Source: Bacillota bacterium
GTDB lineage: Bacteria; Bacillota; Bacilli; Alicyclobacillales; SLC66
NCBI GenBank assembly: GCA_026627345.1
Contig: JAPNUP010000100.1
Coordinates: forward strand, 1-43,382
Direction: 5' to 3'
Length of the DNA stretch: 43,382 nt
Shown here in pieces: positions 1-43,382 of the stretch. Within the stretch, counting starts at the first letter, position 1; each line of letters begins with the position of its first letter. The translations under genes were made by a program, and so were the position numbers. A model generated the notes under the pieces. That model saw only the letters and a list, made by a program, of their open reading frames with translations. It did no database searches and was not told the origin of the DNA.

Positions 1-113
1 CCGTCATGCTTGCCGGTGAAGTGGCGGGGATTACCGGACTGATTTTCGCTGTTCCTCTGTTAGCGGTCGGTAAAGTGATCTGGGAGCAGGTGCGAGCAGC
101 TCGCGAAATTTGA
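1..113 (+). CDS. AI-2E family transporter, C-terminal end (partial)
   Basis: Only the last 36 codons are present; the gene begins outside the window and is read in the frame starting at base 3. The residues form a hydrophobic stretch (AGITGLIFAVPLLAVGKVIW) ending in a short charged tail, as at the C-terminus of AI-2E/PerM-type polytopic membrane proteins. A gene of this family (yrrI) lies just upstream of alaS in B. subtilis, which supports the call. Its TGA stop at 111-113 lies inside the -35 box of the 5S promoter. The substrate cannot be told from this fragment. Confidence 0.7.
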   Translation, partial: VMLAGEVAGITGLIFAVPLLAVGKVIWEQVRAAREI

Positions 114-138
114 CAAGCTGTCGTTGTTGTGCTATATT
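110..138 (+). promoter_or_regulatory. Sigma-A promoter of the lone 5S rRNA gene
   Basis: TTGACA at 110-115 and TATATT at 133-138 are separated by 17 bp, a near-perfect vegetative promoter. The predicted start lies about 7-9 bases downstream, right at the 5' end of the 5S gene. The -35 box overlaps the stop codon of the upstream membrane-protein gene. Confidence 0.85.
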
Positions 139-147
139 ATCTACATT

Positions 148-265
148 GCTTGGTGATGATGGCGGAGGGGACACACCCGTTCCCATACCGAACACGACGG
201 TTAAGCCCTCCAGCGCCGATGGTACTTGGACCGCAGGGTCCTGGGAGAGTAGGACATTGCCAGGC
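148..265 (+). rRNA. rrf: 5S ribosomal RNA
   Basis: The roughly 118-base stretch carries the conserved Firmicute 5S pieces CACCCGTTCCCATACCGAAC, GGTTAAGCCCTCCAGCGCCG and GGGAGAGTAGGAC. The ends pair (GCTTGG with CCAGGC) to close helix I, which sets the borders within a few bases. It has its own promoter and a terminator, and no 16S or 23S gene adjoins it in the visible sequence, so it looks like an independent 5S unit rather than the tail of an rrn operon. The exact mature ends are approximate. Confidence 0.95.
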
Positions 266-269
266 CAGC

Positions 270-300
270 AAGCCCTTGTGCTAAGCAAGGGCTTTTTATT
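270..300 (+). terminator. Rho-independent terminator of the 5S gene
   Basis: AAGCCCTTG (270-278) pairs perfectly with CAAGGGCTT (286-294) around a 7-base loop, followed by a T-rich run. Confidence 0.9.
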
Positions 301-314
301 TTATCTCAGTGGTG

Positions 315-344
315 TTGCAAAGGGCCGTTTCGTTTTGCTATACT
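315..344 (+). promoter_or_regulatory. Putative sigma-A promoter of the alaS leader
   Basis: TTGCAA (315-320) and TATACT (339-344) are 18 bp apart. The position fits a transcript that begins at about 350 and includes the whole T-box leader. Confidence 0.6.
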
Positions 345-349
345 GCGCA

Positions 350-624
350 GTAACTGCAATAGCAGACAAGAAGTAATGCGTTGTCCGTACCAGGGAGCGA
401 CCCCGCGCGAAGCGTGATTGAGAGGGGAGCGACGAAGGGCGCATGAAAGCCAGTCTGTCGGCTGCGCGAGAGGATCGCGCCGGATGTCTCCGTTACCAGG
501 CGTGCAAGTGGCGTGCGTACACACCAAGCGTTCAGTCAAAGACGCGAAAGTAGTGGGCGTCGCAAGTAAGGGTGGTACCGCGTGAGTCTCACGTCCCTTT
601 GAGGATAGTGGGCTTTTTTATTTT
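350..624 (+). promoter_or_regulatory. T-box leader (tRNA-Ala-sensing) of alaS
   Basis: The 344-base space between the 5S terminator and alaS holds a T-box riboswitch. The diagnostic T-box sequence AAGGGTGGTACCGCG is at 568-582, followed by a terminator whose 3' arm (AGTGGG) runs into TTTTTTATTTT at 614-624. The strongly structured region between about 365 and 540 would form Stem I and the other specifier helices. Uncharged tRNA binding to the T-box bulge would favour the antiterminator and raise alaS transcription; charged tRNA would allow termination. I could not assign the specifier codon by eye; a GCN alanine codon is expected. An open frame running into alaS from base 572 is an artefact of this leader. 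Confidence 0.92.
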
Positions 625-643
625 GTCAGGGGGTCATAGGGAG

Positions 644-3265
644 ATGAAAGGTAGCGAGATTCGCCGTAGATATGTGGAGTTTTTCCGGGAAAAGGGACAT
701 GACATCGTACCTAGCGCAAGCCTGGTGCCGCAGGATGATCACTCCTTATTATGGATCAATAGTGGGATGGCGCCGCTGAAGAAATACTTCGACGGGCGCG
801 TGACACCTGAGAATCCGCGACTGACCAACAGCCAAAAGTGTATTCGCACCAACGACATCGAGAATGTCGGCAAGACGGCGCGTCACCAGACCTTCTTTGA
901 GATGCTTGGGAATTTTTCGATTGGGGACTATTTCAAACGCGAGTCGATTCACTGGGCTTGGGAGTTTGTCACAGAGCGCTTGCAGATGGACAAAAGTCGG
1001 CTGTCTGTGACCATTCATCCAGAGGATGACGAAGCGTTTCAAATCTGGAGTCGTGAGATCGGTGTGCCGGAAGATCGGATTTTGCGGGTCGAAGATAACT
1101 TTTGGGACATCGGAGAAGGGCCGTGTGGGCCTAACTCGGAAATTTTCTATGATCGCGGCGCGCATGTCGGCTGTGGTCGAAAAGAGTGTGACGCCTCCTG
1201 TGATTGTGACCGACATCTCGAGATCTGGAACCTCGTCTTTAGTCAGTACAATCACAACCCTGACGGCTCATATACGCCGCTTCCCAAGAAGAATATAGAC
1301 ACCGGTATGGGACTCGAACGCACAGCATCCGTCTTGCAAGATGTACCGACCAATTTCGATACTGACTTTTTTCGCCCGATCATCGATGCGGCCGCGAAGC
1401 AGATGGGTGTGCGCTACGGAGACTCAGACACGATCGACACAGCGCTCAAAGTGATTGCCGACCATACGCGCGCGGTGGTGTTCTCGATCGGCGACGGCGT
1501 TTCACCGAGTAATGAAGGGCGCGGTTACGTGATTCGTCGCTTGCTGCGACGGGCCGTGCGTTACGGGAAGCAACAAGGTGTGGAACAACCCTTTCTCCAT
1601 GGCCTCGTGGGTGTCGTCGGAGAGATTATGGGGGATTACTACCCTGAAGTAGTTGAGAAAAAGGCGTTTATCGAAGGCGTCATCCGCATGGAAGAAGAGC
1701 GCTTCTTTGCAACGCTCACAGAGGGTGAGGCACTACTCACAGAGGCACTGCGTGCGCTTTCTGCTAAGGGCGAGCGTACGCTGTCTGGGGAAGAGGCGTT
1801 CAAACTCTATGACACGTACGGCTTCCCGATTGACTTGACGGAGGAAATCGCGCAAGAGAGCGGCTTTACAGTAGATCGCGAAGGATTCTCGCACGCGCTT
1901 GAACAGCAGCGTCAACGTGCGCGCAGTGCGCGTCCGGAAGTCGATAGTATGCAGGTACAAACCTCGACACTGCGGGATCTGACGGTGGACAGTGAATTTG
2001 TCGGATACGGAGAGCACACGGTAGAGACGAAGATCGTCGCTATCTTACTCGGAGATGAGTCGGTCACTCAGGCCGGGCTTGGCGAGCGTGTACAGGTGGT
2101 ACTTGCGCGCACGCCTTTTTACGCCGAGAGCGGTGGTCAAGTCGCAGACACCGGTGTGATTGAAGGGGAGCACTTCACGCTACTCGTTCGCGATGTGCAA
2201 AAAGGGCCGAATGGTCAGCACGTTCATTCGTGCGAAGTGACAGAAGGGGAAGTCCGCCTTCATGCGCAGGTCGTTGGCAAGATCGACAGCGAGCGACGGC
2301 GCGCGATTGTCAGAAACCATACCTCTACACACCTGCTGCACCGCGCGCTGCGCGATGTACTCGGTACGCACGTGGCACAGGCAGGCTCCCTCGTACAAGA
2401 TGAGCGGTTACGTTTTGACTTCTCTCATAACGGGGCACTATCTCAGGAGGATTGGCACCGTGTAGAACGTGCGGTCAATGAACAGATTTGGCGGGACCAA
2501 CCGGTCGTAACCGAACAGATGGGACTGGATCAAGCGCGTGGGCTTGGCGCTATGGCCCTGTTTGGCGAAAAGTACGGTGAGATCGTGCGCGTCGTAAAAG
2601 CAGGCGATTACTCTACGGAGTTATGTGGAGGCTGTCATGTACAGCACACCGGTGAGATCGCGTTGTTCAAGCTCGTGAGTGAAGGTGGGATTGGATCGGG
2701 CATCAGACGGATCGAAGCCGTCACCGGCGCCTACGCATATGAGTACGTCACGCGTGAAGAGCAATTGCTAACGGCAATGGCCGAACAACTGCGGACCAAT
2801 CCAGCGCAACTGCCGCACCGTCTCGAAGGCCTCGTGGAGCAGATGAAGGGGCTGGAGAAGCAGGTCGAGCAACTGACGCAAAGTCTTAGTAAAGCTGAGG
2901 CGGCCCAATTAGTCGATCAAGTCGAGAGTTATCCGAAAGGTCGCGCGTTAGTCGCGGATGTGCCCGGCATGGACGTCGAAGGCTTGCGGGCGATAGCGGA
3001 AAGTTTTCGGCAAAAGTATACGGATCTGGCGCTAGTTCTCGGTTCGGTGAAAGATGGCAAAGTCTCCTTTGTGGCGGCGATGTCCCACCCTTTGCAAGCG
3101 CAGGGACTACACGCGGGTAGACTAGTGAAGGACGTGGCCACGGTGGCTGGTGGCTCGGGTGGTGGGCGCCCTGATCTCGCGCAAGCTGGAGGTAAGGACC
3201 CGCAGCAACTGGCTGCTGCCTTGACCTTGGCGAAGGATCTGTTGCGGACAGCCTTGAATGGGTGA
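644..3265 (+). CDS. alaS: Alanyl-tRNA synthetase
   Basis: This 873-residue protein has full family length. It charges tRNA-Ala in the cytoplasm and edits mischarged Ser or Gly. The N-terminal class II catalytic core shows FFEMLGNFSIGDYFK and FWDIGEGPCGPNSEI. The editing domain carries the metal-binding HTSTH (NHTSTHLLHRALRD) and CGGCH motifs. A coiled stretch precedes a C-terminal DHHA1-type domain ending in a glycine-rich GGSGGGRPDLAQAGG segment. The ATG at 644 is chosen because AGGGGG lies 10 bases before it and the upstream in-frame extension falls within the T-box terminator. Expression should follow tRNA-Ala charging through that leader. Confidence 0.98.
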   Translation: MKGSEIRRRYVEFFREKGHDIVPSASLVPQDDHSLLWINSGMAPLKKYFDGRVTPENPRLTNSQKCIRTNDIENVGKTARHQTFFEMLGNFSIGDYFKRESIHWAWEFVTERLQMDKSRLSVTIHPEDDEAFQIWSREIGVPEDRILRVEDNFWDIGEGPCGPNSEIFYDRGAHVGCGRKECDASCDCDRHLEIWNLVFSQYNHNPDGSYTPLPKKNIDTGMGLERTASVLQDVPTNFDTDFFRPIIDAAAKQMGVRYGDSDTIDTALKVIADHTRAVVFSIGDGVSPSNEGRGYVIRRLLRRAVRYGKQQGVEQPFLHGLVGVVGEIMGDYYPEVVEKKAFIEGVIRMEEERFFATLTEGEALLTEALRALSAKGERTLSGEEAFKLYDTYGFPIDLTEEIAQESGFTVDREGFSHALEQQRQRARSARPEVDSMQVQTSTLRDLTVDSEFVGYGEHTVETKIVAILLGDESVTQAGLGERVQVVLARTPFYAESGGQVADTGVIEGEHFTLLVRDVQKGPNGQHVHSCEVTEGEVRLHAQVVGKIDSERRRAIVRNHTSTHLLHRALRDVLGTHVAQAGSLVQDERLRFDFSHNGALSQEDWHRVERAVNEQIWRDQPVVTEQMGLDQARGLGAMALFGEKYGEIVRVVKAGDYSTELCGGCHVQHTGEIALFKLVSEGGIGSGIRRIEAVTGAYAYEYVTREEQLLTAMAEQLRTNPAQLPHRLEGLVEQMKGLEKQVEQLTQSLSKAEAAQLVDQVESYPKGRALVADVPGMDVEGLRAIAESFRQKYTDLALVLGSVKDGKVSFVAAMSHPLQAQGLHAGRLVKDVATVAGGSGGGRPDLAQAGGKDPQQLAAALTLAKDLLRTALNG

Positions 3266-3306
3266 GTCGTGACAATTCTGAGTCGGACAAGCGGATCAAG
3301 AGGAAT

Positions 3307-3335
3307 TTGGCGGAACCGTGCAGAATGTCTATACA
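3307..3335 (+). promoter_or_regulatory. Possible promoter upstream of ireB
   Basis: TTGGCG (3307-3312) and TATACA (3330-3335) are spaced by 17 bp in the 129-base gap after alaS. It could drive ireB-ruvX-yrzB. The -35 is imperfect. Confidence 0.4.
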
Positions 3336-3394
3336 GTTGTCGTATTCTATAAGTAGGTAAGGTGAATCAGGAACGAGGAGAGAGGTGTTCGGTC

Positions 3395-3655
3395 GTGTCT
3401 TCGTTTGAAGAAACCATGCAGTTTCGACTACGGCCTGATGAACCATCGCGGGCAGAGCGTGCCCTGATCTTGGCCTATGAGGCGCTGATCGAGAAAGGGT
3501 ATAATCCCATTCACCAGATCTCTGGCTATCTGCTTTCTGGGGATCCCGCCTACATCACGAGTTTTAAAGATGCGCGTGATGCCATCAGGAGAGTGGAGCG
3601 CGACGAATTGATTGAAGAGTTGGTCCGCGCGTATTTGGCCACGCGGCTGTCATGA
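3395..3655 (+). CDS. ireB: IreB family regulatory phosphoprotein
   Basis: An 86-residue protein of the DUF965/IreB family (YrzL in B. subtilis), small cytosolic proteins found next to ruvX in Firmicutes. In Enterococcus, IreB is phosphorylated by the Ser/Thr kinase IreK and affects cephalosporin resistance. Visible family features are the start [11 protein letters not shown] and the block [20 protein letters not shown]. The GTG at 3395 is preferred over an upstream in-frame GTG because GAGGAGAGAGG lies 9-10 bases before it and the N-terminus then matches the family. Its stop overlaps the ruvX start (ATGA), so the two are translationally coupled. Confidence 0.93.
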
Positions 3656-4068
3656 GAGCACTTGGCGTTGATTATGGGGATGCGCGTATCGGAATTGCAC
3701 TCGGCGACCCGCTTGGTTTGACTGCTCAGTCTTACGAAGTGATCGATTGTCGTCGGGTGCGTGACCCGATCGGGCGCATCAGTCAGATCGCTCGTGAGCA
3801 TGAGGTCGATGTGATTGTGATGGGGCTTCCGCGCAACATGAACGGGACGTACGGAGAGCGCGCAGAAAAGACCCGCATTTTCGCGCAAGAAGTAGCATTA
3901 TCCACAGGGCTTCCTGTAGAATGGATGGACGAGCGGCTCTCCACGGTGGGGGCCAATCGGTCATTGCTCGAGGGTGACGTGAGTCGAGCGAAGCGTCGTC
4001 AGGTGATTGACAAAGTGGCAGCTACGTTGATCTTACAAGCCTATCTGGACAGGAAGGGGAGAGCCTAG
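3652..4068 (+). CDS. ruvX: Holliday junction resolvase-like RuvX (YqgF)
   Basis: A 138-residue protein with the RNase H-like fold of the YqgF/RuvX family, linked to 16S rRNA 5'-end maturation and proposed as a Holliday-junction resolvase. The first strand carries the metal-binding [15 protein letters not shown]; the second block [20 protein letters not shown] and WMDERLST follow family order. The start overlaps the ireB stop by four bases, and yrzB begins two bases after its stop, so the three are one transcription unit. Length is typical. Confidence 0.96.
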
Positions 4069-4069
4069 T

Positions 4070-4348
4070 ATGTTGGACGACCTCTTGCAGGGGCGTGTTC
4101 TTCTTACCGACGACGAGGGACGGGAGGAAGAGTTTCAGGTCTTGCGCGTGTTGGAGATGGAAGGAAAGCACTATGCATTATTGCAGTCCGTGCCAAATGA
4201 AGAAGAGGAAGAACCGCTGATCTTGCGCATCGAAGGGGATGTGGAAGCAGATAACGCATCTTTGGTAGGCATCGATGATGATGACGAGTGGGAGTCTGTC
4301 GCAGAAGCCTTCGATACACTTATGTACCAGTGGGATGATCAAAGCTGA
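4070..4348 (+). CDS. yrzB: DUF1292 (YrzB) family protein
   Basis: A 92-residue, very acidic protein that follows ruvX in many Firmicutes. The core alternates strand-like pieces (LTDDEGREEEFQVLRVLEMEGKHYALL) with acidic loops (NEEEEEPLILRI and IDDDDEWESVAEAFDTLM), as in DUF1292. No catalytic motif can be seen and the function is unknown. Tight spacing from ruvX (one base between stop and start) and to mltG (31 bases) places it in the same operon. Confidence 0.9.
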   Translation: MLDDLLQGRVLLTDDEGREEEFQVLRVLEMEGKHYALLQSVPNEEEEEPLILRIEGDVEADNASLVGIDDDDEWESVAEAFDTLMYQWDDQS

Positions 4349-4379
4349 GGACGGCACAATTTGATGAGGGGTTTCATTC

Positions 4380-5474
4380 ATGAACAGGCGCGGTTTATTG
4401 ACGCTGGCGATCACAGCGGGCAGTTTGCTCGTCTTGGGCCTCGTCGTTGTCTTGTGGCCTGTGCGAGGGATGTACTGGCAAACGGCAGGAAGACCGGGTG
4501 AAGATATCCGCGTAGTGATTCCGCAAGGCGCCTCCACTGACACGATCGGGCGTTTGCTGGCACAACAAGGTGTCATCGGCAGTACGACTTTTTTCCGTCT
4601 CTACTTGGCGCTGTCGGGCCGTGGGCGCTCTCTTCAGGCGGGCGATTACCTTTTTTCTTCAGGGCTCACCATACCCCAAGTGGTCTCCGAACTAAGCGCG
4701 GGTGACGGTGCCTATAATACAGTGATCGTGACGATTCCAGAAGGATTTACCGTGCGTCAGATCGCTCAGTTGCTCGCGAAGGACAAGGTATGTTCAGAAC
4801 AAGCTTTCATGCACGAAGCGACTCATGGCATGTTCTCACAATATCCATTTTGGAAGTTTATTGCTACACATAATAAGTACATACGTGATCGTTTAGAAGG
4901 GTATCTGTTTCCAAACACCTATTATTTCCTGCGCAATGAGTCACCCGTTGCTGTGATCGATAAGATCTTGTCCGAAACAAGTTCAGTACTGACACCTGTC
5001 ATGCGCACCATTAAGAAGGAGCACTTGACGCTTCCGGAAGTAATGACAGTGGCGTCGATGATTGAAAAAGAGGCGAAGTTGGCCAGCGATCGTCCGCTTA
5101 TCGCCAGTGTGATCTACAACCGTCTTCATCTGCATCCGCCGATGAAGCTGCAGATCGATTCGACGACAGATTATGCGTTAGGTGGCATCACCGTGCTGAC
5201 GGATGCGGATCTGCAAAGCATGAACCCGTATAATACCTACACACACGCCGGTTTGCCGCCAGGTCCGATCGCCAATCCAGGGTGGGCTTCAATCGAAGCG
5301 GCCATTCATCCCGCCCACACTGACTATTACTATTATGTCGCTAAAGGCAATGGATCGGGTGGCAGTTACTTTGCTGTGACCTACGCCCAACAGTTGGCCA
5401 ATATCGCCCGACGCGAAAGTAATCTGGCCAAGCGCGCTAGTGTTGCTCATTCGCCTACAGCTTCTTTGCATTGA
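4380..5474 (+). CDS. mltG: Endolytic murein transglycosylase MltG
   Basis: A 364-residue membrane-anchored lytic transglycosylase of the YceG family that cuts nascent peptidoglycan strands near the synthase. One N-terminal transmembrane helix (about residues 7-28, LLTLAITAGSLLVLGLVVVL) is followed by a LysM-like part (VVIPQGASTDTIGRLLAQQGVI) and the catalytic domain. The motif LEGYLFPNTYYF holds the conserved catalytic Glu, and VASMIEKEAKLASDRPLIASVIYNRL is the family block. ATG at 4380 has GATGAGGGG upstream. Length is normal for the family. Confidence 0.96.
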   Translation: MNRRGLLTLAITAGSLLVLGLVVVLWPVRGMYWQTAGRPGEDIRVVIPQGASTDTIGRLLAQQGVIGSTTFFRLYLALSGRGRSLQAGDYLFSSGLTIPQVVSELSAGDGAYNTVIVTIPEGFTVRQIAQLLAKDKVCSEQAFMHEATHGMFSQYPFWKFIATHNKYIRDRLEGYLFPNTYYFLRNESPVAVIDKILSETSSVLTPVMRTIKKEHLTLPEVMTVASMIEKEAKLASDRPLIASVIYNRLHLHPPMKLQIDSTTDYALGGITVLTDADLQSMNPYNTYTHAGLPPGPIANPGWASIEAAIHPAHTDYYYYVAKGNGSGGSYFAVTYAQQLANIARRESNLAKRASVAHSPTASLH

Positions 5475-5496
5475 TGGTTCGCGTACAAGCTCACAC

Positions 5497-5525
5497 GCAT
5501 GTTCACTGTCCCAAGGGCATAGACT
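5497..5525 (+). promoter_or_regulatory. Putative sigma-E promoter of sigK
   Basis: GCATGTT (5497-5503) and CATAGACT (5518-5525) are 14 bp apart. They match the sigma-E consensus (KCATATT, about 14 bp, CATACAMT) with one mismatch in each box. Mother-cell transcription of sigK by sigma-E is established in B. subtilis, so the context fits. Start mapping was not possible here. Confidence 0.55.
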
Positions 5526-5558
5526 CTCTTGCGCGAGTACCTTGAGGAGGTGGGCCAC

Positions 5559-6254
5559 ATGGGTCTGTTTGCAGCTTTGGTACTCCTTGTACGCGAGATG
5601 TCTCTGTTTGTCTCCTATGTCAAAAACCACACTTTTCCACAACCCCTCCCGCCGGTGGAGGAAGACGCCATGATTCGCAGACTCGCGCAAGGCGATGAAG
5701 AAGCGCGCAATATTCTCATAGAGCACAACCTGCGATTGGTCGCTCATATTGTCAAAAAATACGATCACGGCAAAGTGGATCCAGACGACCTTATTTCCAT
5801 CGGGACGATCGGTCTCATCAAGGGGATTCAAACCTTTAAACCGGACAAAGGGGTGCGTTTGGCCACGTATGCGGCGCGCTGTATTGAAAACGAGATTTTG
5901 ATGCACATGCGCTCACAGCGAAAAGTGAGCAAGGATGTGTCGATCAATGAACCGATCGGCCACGATAAGGAAGGCAATGAAGTGTCATTGATCGACATTC
6001 TTGGCACCGATGATGATGAGATTGTGGAGGGAATACAGTTTCGCATGGATCGAGATCAGGTCTATGATGGCTTGTCAGTGCTTGATCCACGCGAGCGAGA
6101 GATTATCTGGGCGCGCTTTGGGCTCCCCTATGGGGCGGAGAAGACACAGCGCGAAATCGCTAGAGAACTCGGCATTTCGCGTTCTTACGTGTCCCGTATA
6201 GAAAAACGTGCGATTGAAAAGCTGCAGGATCAGCTGCGTCAGCATGATCTATAG
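5559..6254 (+). CDS. sigK: RNA polymerase sporulation sigma factor SigK (pro-form)
   Basis: A 231-residue late mother-cell sigma factor. It begins with a hydrophobic pro-sequence (about 19 residues, MGLFAALVLLVREMSLFVS) before YVKNHTFPQPLPPVEE, the position where SpoIVFB cuts pro-sigma-K in Bacillus. Region 2 (RLVAHIVKKY, ISIGTIGLIKGIQTF, YAARCIENEILMHMR) and region 4 (EKTQREIARELGISRSYVSRIEKRA) are complete. The gene is uninterrupted, so no skin-type excision is needed. ATG at 5559 has TTGAGGAGG eight bases upstream. It stands alone between mltG and the yqeG operon, behind a sigma-E-like promoter. Confidence 0.96.
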   Translation: MGLFAALVLLVREMSLFVSYVKNHTFPQPLPPVEEDAMIRRLAQGDEEARNILIEHNLRLVAHIVKKYDHGKVDPDDLISIGTIGLIKGIQTFKPDKGVRLATYAARCIENEILMHMRSQRKVSKDVSINEPIGHDKEGNEVSLIDILGTDDDEIVEGIQFRMDRDQVYDGLSVLDPREREIIWARFGLPYGAEKTQREIARELGISRSYVSRIEKRAIEKLQDQLRQHDL

Positions 6255-6261
6255 GTCGACT

Positions 6262-6289
6262 TTGGTCTCTTCGTGTTCTGTGATACGAT
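6262..6289 (+). promoter_or_regulatory. Putative sigma-A promoter of the yqeG operon
   Basis: TTGGTC (6262-6267), a 16-bp spacer, and TGA-TACGAT with an extended -10 (TACGAT at 6284-6289). Confidence 0.5.
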
Positions 6290-6325
6290 AGGAGCACCGA
6301 ATGTGAACGTTTGGAGTTGGCCTCT

Positions 6326-6850
6326 TTGTTTGCAAGATTTTTGCCCACTGACTACGTAACCTCTATCTATCACATCGACCTTCGCCATCTATGGGATAGC
6401 GGTGTGCGCGGGTTGGTCACGGATCTCGATAACACTTTGGTTGCGTGGGGTGCACTAACCGCACCTGAGAAACTCGTGGCTTGGCTTGATCATGCTCGCG
6501 AGTTGGGATTCGCAGTGTGCATCTTGTCCAATAATCACGAAGAGCGAGTCGCGCGGTTCGCGGCGCAGCTAGGGATACCTGCGCTCGCGCGCGCGCGCAA
6601 ACCGCGCACGGGTGCCTACCATAAAGCGATGGCGCTGATCGGCACGACGCCTGCACAGACGGCCATGATCGGAGATCAGTTATTCACAGATGTATGGGGT
6701 GGCAATCGCTTGGGGATTCGCACCATTTTGGTGACGCCAGTTCCTGGGCAGCAACACGGTGGCACGACGATGATTAGGCGAGTGGAGCGAGTCGTTCTTC
6801 GCGGCCGCAAACCGCTCGCGATAGATGAGTATTTTACAGGGGGTCATTGA
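6326..6850 (+). CDS. yqeG: YqeG family HAD IIIA-type phosphatase
   Basis: A HAD-superfamily phosphatase of about 174 residues. Visible motifs are DLDNTL (motif I), SNNHEERV (motif II region), RKPRTGAYHKA and MIGDQLFTDVWGGNRLG (motif III/IV). Its substrate is not firmly known. The TTG at 6326 gives MFARFLPTDYV, which lines up with the YqeG family start, and GGAG lies 9 bases upstream; TTG at 6311 would add five residues and is the alternative. First gene of the yqeG-yqeH-yhbY-nadD-yqeK-rsfS-yqeM operon; yqeH starts directly after its stop. Confidence 0.93.
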   Translation: MFARFLPTDYVTSIYHIDLRHLWDSGVRGLVTDLDNTLVAWGALTAPEKLVAWLDHARELGFAVCILSNNHEERVARFAAQLGIPALARARKPRTGAYHKAMALIGTTPAQTAMIGDQLFTDVWGGNRLGIRTILVTPVPGQQHGGTTMIRRVERVVLRGRKPLAIDEYFTGGH

Positions 6851-8044
6851 TTGAGTATTAACCTGGTGTGTACGGGTTGTGGAGCGCCATTGCAGATGGA
6901 GGCGGAAAATGAGCGAGGGTATGTGACTTCCTCCGCTTTTTTGCGTGAACAGCCCCTTTGTCAGCGCTGTTATCGCCTGATTCACTACGGACAGTTCTCC
7001 CCTAGCAGCGTCACTGAAGACGAGTACCGCACGTCCGTCATGCGCACGTTGGCCCGGCCATCGCTGGTGCTGTACGTTGTAGACTTGTTCGATTTTCGAG
7101 GCAGCCTTGTGCGCGGTATCAGTGGGTCCTTGCGCGATCATGAGATCTGGCTAATCGGTAACAAAGTGGACTTGTTACCGCGTGAACTCAATCGCGACCG
7201 ACTGAGTGCATGGTTGATGCGCGAAGCCCGTCGCCAGGAACTCGAAGTGCGAGAAGTATTTTTGGTGAGCGCCAAGACAGGTGAAGGTTTAGCCCAGTTG
7301 TGGGAAGCAGTAAAACTGCGGGCGCGCGATCGGCAGGCCGTCGCGATAGGGATGGCTAATGTGGGGAAGTCCTCGGTACAAAACAAGCTTTTAGAACATG
7401 CTGGACAACTCGAAGGACAAGCCTTTACTGTCAGTCCGTATCCAGGAACGACACTGGGGGGCTTCACGCTGAAACTCGGTGGCAGCGGCGTCACATTAGC
7501 GGATACGCCCGGATTGCTCGGCCGCTTTCGCTTGCAAGACCGCGTATGCCAAGCGTCGCTTGCGGATATTGTGGCACGCGTTCAGGTGCGACCGCGGGTT
7601 TACCAACTACAGCCGGAGCAGACGCTCTTTCTCGGCGGACTGGCCCGACTTGACTTTATCGCGGGGCAGGAGCAACCGTTTGTCGTCTACGTGGCGAATC
7701 AGTTGACCGTTCATCGGACGAAACTTGCACAGGCAGACGAGCTGTTCAAGCGGCAAGTAGGCGCCATTTTGACTCCGCCGTGCCCGCAATGCGATGCTTC
7801 CTTGCAGGTGCTAAAGCCGAAAAATATGAGCTTTGAAGATGGTAAGCCAGTCGATATCGTGATCTCAGGACTGGGTTGGATTCGCTTGAGTGGCAAGACT
7901 GTGAAGCTCAAGATGCATGTTCCGGAAGGCGTCGAGATCACCGTGCGCCCGGCTCTTGGCGCGGGCCGTCGTGGGGCTGGCAAAGGGCGTATGCACGGGT
8001 CTGCCCGCGCCGCAAGACCGCATATCACTACAGGGAGGCGATAA
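6851..8044 (+). CDS. yqeH: Circularly permuted GTPase YqeH
   Basis: A 397-residue GTPase for 30S subunit assembly. A zinc finger opens the protein (C7-x2-C10 and C37-x2-C40). The G motifs occur in permuted order: NKVDLL (G4), VSAKTG (G5), GMANVGKSS (G1), then DTPG (G3), as is typical of YqeH/RbgA-like proteins. A C-terminal domain follows, with a second CPQC-type pair (PPCPQCDASL), and the protein ends in a basic Gly/Arg-rich tail suited to RNA contact. The TTG start at 6851 lies right after the yqeG stop with AGGGGG 7 bases upstream. aroE, which separates yqeH and yhbY in B. subtilis, is absent here. Confidence 0.97.
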   Translation: MSINLVCTGCGAPLQMEAENERGYVTSSAFLREQPLCQRCYRLIHYGQFSPSSVTEDEYRTSVMRTLARPSLVLYVVDLFDFRGSLVRGISGSLRDHEIWLIGNKVDLLPRELNRDRLSAWLMREARRQELEVREVFLVSAKTGEGLAQLWEAVKLRARDRQAVAIGMANVGKSSVQNKLLEHAGQLEGQAFTVSPYPGTTLGGFTLKLGGSGVTLADTPGLLGRFRLQDRVCQASLADIVARVQVRPRVYQLQPEQTLFLGGLARLDFIAGQEQPFVVYVANQLTVHRTKLAQADELFKRQVGAILTPPCPQCDASLQVLKPKNMSFEDGKPVDIVISGLGWIRLSGKTVKLKMHVPEGVEITVRPALGAGRRGAGKGRMHGSARAARPHITTGRR

Positions 8045-8048
8045 CTTC

Positions 8049-8342
8049 GTGTTGACATCGAAACAGACCGCCTTTTTGCGTTCGTTAGCGCATGCTGAAC
8101 CGGCGATATTGCAGATCGGCAAGGGCGGCATCTCTGAGAATTTTCTCGATCAAGCGGGGCTTGCCCTCGAAGCGCGTGAACTCGTGAAGATATCCGTGTT
8201 AGCAAACGCAGAGGCGACGGCTGCACAAGCGTCCGAGGAGTTGCGAGACAAGCTGCATGCGGAAGTTGTACAAGTGATAGGTCGCACGGTGGTTCTTTAT
8301 CGTCGATCGCATGACAATCGGAAGATCACGCTTCCGAGATGA
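8049..8342 (+). CDS. yhbY: YhbY family ribosome assembly RNA-binding protein
   Basis: A 97-residue CRM-domain protein that binds pre-ribosomal RNA (YqeI in B. subtilis). The GxxG-type core is seen in PAILQIGKGGISENFLDQ, followed by ALEARELVKISVL and the end VVLYRRSHDNRKITLPR. The GTG at 8049 gives MLTSKQTAFLRS, matching the family start, with GGGAGG 10 bases upstream. It lies five bases after yqeH and overlaps the nadD start by four bases. Confidence 0.95.
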   Translation: MLTSKQTAFLRSLAHAEPAILQIGKGGISENFLDQAGLALEARELVKISVLANAEATAAQASEELRDKLHAEVVQVIGRTVVLYRRSHDNRKITLPR

Positions 8343-8944
8343 GTGCGCGCCGGGTCTGCCTATTCGGAGGGACGTTTGATCCCCCTCACGTGGGTCATCT
8401 GCTCATCGCGCAGGTGGCCGCAGAAGAGTGGGGCGCAGATGTCGTGTTATTTGTCCCGGCTTCGGTTCCGCCGCACAAAGCGCCAGAAGGCGTATCAGGT
8501 GCGCTCGATCGCGTTGCCCTGGTCGAAAAGGCGATCGGTGAATTCCCCCTCTTTGACGTGTCGCGAATCGAGCTCGATCGGCCAGGACCCAGTTTTACGG
8601 CCGACACGGTCTTGCAGTTTCGCGAGATGTGGCCGGATGCCAAACTCGCTTTTTTGCTCGGAGCTGATATGCTGCAGACGTTTTTTACGTGGGAGCGGGT
8701 ACAGGATCTCGTGGCTCACGCTGATCTATTAGTGGCGCCGAGGCCCCAGGTGGATTTGGAATCGTCTGCGCGCCAGGTGCGCCTCGAGATGCCGGACATC
8801 GCGTTGCAACCTCTTGACATGCCGGCGCTCGATATCTCCAGTAGCTGGCTGCGCAATCGATTGGCGCAAAACTTGCGCTGTGAATTTCTGTTGCCAAAAG
8901 GCGTGGCGGAGTTGATTGTGCAAAAGGGGATGTACAAGTCGTGA
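8339..8944 (+). CDS. nadD: Nicotinate-mononucleotide adenylyltransferase
   Basis: A 201-residue enzyme that joins ATP and nicotinate mononucleotide to give deamido-NAD. The nucleotidyltransferase signature FGGTFDPPHVGHLLIA and the second motif DISSSWLRNRL (ISSTxxR type) are both present. The start overlaps the end of yhbY and the stop overlaps the yqeK start (GTGA), so translation is coupled through the operon. Length is normal. Confidence 0.97.
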   Translation: MSARRVCLFGGTFDPPHVGHLLIAQVAAEEWGADVVLFVPASVPPHKAPEGVSGALDRVALVEKAIGEFPLFDVSRIELDRPGPSFTADTVLQFREMWPDAKLAFLLGADMLQTFFTWERVQDLVAHADLLVAPRPQVDLESSARQVRLEMPDIALQPLDMPALDISSSWLRNRLAQNLRCEFLLPKGVAELIVQKGMYKS

Positions 8945-9513
8945 AGCGATTGCAGCAGGCGCTTCGTGAGCGGCTGACGCCGGGTCGCTTCGCGCATGTA
9001 GCAGGTGTCGTCAAAACGGCCGAGTCACTCGCGCGACTTTACGGCGCCGACCCGCATAAGGCGATACTCGCTGCCTGGTTGCACGACTATTATCGCGAAG
9101 CGAGTGAAGACGAGCTTACACACCTAGCGCAAGACGTGGGGATGGCGCTGCCAGAAGGTCCAGCGGTGACGTGGCATGGTCCGATCTGCGCTGCGCGAAT
9201 GAAACGAGACTTTGCGGTCGATGATGAAGAGGTAAAGTTTGCAGTTGCTTATCATACCGTGGGACATGCTGTGATGCCACTTTTGGCGCGTATTTTATAC
9301 GTGGCTGACGCGATAGAGCCGACGCGCCGGTATCCCGGAGTAGAGGATCTGCGCACTTTGGCGCAGCAGGACTTGACGCTGGCGTTGGCGCGTACGGCAG
9401 ACGATTCCATTCGCTATCTGCTTTCACGAAACGAAGAGATTGCACTGGCCACTGTGGCGATGCGAAATGAAGCCTATCGGGAGTACCGTACTTGTAATCG
9501 CTCTACGATATAG
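8941..9513 (+). CDS. yqeK: HD-domain Ap4A hydrolase (YqeK)
   Basis: A 190-residue HD-domain phosphohydrolase. The metal ligands are visible as RFAHVAGV, AWLHDYYRE (HD), WHGPICA, AYHTVG and LYVADAIEPTR, the order seen in YqeK proteins that split diadenosine tetraphosphate symmetrically. The GTG start at 8941 overlaps the nadD stop. The C-terminus is a short polar tail. It is followed after 40 bases by rsfS. Confidence 0.94.
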   Translation: MKRLQQALRERLTPGRFAHVAGVVKTAESLARLYGADPHKAILAAWLHDYYREASEDELTHLAQDVGMALPEGPAVTWHGPICAARMKRDFAVDDEEVKFAVAYHTVGHAVMPLLARILYVADAIEPTRRYPGVEDLRTLAQQDLTLALARTADDSIRYLLSRNEEIALATVAMRNEAYREYRTCNRSTI

Positions 9514-9553
9514 CATACAGTAGAAGTACAACAAGTCATTAGGAGGCCTGTGA

Positions 9554-9904
9554 ATGCGCGAAAAGTACGAGGAGTACGCTAGGGTGGCTGCGGATGCAGC
9601 GGACAGTAAGAAAGCCAGAAATGTGGTGGTTCTGGACATCAGGGAACTGTCTGTGATAGCGGACTATTTTATTATCTGTAGCGCCAATTCACGTACCCAA
9701 GTACAGGCGATCGCAGACGCCGTTAAAGACAAGCTCGAAGAGAACGGCCTGCAGTGTAAAGGGGTAGAAGGCAAGGATGACGCCAAGTGGGTGCTGATCG
9801 ATTTTGGTGATGTAGTCGTGCATGTGTTTAACGAAGAAGAGCGTGACTTCTTTGGCCTTGAGCGCCTGTGGGGCGACGCCAAACGCCTGTCAGTGAGCGT
9901 GTAA
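9554..9904 (+). CDS. rsfS: Ribosomal silencing factor RsfS
   Basis: A 116-residue protein that binds L14 on the 50S subunit and blocks subunit joining when nutrients are short. The family core VVVLDIRELSVIADYFIIC, the block VEGKDDAKWVLIDFGDVVVHVF and the end FFGLERLWGDA are all present. ATG at 9554 has AGGAGG 7 bases upstream. It belongs to the operon with nadD and yqeK, a common grouping. Confidence 0.97.
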   Translation: MREKYEEYARVAADAADSKKARNVVVLDIRELSVIADYFIICSANSRTQVQAIADAVKDKLEENGLQCKGVEGKDDAKWVLIDFGDVVVHVFNEEERDFFGLERLWGDAKRLSVSV

Positions 9905-9946
9905 TAGCGGTATCACCCCTCGCGATTCGAAATGAGGTTTTGGGTT

Positions 9947-10786
9947 TTGTACAGTCAATTAGCGAGTGTGTACGACAAGCTAATGGGGGATATCCCTTAT
10001 GATCGTTTTGTTGGCTTGTGGGAAGAGATGCTTGCCAAAACAGGTTTAGCGACAGATCAACTGATTGACATGGGCTGCGGTACAGGCATGATGATACCGC
10101 AGTTTTTGCGTCGAGCGCGCCGTGTGGTGGGGGTCGATCCTTCTTTGGAGATGCTCGCGCAAGCGGAACAAAGAGTGGCATCCTACGGCCGGCGCGTGTC
10201 GTTCGTTCAGGCTCGCGCAGAAGCGTTTGCGTCGCCTGTGAAAGCGGATGGATGCATGGCTTTTTGCGATGTCCTGAGCTATACGAGAAGTCAAGAAGAA
10301 TTGGCGCGCTCGTTTGAGACGATGGCAAAGGCGCTTAAACCTGATGGCTGGGTCCTGTTTGACGTACACTCGCCACACAAGGTCCTTGAGGGGATCGGCG
10401 ACAACTTGTACGGTGATATTCGAGACGAGGAAATCGCGATCATGAAAACCGAGGTGGCAGTTGCGAACCTCGAGGTGACATATGATGTTGTCTTGTTGCT
10501 GCGTGAATCAGACGGACGCTATGCGCGCTATGAAGAAAGGCATGTGCAGCGCGCTTTCGAACTCGAAATCCTCTTGCAGGCTCTGGCACAAGCGGGGTTC
10601 GCGCGAGTCACACTCGGGGCCGACTTTGAGATGTGGTGGGGGAATCCGGAAGATGAGCTCACGACTCCTCGATCGGCGGACGTGTGCCAACTCGAAAAAG
10701 GAGCGGGGATCCGCATCGATGGCGAACCGCGCCTGAGTGTCATGGCACAAGCCGACCGTTGGTTTTTCTTCGCTCGAAAATCGTGA
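9947..10786 (+). CDS. yqeM: Class I SAM-dependent methyltransferase (YqeM)
   Basis: The 279-residue protein has a Rossmann methyltransferase fold. Motif I is LIDMGCGTGMMIPQFL, the acidic end of the second strand is VGVDPSLEM, and a DVLSYTR segment follows. The substrate is not known. The TTG at 9947 gives MYSQLASVYDKLM, which matches the YqeM start, and GAGG lies 9 bases upstream. An ATG at 9932 is in frame but lacks a ribosome site. It is the last gene of the yqeG operon and faces mntR across a 23-base gap with no clear terminator. Confidence 0.88.
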   Translation: MYSQLASVYDKLMGDIPYDRFVGLWEEMLAKTGLATDQLIDMGCGTGMMIPQFLRRARRVVGVDPSLEMLAQAEQRVASYGRRVSFVQARAEAFASPVKADGCMAFCDVLSYTRSQEELARSFETMAKALKPDGWVLFDVHSPHKVLEGIGDNLYGDIRDEEIAIMKTEVAVANLEVTYDVVLLLRESDGRYARYEERHVQRAFELEILLQALAQAGFARVTLGADFEMWWGNPEDELTTPRSADVCQLEKGAGIRIDGEPRLSVMAQADRWFFFARKS

Positions 10787-10809
10787 TGTAGCTAACTCTA
10801 GCGCCTGTT

Positions 10810-11283
10810 TCAAGCCTCAGTGCTTTTAATGACATCACTGGTCAGCGACAGCGTCGCAGCATTCTTGTCGATGTATTCCCTTCGGAATTTCGAAAAGGCA
10901 GACAGCATTTGGGGATTGCTTTGAAAAAACTGCATCAGGTAATAAAGCTGGGTCACCGTTTGCGGACTCACATGGTGTTCAATACCTTCGACATCCACAC
11001 GGATCGTATCTTCCTGGATCCCTAGCATGCGCAGTAATTCCTCGAGCATCGCGTGGCGCTCAATCATCGCTTTACCCATCTGTTCTCCGGACGTAGTCAG
11101 CAAAATCCCGCGATACTTTTCGTACGTGACATAGTCCTGTTCATCGAGCTTCTGAAGCATTTTGGTGACGGAAGATGGTTGGACCGCCAAAGAGGAAGCG
11201 ATGTCCGAAACCCGGGCGTACCCCTTGTCTTTCATGAGCTGATAGATTTTTTCCAGGTAATCCTCCATGCTGGGGGTAAGCAC
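10810..11283 (-). CDS. mntR: Manganese-responsive transcriptional repressor MntR
   Basis: A DtxR-family regulator of 157 residues that represses Mn uptake when Mn(II) is bound. With the GTG at 11283 as start, the numbering of the metal ligands is identical to B. subtilis MntR: D8, E11, H77, E99, E102 and H103 are all present. The helix-turn-helix segment is ARVSDIASSLAVQPSSVTKMLQKL. An in-frame ATG at 11316 would add 11 residues; neither start has a strong ribosome site. No transporter gene lies next to it, so its targets are elsewhere. Confidence 0.95.
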   Translation of the reverse strand: MLTPSMEDYLEKIYQLMKDKGYARVSDIASSLAVQPSSVTKMLQKLDEQDYVTYEKYRGILLTTSGEQMGKAMIERHAMLEELLRMLGIQEDTIRVDVEGIEHHVSPQTVTQLYYLMQFFQSNPQMLSAFSKFRREYIDKNAATLSLTSDVIKSTEA

Positions 11284-11324
11284 AGCGTCGCCCACTTTCG
11301 TGAAGTATCCATACATTTTACTAC

Positions 11325-11339
11325 AGATCGTCCCGATCT
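11325..11339. repeat. Short dyad upstream of mntR
   Basis: AGATCG, TCC, CGATCT form a perfect 6-bp inverted repeat just before the possible mntR starts. It does not resemble the known MntR box. It could be an operator or chance. Confidence 0.35.
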
Positions 11340-11479
11340 TGCATCTGAAACTGTAGGATTTGTGGAGCCATAGAGAGGCAAGGATTCTCTCTTAGTAAAT
11401 ATACGAATTGCAAACAGGATTGTTCCCCATCAAGGCAGAACGTGTACCCACAAGTCGAGAAACAGCGGAGGCGATGGAT

Positions 11480-12229
11480 ATGCCGTTGTGGTGGGTGAAG
11501 CTGAGACAGCGGGTGATGTCGCAGAAAAAGACCGCTACTTTATTCTTGGGCCTGCTCTGTGCGCTGTGGGGGATCTACGCCTGGCAGGCGCTATCCAAGG
11601 CGCCTGTGGGCCATTCGCAGGGCACTGGTTTAGGACTAGCTGCACAGTCGCCCGTGAAGTACGGTTCCATAGCGCGTGCGAAGACCGTGAAGTACGGTTC
11701 CATAGCGCGTGCGAAGACCGTGAAGCCGCCAACGATGACGATCTATGTCGTGGGCGCGGTGAGACGACCTGGGCTCTATCACCTGGTCCTTGATGCCCGG
11801 ATCGCGGATGTTATCGCAAAAGCTGGGGGCGCTACTGCAGACGCCGATCTGGCCGCGATTGATTTGGCTGCGGTAGTAGAAGATGGCATGGAAGTTGTGG
11901 TCCCGAATAGGAATCAGACGGAGCCTGTCGCGTCCGTCAGTGGGGCTGCCGACCCGAGTCTAGCGAACGCCGGGGCAGAAAGTAGTGGCAGATCGGTTGC
12001 AGGTAAGGGCCACCACAAGAAAGAACTGGCGCCAGGAGAACGCTTGAACGTCAACAAGGCCAGTGCAATCGCGCTTGAACAGCTTCCAGGTATCGGCGCG
12101 AAGCGAGCAGAAGCCATCATCCAGTTTCGATCGCGCCATGGATTGTTCACTTCGATTCCGGAGCTTGGTCATGTGCCGGGGATTGGAGTGAGTGTCCTCG
12201 CTAAGATCACGGCATACGTGACGCTGTGA
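11480..12229 (+). CDS. comEA: ComEA family DNA-uptake protein
   Basis: A 249-residue membrane-anchored DNA receptor. One transmembrane helix (about residues 18-37, ATLFLGLLCALWGIYAW) is followed by a linker with a duplicated 11-residue unit VKYGSIARAKT, an SLBB domain (TIYVVGAVRRPGLYHL to MEVVVPN), a Ser/Gly linker, and a C-terminal helix-hairpin-helix DNA-binding domain (LNVNKASAIALEQLPGIGAKRAEAII and LGHVPGIG). ATG at 11480 has GGAGG 8 bases upstream; an ATG six bases earlier and a TTG at 11408 are also in frame. comEB is absent; comEC lies downstream across a minus-strand insertion. Confidence 0.94.
   Translation: MPLWWVKLRQRVMSQKKTATLFLGLLCALWGIYAWQALSKAPVGHSQGTGLGLAAQSPVKYGSIARAKTVKYGSIARAKTVKPPTMTIYVVGAVRRPGLYHLVLDARIADVIAKAGGATADADLAAIDLAAVVEDGMEVVVPNRNQTEPVASVSGAADPSLANAGAESSGRSVAGKGHHKKELAPGERLNVNKASAIALEQLPGIGAKRAEAIIQFRSRHGLFTSIPELGHVPGIGVSVLAKITAYVTL
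11654..11719 (+). repeat. Two perfect tandem 33-bp repeats inside comEA
   Basis: Units 11654-11686 and 11687-11719 are identical and begin GTGAAGTACGGTTCCATAGC; GTGAAG of a third unit follows at 11720-11725. Each unit encodes VKYGSIARAKT in the linker after the transmembrane helix. Zero divergence points to a recent duplication. Confidence 0.95.
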
Positions 12230-12252
12230 TTGGGAGATCGGAGAAAGGAAAA

Positions 12253-12285
12253 GGGGGAACGGCCTGCAACGGCGCCGTTCTCCCC
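12253..12285 (-). terminator. Terminator between comEA and the NlpC/P60 gene
   Basis: GGGGGAACGG (12253-12262) pairs with CCGTTCTCCCC (12275-12285). Read on the minus strand it is followed by a pyrimidine/T-rich run (CCTTTTCCTTTC), so it serves the NlpC/P60 gene; it may also stop comEA transcripts, less efficiently. Confidence 0.6.
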
Positions 12286-12337
12286 TCTATAAAAAGGATG
12301 TTGGCAGAAACGAGCGGTCTGTATATGTATGGTGACT

Positions 12338-13048
12338 TTATGAGTTGCCGGTGATGCGACAGGCGCCTACATAGCGACTTGACCAGTAGTACGGGTCATG
12401 GATGTTGTCGATTTCAACATCCGTACTTGCAGCGTTGATGAACTGACCGCCACCGATGTAGATGCCTACATGAGAGATTCCACCACTGGTATTGAAAAAC
12501 ACGAGGTCACCTGGCTGTAAGTCAGCCTCGCTCACTGGGGTGCCCATCTGTGCTTGAGCGGCGGCAGAGTGCGGTAGAGAAATGCCGAACTGCGCGAACA
12601 CATACTGCGTAAAGCCAGAACAGTCAAAACCAGCAGGGCTGTTACCGCCCCACACATAAGGGTCGCCAAGGTACTTCTCGGCTCGTGCAATGAGGCGCTC
12701 GCCAAAAGTAGTAGCCGTAGGCGTGACTGCCGTCCCTTGCGCACTGTGCTGGATAATCGTGAATACGCCTTTGGTCACCACATCAGTGGCGCCCAGCTTA
12801 TGGTCTTTCTTGAATCCAATCACTGCGTGAGCAGTTACGGGGCCAAAGTATTGCGTAATGCCTTCTTTTCTCGGAAAGTAGCCGAGATGTCGAAGGTCGG
12901 ACTGAAGAACGGAGACATCTGCTCCTGTCGAGCCATATTGCATGACGACACTGTTGCTTTCGTCTGCAAACGCCAGTTGGGGAGACACTGCTCCAGTAAG
13001 CAGCGTTCCGATCACGGCGACGGACGCCACGAGAGAAAACGCACGCAA
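12338..13048 (-). CDS. Secreted NlpC/P60 peptidoglycan hydrolase with PG-binding domain
   Basis: A 236-residue exported wall hydrolase. A signal peptide (MRAFSLVASVAVIGTLLTGA, probable cut after LAFA) is followed by a peptidoglycan_binding_1 domain (YGSTGADVSVLQSDLRHLGYF) and a C-terminal NlpC/P60 domain with the catalytic Cys in GFDCSGFTQYVF and the His in ISHVGIYIG. Such enzymes usually cut D-Glu/meso-DAP links. I chose the TTG at 13048: AAAGGGG lies 8 bases before it and it gives a proper signal peptide; the frame is open further upstream but that stretch is the riboswitch leader. It is likely regulated by c-di-AMP through that leader. Confidence 0.9.
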   Translation of the reverse strand: MRAFSLVASVAVIGTLLTGAVSPQLAFADESNSVVMQYGSTGADVSVLQSDLRHLGYFPRKEGITQYFGPVTAHAVIGFKKDHKLGATDVVTKGVFTIIQHSAQGTAVTPTATTFGERLIARAEKYLGDPYVWGGNSPAGFDCSGFTQYVFAQFGISLPHSAAAQAQMGTPVSEADLQPGDLVFFNTSGGISHVGIYIGGGQFINAASTDVEIDNIHDPYYWSSRYVGACRITGNS

Positions 13049-13185
13049 AAAAATAGGCCCCTTTCTAATGCCTCCGAGGTTAGTTGTCGGGTTAGGGCTG
13101 AAAGGTAGCCCCTCTGAAAAATACAGATTCACCCCAGGTGTTTCGTCCCCCGTACTGAGTAGAGCCACTCAGATTCGGCTTTATC
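13047..13185 (-). promoter_or_regulatory. Cyclic di-AMP riboswitch (ydaO/yuaA type) before the NlpC/P60 gene
   Basis: On the minus strand the roughly 140-base leader holds the conserved ydaO pieces in order: GCCGAATCTG, ACGGGGGACGAA, TGGGGTGAATCTG, and GCCCTAACCCGACAAC followed by TAACCTCGGAGGC. Family knowledge: this motif binds c-di-AMP, turns expression off, and very often precedes cell-wall hydrolase genes. The expression platform is visible: GGCTACCTTTC (13110-13100) can pair with GAAAGGGGCC (13065-13056), with one bulged A, followed by TATTTTTTT, a terminator. The AAAGGGG ribosome site lies within the 3' arm and the TTG start directly after the T run. Confidence 0.88.
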
Positions 13186-13196
13186 ACTCTACTCGT

Positions 13197-13225
13197 ATTC
13201 TACCAGTTGCGACACAGTCTGACAA
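13197..13225 (-). promoter_or_regulatory. Sigma-A promoter of the riboswitch/NlpC transcript
   Basis: On the minus strand TTGTCA (complement of 13220-13225), 17 bp, TAGAAT (complement of 13197-13202). The predicted start at about 13190 is just before the riboswitch aptamer, giving a leader of about 140 bases. Confidence 0.75.
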
Positions 13226-13230
13226 GTGCA

Positions 13231-13249
13231 TTGTGTACACTTTACACAA
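13231..13249. repeat. Inverted repeat just before comEC
   Basis: TTGTGTA (13231-13237), CACTT, TACACAA (13243-13249): a perfect 7-bp inverted repeat two bases before the comEC ribosome site and six bases upstream of the -35 of the minus-strand riboswitch promoter. It has the size of a dimeric regulator site. Confidence 0.5.
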
Positions 13250-13264
13250 AGGGAGTTGGTGGGG

Positions 13265-14905
13265 ATGCACAGTCCGGTTGTGTGGCTGAGTATCTGCCTC
13301 GCGACAGGCTTATGTTGCGCCGCCTTTCAGTGGCAAGCGTTTGCGAGTGCCGCTGCCATACTTGGCGTGGCCGTCTCCATCGTGCAATATGCTATGGCGC
13401 GGCGTGCCGTTCGTCGCTTCTGGTGCGTTCGTGTGGGTGATCCCGAGGAAAGTGTCATTTGCAAACCTCAAAACGTGACCCGTGCGCGAAAAAGCGCGAT
13501 TTTATTGCCGCTGCTGGCCGGGTGTTGCCTATGGGCCGGGTCTGTGATCGGACAAGCTCATTTGCAAGGAAGAGAGATCGCCTCGTCGTGGTTGCAGGCC
13601 AGCCAAACAGCGGGCGCTGTACTAACCACAGGTACGCTCAGCGGGCCGCTCGAGCGAGTGGGACGACATGTAGAAGTCCCGTTTCGCGTCAGTGGCGTAT
13701 ACACGTCAGCCGGGCTACGTCTATTGCCCGAGATCGCCACTGTCTGGCTCGAGATTACGCTACCGAAGGTTCAGCAACAGGAGACCGGCCGCACGGTGCT
13801 GCGGTCCTATGTGATGGCACAGCACTTGCGACCTGGAGATCGGATTATGGACTACGTATTTTTCTCGCGTGTGCCGCCGGGCCCGTTTGCCACGGCACTG
13901 CGCAGGCGCGGAATTCTTGTTATCGGTCGTTCATCCATCTATGGCGTTACAAAGCCGAGCGGGATTGCCCCCACGAACTTTGATATCTGGACCTGGTATG
14001 GACGGGCTCTCGCCGATGTAGAAGCTCATGTACAACGTGCTTACGGGGCTTCTGCCGCTGCGTGGTTGCTGTCTATTGGACTCGGTGATCACGTGAGCTT
14101 AGACACCAAGGTGATTCAAACGCTTGCCGGAATCGGCGCGGTTCATGCCCTCATCGCATCAGGAGCGACGATCAACATGACAATTGCACCAATCATCCAT
14201 CGTCTCAGGAGGCGCAGTCCGAACTACGCAGCCCTTTGGTACCCGCTCGGAGTACTGTCACTGATTGCGCTTTTGACCATGACGGGTCTTGCCTTGCCTG
14301 CACTTCGCGCCGGCATCGCCTATTTCTATCGGTTGACAGGCGCGGCCTGTGGCATTAGGACCAATCGTATAGTGGCTAACGTACTGGCTCTCGATGTCAT
14401 TACGCTGTTCCAGCCCGACGCGATTTTGGATCCTGGCGTCCTATTGTCTTTCGCGGCGGCTTTCATTCTCTCGCCGCTCGCGAAAGTGGTAGAAAGCCTG
14501 CTTCCGAATCGCCTTCCATCCGTCGTGCGCCGCGTAGCCGCCCGGGGGTTTGCCGCAGAACTCGGAGTGACGCCTCTGATCGCTGTATTGTTTGAGCAGT
14601 TCTCGATGGTCTCTTTGTTAGTCAATCTGTTTCTATACCCGCTGCTCGAAGCGGCTATTCCTTTCTCGATGGTTCTGTTGGCAGGCAGTTATCTCACATG
14701 GCCTGGTGAAAAGTGGCTCGCAGAGGGCTTAACATTCGCTGCCGATGGGCTGACATCGGCCATATTGTATTTGCAACATTTTCCGTTGGTTCTACACTTG
14801 CCGCAGGTGACGTATTTTGAGATATTAGTCTACTTCATAGCCCTTGGCAGTGGCGCCCATGCAATGCGCAGGTATGGATCGCGTCCGCGCAGTCAATACT
14901 TGTAA
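13265..14905 (+). CDS. comEC: ComEC/Rec2 family competence channel lacking the C-terminal metallo-beta-lactamase domain
   Basis: A 546-residue polytopic membrane protein. It starts with transmembrane helices and a DUF4131-type soluble segment (about residues 90-240), followed by the Competence domain with many helices, including AGIGAVHALIASGATIN and LPALRAGIAYFYRLTG. ComEC moves single-stranded DNA across the membrane. Usual Firmicute ComEC proteins are about 750-800 residues and end with a metallo-beta-lactamase domain; here the frame stops at ...RYGSRPRSQYL and no such domain is encoded downstream before the next genes. ATG at 13265 has GGGAG 9 bases upstream. It may depend on a separate nuclease or be partly inactive. 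Confidence 0.88.
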   Translation: MHSPVVWLSICLATGLCCAAFQWQAFASAAAILGVAVSIVQYAMARRAVRRFWCVRVGDPEESVICKPQNVTRARKSAILLPLLAGCCLWAGSVIGQAHLQGREIASSWLQASQTAGAVLTTGTLSGPLERVGRHVEVPFRVSGVYTSAGLRLLPEIATVWLEITLPKVQQQETGRTVLRSYVMAQHLRPGDRIMDYVFFSRVPPGPFATALRRRGILVIGRSSIYGVTKPSGIAPTNFDIWTWYGRALADVEAHVQRAYGASAAAWLLSIGLGDHVSLDTKVIQTLAGIGAVHALIASGATINMTIAPIIHRLRRRSPNYAALWYPLGVLSLIALLTMTGLALPALRAGIAYFYRLTGAACGIRTNRIVANVLALDVITLFQPDAILDPGVLLSFAAAFILSPLAKVVESLLPNRLPSVVRRVAARGFAAELGVTPLIAVLFEQFSMVSLLVNLFLYPLLEAAIPFSMVLLAGSYLTWPGEKWLAEGLTFAADGLTSAILYLQHFPLVLHLPQVTYFEILVYFIALGSGAHAMRRYGSRPRSQYL

Positions 14906-14932
14906 AAGAGTTTGGACGACACCATAAAGTAG

Positions 14933-15139
14933 GTGATTGATATAGAAAGCCACGCCACGGCACTTGAACTCGAACTTCTTTGCGAACGCTTGATGATTTG
15001 TGCATTTGCTGTGCAAGATGATCCAGAGTGGGGCAAACTCGCAGATCTGCTTCAATCAGCGGCGCAGCTTGCCGGCTTTTTGAAAGATAGAGAGGCGGCT
15101 TACCACTGGACAGAGCAACTATTATACGAACATAAGTGA
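14933..15139 (+). CDS. Hypothetical small helical protein
   Basis: A 68-residue frame (MIDIESHATALELELLCERL onward) begins with GTG 27 bases after comEC. It is acidic, has predicted helices rich in Leu and Ala, two cysteines, and no membrane segment or signal peptide. The ribosome site is weak. It ends just before a strong terminator, which supports its being the last gene of the comEC unit. I do not recognise the family, and it is not the membrane protein YqzM that occupies this place in B. subtilis. Confidence 0.55.
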   Translation: MIDIESHATALELELLCERLMICAFAVQDDPEWGKLADLLQSAAQLAGFLKDREAAYHWTEQLLYEHK

Positions 15140-15154
15140 GTATACAGATGCACC

Positions 15155-15182
15155 GCATTCCCTTACGAGGGAATGCTTTTTG
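15155..15182 (+). terminator. Rho-independent terminator after the comEC unit
   Basis: GCATTCCC (15155-15162) and GGGAATGC (15169-15176) form a perfect 8-bp stem around TTACGA, followed by TTTTTGCTTTTT. Confidence 0.88.
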
Positions 15183-15240
15183 CTTTTTGGCAGACAATGA
15201 AGGTGAGGTCATATGCAATCTTCAAGGGAGTGTCCCCAAG

Positions 15241-16425
15241 ATGGTGCAAGTTCTTATCGTAGGTGCGGGCTATGGAGGGGTCATGGCAGCCCGCCGCTTG
15301 GAGCGAGCCAATTACCCTTTCACACTGATCAACAAGCATTCCTATCACCAATTCATCACTTGGTTGCACGAAGCGGCCGGTGGGCGAAACGACATCAATG
15401 ACTACAAGATGGAACTGCGCGAGATCCTGCCAAGGGAAACGACTACGCTGATTAAAGACGAGGTGACAGGGATTGACCGAGAAGCGCGTAAAGTGGTAGG
15501 ACGACGAGATTCGTACAGCTACGACTACGTGATTCTGGCGCTAGGTAGTGCTCCTGAATATTTCGGGATAGAAGGACTGGCCCAAAATAGTTTGCTACTT
15601 CGTTCGGTCGATACTGCCCAAGCGATTCGCGAGCATATCGAGAAACAGTTTGCGGCGTACCCTGGAGATCCGCGCGACGAACGTCTTTGCATCGTCATTG
15701 GTGGCGCCGGATTGACCGGAATTGAGCTCATCGGAGAATTGACAGACTGGTTGCCGAAGCTATGCGCACGGTATAAGATCGATAGGGACAAGCCGCGAAT
15801 CATCAATCTGGAGGCTGCTCCGAGCATTCTTCCTGTGTTACCGAGCGCGCTGCAACAAAAGGCTCGCGAGGTGCTCGAGAAAAAAGGCGCACAACTGCGC
15901 ACTGGAGCAAAAATTGTCCGAGTTGACCCGGGACACGTGCATTTGGAGTCGGGCGAAGACATCGTTTCGGAGACGATCATCTGGACAGGTGGCGTCCGGG
16001 CCCACCCTGCCTTGGCGCAGGCTGGATTTACCTGTGATCCGCGTGGACGTGCAAAGGTCAACCCGTACCTCCAATCCGTAGATGATGACCACGTATACAT
16101 TATTGGGGACTGTGCATCCTTTCAGTCTGGCAATCGCCCTTTGCCACCGACGGCGCAACTCGCCACGCAGATGGGCTGGGTCGCGGGCGGTAATGTGGCC
16201 GCGCAAATCAAAGGTCAACCTTTGGCAGAGTTTGTTCCGAAAATACTGGGGACGCTAGCTTCCCTCGGGCGTGAAGTCGGTGTCGGTTCGGTCGGTAGTG
16301 TGCAGACCTCCGGGATTGTGGCGGGGGTGGCTAAGGAGTTGACCAAGGTGAAGTATCTGTATCAACTAGGTGGCTTGAAAATGGTGAGGCGCGGGTCCAA
16401 AGCGCTTACGCGAGAACGCGTATAA
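15241..16425 (+). CDS. ndh: Type II NADH dehydrogenase-like FAD oxidoreductase
   Basis: A 394-residue flavoprotein of the NDH-2 family that passes electrons from NADH to quinone at the membrane face without proton pumping. The FAD-binding start is VLIVGAGYGGVMAARRL, the NADH-binding motif is VIGGAGLTGIELIGEL, and the second FAD block is VYIIGDCASF, followed by QLATQMGWVAGGNVA. The ATG at 15241 has AAGGGAG 10 bases upstream; the frame is open further upstream but crosses the terminator. The C-terminal tail is basic (KMVRRGSKALTRERV), suited to peripheral membrane contact. It stands between comEC and holA, where no ndh gene occurs in B. subtilis. Confidence 0.9.
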   Translation: MVQVLIVGAGYGGVMAARRLERANYPFTLINKHSYHQFITWLHEAAGGRNDINDYKMELREILPRETTTLIKDEVTGIDREARKVVGRRDSYSYDYVILALGSAPEYFGIEGLAQNSLLLRSVDTAQAIREHIEKQFAAYPGDPRDERLCIVIGGAGLTGIELIGELTDWLPKLCARYKIDRDKPRIINLEAAPSILPVLPSALQQKAREVLEKKGAQLRTGAKIVRVDPGHVHLESGEDIVSETIIWTGGVRAHPALAQAGFTCDPRGRAKVNPYLQSVDDDHVYIIGDCASFQSGNRPLPPTAQLATQMGWVAGGNVAAQIKGQPLAEFVPKILGTLASLGREVGVGSVGSVQTSGIVAGVAKELTKVKYLYQLGGLKMVRRGSKALTRERV

Positions 16426-16438
16426 ACGGACAAGAGCG

Positions 16439-17482
16439 ATGGTGAGAGGCGGGACGGGCTTGGAAGTGTCTTTGGTACGTGCCCTGCAAGAGGTTCGCAA
16501 CAAAGGGGGCGCCCGCTTGTATGTGCTTTACGGGTGTGCGGATGCATTTGCAATCAGGTGGCTCGAGAACGAACTAGCAGCCAACATCGCGTCAGGCGAG
16601 AGTCTGATCGTCCGTCGTCATTATCCGGAAGATCGGCTCGCAGACGCACTCGGTGAAGCATTTACAGGCAGTTTGTTTGGCGACGCGCAGATTGTCTCCG
16701 TGCGTGACATTGAGTGCCTGACCACCACCTTCAAGGGCAAGATGACGGATGAAGAAACGCGGGCCTTACAGTGGCTTGTCGATGAAATGCCTGCCCATCC
16801 GGTCATCCTCTGCTGCAAAGGCGAAAAGCTCGATGAACGAAAGAAAATCGTCAAGGCACTTCTAGGCCTTGCCTACACGCGAGCGATCCCGGGCCATAAG
16901 CATTCGCCAGAAGATTTGCGAAGTATTGTGCGCGATCAGATGAAGACCAAACTGAAGCTAACGAAAAGTCAAGAAGAATACCTGCTCGCCCAAGTGGGCT
17001 CGTCTCTTGATCGCCTGACAGGCGAAATGCAAAAGATTTTGACTTTTGCCGGTGAGCGCTCTGCAATCACGGATACAGAGCTGCAAGGGCTTGTGGCGCA
17101 CGACGAACAGAGCGATGTGTTTGCCGTGATTCGTCTGATCATGACGGGAAAGGCGGCACAGGCGTACGAGCTATATCGAGCGCAGTCTGCTAGTGAGTCT
17201 GTTTTTGGATTCATGGCTTTGCTTTCACGTCAATACCGACTCATTGCTCAGGTGCAAGACCCTGTTAATGGTCAACTTCCCGATGCCAAGTTAGCGTCTT
17301 TGTGTGGCGCGCATCCTTTCGCGGTAAAAGTGGCCCGTGATCAGGCGCGGGGACTGCCTTTGGTGGAGTGTATGAACAGTTTAGTGGAACTTGCTGATCT
17401 GGAATTTTCCATCAAATCAGGTCAGATGAGCGAACAGACGGCGATGGATATGTTCTTTTTACGCCGAATGCGCGGCGCTTAA
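16439..17482 (+). CDS. holA: DNA polymerase III subunit delta
   Basis: A 347-residue clamp-loader subunit that opens the sliding clamp. Visible pieces are the start region ARLYVLYGCADAFAIRWLENEL, the block VILCCKGEKLDERKKIVKAL, the middle ITDTELQGLVAHDEQSDVFAVI, and the C-terminal FMALLSRQYRLIAQV and HPFAVKVARDQARGL. ATG at 16439 is used; a TTG at 16460 with a slightly better ribosome site would give a start closer to some relatives. It begins 13 bases after the NADH dehydrogenase stop, so the two are probably cotranscribed. Confidence 0.94.
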   Translation: MVRGGTGLEVSLVRALQEVRNKGGARLYVLYGCADAFAIRWLENELAANIASGESLIVRRHYPEDRLADALGEAFTGSLFGDAQIVSVRDIECLTTTFKGKMTDEETRALQWLVDEMPAHPVILCCKGEKLDERKKIVKALLGLAYTRAIPGHKHSPEDLRSIVRDQMKTKLKLTKSQEEYLLAQVGSSLDRLTGEMQKILTFAGERSAITDTELQGLVAHDEQSDVFAVIRLIMTGKAAQAYELYRAQSASESVFGFMALLSRQYRLIAQVQDPVNGQLPDAKLASLCGAHPFAVKVARDQARGLPLVECMNSLVELADLEFSIKSGQMSEQTAMDMFFLRRMRGA

Positions 17483-17505
17483 AAGTAAACCTGTACATAG
17501 CAGAA

Positions 17506-17535
17506 ATGGCGCAGAGGCAAAGGCCCTTGCGCCAT
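17506..17535 (-). terminator. Hairpin between holA and rpsT
   Basis: ATGGCGCA (17506-17513) pairs with TGCGCCAT (17528-17535), and the loop can pair further (GGC with GCC). On the minus strand it is followed by only a short TTTCT run, so it is a weak rpsT terminator; on the plus strand it has no T run. Confidence 0.5.
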
Positions 17536-17560
17536 GTCACTGTCTATCGCATTGTCGAGT

Positions 17561-17827
17561 CTACATAGCCGCTTTGTTATAGCGCAGAGTCAAACGCGAT
17601 TTCTTACGAGCCGCGTGATTGCGGTGGATAATCCCTTTAGTCACTGCTTTATCCAGCGAACGAGTGGCGTTCCGTAAGGCGGTTTGCGCCGTTTCCATGT
17701 TGCGCTCGTGTAGCGCTGTCTCAAATTTCTTCAAAGAGGTCCGCAGCGCAGACTTCGCGGCAGCGTTGCGCAGTGTGCGCTTCTTCGTGAGCTTTACGCG
17801 CTTGATCGCAGACTTGATATTCGGCAT
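17561..17827 (-). CDS. rpsT: 30S ribosomal protein S20
   Basis: An 88-residue, highly basic helical protein that binds 16S rRNA. The family start MPNIKSAIKRVKLTKKRTLRN and the end HRNHAARKKSRLTLRYNKA are clear. The ATG has AAGGAGGTG a few bases upstream, a very strong ribosome site. It is transcribed alone from its own promoter, opposite to its neighbours, as in B. subtilis. Confidence 0.98.
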   Translation of the reverse strand: MPNIKSAIKRVKLTKKRTLRNAAAKSALRTSLKKFETALHERNMETAQTALRNATRSLDKAVTKGIIHRNHAARKKSRLTLRYNKAAM

Positions 17828-17873
17828 TCCTTCACCTCCTTACGTGTACACATGCCCAAATTCAGCAGCATTC

Positions 17874-17902
17874 ATTGTAGCATGTGGGACCAGTTGGTGC
17901 AA
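17874..17902 (-). promoter_or_regulatory. Sigma-A promoter of rpsT
   Basis: On the minus strand TTGCAC (complement of 17897-17902), 17 bp, TACAAT (complement of 17874-17879). The leader before rpsT is about 40 bases. Confidence 0.75.
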
Positions 17903-17913
17903 CAGCGGTCCCA
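17885..17913. repeat. Dyad over the rpsT -35 region
   Basis: TGGGACC (17885-17891) pairs with GGTCCCA (17907-17913), and inside it GTTG (17893-17896) pairs with CAAC (17900-17903). It spans the rpsT -35 box and lies upstream of the predicted starts of both rpsT and gpr, so it should act as DNA rather than RNA if it acts at all. Confidence 0.5.
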
Positions 17914-17924
17914 TCGACTGGTGC

Positions 17925-17954
17925 GCATGGATCATGCAGGGCGAGGAAAGCTTA
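17925..17954 (+). promoter_or_regulatory. Putative forespore (sigma-F/sigma-G) promoter of gpr
   Basis: GCATG (17925-17929), 15 bp, GGAAAGCTTA (17945-17954). The -10 fits the sigma-F pattern GGNRANANTW with one mismatch and the -35 fits the shared GHATR pattern. B. subtilis gpr is known to be read by both forespore sigma factors. Confidence 0.45.
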
Positions 17955-18006
17955 AGACAGGACGGCTGTCGATTGCTTTTTTGCAACGGCAAAAGGAGGA
18001 CAGTGC

Positions 18007-19053
18007 GTGAATAGAAGATACATGAACCAGTACCGGCGATTGGTGCGCCCGGAGGTTGAACGTACAGCAGAAGATGTGCAGTGGGATGGAGGGGCTCGCA
18101 CAGACCTCGCTCTTGAGGCGCACGAGCTTGTGACGCGTGGTCAGCCGTCGATACCTGGCTTGCATATGGAAGAAGAGCGAGAAGAGCAAATCAAGACGAC
18201 GCGTATTCGGGTGGAATCAGAGGCGGCTGCGCGCTCGATCGGTAAGCTGCCAGGCACCTATGCCACGCTTGAGGTTCCCGATCTGCGCCACAAGGATCCG
18301 GACCTACAAGACCGTGTGGCAGAATGTTTTGCCAAGGAGCTTGAACGGTTTATCAAGCTTCCACCCAATGCTGTCGTACTTGTCGTTGGGCTCGGGAACT
18401 GGAATGTCACCCCGGACGCGTTGGGGCCACTGGTGGTCGAGAGCCTGTTTGTCACACGTCACCTATTTTCACTCATGCCAGAGGTGGTCGGGGATGGGTT
18501 CCGTTCTGTCTGCGCTCTTGCGCCTGGTGTTTTGGGCCTCACAGGCATCGAGACTTCCGAGGTAGTCAAGGGCGTCATCGACAGTGTGAAACCAGATTTG
18601 GTCATCGCTATCGACGCTTTGGCCGCGCGCTCGATCGAGCGGGTGAACTCGACTATCCAGATCGCCGATTCTGGTATCCAACCAGGTGCAGGAGTAGGCA
18701 ACCGGCGCAAAGCGATCAACAAAGAGACACTCGGCGTCGACGTCCTCGCCATCGGTGTGCCGACCGTACTCGACGCCGCGACTATTGCGTCAGACGCCAT
18801 GGATCTGCTATTCGATCATTTGGAGAAAAATGTGCCTGGCAATGGCGCAGGGAGGCTTCTTAACCAGTTTACACACGATGAGAAGCGGCGCCTGATCTCC
18901 GAGGTGCTGCAACCGCTCGGCAATAATCTGATGGTGACACCTAAAGAGATCGATGAGTTCGTGGACGATGTGGCGCACATCGTCGCCATGGGCCTGAACT
19001 TGGCTTTACACCCGGCGATGGATATGGAAGACGCCAAATCACTGACACACTGA
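18007..19053 (+). CDS. gpr: GPR germination endopeptidase
   Basis: A 348-residue spore protease that cuts small acid-soluble spore proteins during germination. The zymogen self-cleavage region is visible as GGARTDLALEAHELV near residue 30, resembling the cut site of its own substrates. Core blocks include VVLVVGLGNWNVTPDALGP, VKPDLVIAIDALAARSIERV, TIQIADSGIQPGAGVGN and the C-terminal VTPKEIDEFVDDVAHIVAMGLN. The GTG at 18007 has AAAGGAGG 7 bases upstream. In B. subtilis the next genes are spoIIP and yqxA; here a different short gene follows. Confidence 0.97.
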   Translation: MNRRYMNQYRRLVRPEVERTAEDVQWDGGARTDLALEAHELVTRGQPSIPGLHMEEEREEQIKTTRIRVESEAAARSIGKLPGTYATLEVPDLRHKDPDLQDRVAECFAKELERFIKLPPNAVVLVVGLGNWNVTPDALGPLVVESLFVTRHLFSLMPEVVGDGFRSVCALAPGVLGLTGIETSEVVKGVIDSVKPDLVIAIDALAARSIERVNSTIQIADSGIQPGAGVGNRRKAINKETLGVDVLAIGVPTVLDAATIASDAMDLLFDHLEKNVPGNGAGRLLNQFTHDEKRRLISEVLQPLGNNLMVTPKEIDEFVDDVAHIVAMGLNLALHPAMDMEDAKSLTH

Positions 19054-19063
19054 CATCACTGCA

Positions 19064-19135
19064 GCCACTCATACTCTTGGTTACTCTCGCATACCTATCA
19101 ATAGAGTTGCGAGAATGGCAAGAGAGGTGAGTGGC
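19064..19135 (+). repeat. 72-bp nested inverted repeat covering the ribosome site of the next gene
   Basis: Three perfect arms lie in register: GCCACTCA (19064-19071) with TGAGTGGC (19128-19135), CTCTTG (19074-19079) with CAAGAG (19119-19124), and TCTCGCA (19085-19091) with TGCGAGA (19108-19114). The 3' side contains the AGAGAGG ribosome site at 19121-19127. There is no T run, so it is not a standard terminator. Confidence 0.9.
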
Positions 19136-19136
19136 T

Positions 19137-19664
19137 GTGTCTGTTTGGTCGCCTGTACCGCCGACAGTCCGTCAAAGGATTGAACGTTTCGCGCAGCGCA
19201 GTGTGCACTTGCCACATGGACTGCAAAAGACAATCGCTGTTTTGGCTTTTTTGACCGTAGGGTTGCTCTTTTTAGGCGGTGGTAGCTTCGTCATCGCAAG
19301 CTTGATGCATGCTGTCGTCACGAAACTCGATATGCCACCGACGATACAAGGACCTATCTACATCACGGGAAGTCAAGTGCGGGCATCAACCGGTCAAGGC
19401 GTGATCATCCACGAAAATGCCAAGGGACAAGCCCCTGCCACGTATATTGTGGTGCCGCGTCCGACTTTGTCCCACTCCCTGGACCATGCGCTTGTTACGA
19501 TGAAAAACCCGACCGGTACGTTTGTGCAGATGGACGCGGTAGACGTCGGTTTGTTTCTTCAGCAGAGTGTCCACCAGTGGTTGCTCGGTCTGTTCTCGGA
19601 CGCCACGAGAGCTTCGGTGCCTGCGAGTCCGGCTGTTTCCATACCGCTGACGGATGGACAATGA
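19137..19664 (+). CDS. Single-pass membrane protein of unknown function in the spoIIP/yqxA position
   Basis: A 175-residue protein lying between gpr and lepA. A basic N-terminal part (about 35 residues) is followed by one transmembrane helix (IAVLAFLTVGLLFLGGGSFV) and an outside domain of about 120 residues beginning DMPPTIQGPIYITGSQVRAS. I see no SpoIIP amidase motif and the length is less than half of SpoIIP (about 400 residues). The GTG at 19137 lies 9 bases after AGAGAGG; a GTG at 19131 is too close. The start is overlapped by a long hairpin. It could be a diverged YqxA-like or SpoIIP N-terminal-like protein, but this is unproven. Confidence 0.75.
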   Translation: MSVWSPVPPTVRQRIERFAQRSVHLPHGLQKTIAVLAFLTVGLLFLGGGSFVIASLMHAVVTKLDMPPTIQGPIYITGSQVRASTGQGVIIHENAKGQAPATYIVVPRPTLSHSLDHALVTMKNPTGTFVQMDAVDVGLFLQQSVHQWLLGLFSDATRASVPASPAVSIPLTDGQ

Positions 19665-19698
19665 GCGAAGGGCGATCCCACTCATGTTTCGCTGTGCG

Positions 19699-19728
19699 TT
19701 GCGCCTCCTTGGATGCCTGCAGTACAAT
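19699..19728 (+). promoter_or_regulatory. Possible promoter of lepA
   Basis: TTGCGC (19699-19704), 18 bp, TACAAT (19723-19728). The -10 is good and the -35 weak. Confidence 0.45.
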
Positions 19729-19771
19729 GAGGGGTAACGTATAGGGATGGGTTTACATTAGGGGGATATCT

Positions 19772-21580
19772 GTGTCTGAGTCTACGCCTATAGAACGCGT
19801 GCGCAACTTCTCGATTATTGCGCATATTGATCACGGCAAGTCTACACTGGCAGATCGGATTCTCGAATTTACGGGAGCGCTGACCTCGCGCGAGATGCAA
19901 GATCAGGTGCTCGATCAGATGGATTTAGAGCGAGAGCGCGGCATTACCATTAAACTGCAGGCTGTACGCCTACTGTACCCTGCCAAAGACGGCTTAGTCT
20001 ACACGCTCAACTTGATTGACACGCCTGGCCATGTCGACTTTACGTATGAGGTATCGCGCTCCTTGGCCGCTTGTGAAGGGGCGCTACTCGTTGTCGACGC
20101 AGCCCAAGGTATTGAGGCGCAAACATTGGCCAACGTGTATCTAGCGCTCGACAATAATCTTGAAATTATTCCTGTTATCAATAAGATCGATCTGCCTTCG
20201 GCTGAGCCTGAACGGGTGCGCGAAGAGATCGAGAACGTGATCGGGCTCGATGCATCGGACGCTGTGCTGGCGTCTGCGAAAGCCGGGATCGGCATCGGTG
20301 AAATTTTGGAGCAAGTTGTGCAAAAAGTCCCCGCGCCGACAGGCAATCGAGATGAACCTTTGCAAGGCCTTATCTTCGATTCACACTATGATCCGTATAA
20401 AGGTGTCATCGTCTACGTCCGCATCGTCAACGGGACCATTCGCAAAGGTATGAAGATGCGCATGATGGCGACAGGCGCTATCCACGAGGTGGTTGAAGTC
20501 GGCGTCTTTCGCCCTAAAATGACGCCTGTGGACGAACTGACTGCCGGTGACGTCGGTTTCGTCGCCGCAGCGATCAAATCGGTACACGACGCGCGCGTAG
20601 GCGATACGATCACCGATGCGGACAACCTCGCTACCGAGCCTCTGCCAGGCTATCGGCGTATCAATCCGATGGTCTTTTGCGGCGTGTACCCGGTGGACTC
20701 TTCGGACTATCCGCTGCTGCGCGATGCACTCGACCGCCTTGAGCTCAACGATGCTGCGCTGCGCTATGAGCCGGAGACGTCCTCGGCACTTGGCTTTGGC
20801 TTTCGCTGCGGGTTTCTCGGATTGTTACACATGGAGATCATTCAAGAAAGGCTCGAGCGTGAGTACGGCTTGACCCTGATTACCACGGCACCCAGCGTGA
20901 TTTACCACGTCTTCAAGACAGACGGCGAAATGGTGATGATCGACAATCCGAGCCTGTTGCCTGATACGGGCAAGGTTCTGCGAATTGAAGAGCCGTACGT
21001 CAAGGCGTCTGTCATTGTGCCGAAAGACTACGTAGGCAGCGTGATGGAACTTGCGCAGGAAAAGCGTGGTGTGTTTGTAGATATGCAGTATTTGGACGCC
21101 ACGCGGGTGACGCTCATCTACGAATTGCCGCTCACAGAGATCGTTTACGATTTTTTTGACCGTTTGAAATCCAGCACGAAAGGCTATGCCTCGTTTGACT
21201 ATGAACTGACTGGATACCGGGAGTCACAACTGGCTAGACTCGACATTTTACTCAACGGCGAAGTGGTCGATGCGTTGTCATTTATCGTGCATCGCGACAA
21301 AGCGTATCAACGCGGACGCGTACTGTGCGAGAAACTCAAAGAGCTGATCCCCCGGCAAATGTTTGAGGTGCCGATTCAAGCGGCGATCGGCAACAAAGTG
21401 ATCGCCCGTGAAAGCATTCGCGCGATGCGTAAAAACGTTTTGGCCAAGTGTTATGGTGGCGACATTTCGCGCAAGAGAAAACTCCTCGAGAAGCAAAAAG
21501 AGGGTAAAAAGCGCATGAAACAAGTCGGCAATGTGGAAGTGCCGCAAGAGGCGTTCATGGCGGTGTTAAAAATTGACTGA
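19772..21580 (+). CDS. lepA: Elongation factor 4 (LepA)
   Basis: A 602-residue translational GTPase that acts on ribosomes with misplaced tRNAs and in 30S assembly. G motifs: HIDHGKSTL (G1), RGITI (G2), DTPGH (G3), [13 protein letters not shown] (G4) and SAKAGIG (G5). The LepA C-terminal domain ends with [24 protein letters not shown]. The GTG at 19772 has AGGGGGA a few bases upstream. The hemW frame can begin within its last codons. Confidence 0.98.
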
Positions 21581-21611
21581 TGTACACAGCGCAAGCGCTA
21601 CATTTTCGTCT

Positions 21612-22793
21612 ATGGCAAAAAGTCCGGAATGTGAGCGCGCGCAACCGCGCTCTTTGTACGTGCATATCCCGTTTTGCGCCAGTAAGTGTTTTTATTGCGA
21701 TTTCACGTCCTACGTCACTGGTGATAGCGAACGCGACCGCTATGTACAGGCGCTTTTGACCGAGATTCGGATGGTTCGCGAAGCCTACTTTCCGGGCTCC
21801 GGCACACCGTGCCTAGACACCATTTTTGTCGGAGGCGGCACACCGACGATGTTGTCAGCCAAACACTGGTCGCAGATCAGTGAGGCACTGCACGAAAGTT
21901 TTGGCATCGGGGCGGACTGTGAATGGACGACGGAAGCGAACCCAGGAAGCGCCGATCGCGATTTGCTCGGGCATCTGCGATCGCTCGGGGTCAATCGCGT
22001 CAGTTTTGGCGCACAGACTTTCAACGAAATGCTCCTACAAGCGATCGGGCGGCTGCACTCTGCGACTGATGTGCTGCGTAGTGTGAAAGCTGCGCAGCAA
22101 GCCGGATTTGAGCGGGTGAATGTCGACTTGATGCTGGGGCTACCGGGTCAAACGCGCGCCGATGTGAAGGAGGCGCTTGCTTACGTAGAGAAATCTGGTG
22201 TCACTCACGTCTCCGCTTACGGATTGAAGGTTGAAGAAGGTACGCCGTTTGGCAAATGGCAGAAAAGTGGGCATCTCACACTCCCTGATGAAGAAGACGA
22301 GGCAGAGATGTACGAGTTTTTGCGCGATACCTTGTCGGAGCGCGGGTTCGTACAATATGAGATCAGCAATTTTGCACAAATGGGGCAGGAAGCCAGGCAT
22401 AACTTGACGTATTGGCGCAATCAACCCTATCTGGCGGTAGGGGCTGGGGCGCACGGTTATGTGCATGGACAGCGCTATGAAAATGTAAAAGGTCTGCGCG
22501 CCTACGAAGAGGCGGTGCAAGCAGGAAGGCGTCCCTTCGCAAAAGTCAGTGTGGTGACGCCAGAAGAGTCGATGGAAGATTCGCTGATGCTGGCCCTGCG
22601 CTTGCGCGAAGGGCTGTCGCGTGAACGTTTTGCCTTGTGGCATGGGCAAGCGCTCGACGCTGTTTTCGGACCGGTCATCCAATCACTCACTGCCCGTGGA
22701 TGGTTGGCGGACGACGGCGAACGAATCTGGATTCCACCAGCGTATTATGAGGTAGCGAACGAAGTCTTCGCCGCATTCATCGGTATTTTATAA
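21612..22793 (+). CDS. hemW: Radical SAM heme chaperone HemW
   Basis: A radical SAM protein of 393 residues that binds heme and delivers it to respiratory enzymes; it was long annotated as an oxygen-independent coproporphyrinogen oxidase. The iron-sulfur motif is C-x3-C-x2-C (CASKCFYC). The block FVGGGTPTML and the end YLAVGAGAHGYVHGQRYEN are typical. There is no good ribosome site: ATG at 21612 is used, but a TTG at 21573 overlapping the lepA stop is possible and would couple the two. Length fits the HemW group. Confidence 0.94.
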   Translation: MAKSPECERAQPRSLYVHIPFCASKCFYCDFTSYVTGDSERDRYVQALLTEIRMVREAYFPGSGTPCLDTIFVGGGTPTMLSAKHWSQISEALHESFGIGADCEWTTEANPGSADRDLLGHLRSLGVNRVSFGAQTFNEMLLQAIGRLHSATDVLRSVKAAQQAGFERVNVDLMLGLPGQTRADVKEALAYVEKSGVTHVSAYGLKVEEGTPFGKWQKSGHLTLPDEEDEAEMYEFLRDTLSERGFVQYEISNFAQMGQEARHNLTYWRNQPYLAVGAGAHGYVHGQRYENVKGLRAYEEAVQAGRRPFAKVSVVTPEESMEDSLMLALRLREGLSRERFALWHGQALDAVFGPVIQSLTARGWLADDGERIWIPPAYYEVANEVFAAFIGIL

Positions 22794-22839
22794 AGCAGAT
22801 TCGGACACGAGTCAAAACGTTAAAAATCGTGCTTTCACC

Positions 22840-22869
22840 TTGACACTGCCCTTAAGACTTTGATACAGT
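22840..22869 (+). promoter_or_regulatory. Sigma-A promoter of the hrcA-grpE-dnaK-dnaJ operon
   Basis: TTGACA (22840-22845), 18 bp, TACAGT (22864-22869), a short distance before CIRCE. Confidence 0.75.
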
Positions 22870-22880
22870 CTGGGTAACGG

Positions 22881-22907
22881 TTAGCACTCATCTGTATCGA
22901 GTGCTAA
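22881..22907 (+). promoter_or_regulatory. CIRCE operator (HrcA binding site)
   Basis: TTAGCACTC (22881-22889), nine bases, GAGTGCTAA (22899-22907), a perfect CIRCE element. HrcA encoded directly downstream should bind it and repress the operon until heat shock. Confidence 0.98.
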
Positions 22908-22951
22908 CAAGAAGGTGGCATCGGTTAGTTGGTGACGGGAGGGTTGCATAC

Positions 22952-24001
22952 GTGTTGACAGATCGTCAGATGCTGATTTTGCGCATGGTCGTCGATGATT
23001 ACGTGCGTTCGATGGAGCCCGTGGGCTCGCGAACGATTGCGAAACACCCGGAGTTAACGCTCAGTGCCGCTACCATACGGAACGAAATGGCCGATCTTGA
23101 AGAGCTTGGCTATCTCGAACAACCGCATACATCCGCTGGACGCATTCCGTCTCAACTCGGCTATCGGTTCTATGTTGATCACCTGATTAAGATGCATAGC
23201 AAACTGTCGCCGACCGATGTGGATTCGATCAAGTCGCTGTTTGGTGAACGGGTCAACGAGGTTGAACGAGTGGCGCAACAGACAGCCGTGATCTTGTCTG
23301 GACTCACGCAGTACACGAGTGTCGTCCTCGGACCGCAAGTGTATGAAACGACGTTGCGCTCGCTCCAGATCGTGCCTTTGAGCGATCATACGGCTGTGGT
23401 CTTGGTGGTGACCTCGTCCGGACAGGTGCAAAACAGGACCGTCACCTTTCCTGAAGGCATTTCGTTAAGGGAATCGCAACGCCTTGTCAAGCTGCTCAAT
23501 GACCGCTTGCAAGGCACGCCGATGTACCGAATTCGATCGCGTATGATGGAAGAGCTGTCGCGGGAGATCAGCCGCCATATGGAGGATTACGAGGAGGCCT
23601 TGCGCCTGCTCGATCAGATCGTGACCGTCATCGACAGCGAGGCGACTGAGAAGGTGTTTCTCGGTGGCGCTACGAACATGCTCTTGCAGCCTGAGTTTCG
23701 GGATGTGCAAAAAGCGACGCCAGTGCTCACGTGGCTCGAACACAAAGATAGGGTGGGCGATGCGTTACGCGAGGAAGGCTCGTCCGGTGACAAACTGAAG
23801 ATTCGCATAGGCGGTGAAAATGATATCGCGATGCTGCAAGGGTGTTCTGTGATCACAGCAACCTACCAGGTAGGGGACAATCCTTTCGGCGTCATCGGCG
23901 TCATCGGGCCGACGCGCATGGACTACGGGCGCGTGATTGCCTTGCTCGATGCGATGTCACAAGGACTCAGTGATATGTATGCGCGTTTGTACAAAACCTA
24001 A
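22952..24001 (+). CDS. hrcA: Heat-inducible transcription repressor HrcA
   Basis: A 349-residue repressor. The winged-helix part MLTDRQMLILRMVVDDYVRS continues to VGSRTIAKHPELTLSAATIRNEM; GYLEQPHTSAGRIPSQLGYRFYVD is the family signature. The GTG at 22952 has GGGAGGG 8 bases upstream and the N-terminus matches the family; an upstream in-frame GTG falls inside CIRCE and is rejected. HrcA needs GroEL for folding, which gives feedback control of this operon. Confidence 0.97.
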   Translation: MLTDRQMLILRMVVDDYVRSMEPVGSRTIAKHPELTLSAATIRNEMADLEELGYLEQPHTSAGRIPSQLGYRFYVDHLIKMHSKLSPTDVDSIKSLFGERVNEVERVAQQTAVILSGLTQYTSVVLGPQVYETTLRSLQIVPLSDHTAVVLVVTSSGQVQNRTVTFPEGISLRESQRLVKLLNDRLQGTPMYRIRSRMMEELSREISRHMEDYEEALRLLDQIVTVIDSEATEKVFLGGATNMLLQPEFRDVQKATPVLTWLEHKDRVGDALREEGSSGDKLKIRIGGENDIAMLQGCSVITATYQVGDNPFGVIGVIGPTRMDYGRVIALLDAMSQGLSDMYARLYKT

Positions 24002-24067
24002 GCATCATCTACGTGCCTGCGGGATCCTGTAGCACACAAGTGGATGTAAGAGTGGAGGATGGGCCGT

Positions 24068-24616
24068 TTGAAAGAGGAACAGACGACAAGTCCTGAAGCA
24101 CAAGACGCTGATCTGAGTGTCGAGGAGCAAGAGGTGCCTGAGGCAGCTACGGTCGAACAGGTTGCGGACGCTCACTTTGCCGATCTCCAAGCACAAGTTG
24201 AAGAGCTCCGCGGCAAGTGGTTGCGCACGCAAGCTGACTTTGATAATTTTCGCAAGCGCACGCGGCAAGAACGCGAGGATCTCGCTTTATTTGCCAACGC
24301 CAAACTGATCACGGATTTGCTACCAGTGCTCGACCATTTTGCGATGGCGGTGGCAGCGTCAGAAAGTGGCGGTAGTACAGATAGTCTGGCCAAAGGCGTG
24401 GATATGGTCTATAAGCAATTGCTTGGCGTGATGGAAAATGCGGGACTCCGCGCAATGGATCCAATCGGGCAACCGTTTGATCCGAATCGCCACGAAGCGG
24501 TCATGCAAGAGCCTGTAGAAGGTGTACAACCCGGCCATGTAGCCAGTGTTTTACGCACCGGGTATTTGCTAGGGGAACGCGTACTGCGGCCTGCGATGGT
24601 GAAAATTAGTCAATAA
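24068..24616 (+). CDS. grpE: GrpE nucleotide exchange factor
   Basis: A 182-residue DnaK co-chaperone that releases ADP. An acidic, flexible N-terminal part leads to a long coiled coil (about residues 38-75, [20 protein letters not shown]) and the C-terminal beta domain ([34 protein letters not shown]). The TTG at 24068 is preferred because GGAGG lies 9 bases upstream; the ATG at 24059 directly abuts GGAGG with no spacing and would add three residues. Confidence 0.96.
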
Positions 24617-24635
24617 ATCAAAGGAGTTGGAGCAA

Positions 24636-26444
24636 ATGGCAAAAGTAATCGGGATTGACCTTGGAACCACGAACTCCTGTGTCGCTGTGATGGAAGGCGG
24701 CGAGGCTGTCGTCATTCCGAATGCAGAAGGGAACCGCACGACGCCATCTGTCGTCGGTTTTGCTAAAAACGGGGAGCGTTTGGTAGGCGATGTCGCCAAG
24801 CGGCAGGCCGTTACTAATCCGGACGGCACGGTGATTTCCATCAAACGGCACATGGGCACAGCGCATAAGGTGACGATCGAAGGCAAAGGGTATACCCCGC
24901 CTGAGATCTCAGCGATGATTCTACAGAAACTCAAAGCTGACGCTGAAGCCTACCTAGGTGAGAAAGTCACCCAAGCGGTGATTACAGTTCCTGCGTACTT
25001 TAACGACAGTCAGCGTCAGGCGACTAAAGACGCGGGCCAAATTGCTGGACTTGAAGTTCTGCGTATCGTCAACGAGCCAACGGCAGCCGCGCTCGCTTAT
25101 GGGCTCGACAAAACAGGCGACCACACGATTCTCGTATATGACCTCGGCGGCGGCACCTTCGACGTCTCCATCCTTGAGCTTGGCGATGGGGTCTTTGAAG
25201 TGAAAGCGACGAGCGGCAATAACCACCTCGGTGGGGATGACTTTGACGAGCGCATCATTCAGTATCTTGTGGACACCTTTAAAAAAGAAAATGGCATTGA
25301 TCTCGGCAAAGATCGGATGGCGCTACAACGCTTGAAAGACTCGGCCGAAAAGGCGAAAAAAGAGCTCTCAGGGGTGATGAGCACCTCCATTTCACTGCCT
25401 TTTATCACAGCTGATGCGAGCGGCCCGAAGCACTTGGAAGTCACGCTGACGCGCGCCAAGTTCGACGAGTTGACAGCGGACCTCGTGGAATCAACCCTGG
25501 GCCCGACACGGCAAGCGCTGAAAGATGCGGGTATGTCCGTCAGTGATCTCGGCAAAGTCATATTGGTTGGCGGATCCACTCGGATTCCAGCTGTGGTCGA
25601 GGCGATCAAGAAGTTGACCGGTCAGGAACCTTCTAAAGGGGTCAATCCTGATGAAGTTGTTGCGCTTGGCGCGGCCATTCAAGCTGGCGTGCTGACCGGT
25701 GATGTGACAGGCGTCGTGTTGCTTGACGTCACACCGTTGTCGCTTGGCATTGAGACCCTCGGTGGTGTCATGACGCGGATGATTGAGCGCAATACCACGA
25801 TTCCGACATCGAAGAAGCAGGTGTATTCGACGGCGGCTGACAGCCAGACCAGTGTAGAGATCCATGTCTTGCAAGGCGAGCGGGAGTTTGCTCGTGACAA
25901 CAAAACGCTCGGTCGCTTCACACTCTCTGACATTCCGCCTGCACCGCGTGGCGTTCCGCAAATCGAAGTAACCTTCGACATCGACGCCAACGGGATCGTC
26001 AACGTGTCAGCGAAAGACCTTGGCACAGGTAAGCAACAAAAGATTACGATCACATCTTCTGGCGGTTTGTCCAAAGACGAGGTCGAGCGCATGGTCAAAG
26101 AGGCTGAGCTAAACGCTGATGCGGACAAGAAGCGTCGCGAGGAGACAGAACTGCGTAACCAGGCAGACAGCCTTGTGTATCAGACAGACAAAACGATCAA
26201 AGACGTTGGCGACAAGGCTGATCAAGCGGAGAAGGATAAGGCAGAGGCGGCCAAGAGTAAGCTCCAAGAGGCGCTCAAGGGCGAGGACATGTCTGCTATT
26301 CAAACCGCTTATGATGAGCTCAACGAGGCTGTGCAGGCGCTGTCGGTCAAGCTCTACGAGCAAGCGGCGCAAGCAGGCGCGCAAAACCCTGGGGAAGAAC
26401 CTGTGGTGGATGCGCAGTACAACGTGGTTGACGAAGACAAGTAA
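24636..26444 (+). CDS. dnaK: Chaperone DnaK (Hsp70)
   Basis: A 602-residue ATP-driven chaperone. The ATPase domain starts [20 protein letters not shown] and carries [17 protein letters not shown] and [11 protein letters not shown]; the substrate domain includes [14 protein letters not shown]; a helical lid ends in acidic residues. ATG at 24636 has AAAGGAG 9 bases upstream; an earlier in-frame TTG is rejected. It lies 19 bases after grpE in the CIRCE operon. Confidence 0.99.
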
Positions 26445-26478
26445 TCAGACTGCGGTGACCGCATGTTGCAGATGGTCA

Positions 26479-26504
26479 GCCGGAAGGGCATTCGCCTTTC
26501 CGGC
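26479..26504 (+). other. Intercistronic hairpin between dnaK and dnaJ
   Basis: GCCGGAAGGG (26479-26488) and CCTTTCCGGC (26495-26504) form a 10-bp stem with one G-T pair and a CATTCG loop. No T run follows, so it is more likely an RNA processing or stability element than a full terminator. Confidence 0.75.
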
Positions 26505-26548
26505 GCGGTTGCGTACCGGAGGATGATGGAGAAAAGAGGAGCGCCACC

Positions 26549-27676
26549 TTGAGTAAACGGGATTACTACGAGGTACTGGGCGTCAGTCAGTCGGCGTCGC
26601 AGGACGAAATCAAGAAAGCGTACCGCGGTTTGGCGCGCAAACTTCACCCGGACGTCAATAAAGATGATCCGAATGCAGAGACCAAATTTAAAGAGCTGTC
26701 TGAAGCTTATGAAGTCCTGTCTGATACGACGAAGCGTTCACAGTACGACCGCTTCGGCCATCAGGACCCCACAGCTGGTGCGGGCGGCTTCGGAGGTGGG
26801 TTTCAAGGGCAAGACTTCGGCGGCTTTGGTGATATATTTGACATGTTCTTTGGTGGTGCAGGCGGCCGCGGTCGCGGACCACAGCGAGGGGCCGACCTCG
26901 AATATACGATGGCGATCGAGTTTAAAGACGCGGCGTTTGGGTTGAAAAAAGAAATTGAGATCCCACGCACGGAGACTTGTGATGTCTGTTCTGGGACCGG
27001 TGCGAAACCTGGCACGAAAGTCGAGACGTGTCCCACTTGTAAAGGCAGTGGTGCGCAGGAGTTTGTGACCAATACACCGCTTGGACGGATGGTCAATCGG
27101 CGTACGTGTCCGACTTGTCAAGGCACTGGCAAACGCATTACGACGCCGTGTACCGCTTGCAAGGGAGCCGGCACGGTACGCAAGCGCCGTAAGATTGAGG
27201 TCAATATCCCGGCTGGTGTCGACACTGGCACGCGCATGCGCATTTCAGGTGGCGGCGAAGCCGGCGATCATGGGGCGCCGCCAGGCGACTTGTACATCGT
27301 GATCCGCGTCAACAAGCACGACTTTTTTGAGCGTGAAGGCAACGACATCTGGTGTGAAGTGCCGATTACGTTTGTCCAAGCAGCCCTCGGTGACGAGGTT
27401 ACAGTACCGACTCTATACGGGCGTGAAACGCTGCGCGTGCCCGAAGGGACCCAGACAGGGACGGTATTTCACCTGCGCGCCAAAGGGATGCCGCGCCTTG
27501 GCAACGGCGTCGCCAAAGGCGATCAGCACGTGCGCGTCATCGTACAGACGCCTAGTCGCCTCACGGATCGCCAAAAAGATCTGTTTCGCGAGTTGTCCCG
27601 CGAGTTTGGCGAAGAGAGTCATGAGCAGTCGCGCAATATCTTCGAGCGCATGAAAAGTGCATTTTTAGGCGAATAA
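26549..27676 (+). CDS. dnaJ: Chaperone DnaJ (Hsp40)
   Basis: A 375-residue class A J-protein that delivers substrates to DnaK. The J domain (residues 1-70) has the HPD motif in [13 protein letters not shown] Gly/Phe-rich part follows, then four CxxCxGxG zinc repeats: [24 protein letters not shown] and CTACKGAG. The substrate-binding C-terminal domains complete it. The TTG start at 26549 has GAGGAG about 10 bases upstream. It is separated from dnaK by a 104-base gap with a hairpin. Confidence 0.98.
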
Positions 27677-27680
27677 ATGC

Positions 27681-27727
27681 TTGAAAGAAGAAGGCGGGTG
27701 CCTCATAGGGGCGCCCGCCTTCTTCTT

Positions 27728-27731
<4 letters not shown>
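27681..27731. terminator. Bidirectional terminator shared by dnaJ and mug
   Basis: TTGAAAGAAGAAGGCGGG (27681-27698) is perfectly complementary to 27714-27731, and the stem extends inwards (GCC with GGC). Both sides have an A/T-rich outer part that gives pyrimidine-rich runs in either direction. It includes the mug stop codon at 27728-27730. Confidence 0.85.
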
Positions 27732-29445
<1,714 letters not shown>

Positions 29446-29473
29446 CTATGTTCGGTTGTTGAAAGGATGACGA

Positions 29474-30457
29474 TTGCATTTGGACTTATGGCGAGTGACG
29501 ATAGAGACCACATCTGAGGCGGCAGACACGATCGAGGCGTTGTTGCTGGATCGAGGCGCTTTGGGAACAGAGATTTTTGATGCAGCTGACCTTCTTCGTC
29601 AGGCCGCACGCGAGACTGGTGAGTGGGTGGATCCAAGCGTGATGGAGATCCCCGTGGAAGGTGCCCGTGTCAGTGCTTACACGCCTTTGCAAGAAGGGGA
29701 GGTGGCGCCTCCGGCATCCTGGCTTGCGCAAGTCAGTGAGGTATTGACGGCTGTTCACGAGTCAGGGCTCACAGTCGGCAGTTTGACGGTCGCCTATGAA
29801 GCTGTCTTGGCGCACACGTACGAGGATGCTTGGAAAGCCCATTACCACGCGCTCGATATCTCGAAACGGATTGTGGTGGTGCCGCTGTGGGAGCGCGAAC
29901 AGTTCGCGATAGACTCGGAGCGCGTGGCGCTATACCTGGATCCGGGCATGGCGTTTGGGACAGGCACACACGAGACGACGACGCTGTGTCTGCGCGTTCT
30001 CGAGGAGCTACTTATACCGGGTACGTCCACCGTTCTCGATGTCGGAACAGGGTCCGGCATCTTGTCGCTGGCCGCCGCGAAACTCGGCGCCGTCAGCGTA
30101 TTTGCCGTCGATTTAGACGAGATCGCAGTACAGGTCGCGCGTGACAATGCTTTGGCTAATGGACTAGAAGACTGGTTAGTGCAGGGCCGTCTACAGTTCG
30201 TCGCTTCAGATCTAGTGACAGAAGTACCTGACTCTCTTCGTTTTACCATTATTCTTGCGAACCTGTTAGCCGGAATCATCGTGAGGGCGGCGCCACAGCT
30301 AAAAGTCGCTCTTGCACGAGGAGGATGTCTCGTCGCGTCAGGACTGGTTGCCCATCAGACAGATGAAGTGGAAGCCGCTCTATACATGCACGGATTCACT
30401 CGCATCGAGCGACGGCAACTGGGCGACTGGATGGCACTGCTCGCTTTCGTAGAGTAG
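29474..30457 (+). CDS. prmA: Ribosomal protein L11 methyltransferase
   Basis: A 327-residue enzyme that trimethylates L11. An N-terminal substrate-recognition domain precedes the Rossmann domain with DPGMAFGTGTHETT, VLDVGTGSGILSLAAAKLGA and the catalytic-site motif ILANLLAGIIV. The TTG at 29474 has AAAGGA 6 bases upstream and fits the family N-terminus (HLDLWRVTIETTSEA). It is followed by rsmE, the usual partner in Firmicutes. Confidence 0.96.
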   Translation: MHLDLWRVTIETTSEAADTIEALLLDRGALGTEIFDAADLLRQAARETGEWVDPSVMEIPVEGARVSAYTPLQEGEVAPPASWLAQVSEVLTAVHESGLTVGSLTVAYEAVLAHTYEDAWKAHYHALDISKRIVVVPLWEREQFAIDSERVALYLDPGMAFGTGTHETTTLCLRVLEELLIPGTSTVLDVGTGSGILSLAAAKLGAVSVFAVDLDEIAVQVARDNALANGLEDWLVQGRLQFVASDLVTEVPDSLRFTIILANLLAGIIVRAAPQLKVALARGGCLVASGLVAHQTDEVEAALYMHGFTRIERRQLGDWMALLAFVE

Positions 30458-30503
30458 TCCGTGCCTGTGATACAATGCACCGTATGAGAGGAAGCGGCGA
30501 AAG

Positions 30504-31325
30504 ATGCAACGTTATTTTCTATCTGCCGCGAGCGCAGTAGACGGGATCGTGGAGATCACGGGCGCCGATTTTCACCATCTGGCGCGTGTCATGCGTATGC
30601 GACCTGGTGATCGAGTCGAGGTGGTATTGCTCGATCAAGTGTTTGAAGCGCGCGTGGAAGCTGTCGACAAGAATGCTGAGTGTGCGCGACTAGCCCTCAT
30701 AGCACCCGTGAGCGCAAGCCGCGAAAGTCACGGCTCCCTGACGTTGCTGCAAGGCTTGCCGAAAGGTGAGAAGATCGATCAGATTATTCGTCAGGCGTGT
30801 GAAATTGGCGCCGCGCGGATCATCGTTTTTGAGGCGAAACGCAGTGTGGCGGTACTAACGGCAGACAAGTTGGCGGCTAAACTTACGCGTTGGCGAAAGA
30901 TCGCTAAAGAGGCTTGCGAGCAAGCTCATCGTGATCTGATCACGGATGTGCAAGTCGCGACGAGCGCCGCGACTGCTGTCCAAGATTTTTATGATAGCGT
31001 CGCAGGCCGGGATGACTTGCCACTGCTGGTCATCCCTTACGAAAGTCAGACCAAGGCGCTGTCGAGTCTGCGAGAGGCCCTCCACGGTGAGTCTGTAGAT
31101 CAGAAACTTTCAACGGCCATCGGTATTGTGATCGGCCCGGAAGGTGGCTTTGACGAAGCGGAGATCGCGGATATGGAACAAAGAGGTGGGGTGGCCGTGA
31201 GCTTAGGTTCGCGCATCTTGCGCACGGAGACCGCTGGCGTGGCCGTTGCCGCGGTGGTGATGTATGAGTGGGGAGAATGGGTCGCGCCAGGTGCAGACAG
31301 GCCAGCGCGAAGGGAAAGTGAGTGA
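30504..31325 (+). CDS. rsmE: 16S rRNA (uracil1498-N3)-methyltransferase RsmE
   Basis: A 273-residue SPOUT-class enzyme. The PUA-like N-terminal domain has ADFHHLARVMRMRPGDRVEVVL. The knotted SPOUT part shows IGPEGGFDEAEI and LGSRILRTETAGVAV, which bind S-adenosylmethionine. It lies 46 bases after prmA, and mtaB starts six bases after its stop. The C-terminal tail (about 20 residues) is longer than in many relatives. Confidence 0.96.
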   Translation: MQRYFLSAASAVDGIVEITGADFHHLARVMRMRPGDRVEVVLLDQVFEARVEAVDKNAECARLALIAPVSASRESHGSLTLLQGLPKGEKIDQIIRQACEIGAARIIVFEAKRSVAVLTADKLAAKLTRWRKIAKEACEQAHRDLITDVQVATSAATAVQDFYDSVAGRDDLPLLVIPYESQTKALSSLREALHGESVDQKLSTAIGIVIGPEGGFDEAEIADMEQRGGVAVSLGSRILRTETAGVAVAAVVMYEWGEWVAPGADRPARRESE

Positions 31326-31331
31326 ACAACG

Positions 31332-32756
31332 TTGACGACTGACCAAGCCATAGCGGCGACGGCGAAGACCGTGGCCTTTCATACGCTCGGGTGCAAAGTC
31401 AATCACTATGATACCGAGTCGATTTGGCAACTGTTTGCGCGCGCCAACTATCGGCAAGTCGACTTTGACGATACAGCTGATGTGTATGTGATCAACACGT
31501 GTACAGTGACCCAAGAAGGCGATCGCAAGAGTCGACAGATGATTCGCCGAGCCGTACGCCGTAACCCCGAAGCGACGGTGGTTGTGACAGGTTGTTATGC
31601 GCAGATGGCGCCAGGCGAAATCCTCGGCATTGATGGGGTTGACCTCGTGGTGGGCAATCAGGATCGAACCCGGTTGCTTGAGTGGATTGAGCAGGTCCAG
31701 GCTGAGCGTAAACCCTATAACGCGGTACACGAGATTCTCAGTTCGCGGGAATTTGAAGATATCGATGTACCGATGTTCACGGATCGCACGCGCGCTTCTT
31801 TGAAGATACAAGACGGATGCAATCACTTTTGCACGTTTTGCATTATTCCCTATGCGCGTGGGCTTGTGCGCAGCCGCAGACCAGGGAGTGTCATGCGCCA
31901 GGCGCGCAGACTGGCGGACGCAGGTTACCACGAGATCGTACTGACAGGCATTCACACGGGCGGTTACGGTGAGGATCTTCAAGGCTACACGTTAGCCGAT
32001 CTGATTCGCGAACTCGAAGCGATCGAGTCGCTGCGTCGTGTTCGCATCTCGTCGATCGAGGCGAGTGAGATCACCGACGATCTGATAGCGGCGATGGGCG
32101 CTTCAACGAAAGTGTGTCATCACCTGCACATTCCCCTGCAAGCGGGACACAGTGAAGTGCTGCGTCGGATGAATCGTCACTATACCATTGAGCAATATGC
32201 GGACACATTGGCTAAAGTGCGACGTGCACTGCCAGAACTTGCGATCACCAGTGATGTCATCGTCGGATTCCCCGGGGAAAGTGATGAATACTTTGCGCAC
32301 ACCGAAGCGTTCGTTCGCGATCAGGCGTTTGCGCAACTGCATGTTTTTCCCTACAGCGTGCGCAAAGGGACGCCAGCCGCCCGATTTGTCGATCAGGTGC
32401 CCGAGAACGTGAAGCAAGAACGCGTCGCACGCTTGCTCACGCTGTCGCGCGAGCTGACCGTTCGCTATGGGCAGCAGTGGCAGGGTCGCACAGTAGAAGT
32501 GATCGCGGAAGAAGAGGAGACGATCGACGGCCACACGCTGTTGGTCGGTCATGCAGATAACTACATGCGCGTCGCGTTTTCCGGTGACTCGTCACAGCTT
32601 GGCGAACTTTGCGCGGTTCGTGTCGATCAGGTCACGGCCGAACGAGCCTTTGGCACGCTAGAGCGTGTACTGACACACACAGATTTCTCGCGACTGTTGG
32701 GTGAGGATGACTCGACCCACCTGTTGACGTCAGCTGTGCGAAAAATGAGCGTATAA
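31332..32756 (+). CDS. mtaB: tRNA t6A37 methylthiotransferase MtaB
   Basis: A 474-residue radical SAM enzyme that makes ms2t6A at position 37 of ANN-decoding tRNAs. Three N-terminal cysteines hold the auxiliary cluster (TLGCKVN, NTCTVT, TGCYAQ); the radical SAM motif is CNHFCTFC. Blocks LTGIHTGGYGEDL and VIVGFPGESDEYF are typical, and a TRAM domain ends the protein. TTG at 31332 lacks a good ribosome site; initiation may be coupled to rsmE. The prmA-rsmE-mtaB order is conserved in Firmicutes. Confidence 0.95.
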   Translation: MTTDQAIAATAKTVAFHTLGCKVNHYDTESIWQLFARANYRQVDFDDTADVYVINTCTVTQEGDRKSRQMIRRAVRRNPEATVVVTGCYAQMAPGEILGIDGVDLVVGNQDRTRLLEWIEQVQAERKPYNAVHEILSSREFEDIDVPMFTDRTRASLKIQDGCNHFCTFCIIPYARGLVRSRRPGSVMRQARRLADAGYHEIVLTGIHTGGYGEDLQGYTLADLIRELEAIESLRRVRISSIEASEITDDLIAAMGASTKVCHHLHIPLQAGHSEVLRRMNRHYTIEQYADTLAKVRRALPELAITSDVIVGFPGESDEYFAHTEAFVRDQAFAQLHVFPYSVRKGTPAARFVDQVPENVKQERVARLLTLSRELTVRYGQQWQGRTVEVIAEEEETIDGHTLLVGHADNYMRVAFSGDSSQLGELCAVRVDQVTAERAFGTLERVLTHTDFSRLLGEDDSTHLLTSAVRKMSV

Positions 32757-32771
32757 AGGGGAGAGGGGATC

Positions 32772-33878
32772 ATGCAAGAGACAGTCAAAGTGGCGGGTGG
32801 CTTAGTGATTCGCCGTACGGAGACAGGCCTAGACGCGCTGATTATCGACGATCGTTTTGGATATGTGACCTTGCCCAAGGGGCATGTGGAACCAGGAGAG
32901 ATCCTTGAGGAGACAGCACTGCGCGAGATCGAAGAAGAGACTGGCATCGCATGTCGGCTACTCGCTCCATTGCAGAAGGTGACCTATGCTTTTCGCGAGG
33001 GCAAGACTGGAGAACAGCAGATGAAAGACGCCTACTATTACCTCGCAGAAGCGATCGGCGGTACTCTCAAAGCGCAGGAAGAAGAGATCAGTGCTGTTCG
33101 CTTCGTTCCCCTTGCGGAGGCGCTACGTCTGGTGGAGGCAAACGGCTATCCGAACAACCGGGAAGTGTTTGCCAAAGGGCTGGGCCTCGCCGAGGCGTTT
33201 GCCAATGGAAAGTGGAAGGATATTACAGGATTGATCGATCACACGCTTCTGAAACCGGACGCGACACCGGCTGACGTCCTACAGATCTGCAAAGAGGCGC
33301 GCGCCTATCAGTTTGCCAGTGTTTGCGTACAACCCTCCTTTGTGTCGCAGTGTGTGCAGGCGCTTGCGGGCACTCCCGTCAAAGTGTGCACGGTCATCGG
33401 CTTTCCACACGGGGCTACGACGACCACAGCGAAGGCTGCGGAAGCGCGCGAAGCCGCAGCGTCAGGCGCAGTGGAACTGGACATGGTGCTCGCCATCGGG
33501 CGCGTGATTGCCGGAGACTGGGCGTATGTGCAACGAGACATCGAGGCTGTGGTCAGTGCAGCTGGTACACAGGCGTTGGTCAAAGTCATTCTCGAGACAG
33601 GGCTGCTCACACCCGATCAGCAGGCGCAAGCAGCTAGGGTAGCCAAGCGTGCAGGTGCGCATTTTGTCAAAACGTCCACAGGATACGCCGGGCAGGGTGC
33701 AACGGTAGAGGCGGTGCGGATCTTGCGCAACAGCGTCGGTACAGAGGTGGGCGTTAAAGCCTCTGGCGGTATTCGTACACGCGCCGATGCACTGGCCATG
33801 GTGCAAGCAGGGGCGTCTCGGATCGGAGCGAGCGCTGGTGCAAAGCTCCTTAGCGAAGGGGCACAAGCCCCTTTTTAG
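32772..33878 (+). CDS. deoC: NUDIX hydrolase-DeoC (deoxyribose-phosphate aldolase) fusion protein
   Basis: One unbroken 368-codon frame encodes two enzymes. Residues 5-140 are a NUDIX hydrolase with a complete box at 37-59 (G37, then REIEEETGI at 51-59), so it should cleave a nucleoside diphosphate-linked compound. Residues 150-362 are DeoC, splitting deoxyribose-5-phosphate into glyceraldehyde-3-phosphate and acetaldehyde: IDHTLLKP, the catalytic Asp in ELDMV (D237), the Schiff-base Lys in FVKTSTGY (K300) and the second Lys in VKASGGIR (K329). A TTG at 33231 with GGAAGGA 10 bases upstream could allow separate translation of the aldolase. ATG at 32772 has GGGGAGAGGGG upstream, 15 bases after mtaB. 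Confidence 0.93.
   Translation: MQETVKVAGGLVIRRTETGLDALIIDDRFGYVTLPKGHVEPGEILEETALREIEEETGIACRLLAPLQKVTYAFREGKTGEQQMKDAYYYLAEAIGGTLKAQEEEISAVRFVPLAEALRLVEANGYPNNREVFAKGLGLAEAFANGKWKDITGLIDHTLLKPDATPADVLQICKEARAYQFASVCVQPSFVSQCVQALAGTPVKVCTVIGFPHGATTTTAKAAEAREAAASGAVELDMVLAIGRVIAGDWAYVQRDIEAVVSAAGTQALVKVILETGLLTPDQQAQAARVAKRAGAHFVKTSTGYAGQGATVEAVRILRNSVGTEVGVKASGGIRTRADALAMVQAGASRIGASAGAKLLSEGAQAPF
33856..33876 (+). terminator. Terminator inside the last codons of the NUDIX-deoC gene
   Basis: AAGGGGC (33856-33862), ACAA, GCCCCTT (33867-33873), then TTT. The hairpin ends at the stop codon, so it is itself coding (GAQAPF). It terminates plus-strand transcripts only. Confidence 0.75.
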
Positions 33879-34843
33879 TTTGACTCAGGCAACAGCCGGA
33901 CGATGCCTCGCGCGATGGCGCCGGCAAATGGGAGCGCCGCGAGCGAACAGATGACATTGAATAAGATGTGTGCGAGTGCGACTTGGGTTCCTGGCGTGTG
34001 TGCCAGTCGTGTGATGAATGCGGCGAACGGGTGAATGAACGGCAAGAAGACGAGTGCGCCTGCGACATTGAGCAGCACATGCGTTGCCGCGACGCGTTGC
34101 ACGGGTCGAGTGCCGCCGATACTCGCGAGCACGGCTGTCACGCAGGTACCGATATTGTTCCCGAGCACGATGGAAATGGCCCCAGGCAGTGATAGAGCAC
34201 CAGCTTGTGCCAAAGAGAGTGTAAGCGCGGTGCTAGCCGAACTGCTGCCGATCAGTGCCGTGACGACTGTGCCTGCTGCCACGCCGAGAAGTGGCTGATG
34301 GCTAGCCACAAGTAACCACGCTCGCAAAGTGTGCGAGGCGAGCAAGCCACCGGCTGCGTCTGACAGGATACCGAAGCCGACGAATAGCGTGCCAAATCCG
34401 GCCAGGCTGATGCACAGTGAGCGAAGGAGCGGCCACTGTCGCGGGATGCGGTGTCTTTGCAGGGCCAGGATGAGGAAGCCTGCGACCGCAATGGCGACGA
34501 CATAGGGGCCGAAGCGTTCTAGGTTCAGTGTGAGGAGCCCAACAGTCCATGTGCTGCCAATGTTCGTGCCGAGAATAATGCCGATGGTGTTCTCAAAAGT
34601 GAGCAGTCCGCTGGCGACGAGGCCCATGGACAAGACGGTAACGGCGGCACTCGACTGTGTGACGAGTGTGGCGCCTATGCCTGTGAACAACCCTCGAATA
34701 GGTGTGCGTACTAGCCGCGCAATCCACCGTTCGGCTTTGGGGCCAGACTGTTCACGCAGTCCTGCGCGAAGGGTGAAAAGCCCGAGAATAAACAGCGCGA
34801 GACCACCTGCAATACGTGTGCCAGCTATCAATACAGAAGACAA
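33875..34843 (-). CDS. Na/Pi cotransporter family protein
   Basis: A 322-residue polytopic membrane protein with two inverted Na_Pi_cotrans repeats. The signature serine motifs are TQSSAAVTVLSMGLVASGLL (first half) and IGSSSASTALTLSLAQAGAL (second half); the related blocks IILGTNIGST and IVLGNNIGTC also appear in both halves. It probably moves phosphate with sodium, though the exact substrate of this bacterial group is often unknown. There is no C-terminal PhoU domain. TTG at 34843 has GGGAGGG 8 bases upstream. Its stop overlaps the stop of the convergent NUDIX-deoC gene. Confidence 0.92.
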   Translation of the reverse strand: MSSVLIAGTRIAGGLALFILGLFTLRAGLREQSGPKAERWIARLVRTPIRGLFTGIGATLVTQSSAAVTVLSMGLVASGLLTFENTIGIILGTNIGSTWTVGLLTLNLERFGPYVVAIAVAGFLILALQRHRIPRQWPLLRSLCISLAGFGTLFVGFGILSDAAGGLLASHTLRAWLLVASHQPLLGVAAGTVVTALIGSSSASTALTLSLAQAGALSLPGAISIVLGNNIGTCVTAVLASIGGTRPVQRVAATHVLLNVAGALVFLPFIHPFAAFITRLAHTPGTQVALAHILFNVICSLAALPFAGAIARGIVRLLPESN

Positions 34844-34968
34844 GTGAAGAACCCTCCCAGGTGGTTTCTCGTGTTTCGGACAACCTGTTACATAGAAGGT
34901 ATGCCAAAAAAGTAGGTAGTAGGACGGCGATAGAAATTCGCGTCATCCACACAAGGAGGTTTTCGGTT

Positions 34969-36285
34969 ATGGCGTCACAGGTGCATTTGCGCAAAGAGCG
35001 TAGGCGAAGGTTGGAGGCAGGTCACCCATTTGTATACCAAAGTGAGGTTGCATCTGTCACAGGTGATCCGCAGACAGGGGACGCTGTGCAGGTCGTGAAT
35101 CACCAGGGCCACTTCCTGGCTTGGGGTTTCTATCACGAGACTTCTCAGATCGCAGTGCGCTGCGCTACGTACGATGAAAGTGAAAGGCTTGATCAGGTCT
35201 GGATGCGACGTACTGTCACAGACGCCTGGAATATTCGTAAGCGTTTCCTGCCGCAGACTACGAGTTGTCGGGCTATCTACGGAGAGGCAGATGGCTTGCC
35301 TGGCGTGATTGTGGACAAGTACGGGGATACGGCCGTCGTGCAGATCTTGAGTGCGGCCATGGACCAGCGGCGTGAAGTCTTGGCGCAAACGCTGTGCGAC
35401 GTCTTGCGTGTGACCAGCCTCTGGGAGCGTAGCGATGCGCCTGTCAGACTGCTCGAAGGACTGGAGCCGAAGTCAGGTCCGCTCGTCGGGAATCCACCTG
35501 CTGAGGTGGAGATCGTGGAAAATGGCGTGCGCTTTATCGTCGATCTGGCAGGGGGTCAAAAGACAGGACACTTTTTTGACCAGCGTGAAAATCACGCCTC
35601 CATTGCGCCTGTGGTTCGCTTTGCGGCCGATGAGCGCCCGCGCACCGATCAACGATATCGGGAAGGCGTAACGGCTGCACCGGATGAGGGGCGTCGAGGT
35701 GCGCGCGTTTTGGATGTCTTTTGCCATACTGGTGGCTTTGCCTTGCACGCGTTGCACTATGGGGCGGCTCACGTAACGGCTATCGACAGCTCATTGCACG
35801 CACTGCAAAGCGCAGAGCGCAACATGGCAGCTAATGGCTTCTCGGAAGATCAGTATGAGTTGATCGAAGGCAACGCTTTTGACATCTTGCGCGACTACTC
35901 TCAGTCAGGACAGCAGTATGATGTCGTGATTCTCGATCCACCGGCGTTTGCGAAAAGTCGTCAAGCGGTGGAAGGCGCGCTGCGCGGGTACAAAGATATC
36001 CACTTGCGTGCGCTGCGCTTGTTGCGCGAAGGCGGCTTTTTGGTTACGGCCTCTTGCTCGTCACACGTGAATGCACAAGCGTGGCTCGAGGCGATTGCGC
36101 AAGCGGCGCAGGATGCACGCAAAATATTGCGCGTCATCGAGCGCCGCGGGGCTGCAATCGATCATCCGGCGCTTTTGGGCATGCCGGAAAATGAGTATCT
36201 GAAGTTTGCCATCTTGGAAGTCAAGAGTCGCGCTACATCCGAAAAAGCGCAGATCCCCAGGTCAAGCCACCTGCAAACGCCGTGA
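34969..36285 (+). CDS. RlmI-type class I SAM-dependent rRNA methyltransferase
   Basis: A 438-residue protein related to RlmI (23S rRNA m5C1962). An N-terminal PUA domain (HLRKERRRRLEAGHPFVYQS) is followed by a central domain (RAIYGEADGLPGVIVDKYGD) and the catalytic domain: GHFFDQRENH, VLDVFCHTGGFALHAL, the acidic AIDSS, and VVILDPPAFAKS; the conserved Cys is in VTASCSSHV. ATG at 34969 has AAGGAGG 9 bases upstream. The last 17 codons lie antisense to the end of fabH, giving the C-terminal tail EKAQIPRSSHLQTP not expected in the family. Confidence 0.9.
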   Translation: MASQVHLRKERRRRLEAGHPFVYQSEVASVTGDPQTGDAVQVVNHQGHFLAWGFYHETSQIAVRCATYDESERLDQVWMRRTVTDAWNIRKRFLPQTTSCRAIYGEADGLPGVIVDKYGDTAVVQILSAAMDQRREVLAQTLCDVLRVTSLWERSDAPVRLLEGLEPKSGPLVGNPPAEVEIVENGVRFIVDLAGGQKTGHFFDQRENHASIAPVVRFAADERPRTDQRYREGVTAAPDEGRRGARVLDVFCHTGGFALHALHYGAAHVTAIDSSLHALQSAERNMAANGFSEDQYELIEGNAFDILRDYSQSGQQYDVVILDPPAFAKSRQAVEGALRGYKDIHLRALRLLREGGFLVTASCSSHVNAQAWLEAIAQAAQDARKILRVIERRGAAIDHPALLGMPENEYLKFAILEVKSRATSEKAQIPRSSHLQTP

Positions 36286-37252
36286 ACATCACCAGATCAC
36301 CTTGGCCGATGCGACCGAGGCGTTTCCACTTGTCTAAGGTGATGGCCATGGAGGCAGCCGAGGTATTGCCATACTCTTCAAGGCATAGGGCGACGCGTTC
36401 TGTCGGAATGCCTACGCGTTCTCCTACCGCCTCGATAATTCTCAGGTTCGCCTGATGTGGAACCAAGGTGGCGATCTCTTCGGCGCTGATGTGTTGGCGA
36501 TCGAGGATGCGCTTGACGCTATCTGTCATACCGTTGATGGCCGCTTTAAACATTGCGCGACCGTCTTGCCAGATGTACGGTGTGATCTGTTCGCGTTCGC
36601 TAAGTGTTTTGAGCCATGCAGCTGGCGCATTGGCGCGTGGTACGAAAGCGACATTGACTCGTGTGCCGTCTGACCCGAGATCGAAATCGATAAAACCTGT
36701 TTTGTCTGAAAGGGGCGCGTCTGCGGCTACCGGTTCACCAGCGCGCAAGATGGCAGCGCCAGCGCCGTCGCCAAAGAGAATACACGAGTTGCGATCGGTG
36801 TAATCCACAAACCTGGTAAGCCCTTCTGCGGCGACGATCAGAGCGGTCTTGTATGCACCGGTCTGTACAAACTGTGCGCCTTGCACCATGGCAAAGAGGA
36901 AGCCGGCACATACCGCATTGGTATCAAAGGCAGCGGCGCGAGTCGCGCCTATCTCGCGCTGGATCATGGCGGCGAGCGGCGGGAAAGCCAGATCGGCGGT
37001 GAAAGACGCCGCGATGATCAAGTCAATCTCGGCTGGATCAATGCCGGCCGCTTCAATGGCTCTTTGGGCGGCGGCCGCGCCCATCTCCGTCACAGTCTGT
37101 TCGTCGCCCATCTTGCGACGTTCGCGAATGCCTGTTCGGCTAAAGATCCACTCGTCATTCGTATCGACCATTTTCTCTAGATCAGCGTTGGTAATGACGG
37201 CATCTGGGAGATACGCGCCGGTCCCGATGATGGACACGCTATGAAGGCTCAT
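36233..37252 (-). CDS. fabH: Beta-ketoacyl-ACP synthase III
   Basis: A 339-residue enzyme that starts fatty-acid synthesis by condensing an acyl-CoA primer with malonyl-ACP. The catalytic triad is complete: C115 in NAVCAGF, H266 in LVPHQANLRI and N296 in YGNTSAAS. The end GGLTWGSALFRM is family-typical, so the frame is authentic to its stop. ATG at 37252 has TAGGAG about 10 bases upstream. It stands alone, with no other fab genes in the window. Its 3' end overlaps the convergent methyltransferase gene by 53 bp. Confidence 0.97.
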   Translation of the reverse strand: MSLHSVSIIGTGAYLPDAVITNADLEKMVDTNDEWIFSRTGIRERRKMGDEQTVTEMGAAAAQRAIEAAGIDPAEIDLIIAASFTADLAFPPLAAMIQREIGATRAAAFDTNAVCAGFLFAMVQGAQFVQTGAYKTALIVAAEGLTRFVDYTDRNSCILFGDGAGAAILRAGEPVAADAPLSDKTGFIDFDLGSDGTRVNVAFVPRANAPAAWLKTLSEREQITPYIWQDGRAMFKAAINGMTDSVKRILDRQHISAEEIATLVPHQANLRIIEAVGERVGIPTERVALCLEEYGNTSAASMAITLDKWKRLGRIGQGDLVMFTAFAGGLTWGSALFRM

Positions 37253-37295
37253 GTGGTACCAGCTCCTATCAGTTGTTGCTAAAATCGCTCTTGCT

Positions 37296-37324
37296 ATTGT
37301 ACACGCCTAAAGAGGATTTGAGAA
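37296..37324 (-). promoter_or_regulatory. Possible promoter of fabH
   Basis: On the minus strand TTCTCA (complement of 37319-37324), 17 bp, TACAAT (complement of 37296-37301). It overlaps the ribosome-site region of the divergent menC. Confidence 0.5.
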
Positions 37325-37339
37325 GGGACTGACGACAGC

Positions 37340-38449
37340 ATGCGCGTCGAGGCGATTGAACTGAGGCAACTGAGGCTACCTTTTACGGAAGCGATGCGCG
37401 CTAGTTACGGGTCACACAGCGAGAAGGTATGTATCCTTGCGACTGTATATACAGATGGCGGCCACGGATACGGAGAGTGCTCGGCGTTCGCTGACCCGTT
37501 TTATACGGAGGAGTCCGTAGATACAGCCTGGCTCGTCATGAACCGCTACCTCGCCCCTGCGCTGCTGGGTACGAACATGAGTGACCCAGCTAGCGTTTCG
37601 ACCCTATTTTCGCAGGTGCGCGGTCACTATATGGCCAAGGCCGGACTCGAGGCCGCCGTTTGGGATGCGTATGCCAAGACGCGCGGCTGCTCTCTGGCGA
37701 GTCTGGTTGGCGGAGCGAAAAAGGAAGTCGAGACAGGCATCAGCCTTGGGCTGTACGAGACGCAAGAGGCGCTGCTACAGAGAGTCTTCGCTGCGCTTGA
37801 TGCAGGCTATGTCCGTATCAAAGTAAAGATTGCGCCAGGACAAGATATCTCGGTGTTATCTGCCATTCGATCGACATTCGGAGACATTTCGCTGTCTGCG
37901 GATGCCAATGGGGTCTATAAGCTAGCCGATCTACCGCATTTGCGTGAACTCGACACGTTTGGGTTGCAAATGATCGAACAACCGCTTGCATTTGACGATC
38001 TGTTGGATCACGCGCGGCTTGCACAACACTTGGATACGCCTATTTGTTTGGACGAAAGTATCCGCTCGGTCAAAGACGGGGAAACGGCCATCGCACTGGG
38101 TGCCTGTCGTGTGATGTGCATCAAGTATGGACGGGTAGGCGGACTCACAGAGGCGCGCTCGCTTTTAAAGACCTGTGCGCAAAACGGAATTGGGGCATGG
38201 TGTGGCGGTATGTACGAGACAGGTGTCGGACGTCTGGCCACGATAGCCTTGGCCTCGCACGACGCGATTACGCTACCTGGAGATATCTCGCCTAGCTCGC
38301 GCTACTTTGACGAAGATATTATCGATCCGCCGGTGACCTTCTCGCGGCCAGGACGGATCGCTGTGCCAGAAGGCTTGGGCCTAGGCACAACACTGCGGGT
38401 GGATGTCGTCGAGCAATGTACCGTCTTACGAACGTATTACGCGGTATAA
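37340..38449 (+). CDS. menC: o-Succinylbenzoate synthase / N-acylamino acid racemase (MenC, enolase superfamily)
   Basis: A 369-residue member of the OSBS/NSAR group of the enolase superfamily. Catalytic and metal residues are visible: the KVK lysines (VRIKVKIAPG), Asp in SADANGVY, Glu in QMIEQPL, Asp in CLDESI and the second Lys in CIKYGRVGG, then WCGGMYETGVGR. OSBS makes succinylbenzoate for menaquinone; close relatives racemise N-succinylamino acids. No other men gene and no amino-acylase gene lies nearby, so the role cannot be settled from context. It is followed by a long hairpin. Confidence 0.88.
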   Translation: MRVEAIELRQLRLPFTEAMRASYGSHSEKVCILATVYTDGGHGYGECSAFADPFYTEESVDTAWLVMNRYLAPALLGTNMSDPASVSTLFSQVRGHYMAKAGLEAAVWDAYAKTRGCSLASLVGGAKKEVETGISLGLYETQEALLQRVFAALDAGYVRIKVKIAPGQDISVLSAIRSTFGDISLSADANGVYKLADLPHLRELDTFGLQMIEQPLAFDDLLDHARLAQHLDTPICLDESIRSVKDGETAIALGACRVMCIKYGRVGGLTEARSLLKTCAQNGIGAWCGGMYETGVGRLATIALASHDAITLPGDISPSSRYFDEDIIDPPVTFSRPGRIAVPEGLGLGTTLRVDVVEQCTVLRTYYAV

Positions 38450-38453
38450 GCCG

Positions 38454-38509
38454 CCGAAGCGAGGTTATACGGCACGCATAGTGTGCGTCGCGTAACCTCG
38501 CTTCGGTTT
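38454..38509. terminator. Long hairpin after menC
   Basis: CCGAAGCGAGGTTA (38454-38467) pairs perfectly with TAACCTCGCTTCGG (38493-38506); inside, ACGCA can pair with TGCGT. Only TTT follows, so it may act in both directions between menC and the minus-strand gene. Confidence 0.7.
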
Positions 38510-38549
38510 GTCATAAGGCTTAGCGAGTAGCTGTAAACGACGGACGCGA

Positions 38550-38729
38550 TTATCGCTTTTGCCGTCCAGGGTTAATCGTAAACTCTTGCGCCTGTCTGTC
38601 GCGAATCGCTTCCGCGTTCACCTGATCGAGTCGGTCGACGCGCAACGCATCGGGCAGTTCATTGCCGCGGTGGATGTTTCGCGTATCCATGCTGAGGCGT
38701 TGTTCGTCTTGGTCGTGGTCGTTTTGCAT
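38550..38729 (-). CDS. Small hydrophilic protein of unknown function, possibly spore-related
   Basis: A 59-residue, very hydrophilic protein (MQNDHDQDEQRLSMDTRNIH onward) with no hydrophobic segment, ending in Arg/Lys. ATG at 38729 follows AAAGG by about 5 bases; an ATG at 38753 is also in frame. It is the last gene of a run of four on the minus strand with coat-type genes upstream, and such short polar proteins are common among spore components. I do not recognise the family. A frame on the opposite strand is of similar length but less convincing. Confidence 0.5.
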   Translation of the reverse strand: MQNDHDQDEQRLSMDTRNIHRGNELPDALRVDRLDQVNAEAIRDRQAQEFTINPGRQKR

Positions 38730-38764
38730 GTCGCCTTTAACCCCTCTCGTCATCCCTAGCGACC

Positions 38765-38772
38765 ATAGTATG
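38765..38772 (-). promoter_or_regulatory. Possible mother-cell sigma -10 element
   Basis: On the minus strand CATACTAT resembles the sigma-E/sigma-K -10 (CATACAMT, CATANNNT). No convincing -35 is visible. Confidence 0.2.
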
Positions 38773-38793
38773 CGCAGGCAGACGCTCAGCCAA

Positions 38794-39546
38794 TCAGCGA
38801 GCGCGCTGACGCCTCTGGTTGTACTGCCGAAGCGATAATGCGCGCCTTCTCATGCGGGTGTCGATCTCGCCCAAGATGCCTAGATTCGGTTGCGTATTGA
38901 CTTCGATAATCCAGATTTGGCCGTTTTCATCGAGTCCAAGATCGATGCCGTATACGAAGTTGGAGAATTGCTCCCCCAGACACTGGCCAATGAGCTCTGA
39001 CACGCCATACAGTTGATCGCGAACAGAGGCGCGCTTGGCTTGACCCGAAATAGACCGCAGCAGGTATAAGTCGGTCTTTTGGATGGTTCCACCTTGTTTG
39101 ACATTGGTCACAAAGCGAGATTTGGGAGCGATCTTGATAAAGCTTCCGGTCACCTCGAATACGCCTTTCTCATTACGCTGTACGATCGTGCGTATGTCGA
39201 CCGGGCGGCCGCGAAAAGTCTGCAGATGAACGAGTCGCTGTACAATGCAGCGTTTGGTTTTCGTCCATACAGGAAGCAGCTCGAGCAGACGCTCAAAGCT
39301 CGTTGTATGCGTCAAGCGTGAATCGGTGTGCAGAGAGTACCCGCGCTCATCGTGACTGACTTTGCACACGTAGCGACCACCTTCACCCCACTCAGGCTTA
39401 ATCACGACGGCCCCGTGACCGTCTAGCCAAGCGGATAACTCAGAGCGCACAAAGCGGTCGGTCGCGGGAAGATAGGGCTTGAGTGCATCGCAGCGCGAGA
39501 GGATTTCGTGTTTGGAAAATTTGCTGTACGGAAGAGTTGGTGCCAT
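38794..39546 (-). CDS. YheC/YheD family ATP-grasp protein (spore-coat associated)
   Basis: A 250-residue ATP-grasp protein of the YheC/YheD family, some of which are spore-associated in B. subtilis. ATP-grasp features are HGAVVIKPEWGEGGRYVCKV (nucleotide-binding loop), RPVDIRTIVQRNEKG and the metal-binding end VYGIDLGLDENGQIWIIEVNTQPN. The N-terminal domain usual in YheC/D is short here. The start ATG shares one base with the stop of the upstream kinase-like gene (TAATG), so the two are translationally coupled. The substrate is unknown. Confidence 0.88.
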   Translation of the reverse strand: MAPTLPYSKFSKHEILSRCDALKPYLPATDRFVRSELSAWLDGHGAVVIKPEWGEGGRYVCKVSHDERGYSLHTDSRLTHTTSFERLLELLPVWTKTKRCIVQRLVHLQTFRGRPVDIRTIVQRNEKGVFEVTGSFIKIAPKSRFVTNVKQGGTIQKTDLYLLRSISGQAKRASVRDQLYGVSELIGQCLGEQFSNFVYGIDLGLDENGQIWIIEVNTQPNLGILGEIDTRMRRRALSLRQYNQRRQRAR

Positions 39547-40328
39547 TACAAGGAAGACTCCTTTTTGCCTGAGTAGCGCAACCAAGTGTCGAGAATGCGT
39601 TCTAGTTGGCGTTGACGTGTGATCAAAAGATCGATGGTGTCGCGCCTGATCGCAGATGAGTAGAGCGGGTCCGGTACACTGTTCACCAGTTTTCGGATCT
39701 CTGCCTCAGGAATTGCGCGAATACGCGCCACCATCAGCATCAACCGGCGTTTGTTCGCGAGTCGTTGCCACCCTTGTGGGATGTGGTAGAATTTCCAAAC
39801 TTGGCGCCAGTATGCGTCTTGCTGATGGTGATCTTTCCACTTTCGCGGACACCCGTAGAGGCAATAGCCGTGATCGATCAAATACCAATTGTACTTTCCA
39901 TTTAACGCAGGGAACAAAATGACATTGTGCCCAGAACCGCGGTCAATGTTGGTGAGCCAGCTGTCGAAAGCCACTGTGCCTGCGAGTAGATCGACTTTAT
40001 TGACATGTGCCTCAGCGCGTCTTTTTACGTTGTCCGGTAGTGCAGCCCAACTGGTTAGACCGCGGTGAACGCGTGGTAACGAGACGATGCCTCGCAGCGT
40101 CTTACCACCGTCTATAAGCGTCGCTCGTTGTACGCGTGCACAAGGTAGACCGACGCGCTTGGCCAGTTGCCGCGTGAGCCATTCGTTGCCGGTGATCGGA
40201 CCTGCGTCGTACCATTGTTCCGGATAGGCAAATTTAAAATAGGCGAGTTCTCCAGACTCACTTTTCACTCGCCATACCTGGCCTTGCGGCTTGTTCTTCC
40301 ACTTATCGACCAGTGTCCACTGCGTCAC
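39546..40328 (-). CDS. HipA-like kinase domain protein
   Basis: A 260-residue protein resembling the HipA_2 kinase-like family. Visible pieces are GELAYFKFAY (ATP-lysine region), GNEWLTRQLAKRVGLPCARV, the catalytic-type loop AFDSWLTNIDRGSGHNVILF, and the metal-site segment WYLIDHGYCLYG. No HipB-type antitoxin gene lies next to it, so a toxin role is unlikely. GTG at 40328 has AAGGAGG about 8 bases upstream. It sits between a glycosyltransferase and a YheC/D gene, which suggests a role in coat or polymer modification, perhaps comparable to the CotS-type kinases that pair with CotSA. Confidence 0.78.
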   Translation of the reverse strand: MTQWTLVDKWKNKPQGQVWRVKSESGELAYFKFAYPEQWYDAGPITGNEWLTRQLAKRVGLPCARVQRATLIDGGKTLRGIVSLPRVHRGLTSWAALPDNVKRRAEAHVNKVDLLAGTVAFDSWLTNIDRGSGHNVILFPALNGKYNWYLIDHGYCLYGCPRKWKDHHQQDAYWRQVWKFYHIPQGWQRLANKRRLMLMVARIRAIPEAEIRKLVNSVPDPLYSSAIRRDTIDLLITRQRQLERILDTWLRYSGKKESSL

Positions 40329-40348
40329 GACGCGCCCTCCTTCTGTCG

Positions 40349-40360
40349 GCCTTTAAAGGC
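40349..40360. repeat. Perfect 12-bp palindrome
   Basis: GCCTTTAAAGGC covers the stop codon of the upstream glycosyltransferase gene and the gap before the HipA-like gene. Confidence 0.4.
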
Positions 40361-41465
40361 GAGTCAGCTCTTCTAGCGCATCGATATACCGAGCGCTGAT
40401 GCGTGACCACGTATAATCCCGGGCCCGTTCATAGGCGCGTCTGCGTCTGCGTTCTGTCATTTCGGTATCGTTTAATGACTCTAGAATGGCTTTAGCAATC
40501 GCTTGCGGTGTTCGGTTGGCAATGATTGACGCCACTTTAGGATCGACAAAATCCCGCAAGCCACCAGCCCGTGTGGAGATCAGCGGAGTGCCGGCCGCCA
40601 TTGCCTCGAGGGCCACTAATCCAAACGACTCCGTCCTACTCGGAACGACCACCGCACTGTACCTAGCCATGCGCCGTTGTAACGAGTGATAGTCACACTT
40701 ACCAAGCAGGTGCACGGCGCGCTCGACGTGCAGTTTCGCGCTCAGTGCCTGCATCTCGCGGGTAAACCGAAGCGACCCTGCGCCTTGCAAGTCAAGCTCG
40801 ATGTGTGGCTTCTTTCGCCGCACAAGCGGTAGTGCGCGGACTAACTCCTCAATGCCCTTGGAGCGAATAATCCGGCCTGCATAGAGAATTTTCGGTTCTC
40901 GGTGACGGCTACCTTGTGAGCCTTGCACGACGCCGTTTGGAATCACACGCACAGGTGATGTGACCTTTGCATACGTCTCACCTATCATACGTTTTTCCCA
41001 GTGGCTCGGTGCCACAATCAGGTCGACTGCGCGCATGATTTCGTACTGTCGGCGTTCCATTTGCCGGCTTGCGCTTGACTGTAGCCCCTCACTGGCGATC
41101 AGGGAGTGACAGGTATACACAGTGCGCGCATCATATGCCTTTCTCATAGCCGTCAAGAGGTGGTCGGCCTGCAAACTGTGGATGTGCAGGACGTCCAGCT
41201 TATCCACGTGACTCTCCAAGTATTGTAGGATCGGTTCTGCATAGAATACTTGAGAGCGCTTAGAATGATAGTCCGATTCACGCGGGAAACGGATGACGCG
41301 AACTCCTGAACGCTCACTGTCTTCAATCTGCTTGGCGTGTCCTTTGGTTACGACGACCACATCATGGCCGCGTGCAGCCATGGCTTCTGCCAGACGCGTG
41401 GCGACCGTTCCCAGACCGCCCACGATATCCGGTTCATATTCGTTGGTAAGTACCGCAACGCGCAC
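40353..41465 (-). CDS. Glycosyltransferase family 4 protein
   Basis: A 370-residue GT-B enzyme. The N-terminal domain begins VAVLTNEYEPDIVGGLGTVATRL with the acceptor-side GGLG loop; the C-terminal donor domain shows ILYAGRIIRSKGIEELVRAL and the sugar-nucleotide motif VVPSRTESFGLVALEAMAAGTPL. GTG at 41465 has AAAGGAG 9 bases upstream, inside a small hairpin. It heads a minus-strand unit with the HipA-like and YheC/D genes and is divergent from a CotSA-like glycosyltransferase, so a spore-coat or surface-polysaccharide role is likely. Confidence 0.9.
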   Translation of the reverse strand: MRVAVLTNEYEPDIVGGLGTVATRLAEAMAARGHDVVVVTKGHAKQIEDSERSGVRVIRFPRESDYHSKRSQVFYAEPILQYLESHVDKLDVLHIHSLQADHLLTAMRKAYDARTVYTCHSLIASEGLQSSASRQMERRQYEIMRAVDLIVAPSHWEKRMIGETYAKVTSPVRVIPNGVVQGSQGSRHREPKILYAGRIIRSKGIEELVRALPLVRRKKPHIELDLQGAGSLRFTREMQALSAKLHVERAVHLLGKCDYHSLQRRMARYSAVVVPSRTESFGLVALEAMAAGTPLISTRAGGLRDFVDPKVASIIANRTPQAIAKAILESLNDTEMTERRRRRAYERARDYTWSRISARYIDALEELTRL

Positions 41466-41486
41466 GGATGAAGTCTCCTTTCATCC
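41466..41486 (-). promoter_or_regulatory. Hairpin presenting the ribosome site of the GT4 gene in its loop
   Basis: On the minus strand GGATGAA, AGGAGAC, TTCATCC: a perfect 7-bp stem whose 7-base loop is the AGGAG ribosome site, ending at the GTG start. Confidence 0.6.
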
Positions 41487-41526
41487 CACTGTGAAAGCAA
41501 GGTCTGTCAAGACGGGAGTGTTGCTC

Positions 41527-42660
41527 TTGCGTGTAGCTCTCATCGCCCCGGGACTTGCTCCCCTGCCGCCTGCCCCTGCGACTTCCGTGGAGATCTATCT
41601 CTACGATTTATGGCGGCATCTGCCCGCTCGTGTAGATGCGAGTCTATATGCCCGCCAACAAGTTGCCATTTTGCAACACGGATCGCGGTCGCGCGCCTTA
41701 TTGTCAAGTGCTCGGGGTACCCATTATCTATCAACCGTGTTGCGTCATATCCTAAGTCAAAAGCTTGGAAGGACCGTCATACAAGTGGACAACCGCCCGC
41801 TTTCGTTGCCGCTCGTACGGCGTCAGTTCGCCGATCCACTCTTGTTGAACTTGCATTCCATGACCTTCGTCGATTCCCTCGCGACGGCACGGGTCCGCAT
41901 GACAAGCGCACTGTCGGTCGCCGACCGGATCGTCGTCAACAGTGCTTATGTCGCCAACCGCTTGACTGACTCCTTTGCCGCGCAGTCGTCGCGCGTGCGC
42001 GTCATCTATCCAGGGGTCGACGCCTCAGCGTTTCATCCCTCTCGCACGGCGGCAGAGTTCGCGGCCCGCCGAGCTTTGCGTATGCGACTGCAAAGCAATG
42101 GTAGGACGGTCATTTTATTTGTCGGTCGCGTTGTTCAGCGCAAAGGGCTTCACATCGTGCTCGAAGCACTTCGGCAGATCAGGCGACAGTCGGTGCAAAA
42201 TGCCGTGGTACTTTGGGTCGCAGGCAAAAGACCGGATGCGGCTAGCCCTTATGGGAAGCTTCTCACGCAACTAGCGCGTGGTGTGCGCGTGCACTGGCTT
42301 GGCTATGTACTGCGAAGCGACCTTCCGGATTTATACCGGGCGGCAGACCTATTCGTTTGTCCTTCGCAAAAACCAGAAGCGTTTGGTCTTGTCAATCTGG
42401 AGGCGCAGGCGAGCGGATTGCCTGTCGTGGCAAGCCAAGCTTGGGGTATCCGAGAAAGTGTCCAAAACAGAAAGACGGGGCTACTTGTCCCAGATTTTGC
42501 TTCGAGTGAGGCGTGGGCTACTATGATTGAGGAGCTATATCAAGACCGTGACCAACAGCGGGAGTTGTCAGCTAAAGCAGTCAAGTGGACGCAGGAGAAC
42601 TTCTCGTGGCAAGGACCTGCCCGTCGATTTACCCAAGCATACGAGGATCTTCTTCGGTAA
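41527..42660 (+). CDS. CotSA-like glycosyltransferase family 4 protein
   Basis: A 377-residue GT-B glycosyltransferase closest in pattern to the spore-coat protein CotSA. The start RVALIAPGLAPLPPAPATSVEIYLYDL, the block VIQVDNRPLSLP (like VHVCNRPSWVP in CotSA), VRVIYPGVDASAFHPSR, VILFVGRVVQRKGLHIVLEAL and FVCPSQKPEAFGLVNLEAQASGLPVV fit this group. TTG at 41527 has GGGAG 8 bases upstream and gives the family start; the frame is open far upstream but there it lies antisense to the divergent glycosyltransferase. Confidence 0.9.
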   Translation: MRVALIAPGLAPLPPAPATSVEIYLYDLWRHLPARVDASLYARQQVAILQHGSRSRALLSSARGTHYLSTVLRHILSQKLGRTVIQVDNRPLSLPLVRRQFADPLLLNLHSMTFVDSLATARVRMTSALSVADRIVVNSAYVANRLTDSFAAQSSRVRVIYPGVDASAFHPSRTAAEFAARRALRMRLQSNGRTVILFVGRVVQRKGLHIVLEALRQIRRQSVQNAVVLWVAGKRPDAASPYGKLLTQLARGVRVHWLGYVLRSDLPDLYRAADLFVCPSQKPEAFGLVNLEAQASGLPVVASQAWGIRESVQNRKTGLLVPDFASSEAWATMIEELYQDRDQQRELSAKAVKWTQENFSWQGPARRFTQAYEDLLR

Positions 42661-42752
42661 ATGTAGGTGGATGCAGTTTCTTCAGGTGCTGCGCTATGGT
42701 ACGATCGTGCCAAGGTGTTCGCAGGACCTGTCTTTTATCGGACAACCTCCTG

Positions 42753-42758
42753 TATACT
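42753..42758 (+). promoter_or_regulatory. Possible -10 of the def promoter
   Basis: TATACT at 42753-42758, 34 bases before def; only a weak -35 (GTCTTT, 17 bp upstream) can be seen. The 131-base gap before def also contains the palindrome ACGATCGT at 42701-42708 and nothing else recognisable. Confidence 0.35.
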
Positions 42759-42791
42759 GTGAGTCGAACTATTTTGTTGGGGGTACAACCG

Positions 42792-43286
42792 TTGGCTATT
42801 TACGAGATTGTCAAATTTCCGAATTCCGTGTTGACGACGCCTGCCGTCCCGGTGAGCAAGATTACACCGAATGTGCTGCGCGTGCTTGACAATATGGCAG
42901 AGACCATGAAGTTTGCGAACGGCGTTGGCTTGGCTGGACCGCAAGTCAATATCTTGAAACGGCTTGCCGTGGTCGATGCGGAAGATGGCCGTGGACGCCT
43001 CGATCTCATCAATCCTGTGATTGTAGAAGGGCGCGATGAAGAGATCGGACCAGACGGCTGTCTCTCGATCCCCGGACTCTTTGGTGACACGATGCGCTAT
43101 AAATGGATTCGCGTACGCATGTGGAACCGGGAAGGGCAAGAGATCGAGTTTGAAGAGACAGATTTTCGGGCGCGCGCTATTCAACATGAGATCGACCACT
43201 TGGACGGCATTTTATTTACTTCTAAGGCGGTACGGCTCTATCGCGATGATGGCGTGGAGAGTCAACCGAAAAAGCGCAAAGGATGA
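42792..43286 (+). CDS. def: Peptide deformylase
   Basis: A 164-residue metalloenzyme that removes the formyl group from new proteins. Motif 3, HEIDH (H132-H136), supplies the metal ligands with C90. Motif 1 reads GVGLAGPQ, where the family usually has GLAAPQ, and motif 2 reads DGCLS rather than EGCLS. The end DGILFTSKAVRLY resembles the B. subtilis enzyme. TTG at 42792 has TTGGGGG 8 bases upstream and gives MAIYEIVKFP, a normal family start. It is not next to fmt or priA here. Confidence 0.93.
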   Translation: MAIYEIVKFPNSVLTTPAVPVSKITPNVLRVLDNMAETMKFANGVGLAGPQVNILKRLAVVDAEDGRGRLDLINPVIVEGRDEEIGPDGCLSIPGLFGDTMRYKWIRVRMWNREGQEIEFEETDFRARAIQHEIDHLDGILFTSKAVRLYRDDGVESQPKKRKG

Positions 43287-43316
43287 TTGGCAGGTTTACA
43301 GGGCTTGTGATAGAGT
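43287..43316 (+). promoter_or_regulatory. Possible promoter at the right edge
   Basis: TTGGCA (43287-43292), 18 bp, TAGAGT (43311-43316), directly after def. GGAGG at 43338-43342 then suggests a gene start near 43352, possibly with an ATT codon, but the window ends too soon to tell. Confidence 0.3.
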
Positions 43317-43382
43317 AAAAATCAGGATTTGCCGTTCGGAGGTGGATCGCCATTTCCTGGCGTACACAAGGGCAGGGAGACC

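Follow-up and report, generated by a model that had tools for sequence, protein, structure and literature searches.

A Nudix hydrolase and a deoxyribose-phosphate aldolase encoded in one frame: a recurrent gene fusion in Bacilli

Nudix hydrolases and deoxyribose-phosphate aldolases (DeoC) are both well-known enzymes. Among the former, aq_158 of Aquifex aeolicus (3i7u/3i7v) and Ndx1 of Thermus (1vc8) share the PKGxxExGE box and a Tyr after the box with the protein described below; they are single-domain proteins, whereas the Nudix domain considered here is fused and is predicted to have Ap4A activity. Mycobacterial MutT1 (5gg5) likewise combines a related Nudix domain with a second, C-terminal domain, of the histidine-phosphatase type, whose fold differs from that of DeoC. 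The known class I aldolases (TIGR00126), such as the Geobacillus DERA 8qps and BH1352 of Bacillus halodurans (6d33), are 52-53% identical to the present DeoC and match it with a TM of 0.92-0.93 over the whole barrel, the catalytic Asp and both Lys being shared; unlike them, the present DeoC carries a Nudix enzyme at its N-terminus, and a separate start for the aldolase is not conserved in its family. Finally, the split mtaB-nudix-deoC locus of Bacilli, as in Paenibacillus cellulosilyticus (HUB94_RS01765/RS01760), has both orthologues at the corresponding place and in identical order, there as two genes with an 8-base overlap, here as one gene.

No description of a Nudix-DeoC fusion was found in the literature searched, most subscription papers being outside the scope of the search. 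The joined architecture is probably already present in databases under the deoC name.

The fused gene and its distribution

In the window (the whole stretch of 43,382 nucleotides analysed, contig 111 of a 2.76-Mb assembly), positions 32772-33878 of the plus strand are a single frame of 368 codons without a stop, from the ATG at 32772 to the TAG at 33876-33878. The 15 bases between the mtaB stop and this ATG (32757..32771, plus strand) are a purine-rich ribosome-binding region, AAGGGGAGAGGGGATC. Pfam places a NUDIX domain at residues 13-134 (32808..33173, E 1e-19) and a DeoC domain at residues 155-356 (5.8e-18); the second half also scores 262 bits against the NCBIfam deoC equivalog TIGR00126, above the cut-off of 117, and the aldolase domain as delimited by this model and by structure comparison spans residues 152-359 (33225..33848). 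The Nudix box is intact at residues 37-59 (32880..32948), reading G37-x5-E43-x7-R51-E52-x2-E55-E56-x-G58 (GX5EX7REUXEEXGU), and alignments recover all the catalytic residues of DeoC, namely D237 (33480..33482), the Schiff-base lysine K300 (33669..33671) and K329 (33756..33758). The original prediction that two complete enzymes, normally separate proteins, are fused here, with a complete NUDIX box and a complete DeoC site in one frame, is confirmed.

The whole fused chain, modelled by AlphaFold2 with 18 homologues, has a mean pLDDT of 93.5 and a pTM of 0.90. The model comprises a Nudix fold ending in a long helix (residues 127-144), a short linker (residues 145-154, 33204..33233) and the barrel, which starts at residue 155 with a strand (155-159). 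Foldseek matches the model to the DERA structure 8qps (TM 0.93 on target length, rmsd 1.2), consistent with a TIM-barrel fold. No structure covering both domains appears among the best 50 Foldseek matches, and none exceeds 0.57 when normalised on the whole chain.

The order to which the window belongs was sampled with 59 genomes; the locus was read from DNA in 56 of them, one genome (G021) being left out of the counts, and every counted fusion was re-derived from DNA by own ORF calls. Both domains lie in one frame in 55 of the 56 genomes, 15 from the window's family and 40 from a sister family. A sequencing error or chance event at the junction, which might have hidden a stop or frameshift, is excluded, the same one-frame fusion being present in all 55 (the window's genome included). 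The linker between the profile matches measures 10-13 residues in the window's family; the sister family (loci L019-L025, L117-L139 and L175-L186) has a stretch of 70-94 residues between the domains. One of the 40 sister-family fusions (G039) has a decayed DeoC, and in the 56th genome (G006) a Nudix gene with its own stop remains, DeoC being gone. Two further absences permit no claim of loss: in G002 the mtaB match runs up to the last base of its contig (143616 of 143616), and G005 yields no mtaB orthologue.

Neighbourhood, split relatives and stages of fusion

The fused gene is directly preceded by mtaB (31332..32756, plus strand; TIGR01579, 457 bits), the same neighbour as in most relatives, and is followed by a convergent gene of the Na/Pi-cotransporter family (33875..34843, minus strand; PF02690, 4.3e-48), which is conserved in the class. 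A hairpin with a T-run overlaps the last codons (33855..33874, plus strand); such matches are no commoner in the scan than in shuffled sequences, and an operon end at this place is a weak possibility. The common place of the locus in the class is rsmE-mtaB-nudix-deoC, then the convergent Na/Pi gene, and the public annotation of P. cellulosilyticus reads prmA-...-rsmE-mtaB-NUDIX-deoC-Na/Pi.

Further upstream lies hrcA-grpE-dnaK-dnaJ, where hrcA has a perfect CIRCE element (22881-22907), TTAGCACTC-N9-GAGTGCTAA. The GTG start of the longest hrcA ORF (22901) falls inside this element, hence the true start is probably further downstream. In Bacillus subtilis, prmA-rsmE-mtaB follow dnaJ directly. 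In the window, a gene of the uracil-DNA-glycosylase fold and an mnmA-like gene (assigned by eye) on the minus strand (27728-29421) part dnaJ from prmA-rsmE-mtaB; because these two opposite-strand genes separate dnaJ and prmA, heat-shock control of the fusion cannot be claimed. Elsewhere in the window, a c-di-AMP riboswitch (RF00379, 78 bits; 13054-13190, minus strand) precedes an NlpC/P60 peptidase gene. The longest-ORF start of that gene, 13168, overlaps with the riboswitch and has probably been placed too far upstream. Between gpr, the germination protease gene, and lepA, where I would expect SpoIIP from the gene order in Bacillus, an ORF of 177 aa (19131-19664, plus strand) gives no match in Pfam, and there may be a shortened SpoIIP or a replacement for it at this place.

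Outside the order, nudix and deoC are separate neighbours in 28 class genomes and fused in 5 (n=85). Homologues always encoded as two genes, which would have spoken against the original prediction, are not what is observed: within the order they are fused, although two genes are often found in other families. Widening the sample to 399 genomes of the class adds 7 joined frames from three families, each confirmed from DNA. Two more candidates, G059 (442 aa) and G125 (a 412-aa open frame), were rejected, own ORF calls giving two ORFs each. Several Paenibacillus and Thermoactinomyces loci contain a Nudix gene without an adjoining DeoC. Elsewhere in the phylum, no fusion was seen in 119 genomes, at an E-value limit of 1e-18 that may hide diverged Nudix partners, and no nudix-deoC neighbours outside the class are listed in this sample. 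Phages yield just DeoC-like or partial matches, none spanning most of the query.

On a tree of both domains together there are nine changes between the fused and the split state, at least six of which are forced by strongly supported branches, gains and losses of fusion not being separable with certainty; the fusion has therefore recurred. Judging from this tree, nudix and deoC have been joined several times independently. In one family, joined and split forms differ mainly at a single stop codon (G434, GAGGTGTCAGGGATG, vs G418, GAGGTGTAGGAGATG).

The state of the junction was assessed as the presence of a start codon with a Shine-Dalgarno of at least 5 matching bases at the deoC end, the background being taken from other in-frame positions in these genes. 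Such a start is found in 26 of 38 split pairs and in 8 of 12 fused genes outside the order. The sister family has it in 7 of 39 (background 6%), the window's family in 1 of 15 (background about 10%). That single case is the TTG at 33231..33233 in the window itself, with AAGGA 10 bases upstream, which had been proposed as a second start yielding free aldolase; the match being at chance level and without conservation, the proposal is not supported. Because the junction start is at background level in the family, the gene of the window is best read as an obligate fusion, and the TTG is unlikely to yield free aldolase.

Predicted activities of the two halves

The residues G37, E43, R51, E52, E55, E56 and G58 are found in all 106 homologues, fused or free, and also where DeoC is dead. 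The best profile matches of solved structure are the Aquifex Ap4A hydrolase 3i7u (1.6e-28) and Thermus Ndx1 (7e-21), followed by Ap4A hydrolases of human, plant-type and worm origin. A weaker profile relationship, at 5e-12, is seen to MutT1 proteins; a MutT1-like 8-oxo-dGTP phosphatase was rejected as an assignment, the score being 53 bits against an NCBIfam cut-off of 475 for a two-domain model of which the Nudix part alone is matched. Motifs after the Nudix box are described as a Tyr for diadenosine-polyphosphate hydrolases, a Pro for ADP-ribose enzymes and SQPWPFPQS for NADH enzymes (PMC5389931). After the box of the present family, neither the ADP-ribose proline nor SQPWPFPQS is found; position 72 is Tyr in 103 of 106 homologues and Phe in 3, and Y72 aligns with the Tyr of 3i7u and Ndx1, the human specificity Tyr standing in another alignment column. 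The Nudix half is closest to Ap4A hydrolases, and its substrate is inferred accordingly, with the reservation that Nudix specificity is not safely readable from sequence.

The original prediction had the Nudix half release deoxynucleoside monophosphates for disposal by DeoC. This chain is not supported, because the nearest solved relatives are Ap4A hydrolases; moreover, what DeoC needs is deoxyribose 5-phosphate, which the genome can make via pdp and deoB. The window also encodes YqeK, a symmetrical Ap4A hydrolase (TIGR00488; 8941-9513, plus strand), about 23 kb from the fusion, so that with the Nudix half there would be two enzymes acting on such substrates. In E. coli, Ap4A has been cross-linked to DnaK (PMC10148737).

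As to the aldolase half, the D/K/K residues are intact in 56 of 60 fused and in all 45 free homologues. A search for a second DeoC in the genome of the window found none, the fused domain being the sole DeoC; family searches for the pathway genes find deoB next to pdp on contig 124, with no deoC beside them. Cleavage of deoxyribose 5-phosphate by the DeoC half is predicted, and this genomic context agrees with it.

The four exceptions among the fused domains, L014 (G003), L015 (G008), L125 (G032) and L117 (G039), are dead or decayed in DeoC and intact in Nudix. Among the fused domains, catalytic lysines are lost in these four genomes only. In G003 and G008 a deoB-deoC-pdp operon contains a second DeoC, which is intact, and in G032 a second DeoC is broken across contig ends, its tail adjoining pdp; in G039, no match to deoB or pdp reaches the family cut-offs. 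The fused DeoC is dead in 3 of the 8 genomes with a second DeoC against 1 of 47 (Fisher p 0.008), an association that amounts to two or three independent events at most, G003 and G008 sharing changes. Such a pattern of loss would be expected of a fused DeoC that ordinarily works in the deo pathway.

What joins the two enzymes

With moderate confidence, the best explanation is that of two enzymes of non-consecutive reactions, inherited from an old operon and co-produced by fusion. The N-terminal half, a Nudix of the Ap4A-hydrolase type, would cut dinucleoside polyphosphates asymmetrically, e.g. Ap4A into ATP and AMP, and the C-terminal class I aldolase would end the pdp-deoB-DeoC route with acetaldehyde and glyceraldehyde 3-phosphate; one reaction probably does not feed the other. 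The fusion would have arisen from the tightly packed mtaB-nudix-deoC arrangement of Bacilli, a split pair of the ancestral type in which the two genes often overlap or the deoC ribosome site lies inside the nudix end. Loss of the nudix stop codon would have joined the frames with the deoC start at first kept, and in the order of the window this internal start would then have vanished. The likely benefit would be strict co-production together with physical stabilisation. Against mere co-production, the repeated fusion and the full-length dead DeoC domains of G003, G008 and G032 could reflect a tie, functional or structural, that goes further.

Such a tie is the main rival, because the dead domains remain full length: DeoC would serve as an oligomer scaffold or metabolite sensor, and Nudix would be tuned by deoxyribose phosphate or by assembly. 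Between G003 and G008, the lysine-less DeoC shows 2 gap columns in 217 despite saturation at synonymous sites, the whole-chain pTM would suggest a defined mutual arrangement of the domains, and the recurrence of the fusion points the same way. Yet the dead domains of this pair are 39% identical against 71% for their Nudix halves, as under relaxed selection, and the long linker of the sister family speaks against one fixed interface. Nudix genes also occur without an adjoining DeoC in the Paenibacillus and Thermoactinomyces loci mentioned above and in G006, and since the latter retains the Nudix half alone, the tie is not obligatory. On balance, a structural or regulatory tie is unlikely. Its specific form, in which DeoC senses the flux of deoxyribose phosphate from DNA breakdown and so controls, or else scaffolds, an Ap4A-type hydrolase that breaks down stress dinucleotides, would explain both the repeated fusion and the retention of dead DeoC domains, and is rather more doubtful still.

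Fusions often join enzymes of one pathway. In this light, Nudix might cut a deoxyribonucleotide-linked substrate (an oxidised dNTP, 2'-deoxy-ADP-ribose or similar) whose product leads to DeoC, and 8-oxo-dGTP phosphatases of the MutT1 type are indeed among the related structures, if at a weaker score than the Ap4A hydrolase. However, a dNMP is several enzymes short of deoxyribose 5-phosphate and there is no shared metabolite; the residues after the box fit diadenosine-polyphosphate hydrolases rather than ADP-ribose or NADH enzymes, with the difference in the human Tyr column noted above; and Nudix is kept while DeoC decays. Consecutive reactions are thus improbable. Equally so is a neutral by-product, close in-frame neighbours fusing occasionally by stop-codon loss without advantage: split pairs lie a few bases apart, G434 and G418 differ mainly at a stop codon and most fused genes outside the order retain the deoC start, but the fused state is kept across a whole order with the internal start lost, and gene order is conserved over many families of the class.

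To sum up, co-production of two non-consecutive enzymes is preferred, and the fusion links two enzymes without a known metabolic connection. Its recurrence can be seen within one bacterial class in likely stages, from a split pair through a joined frame with an internal start to an obligate fusion, and suggests some reason for the pair to be produced, or to act, together. Enzyme and evolution studies can also make use of the natural fused aldolase and of the catalytically dead DeoC domains. A functional link, should it exist, would tie the breakdown of deoxyribonucleosides to the turnover of dinucleoside polyphosphates and give a testable approach to the role of Ap4A, which is poorly understood.
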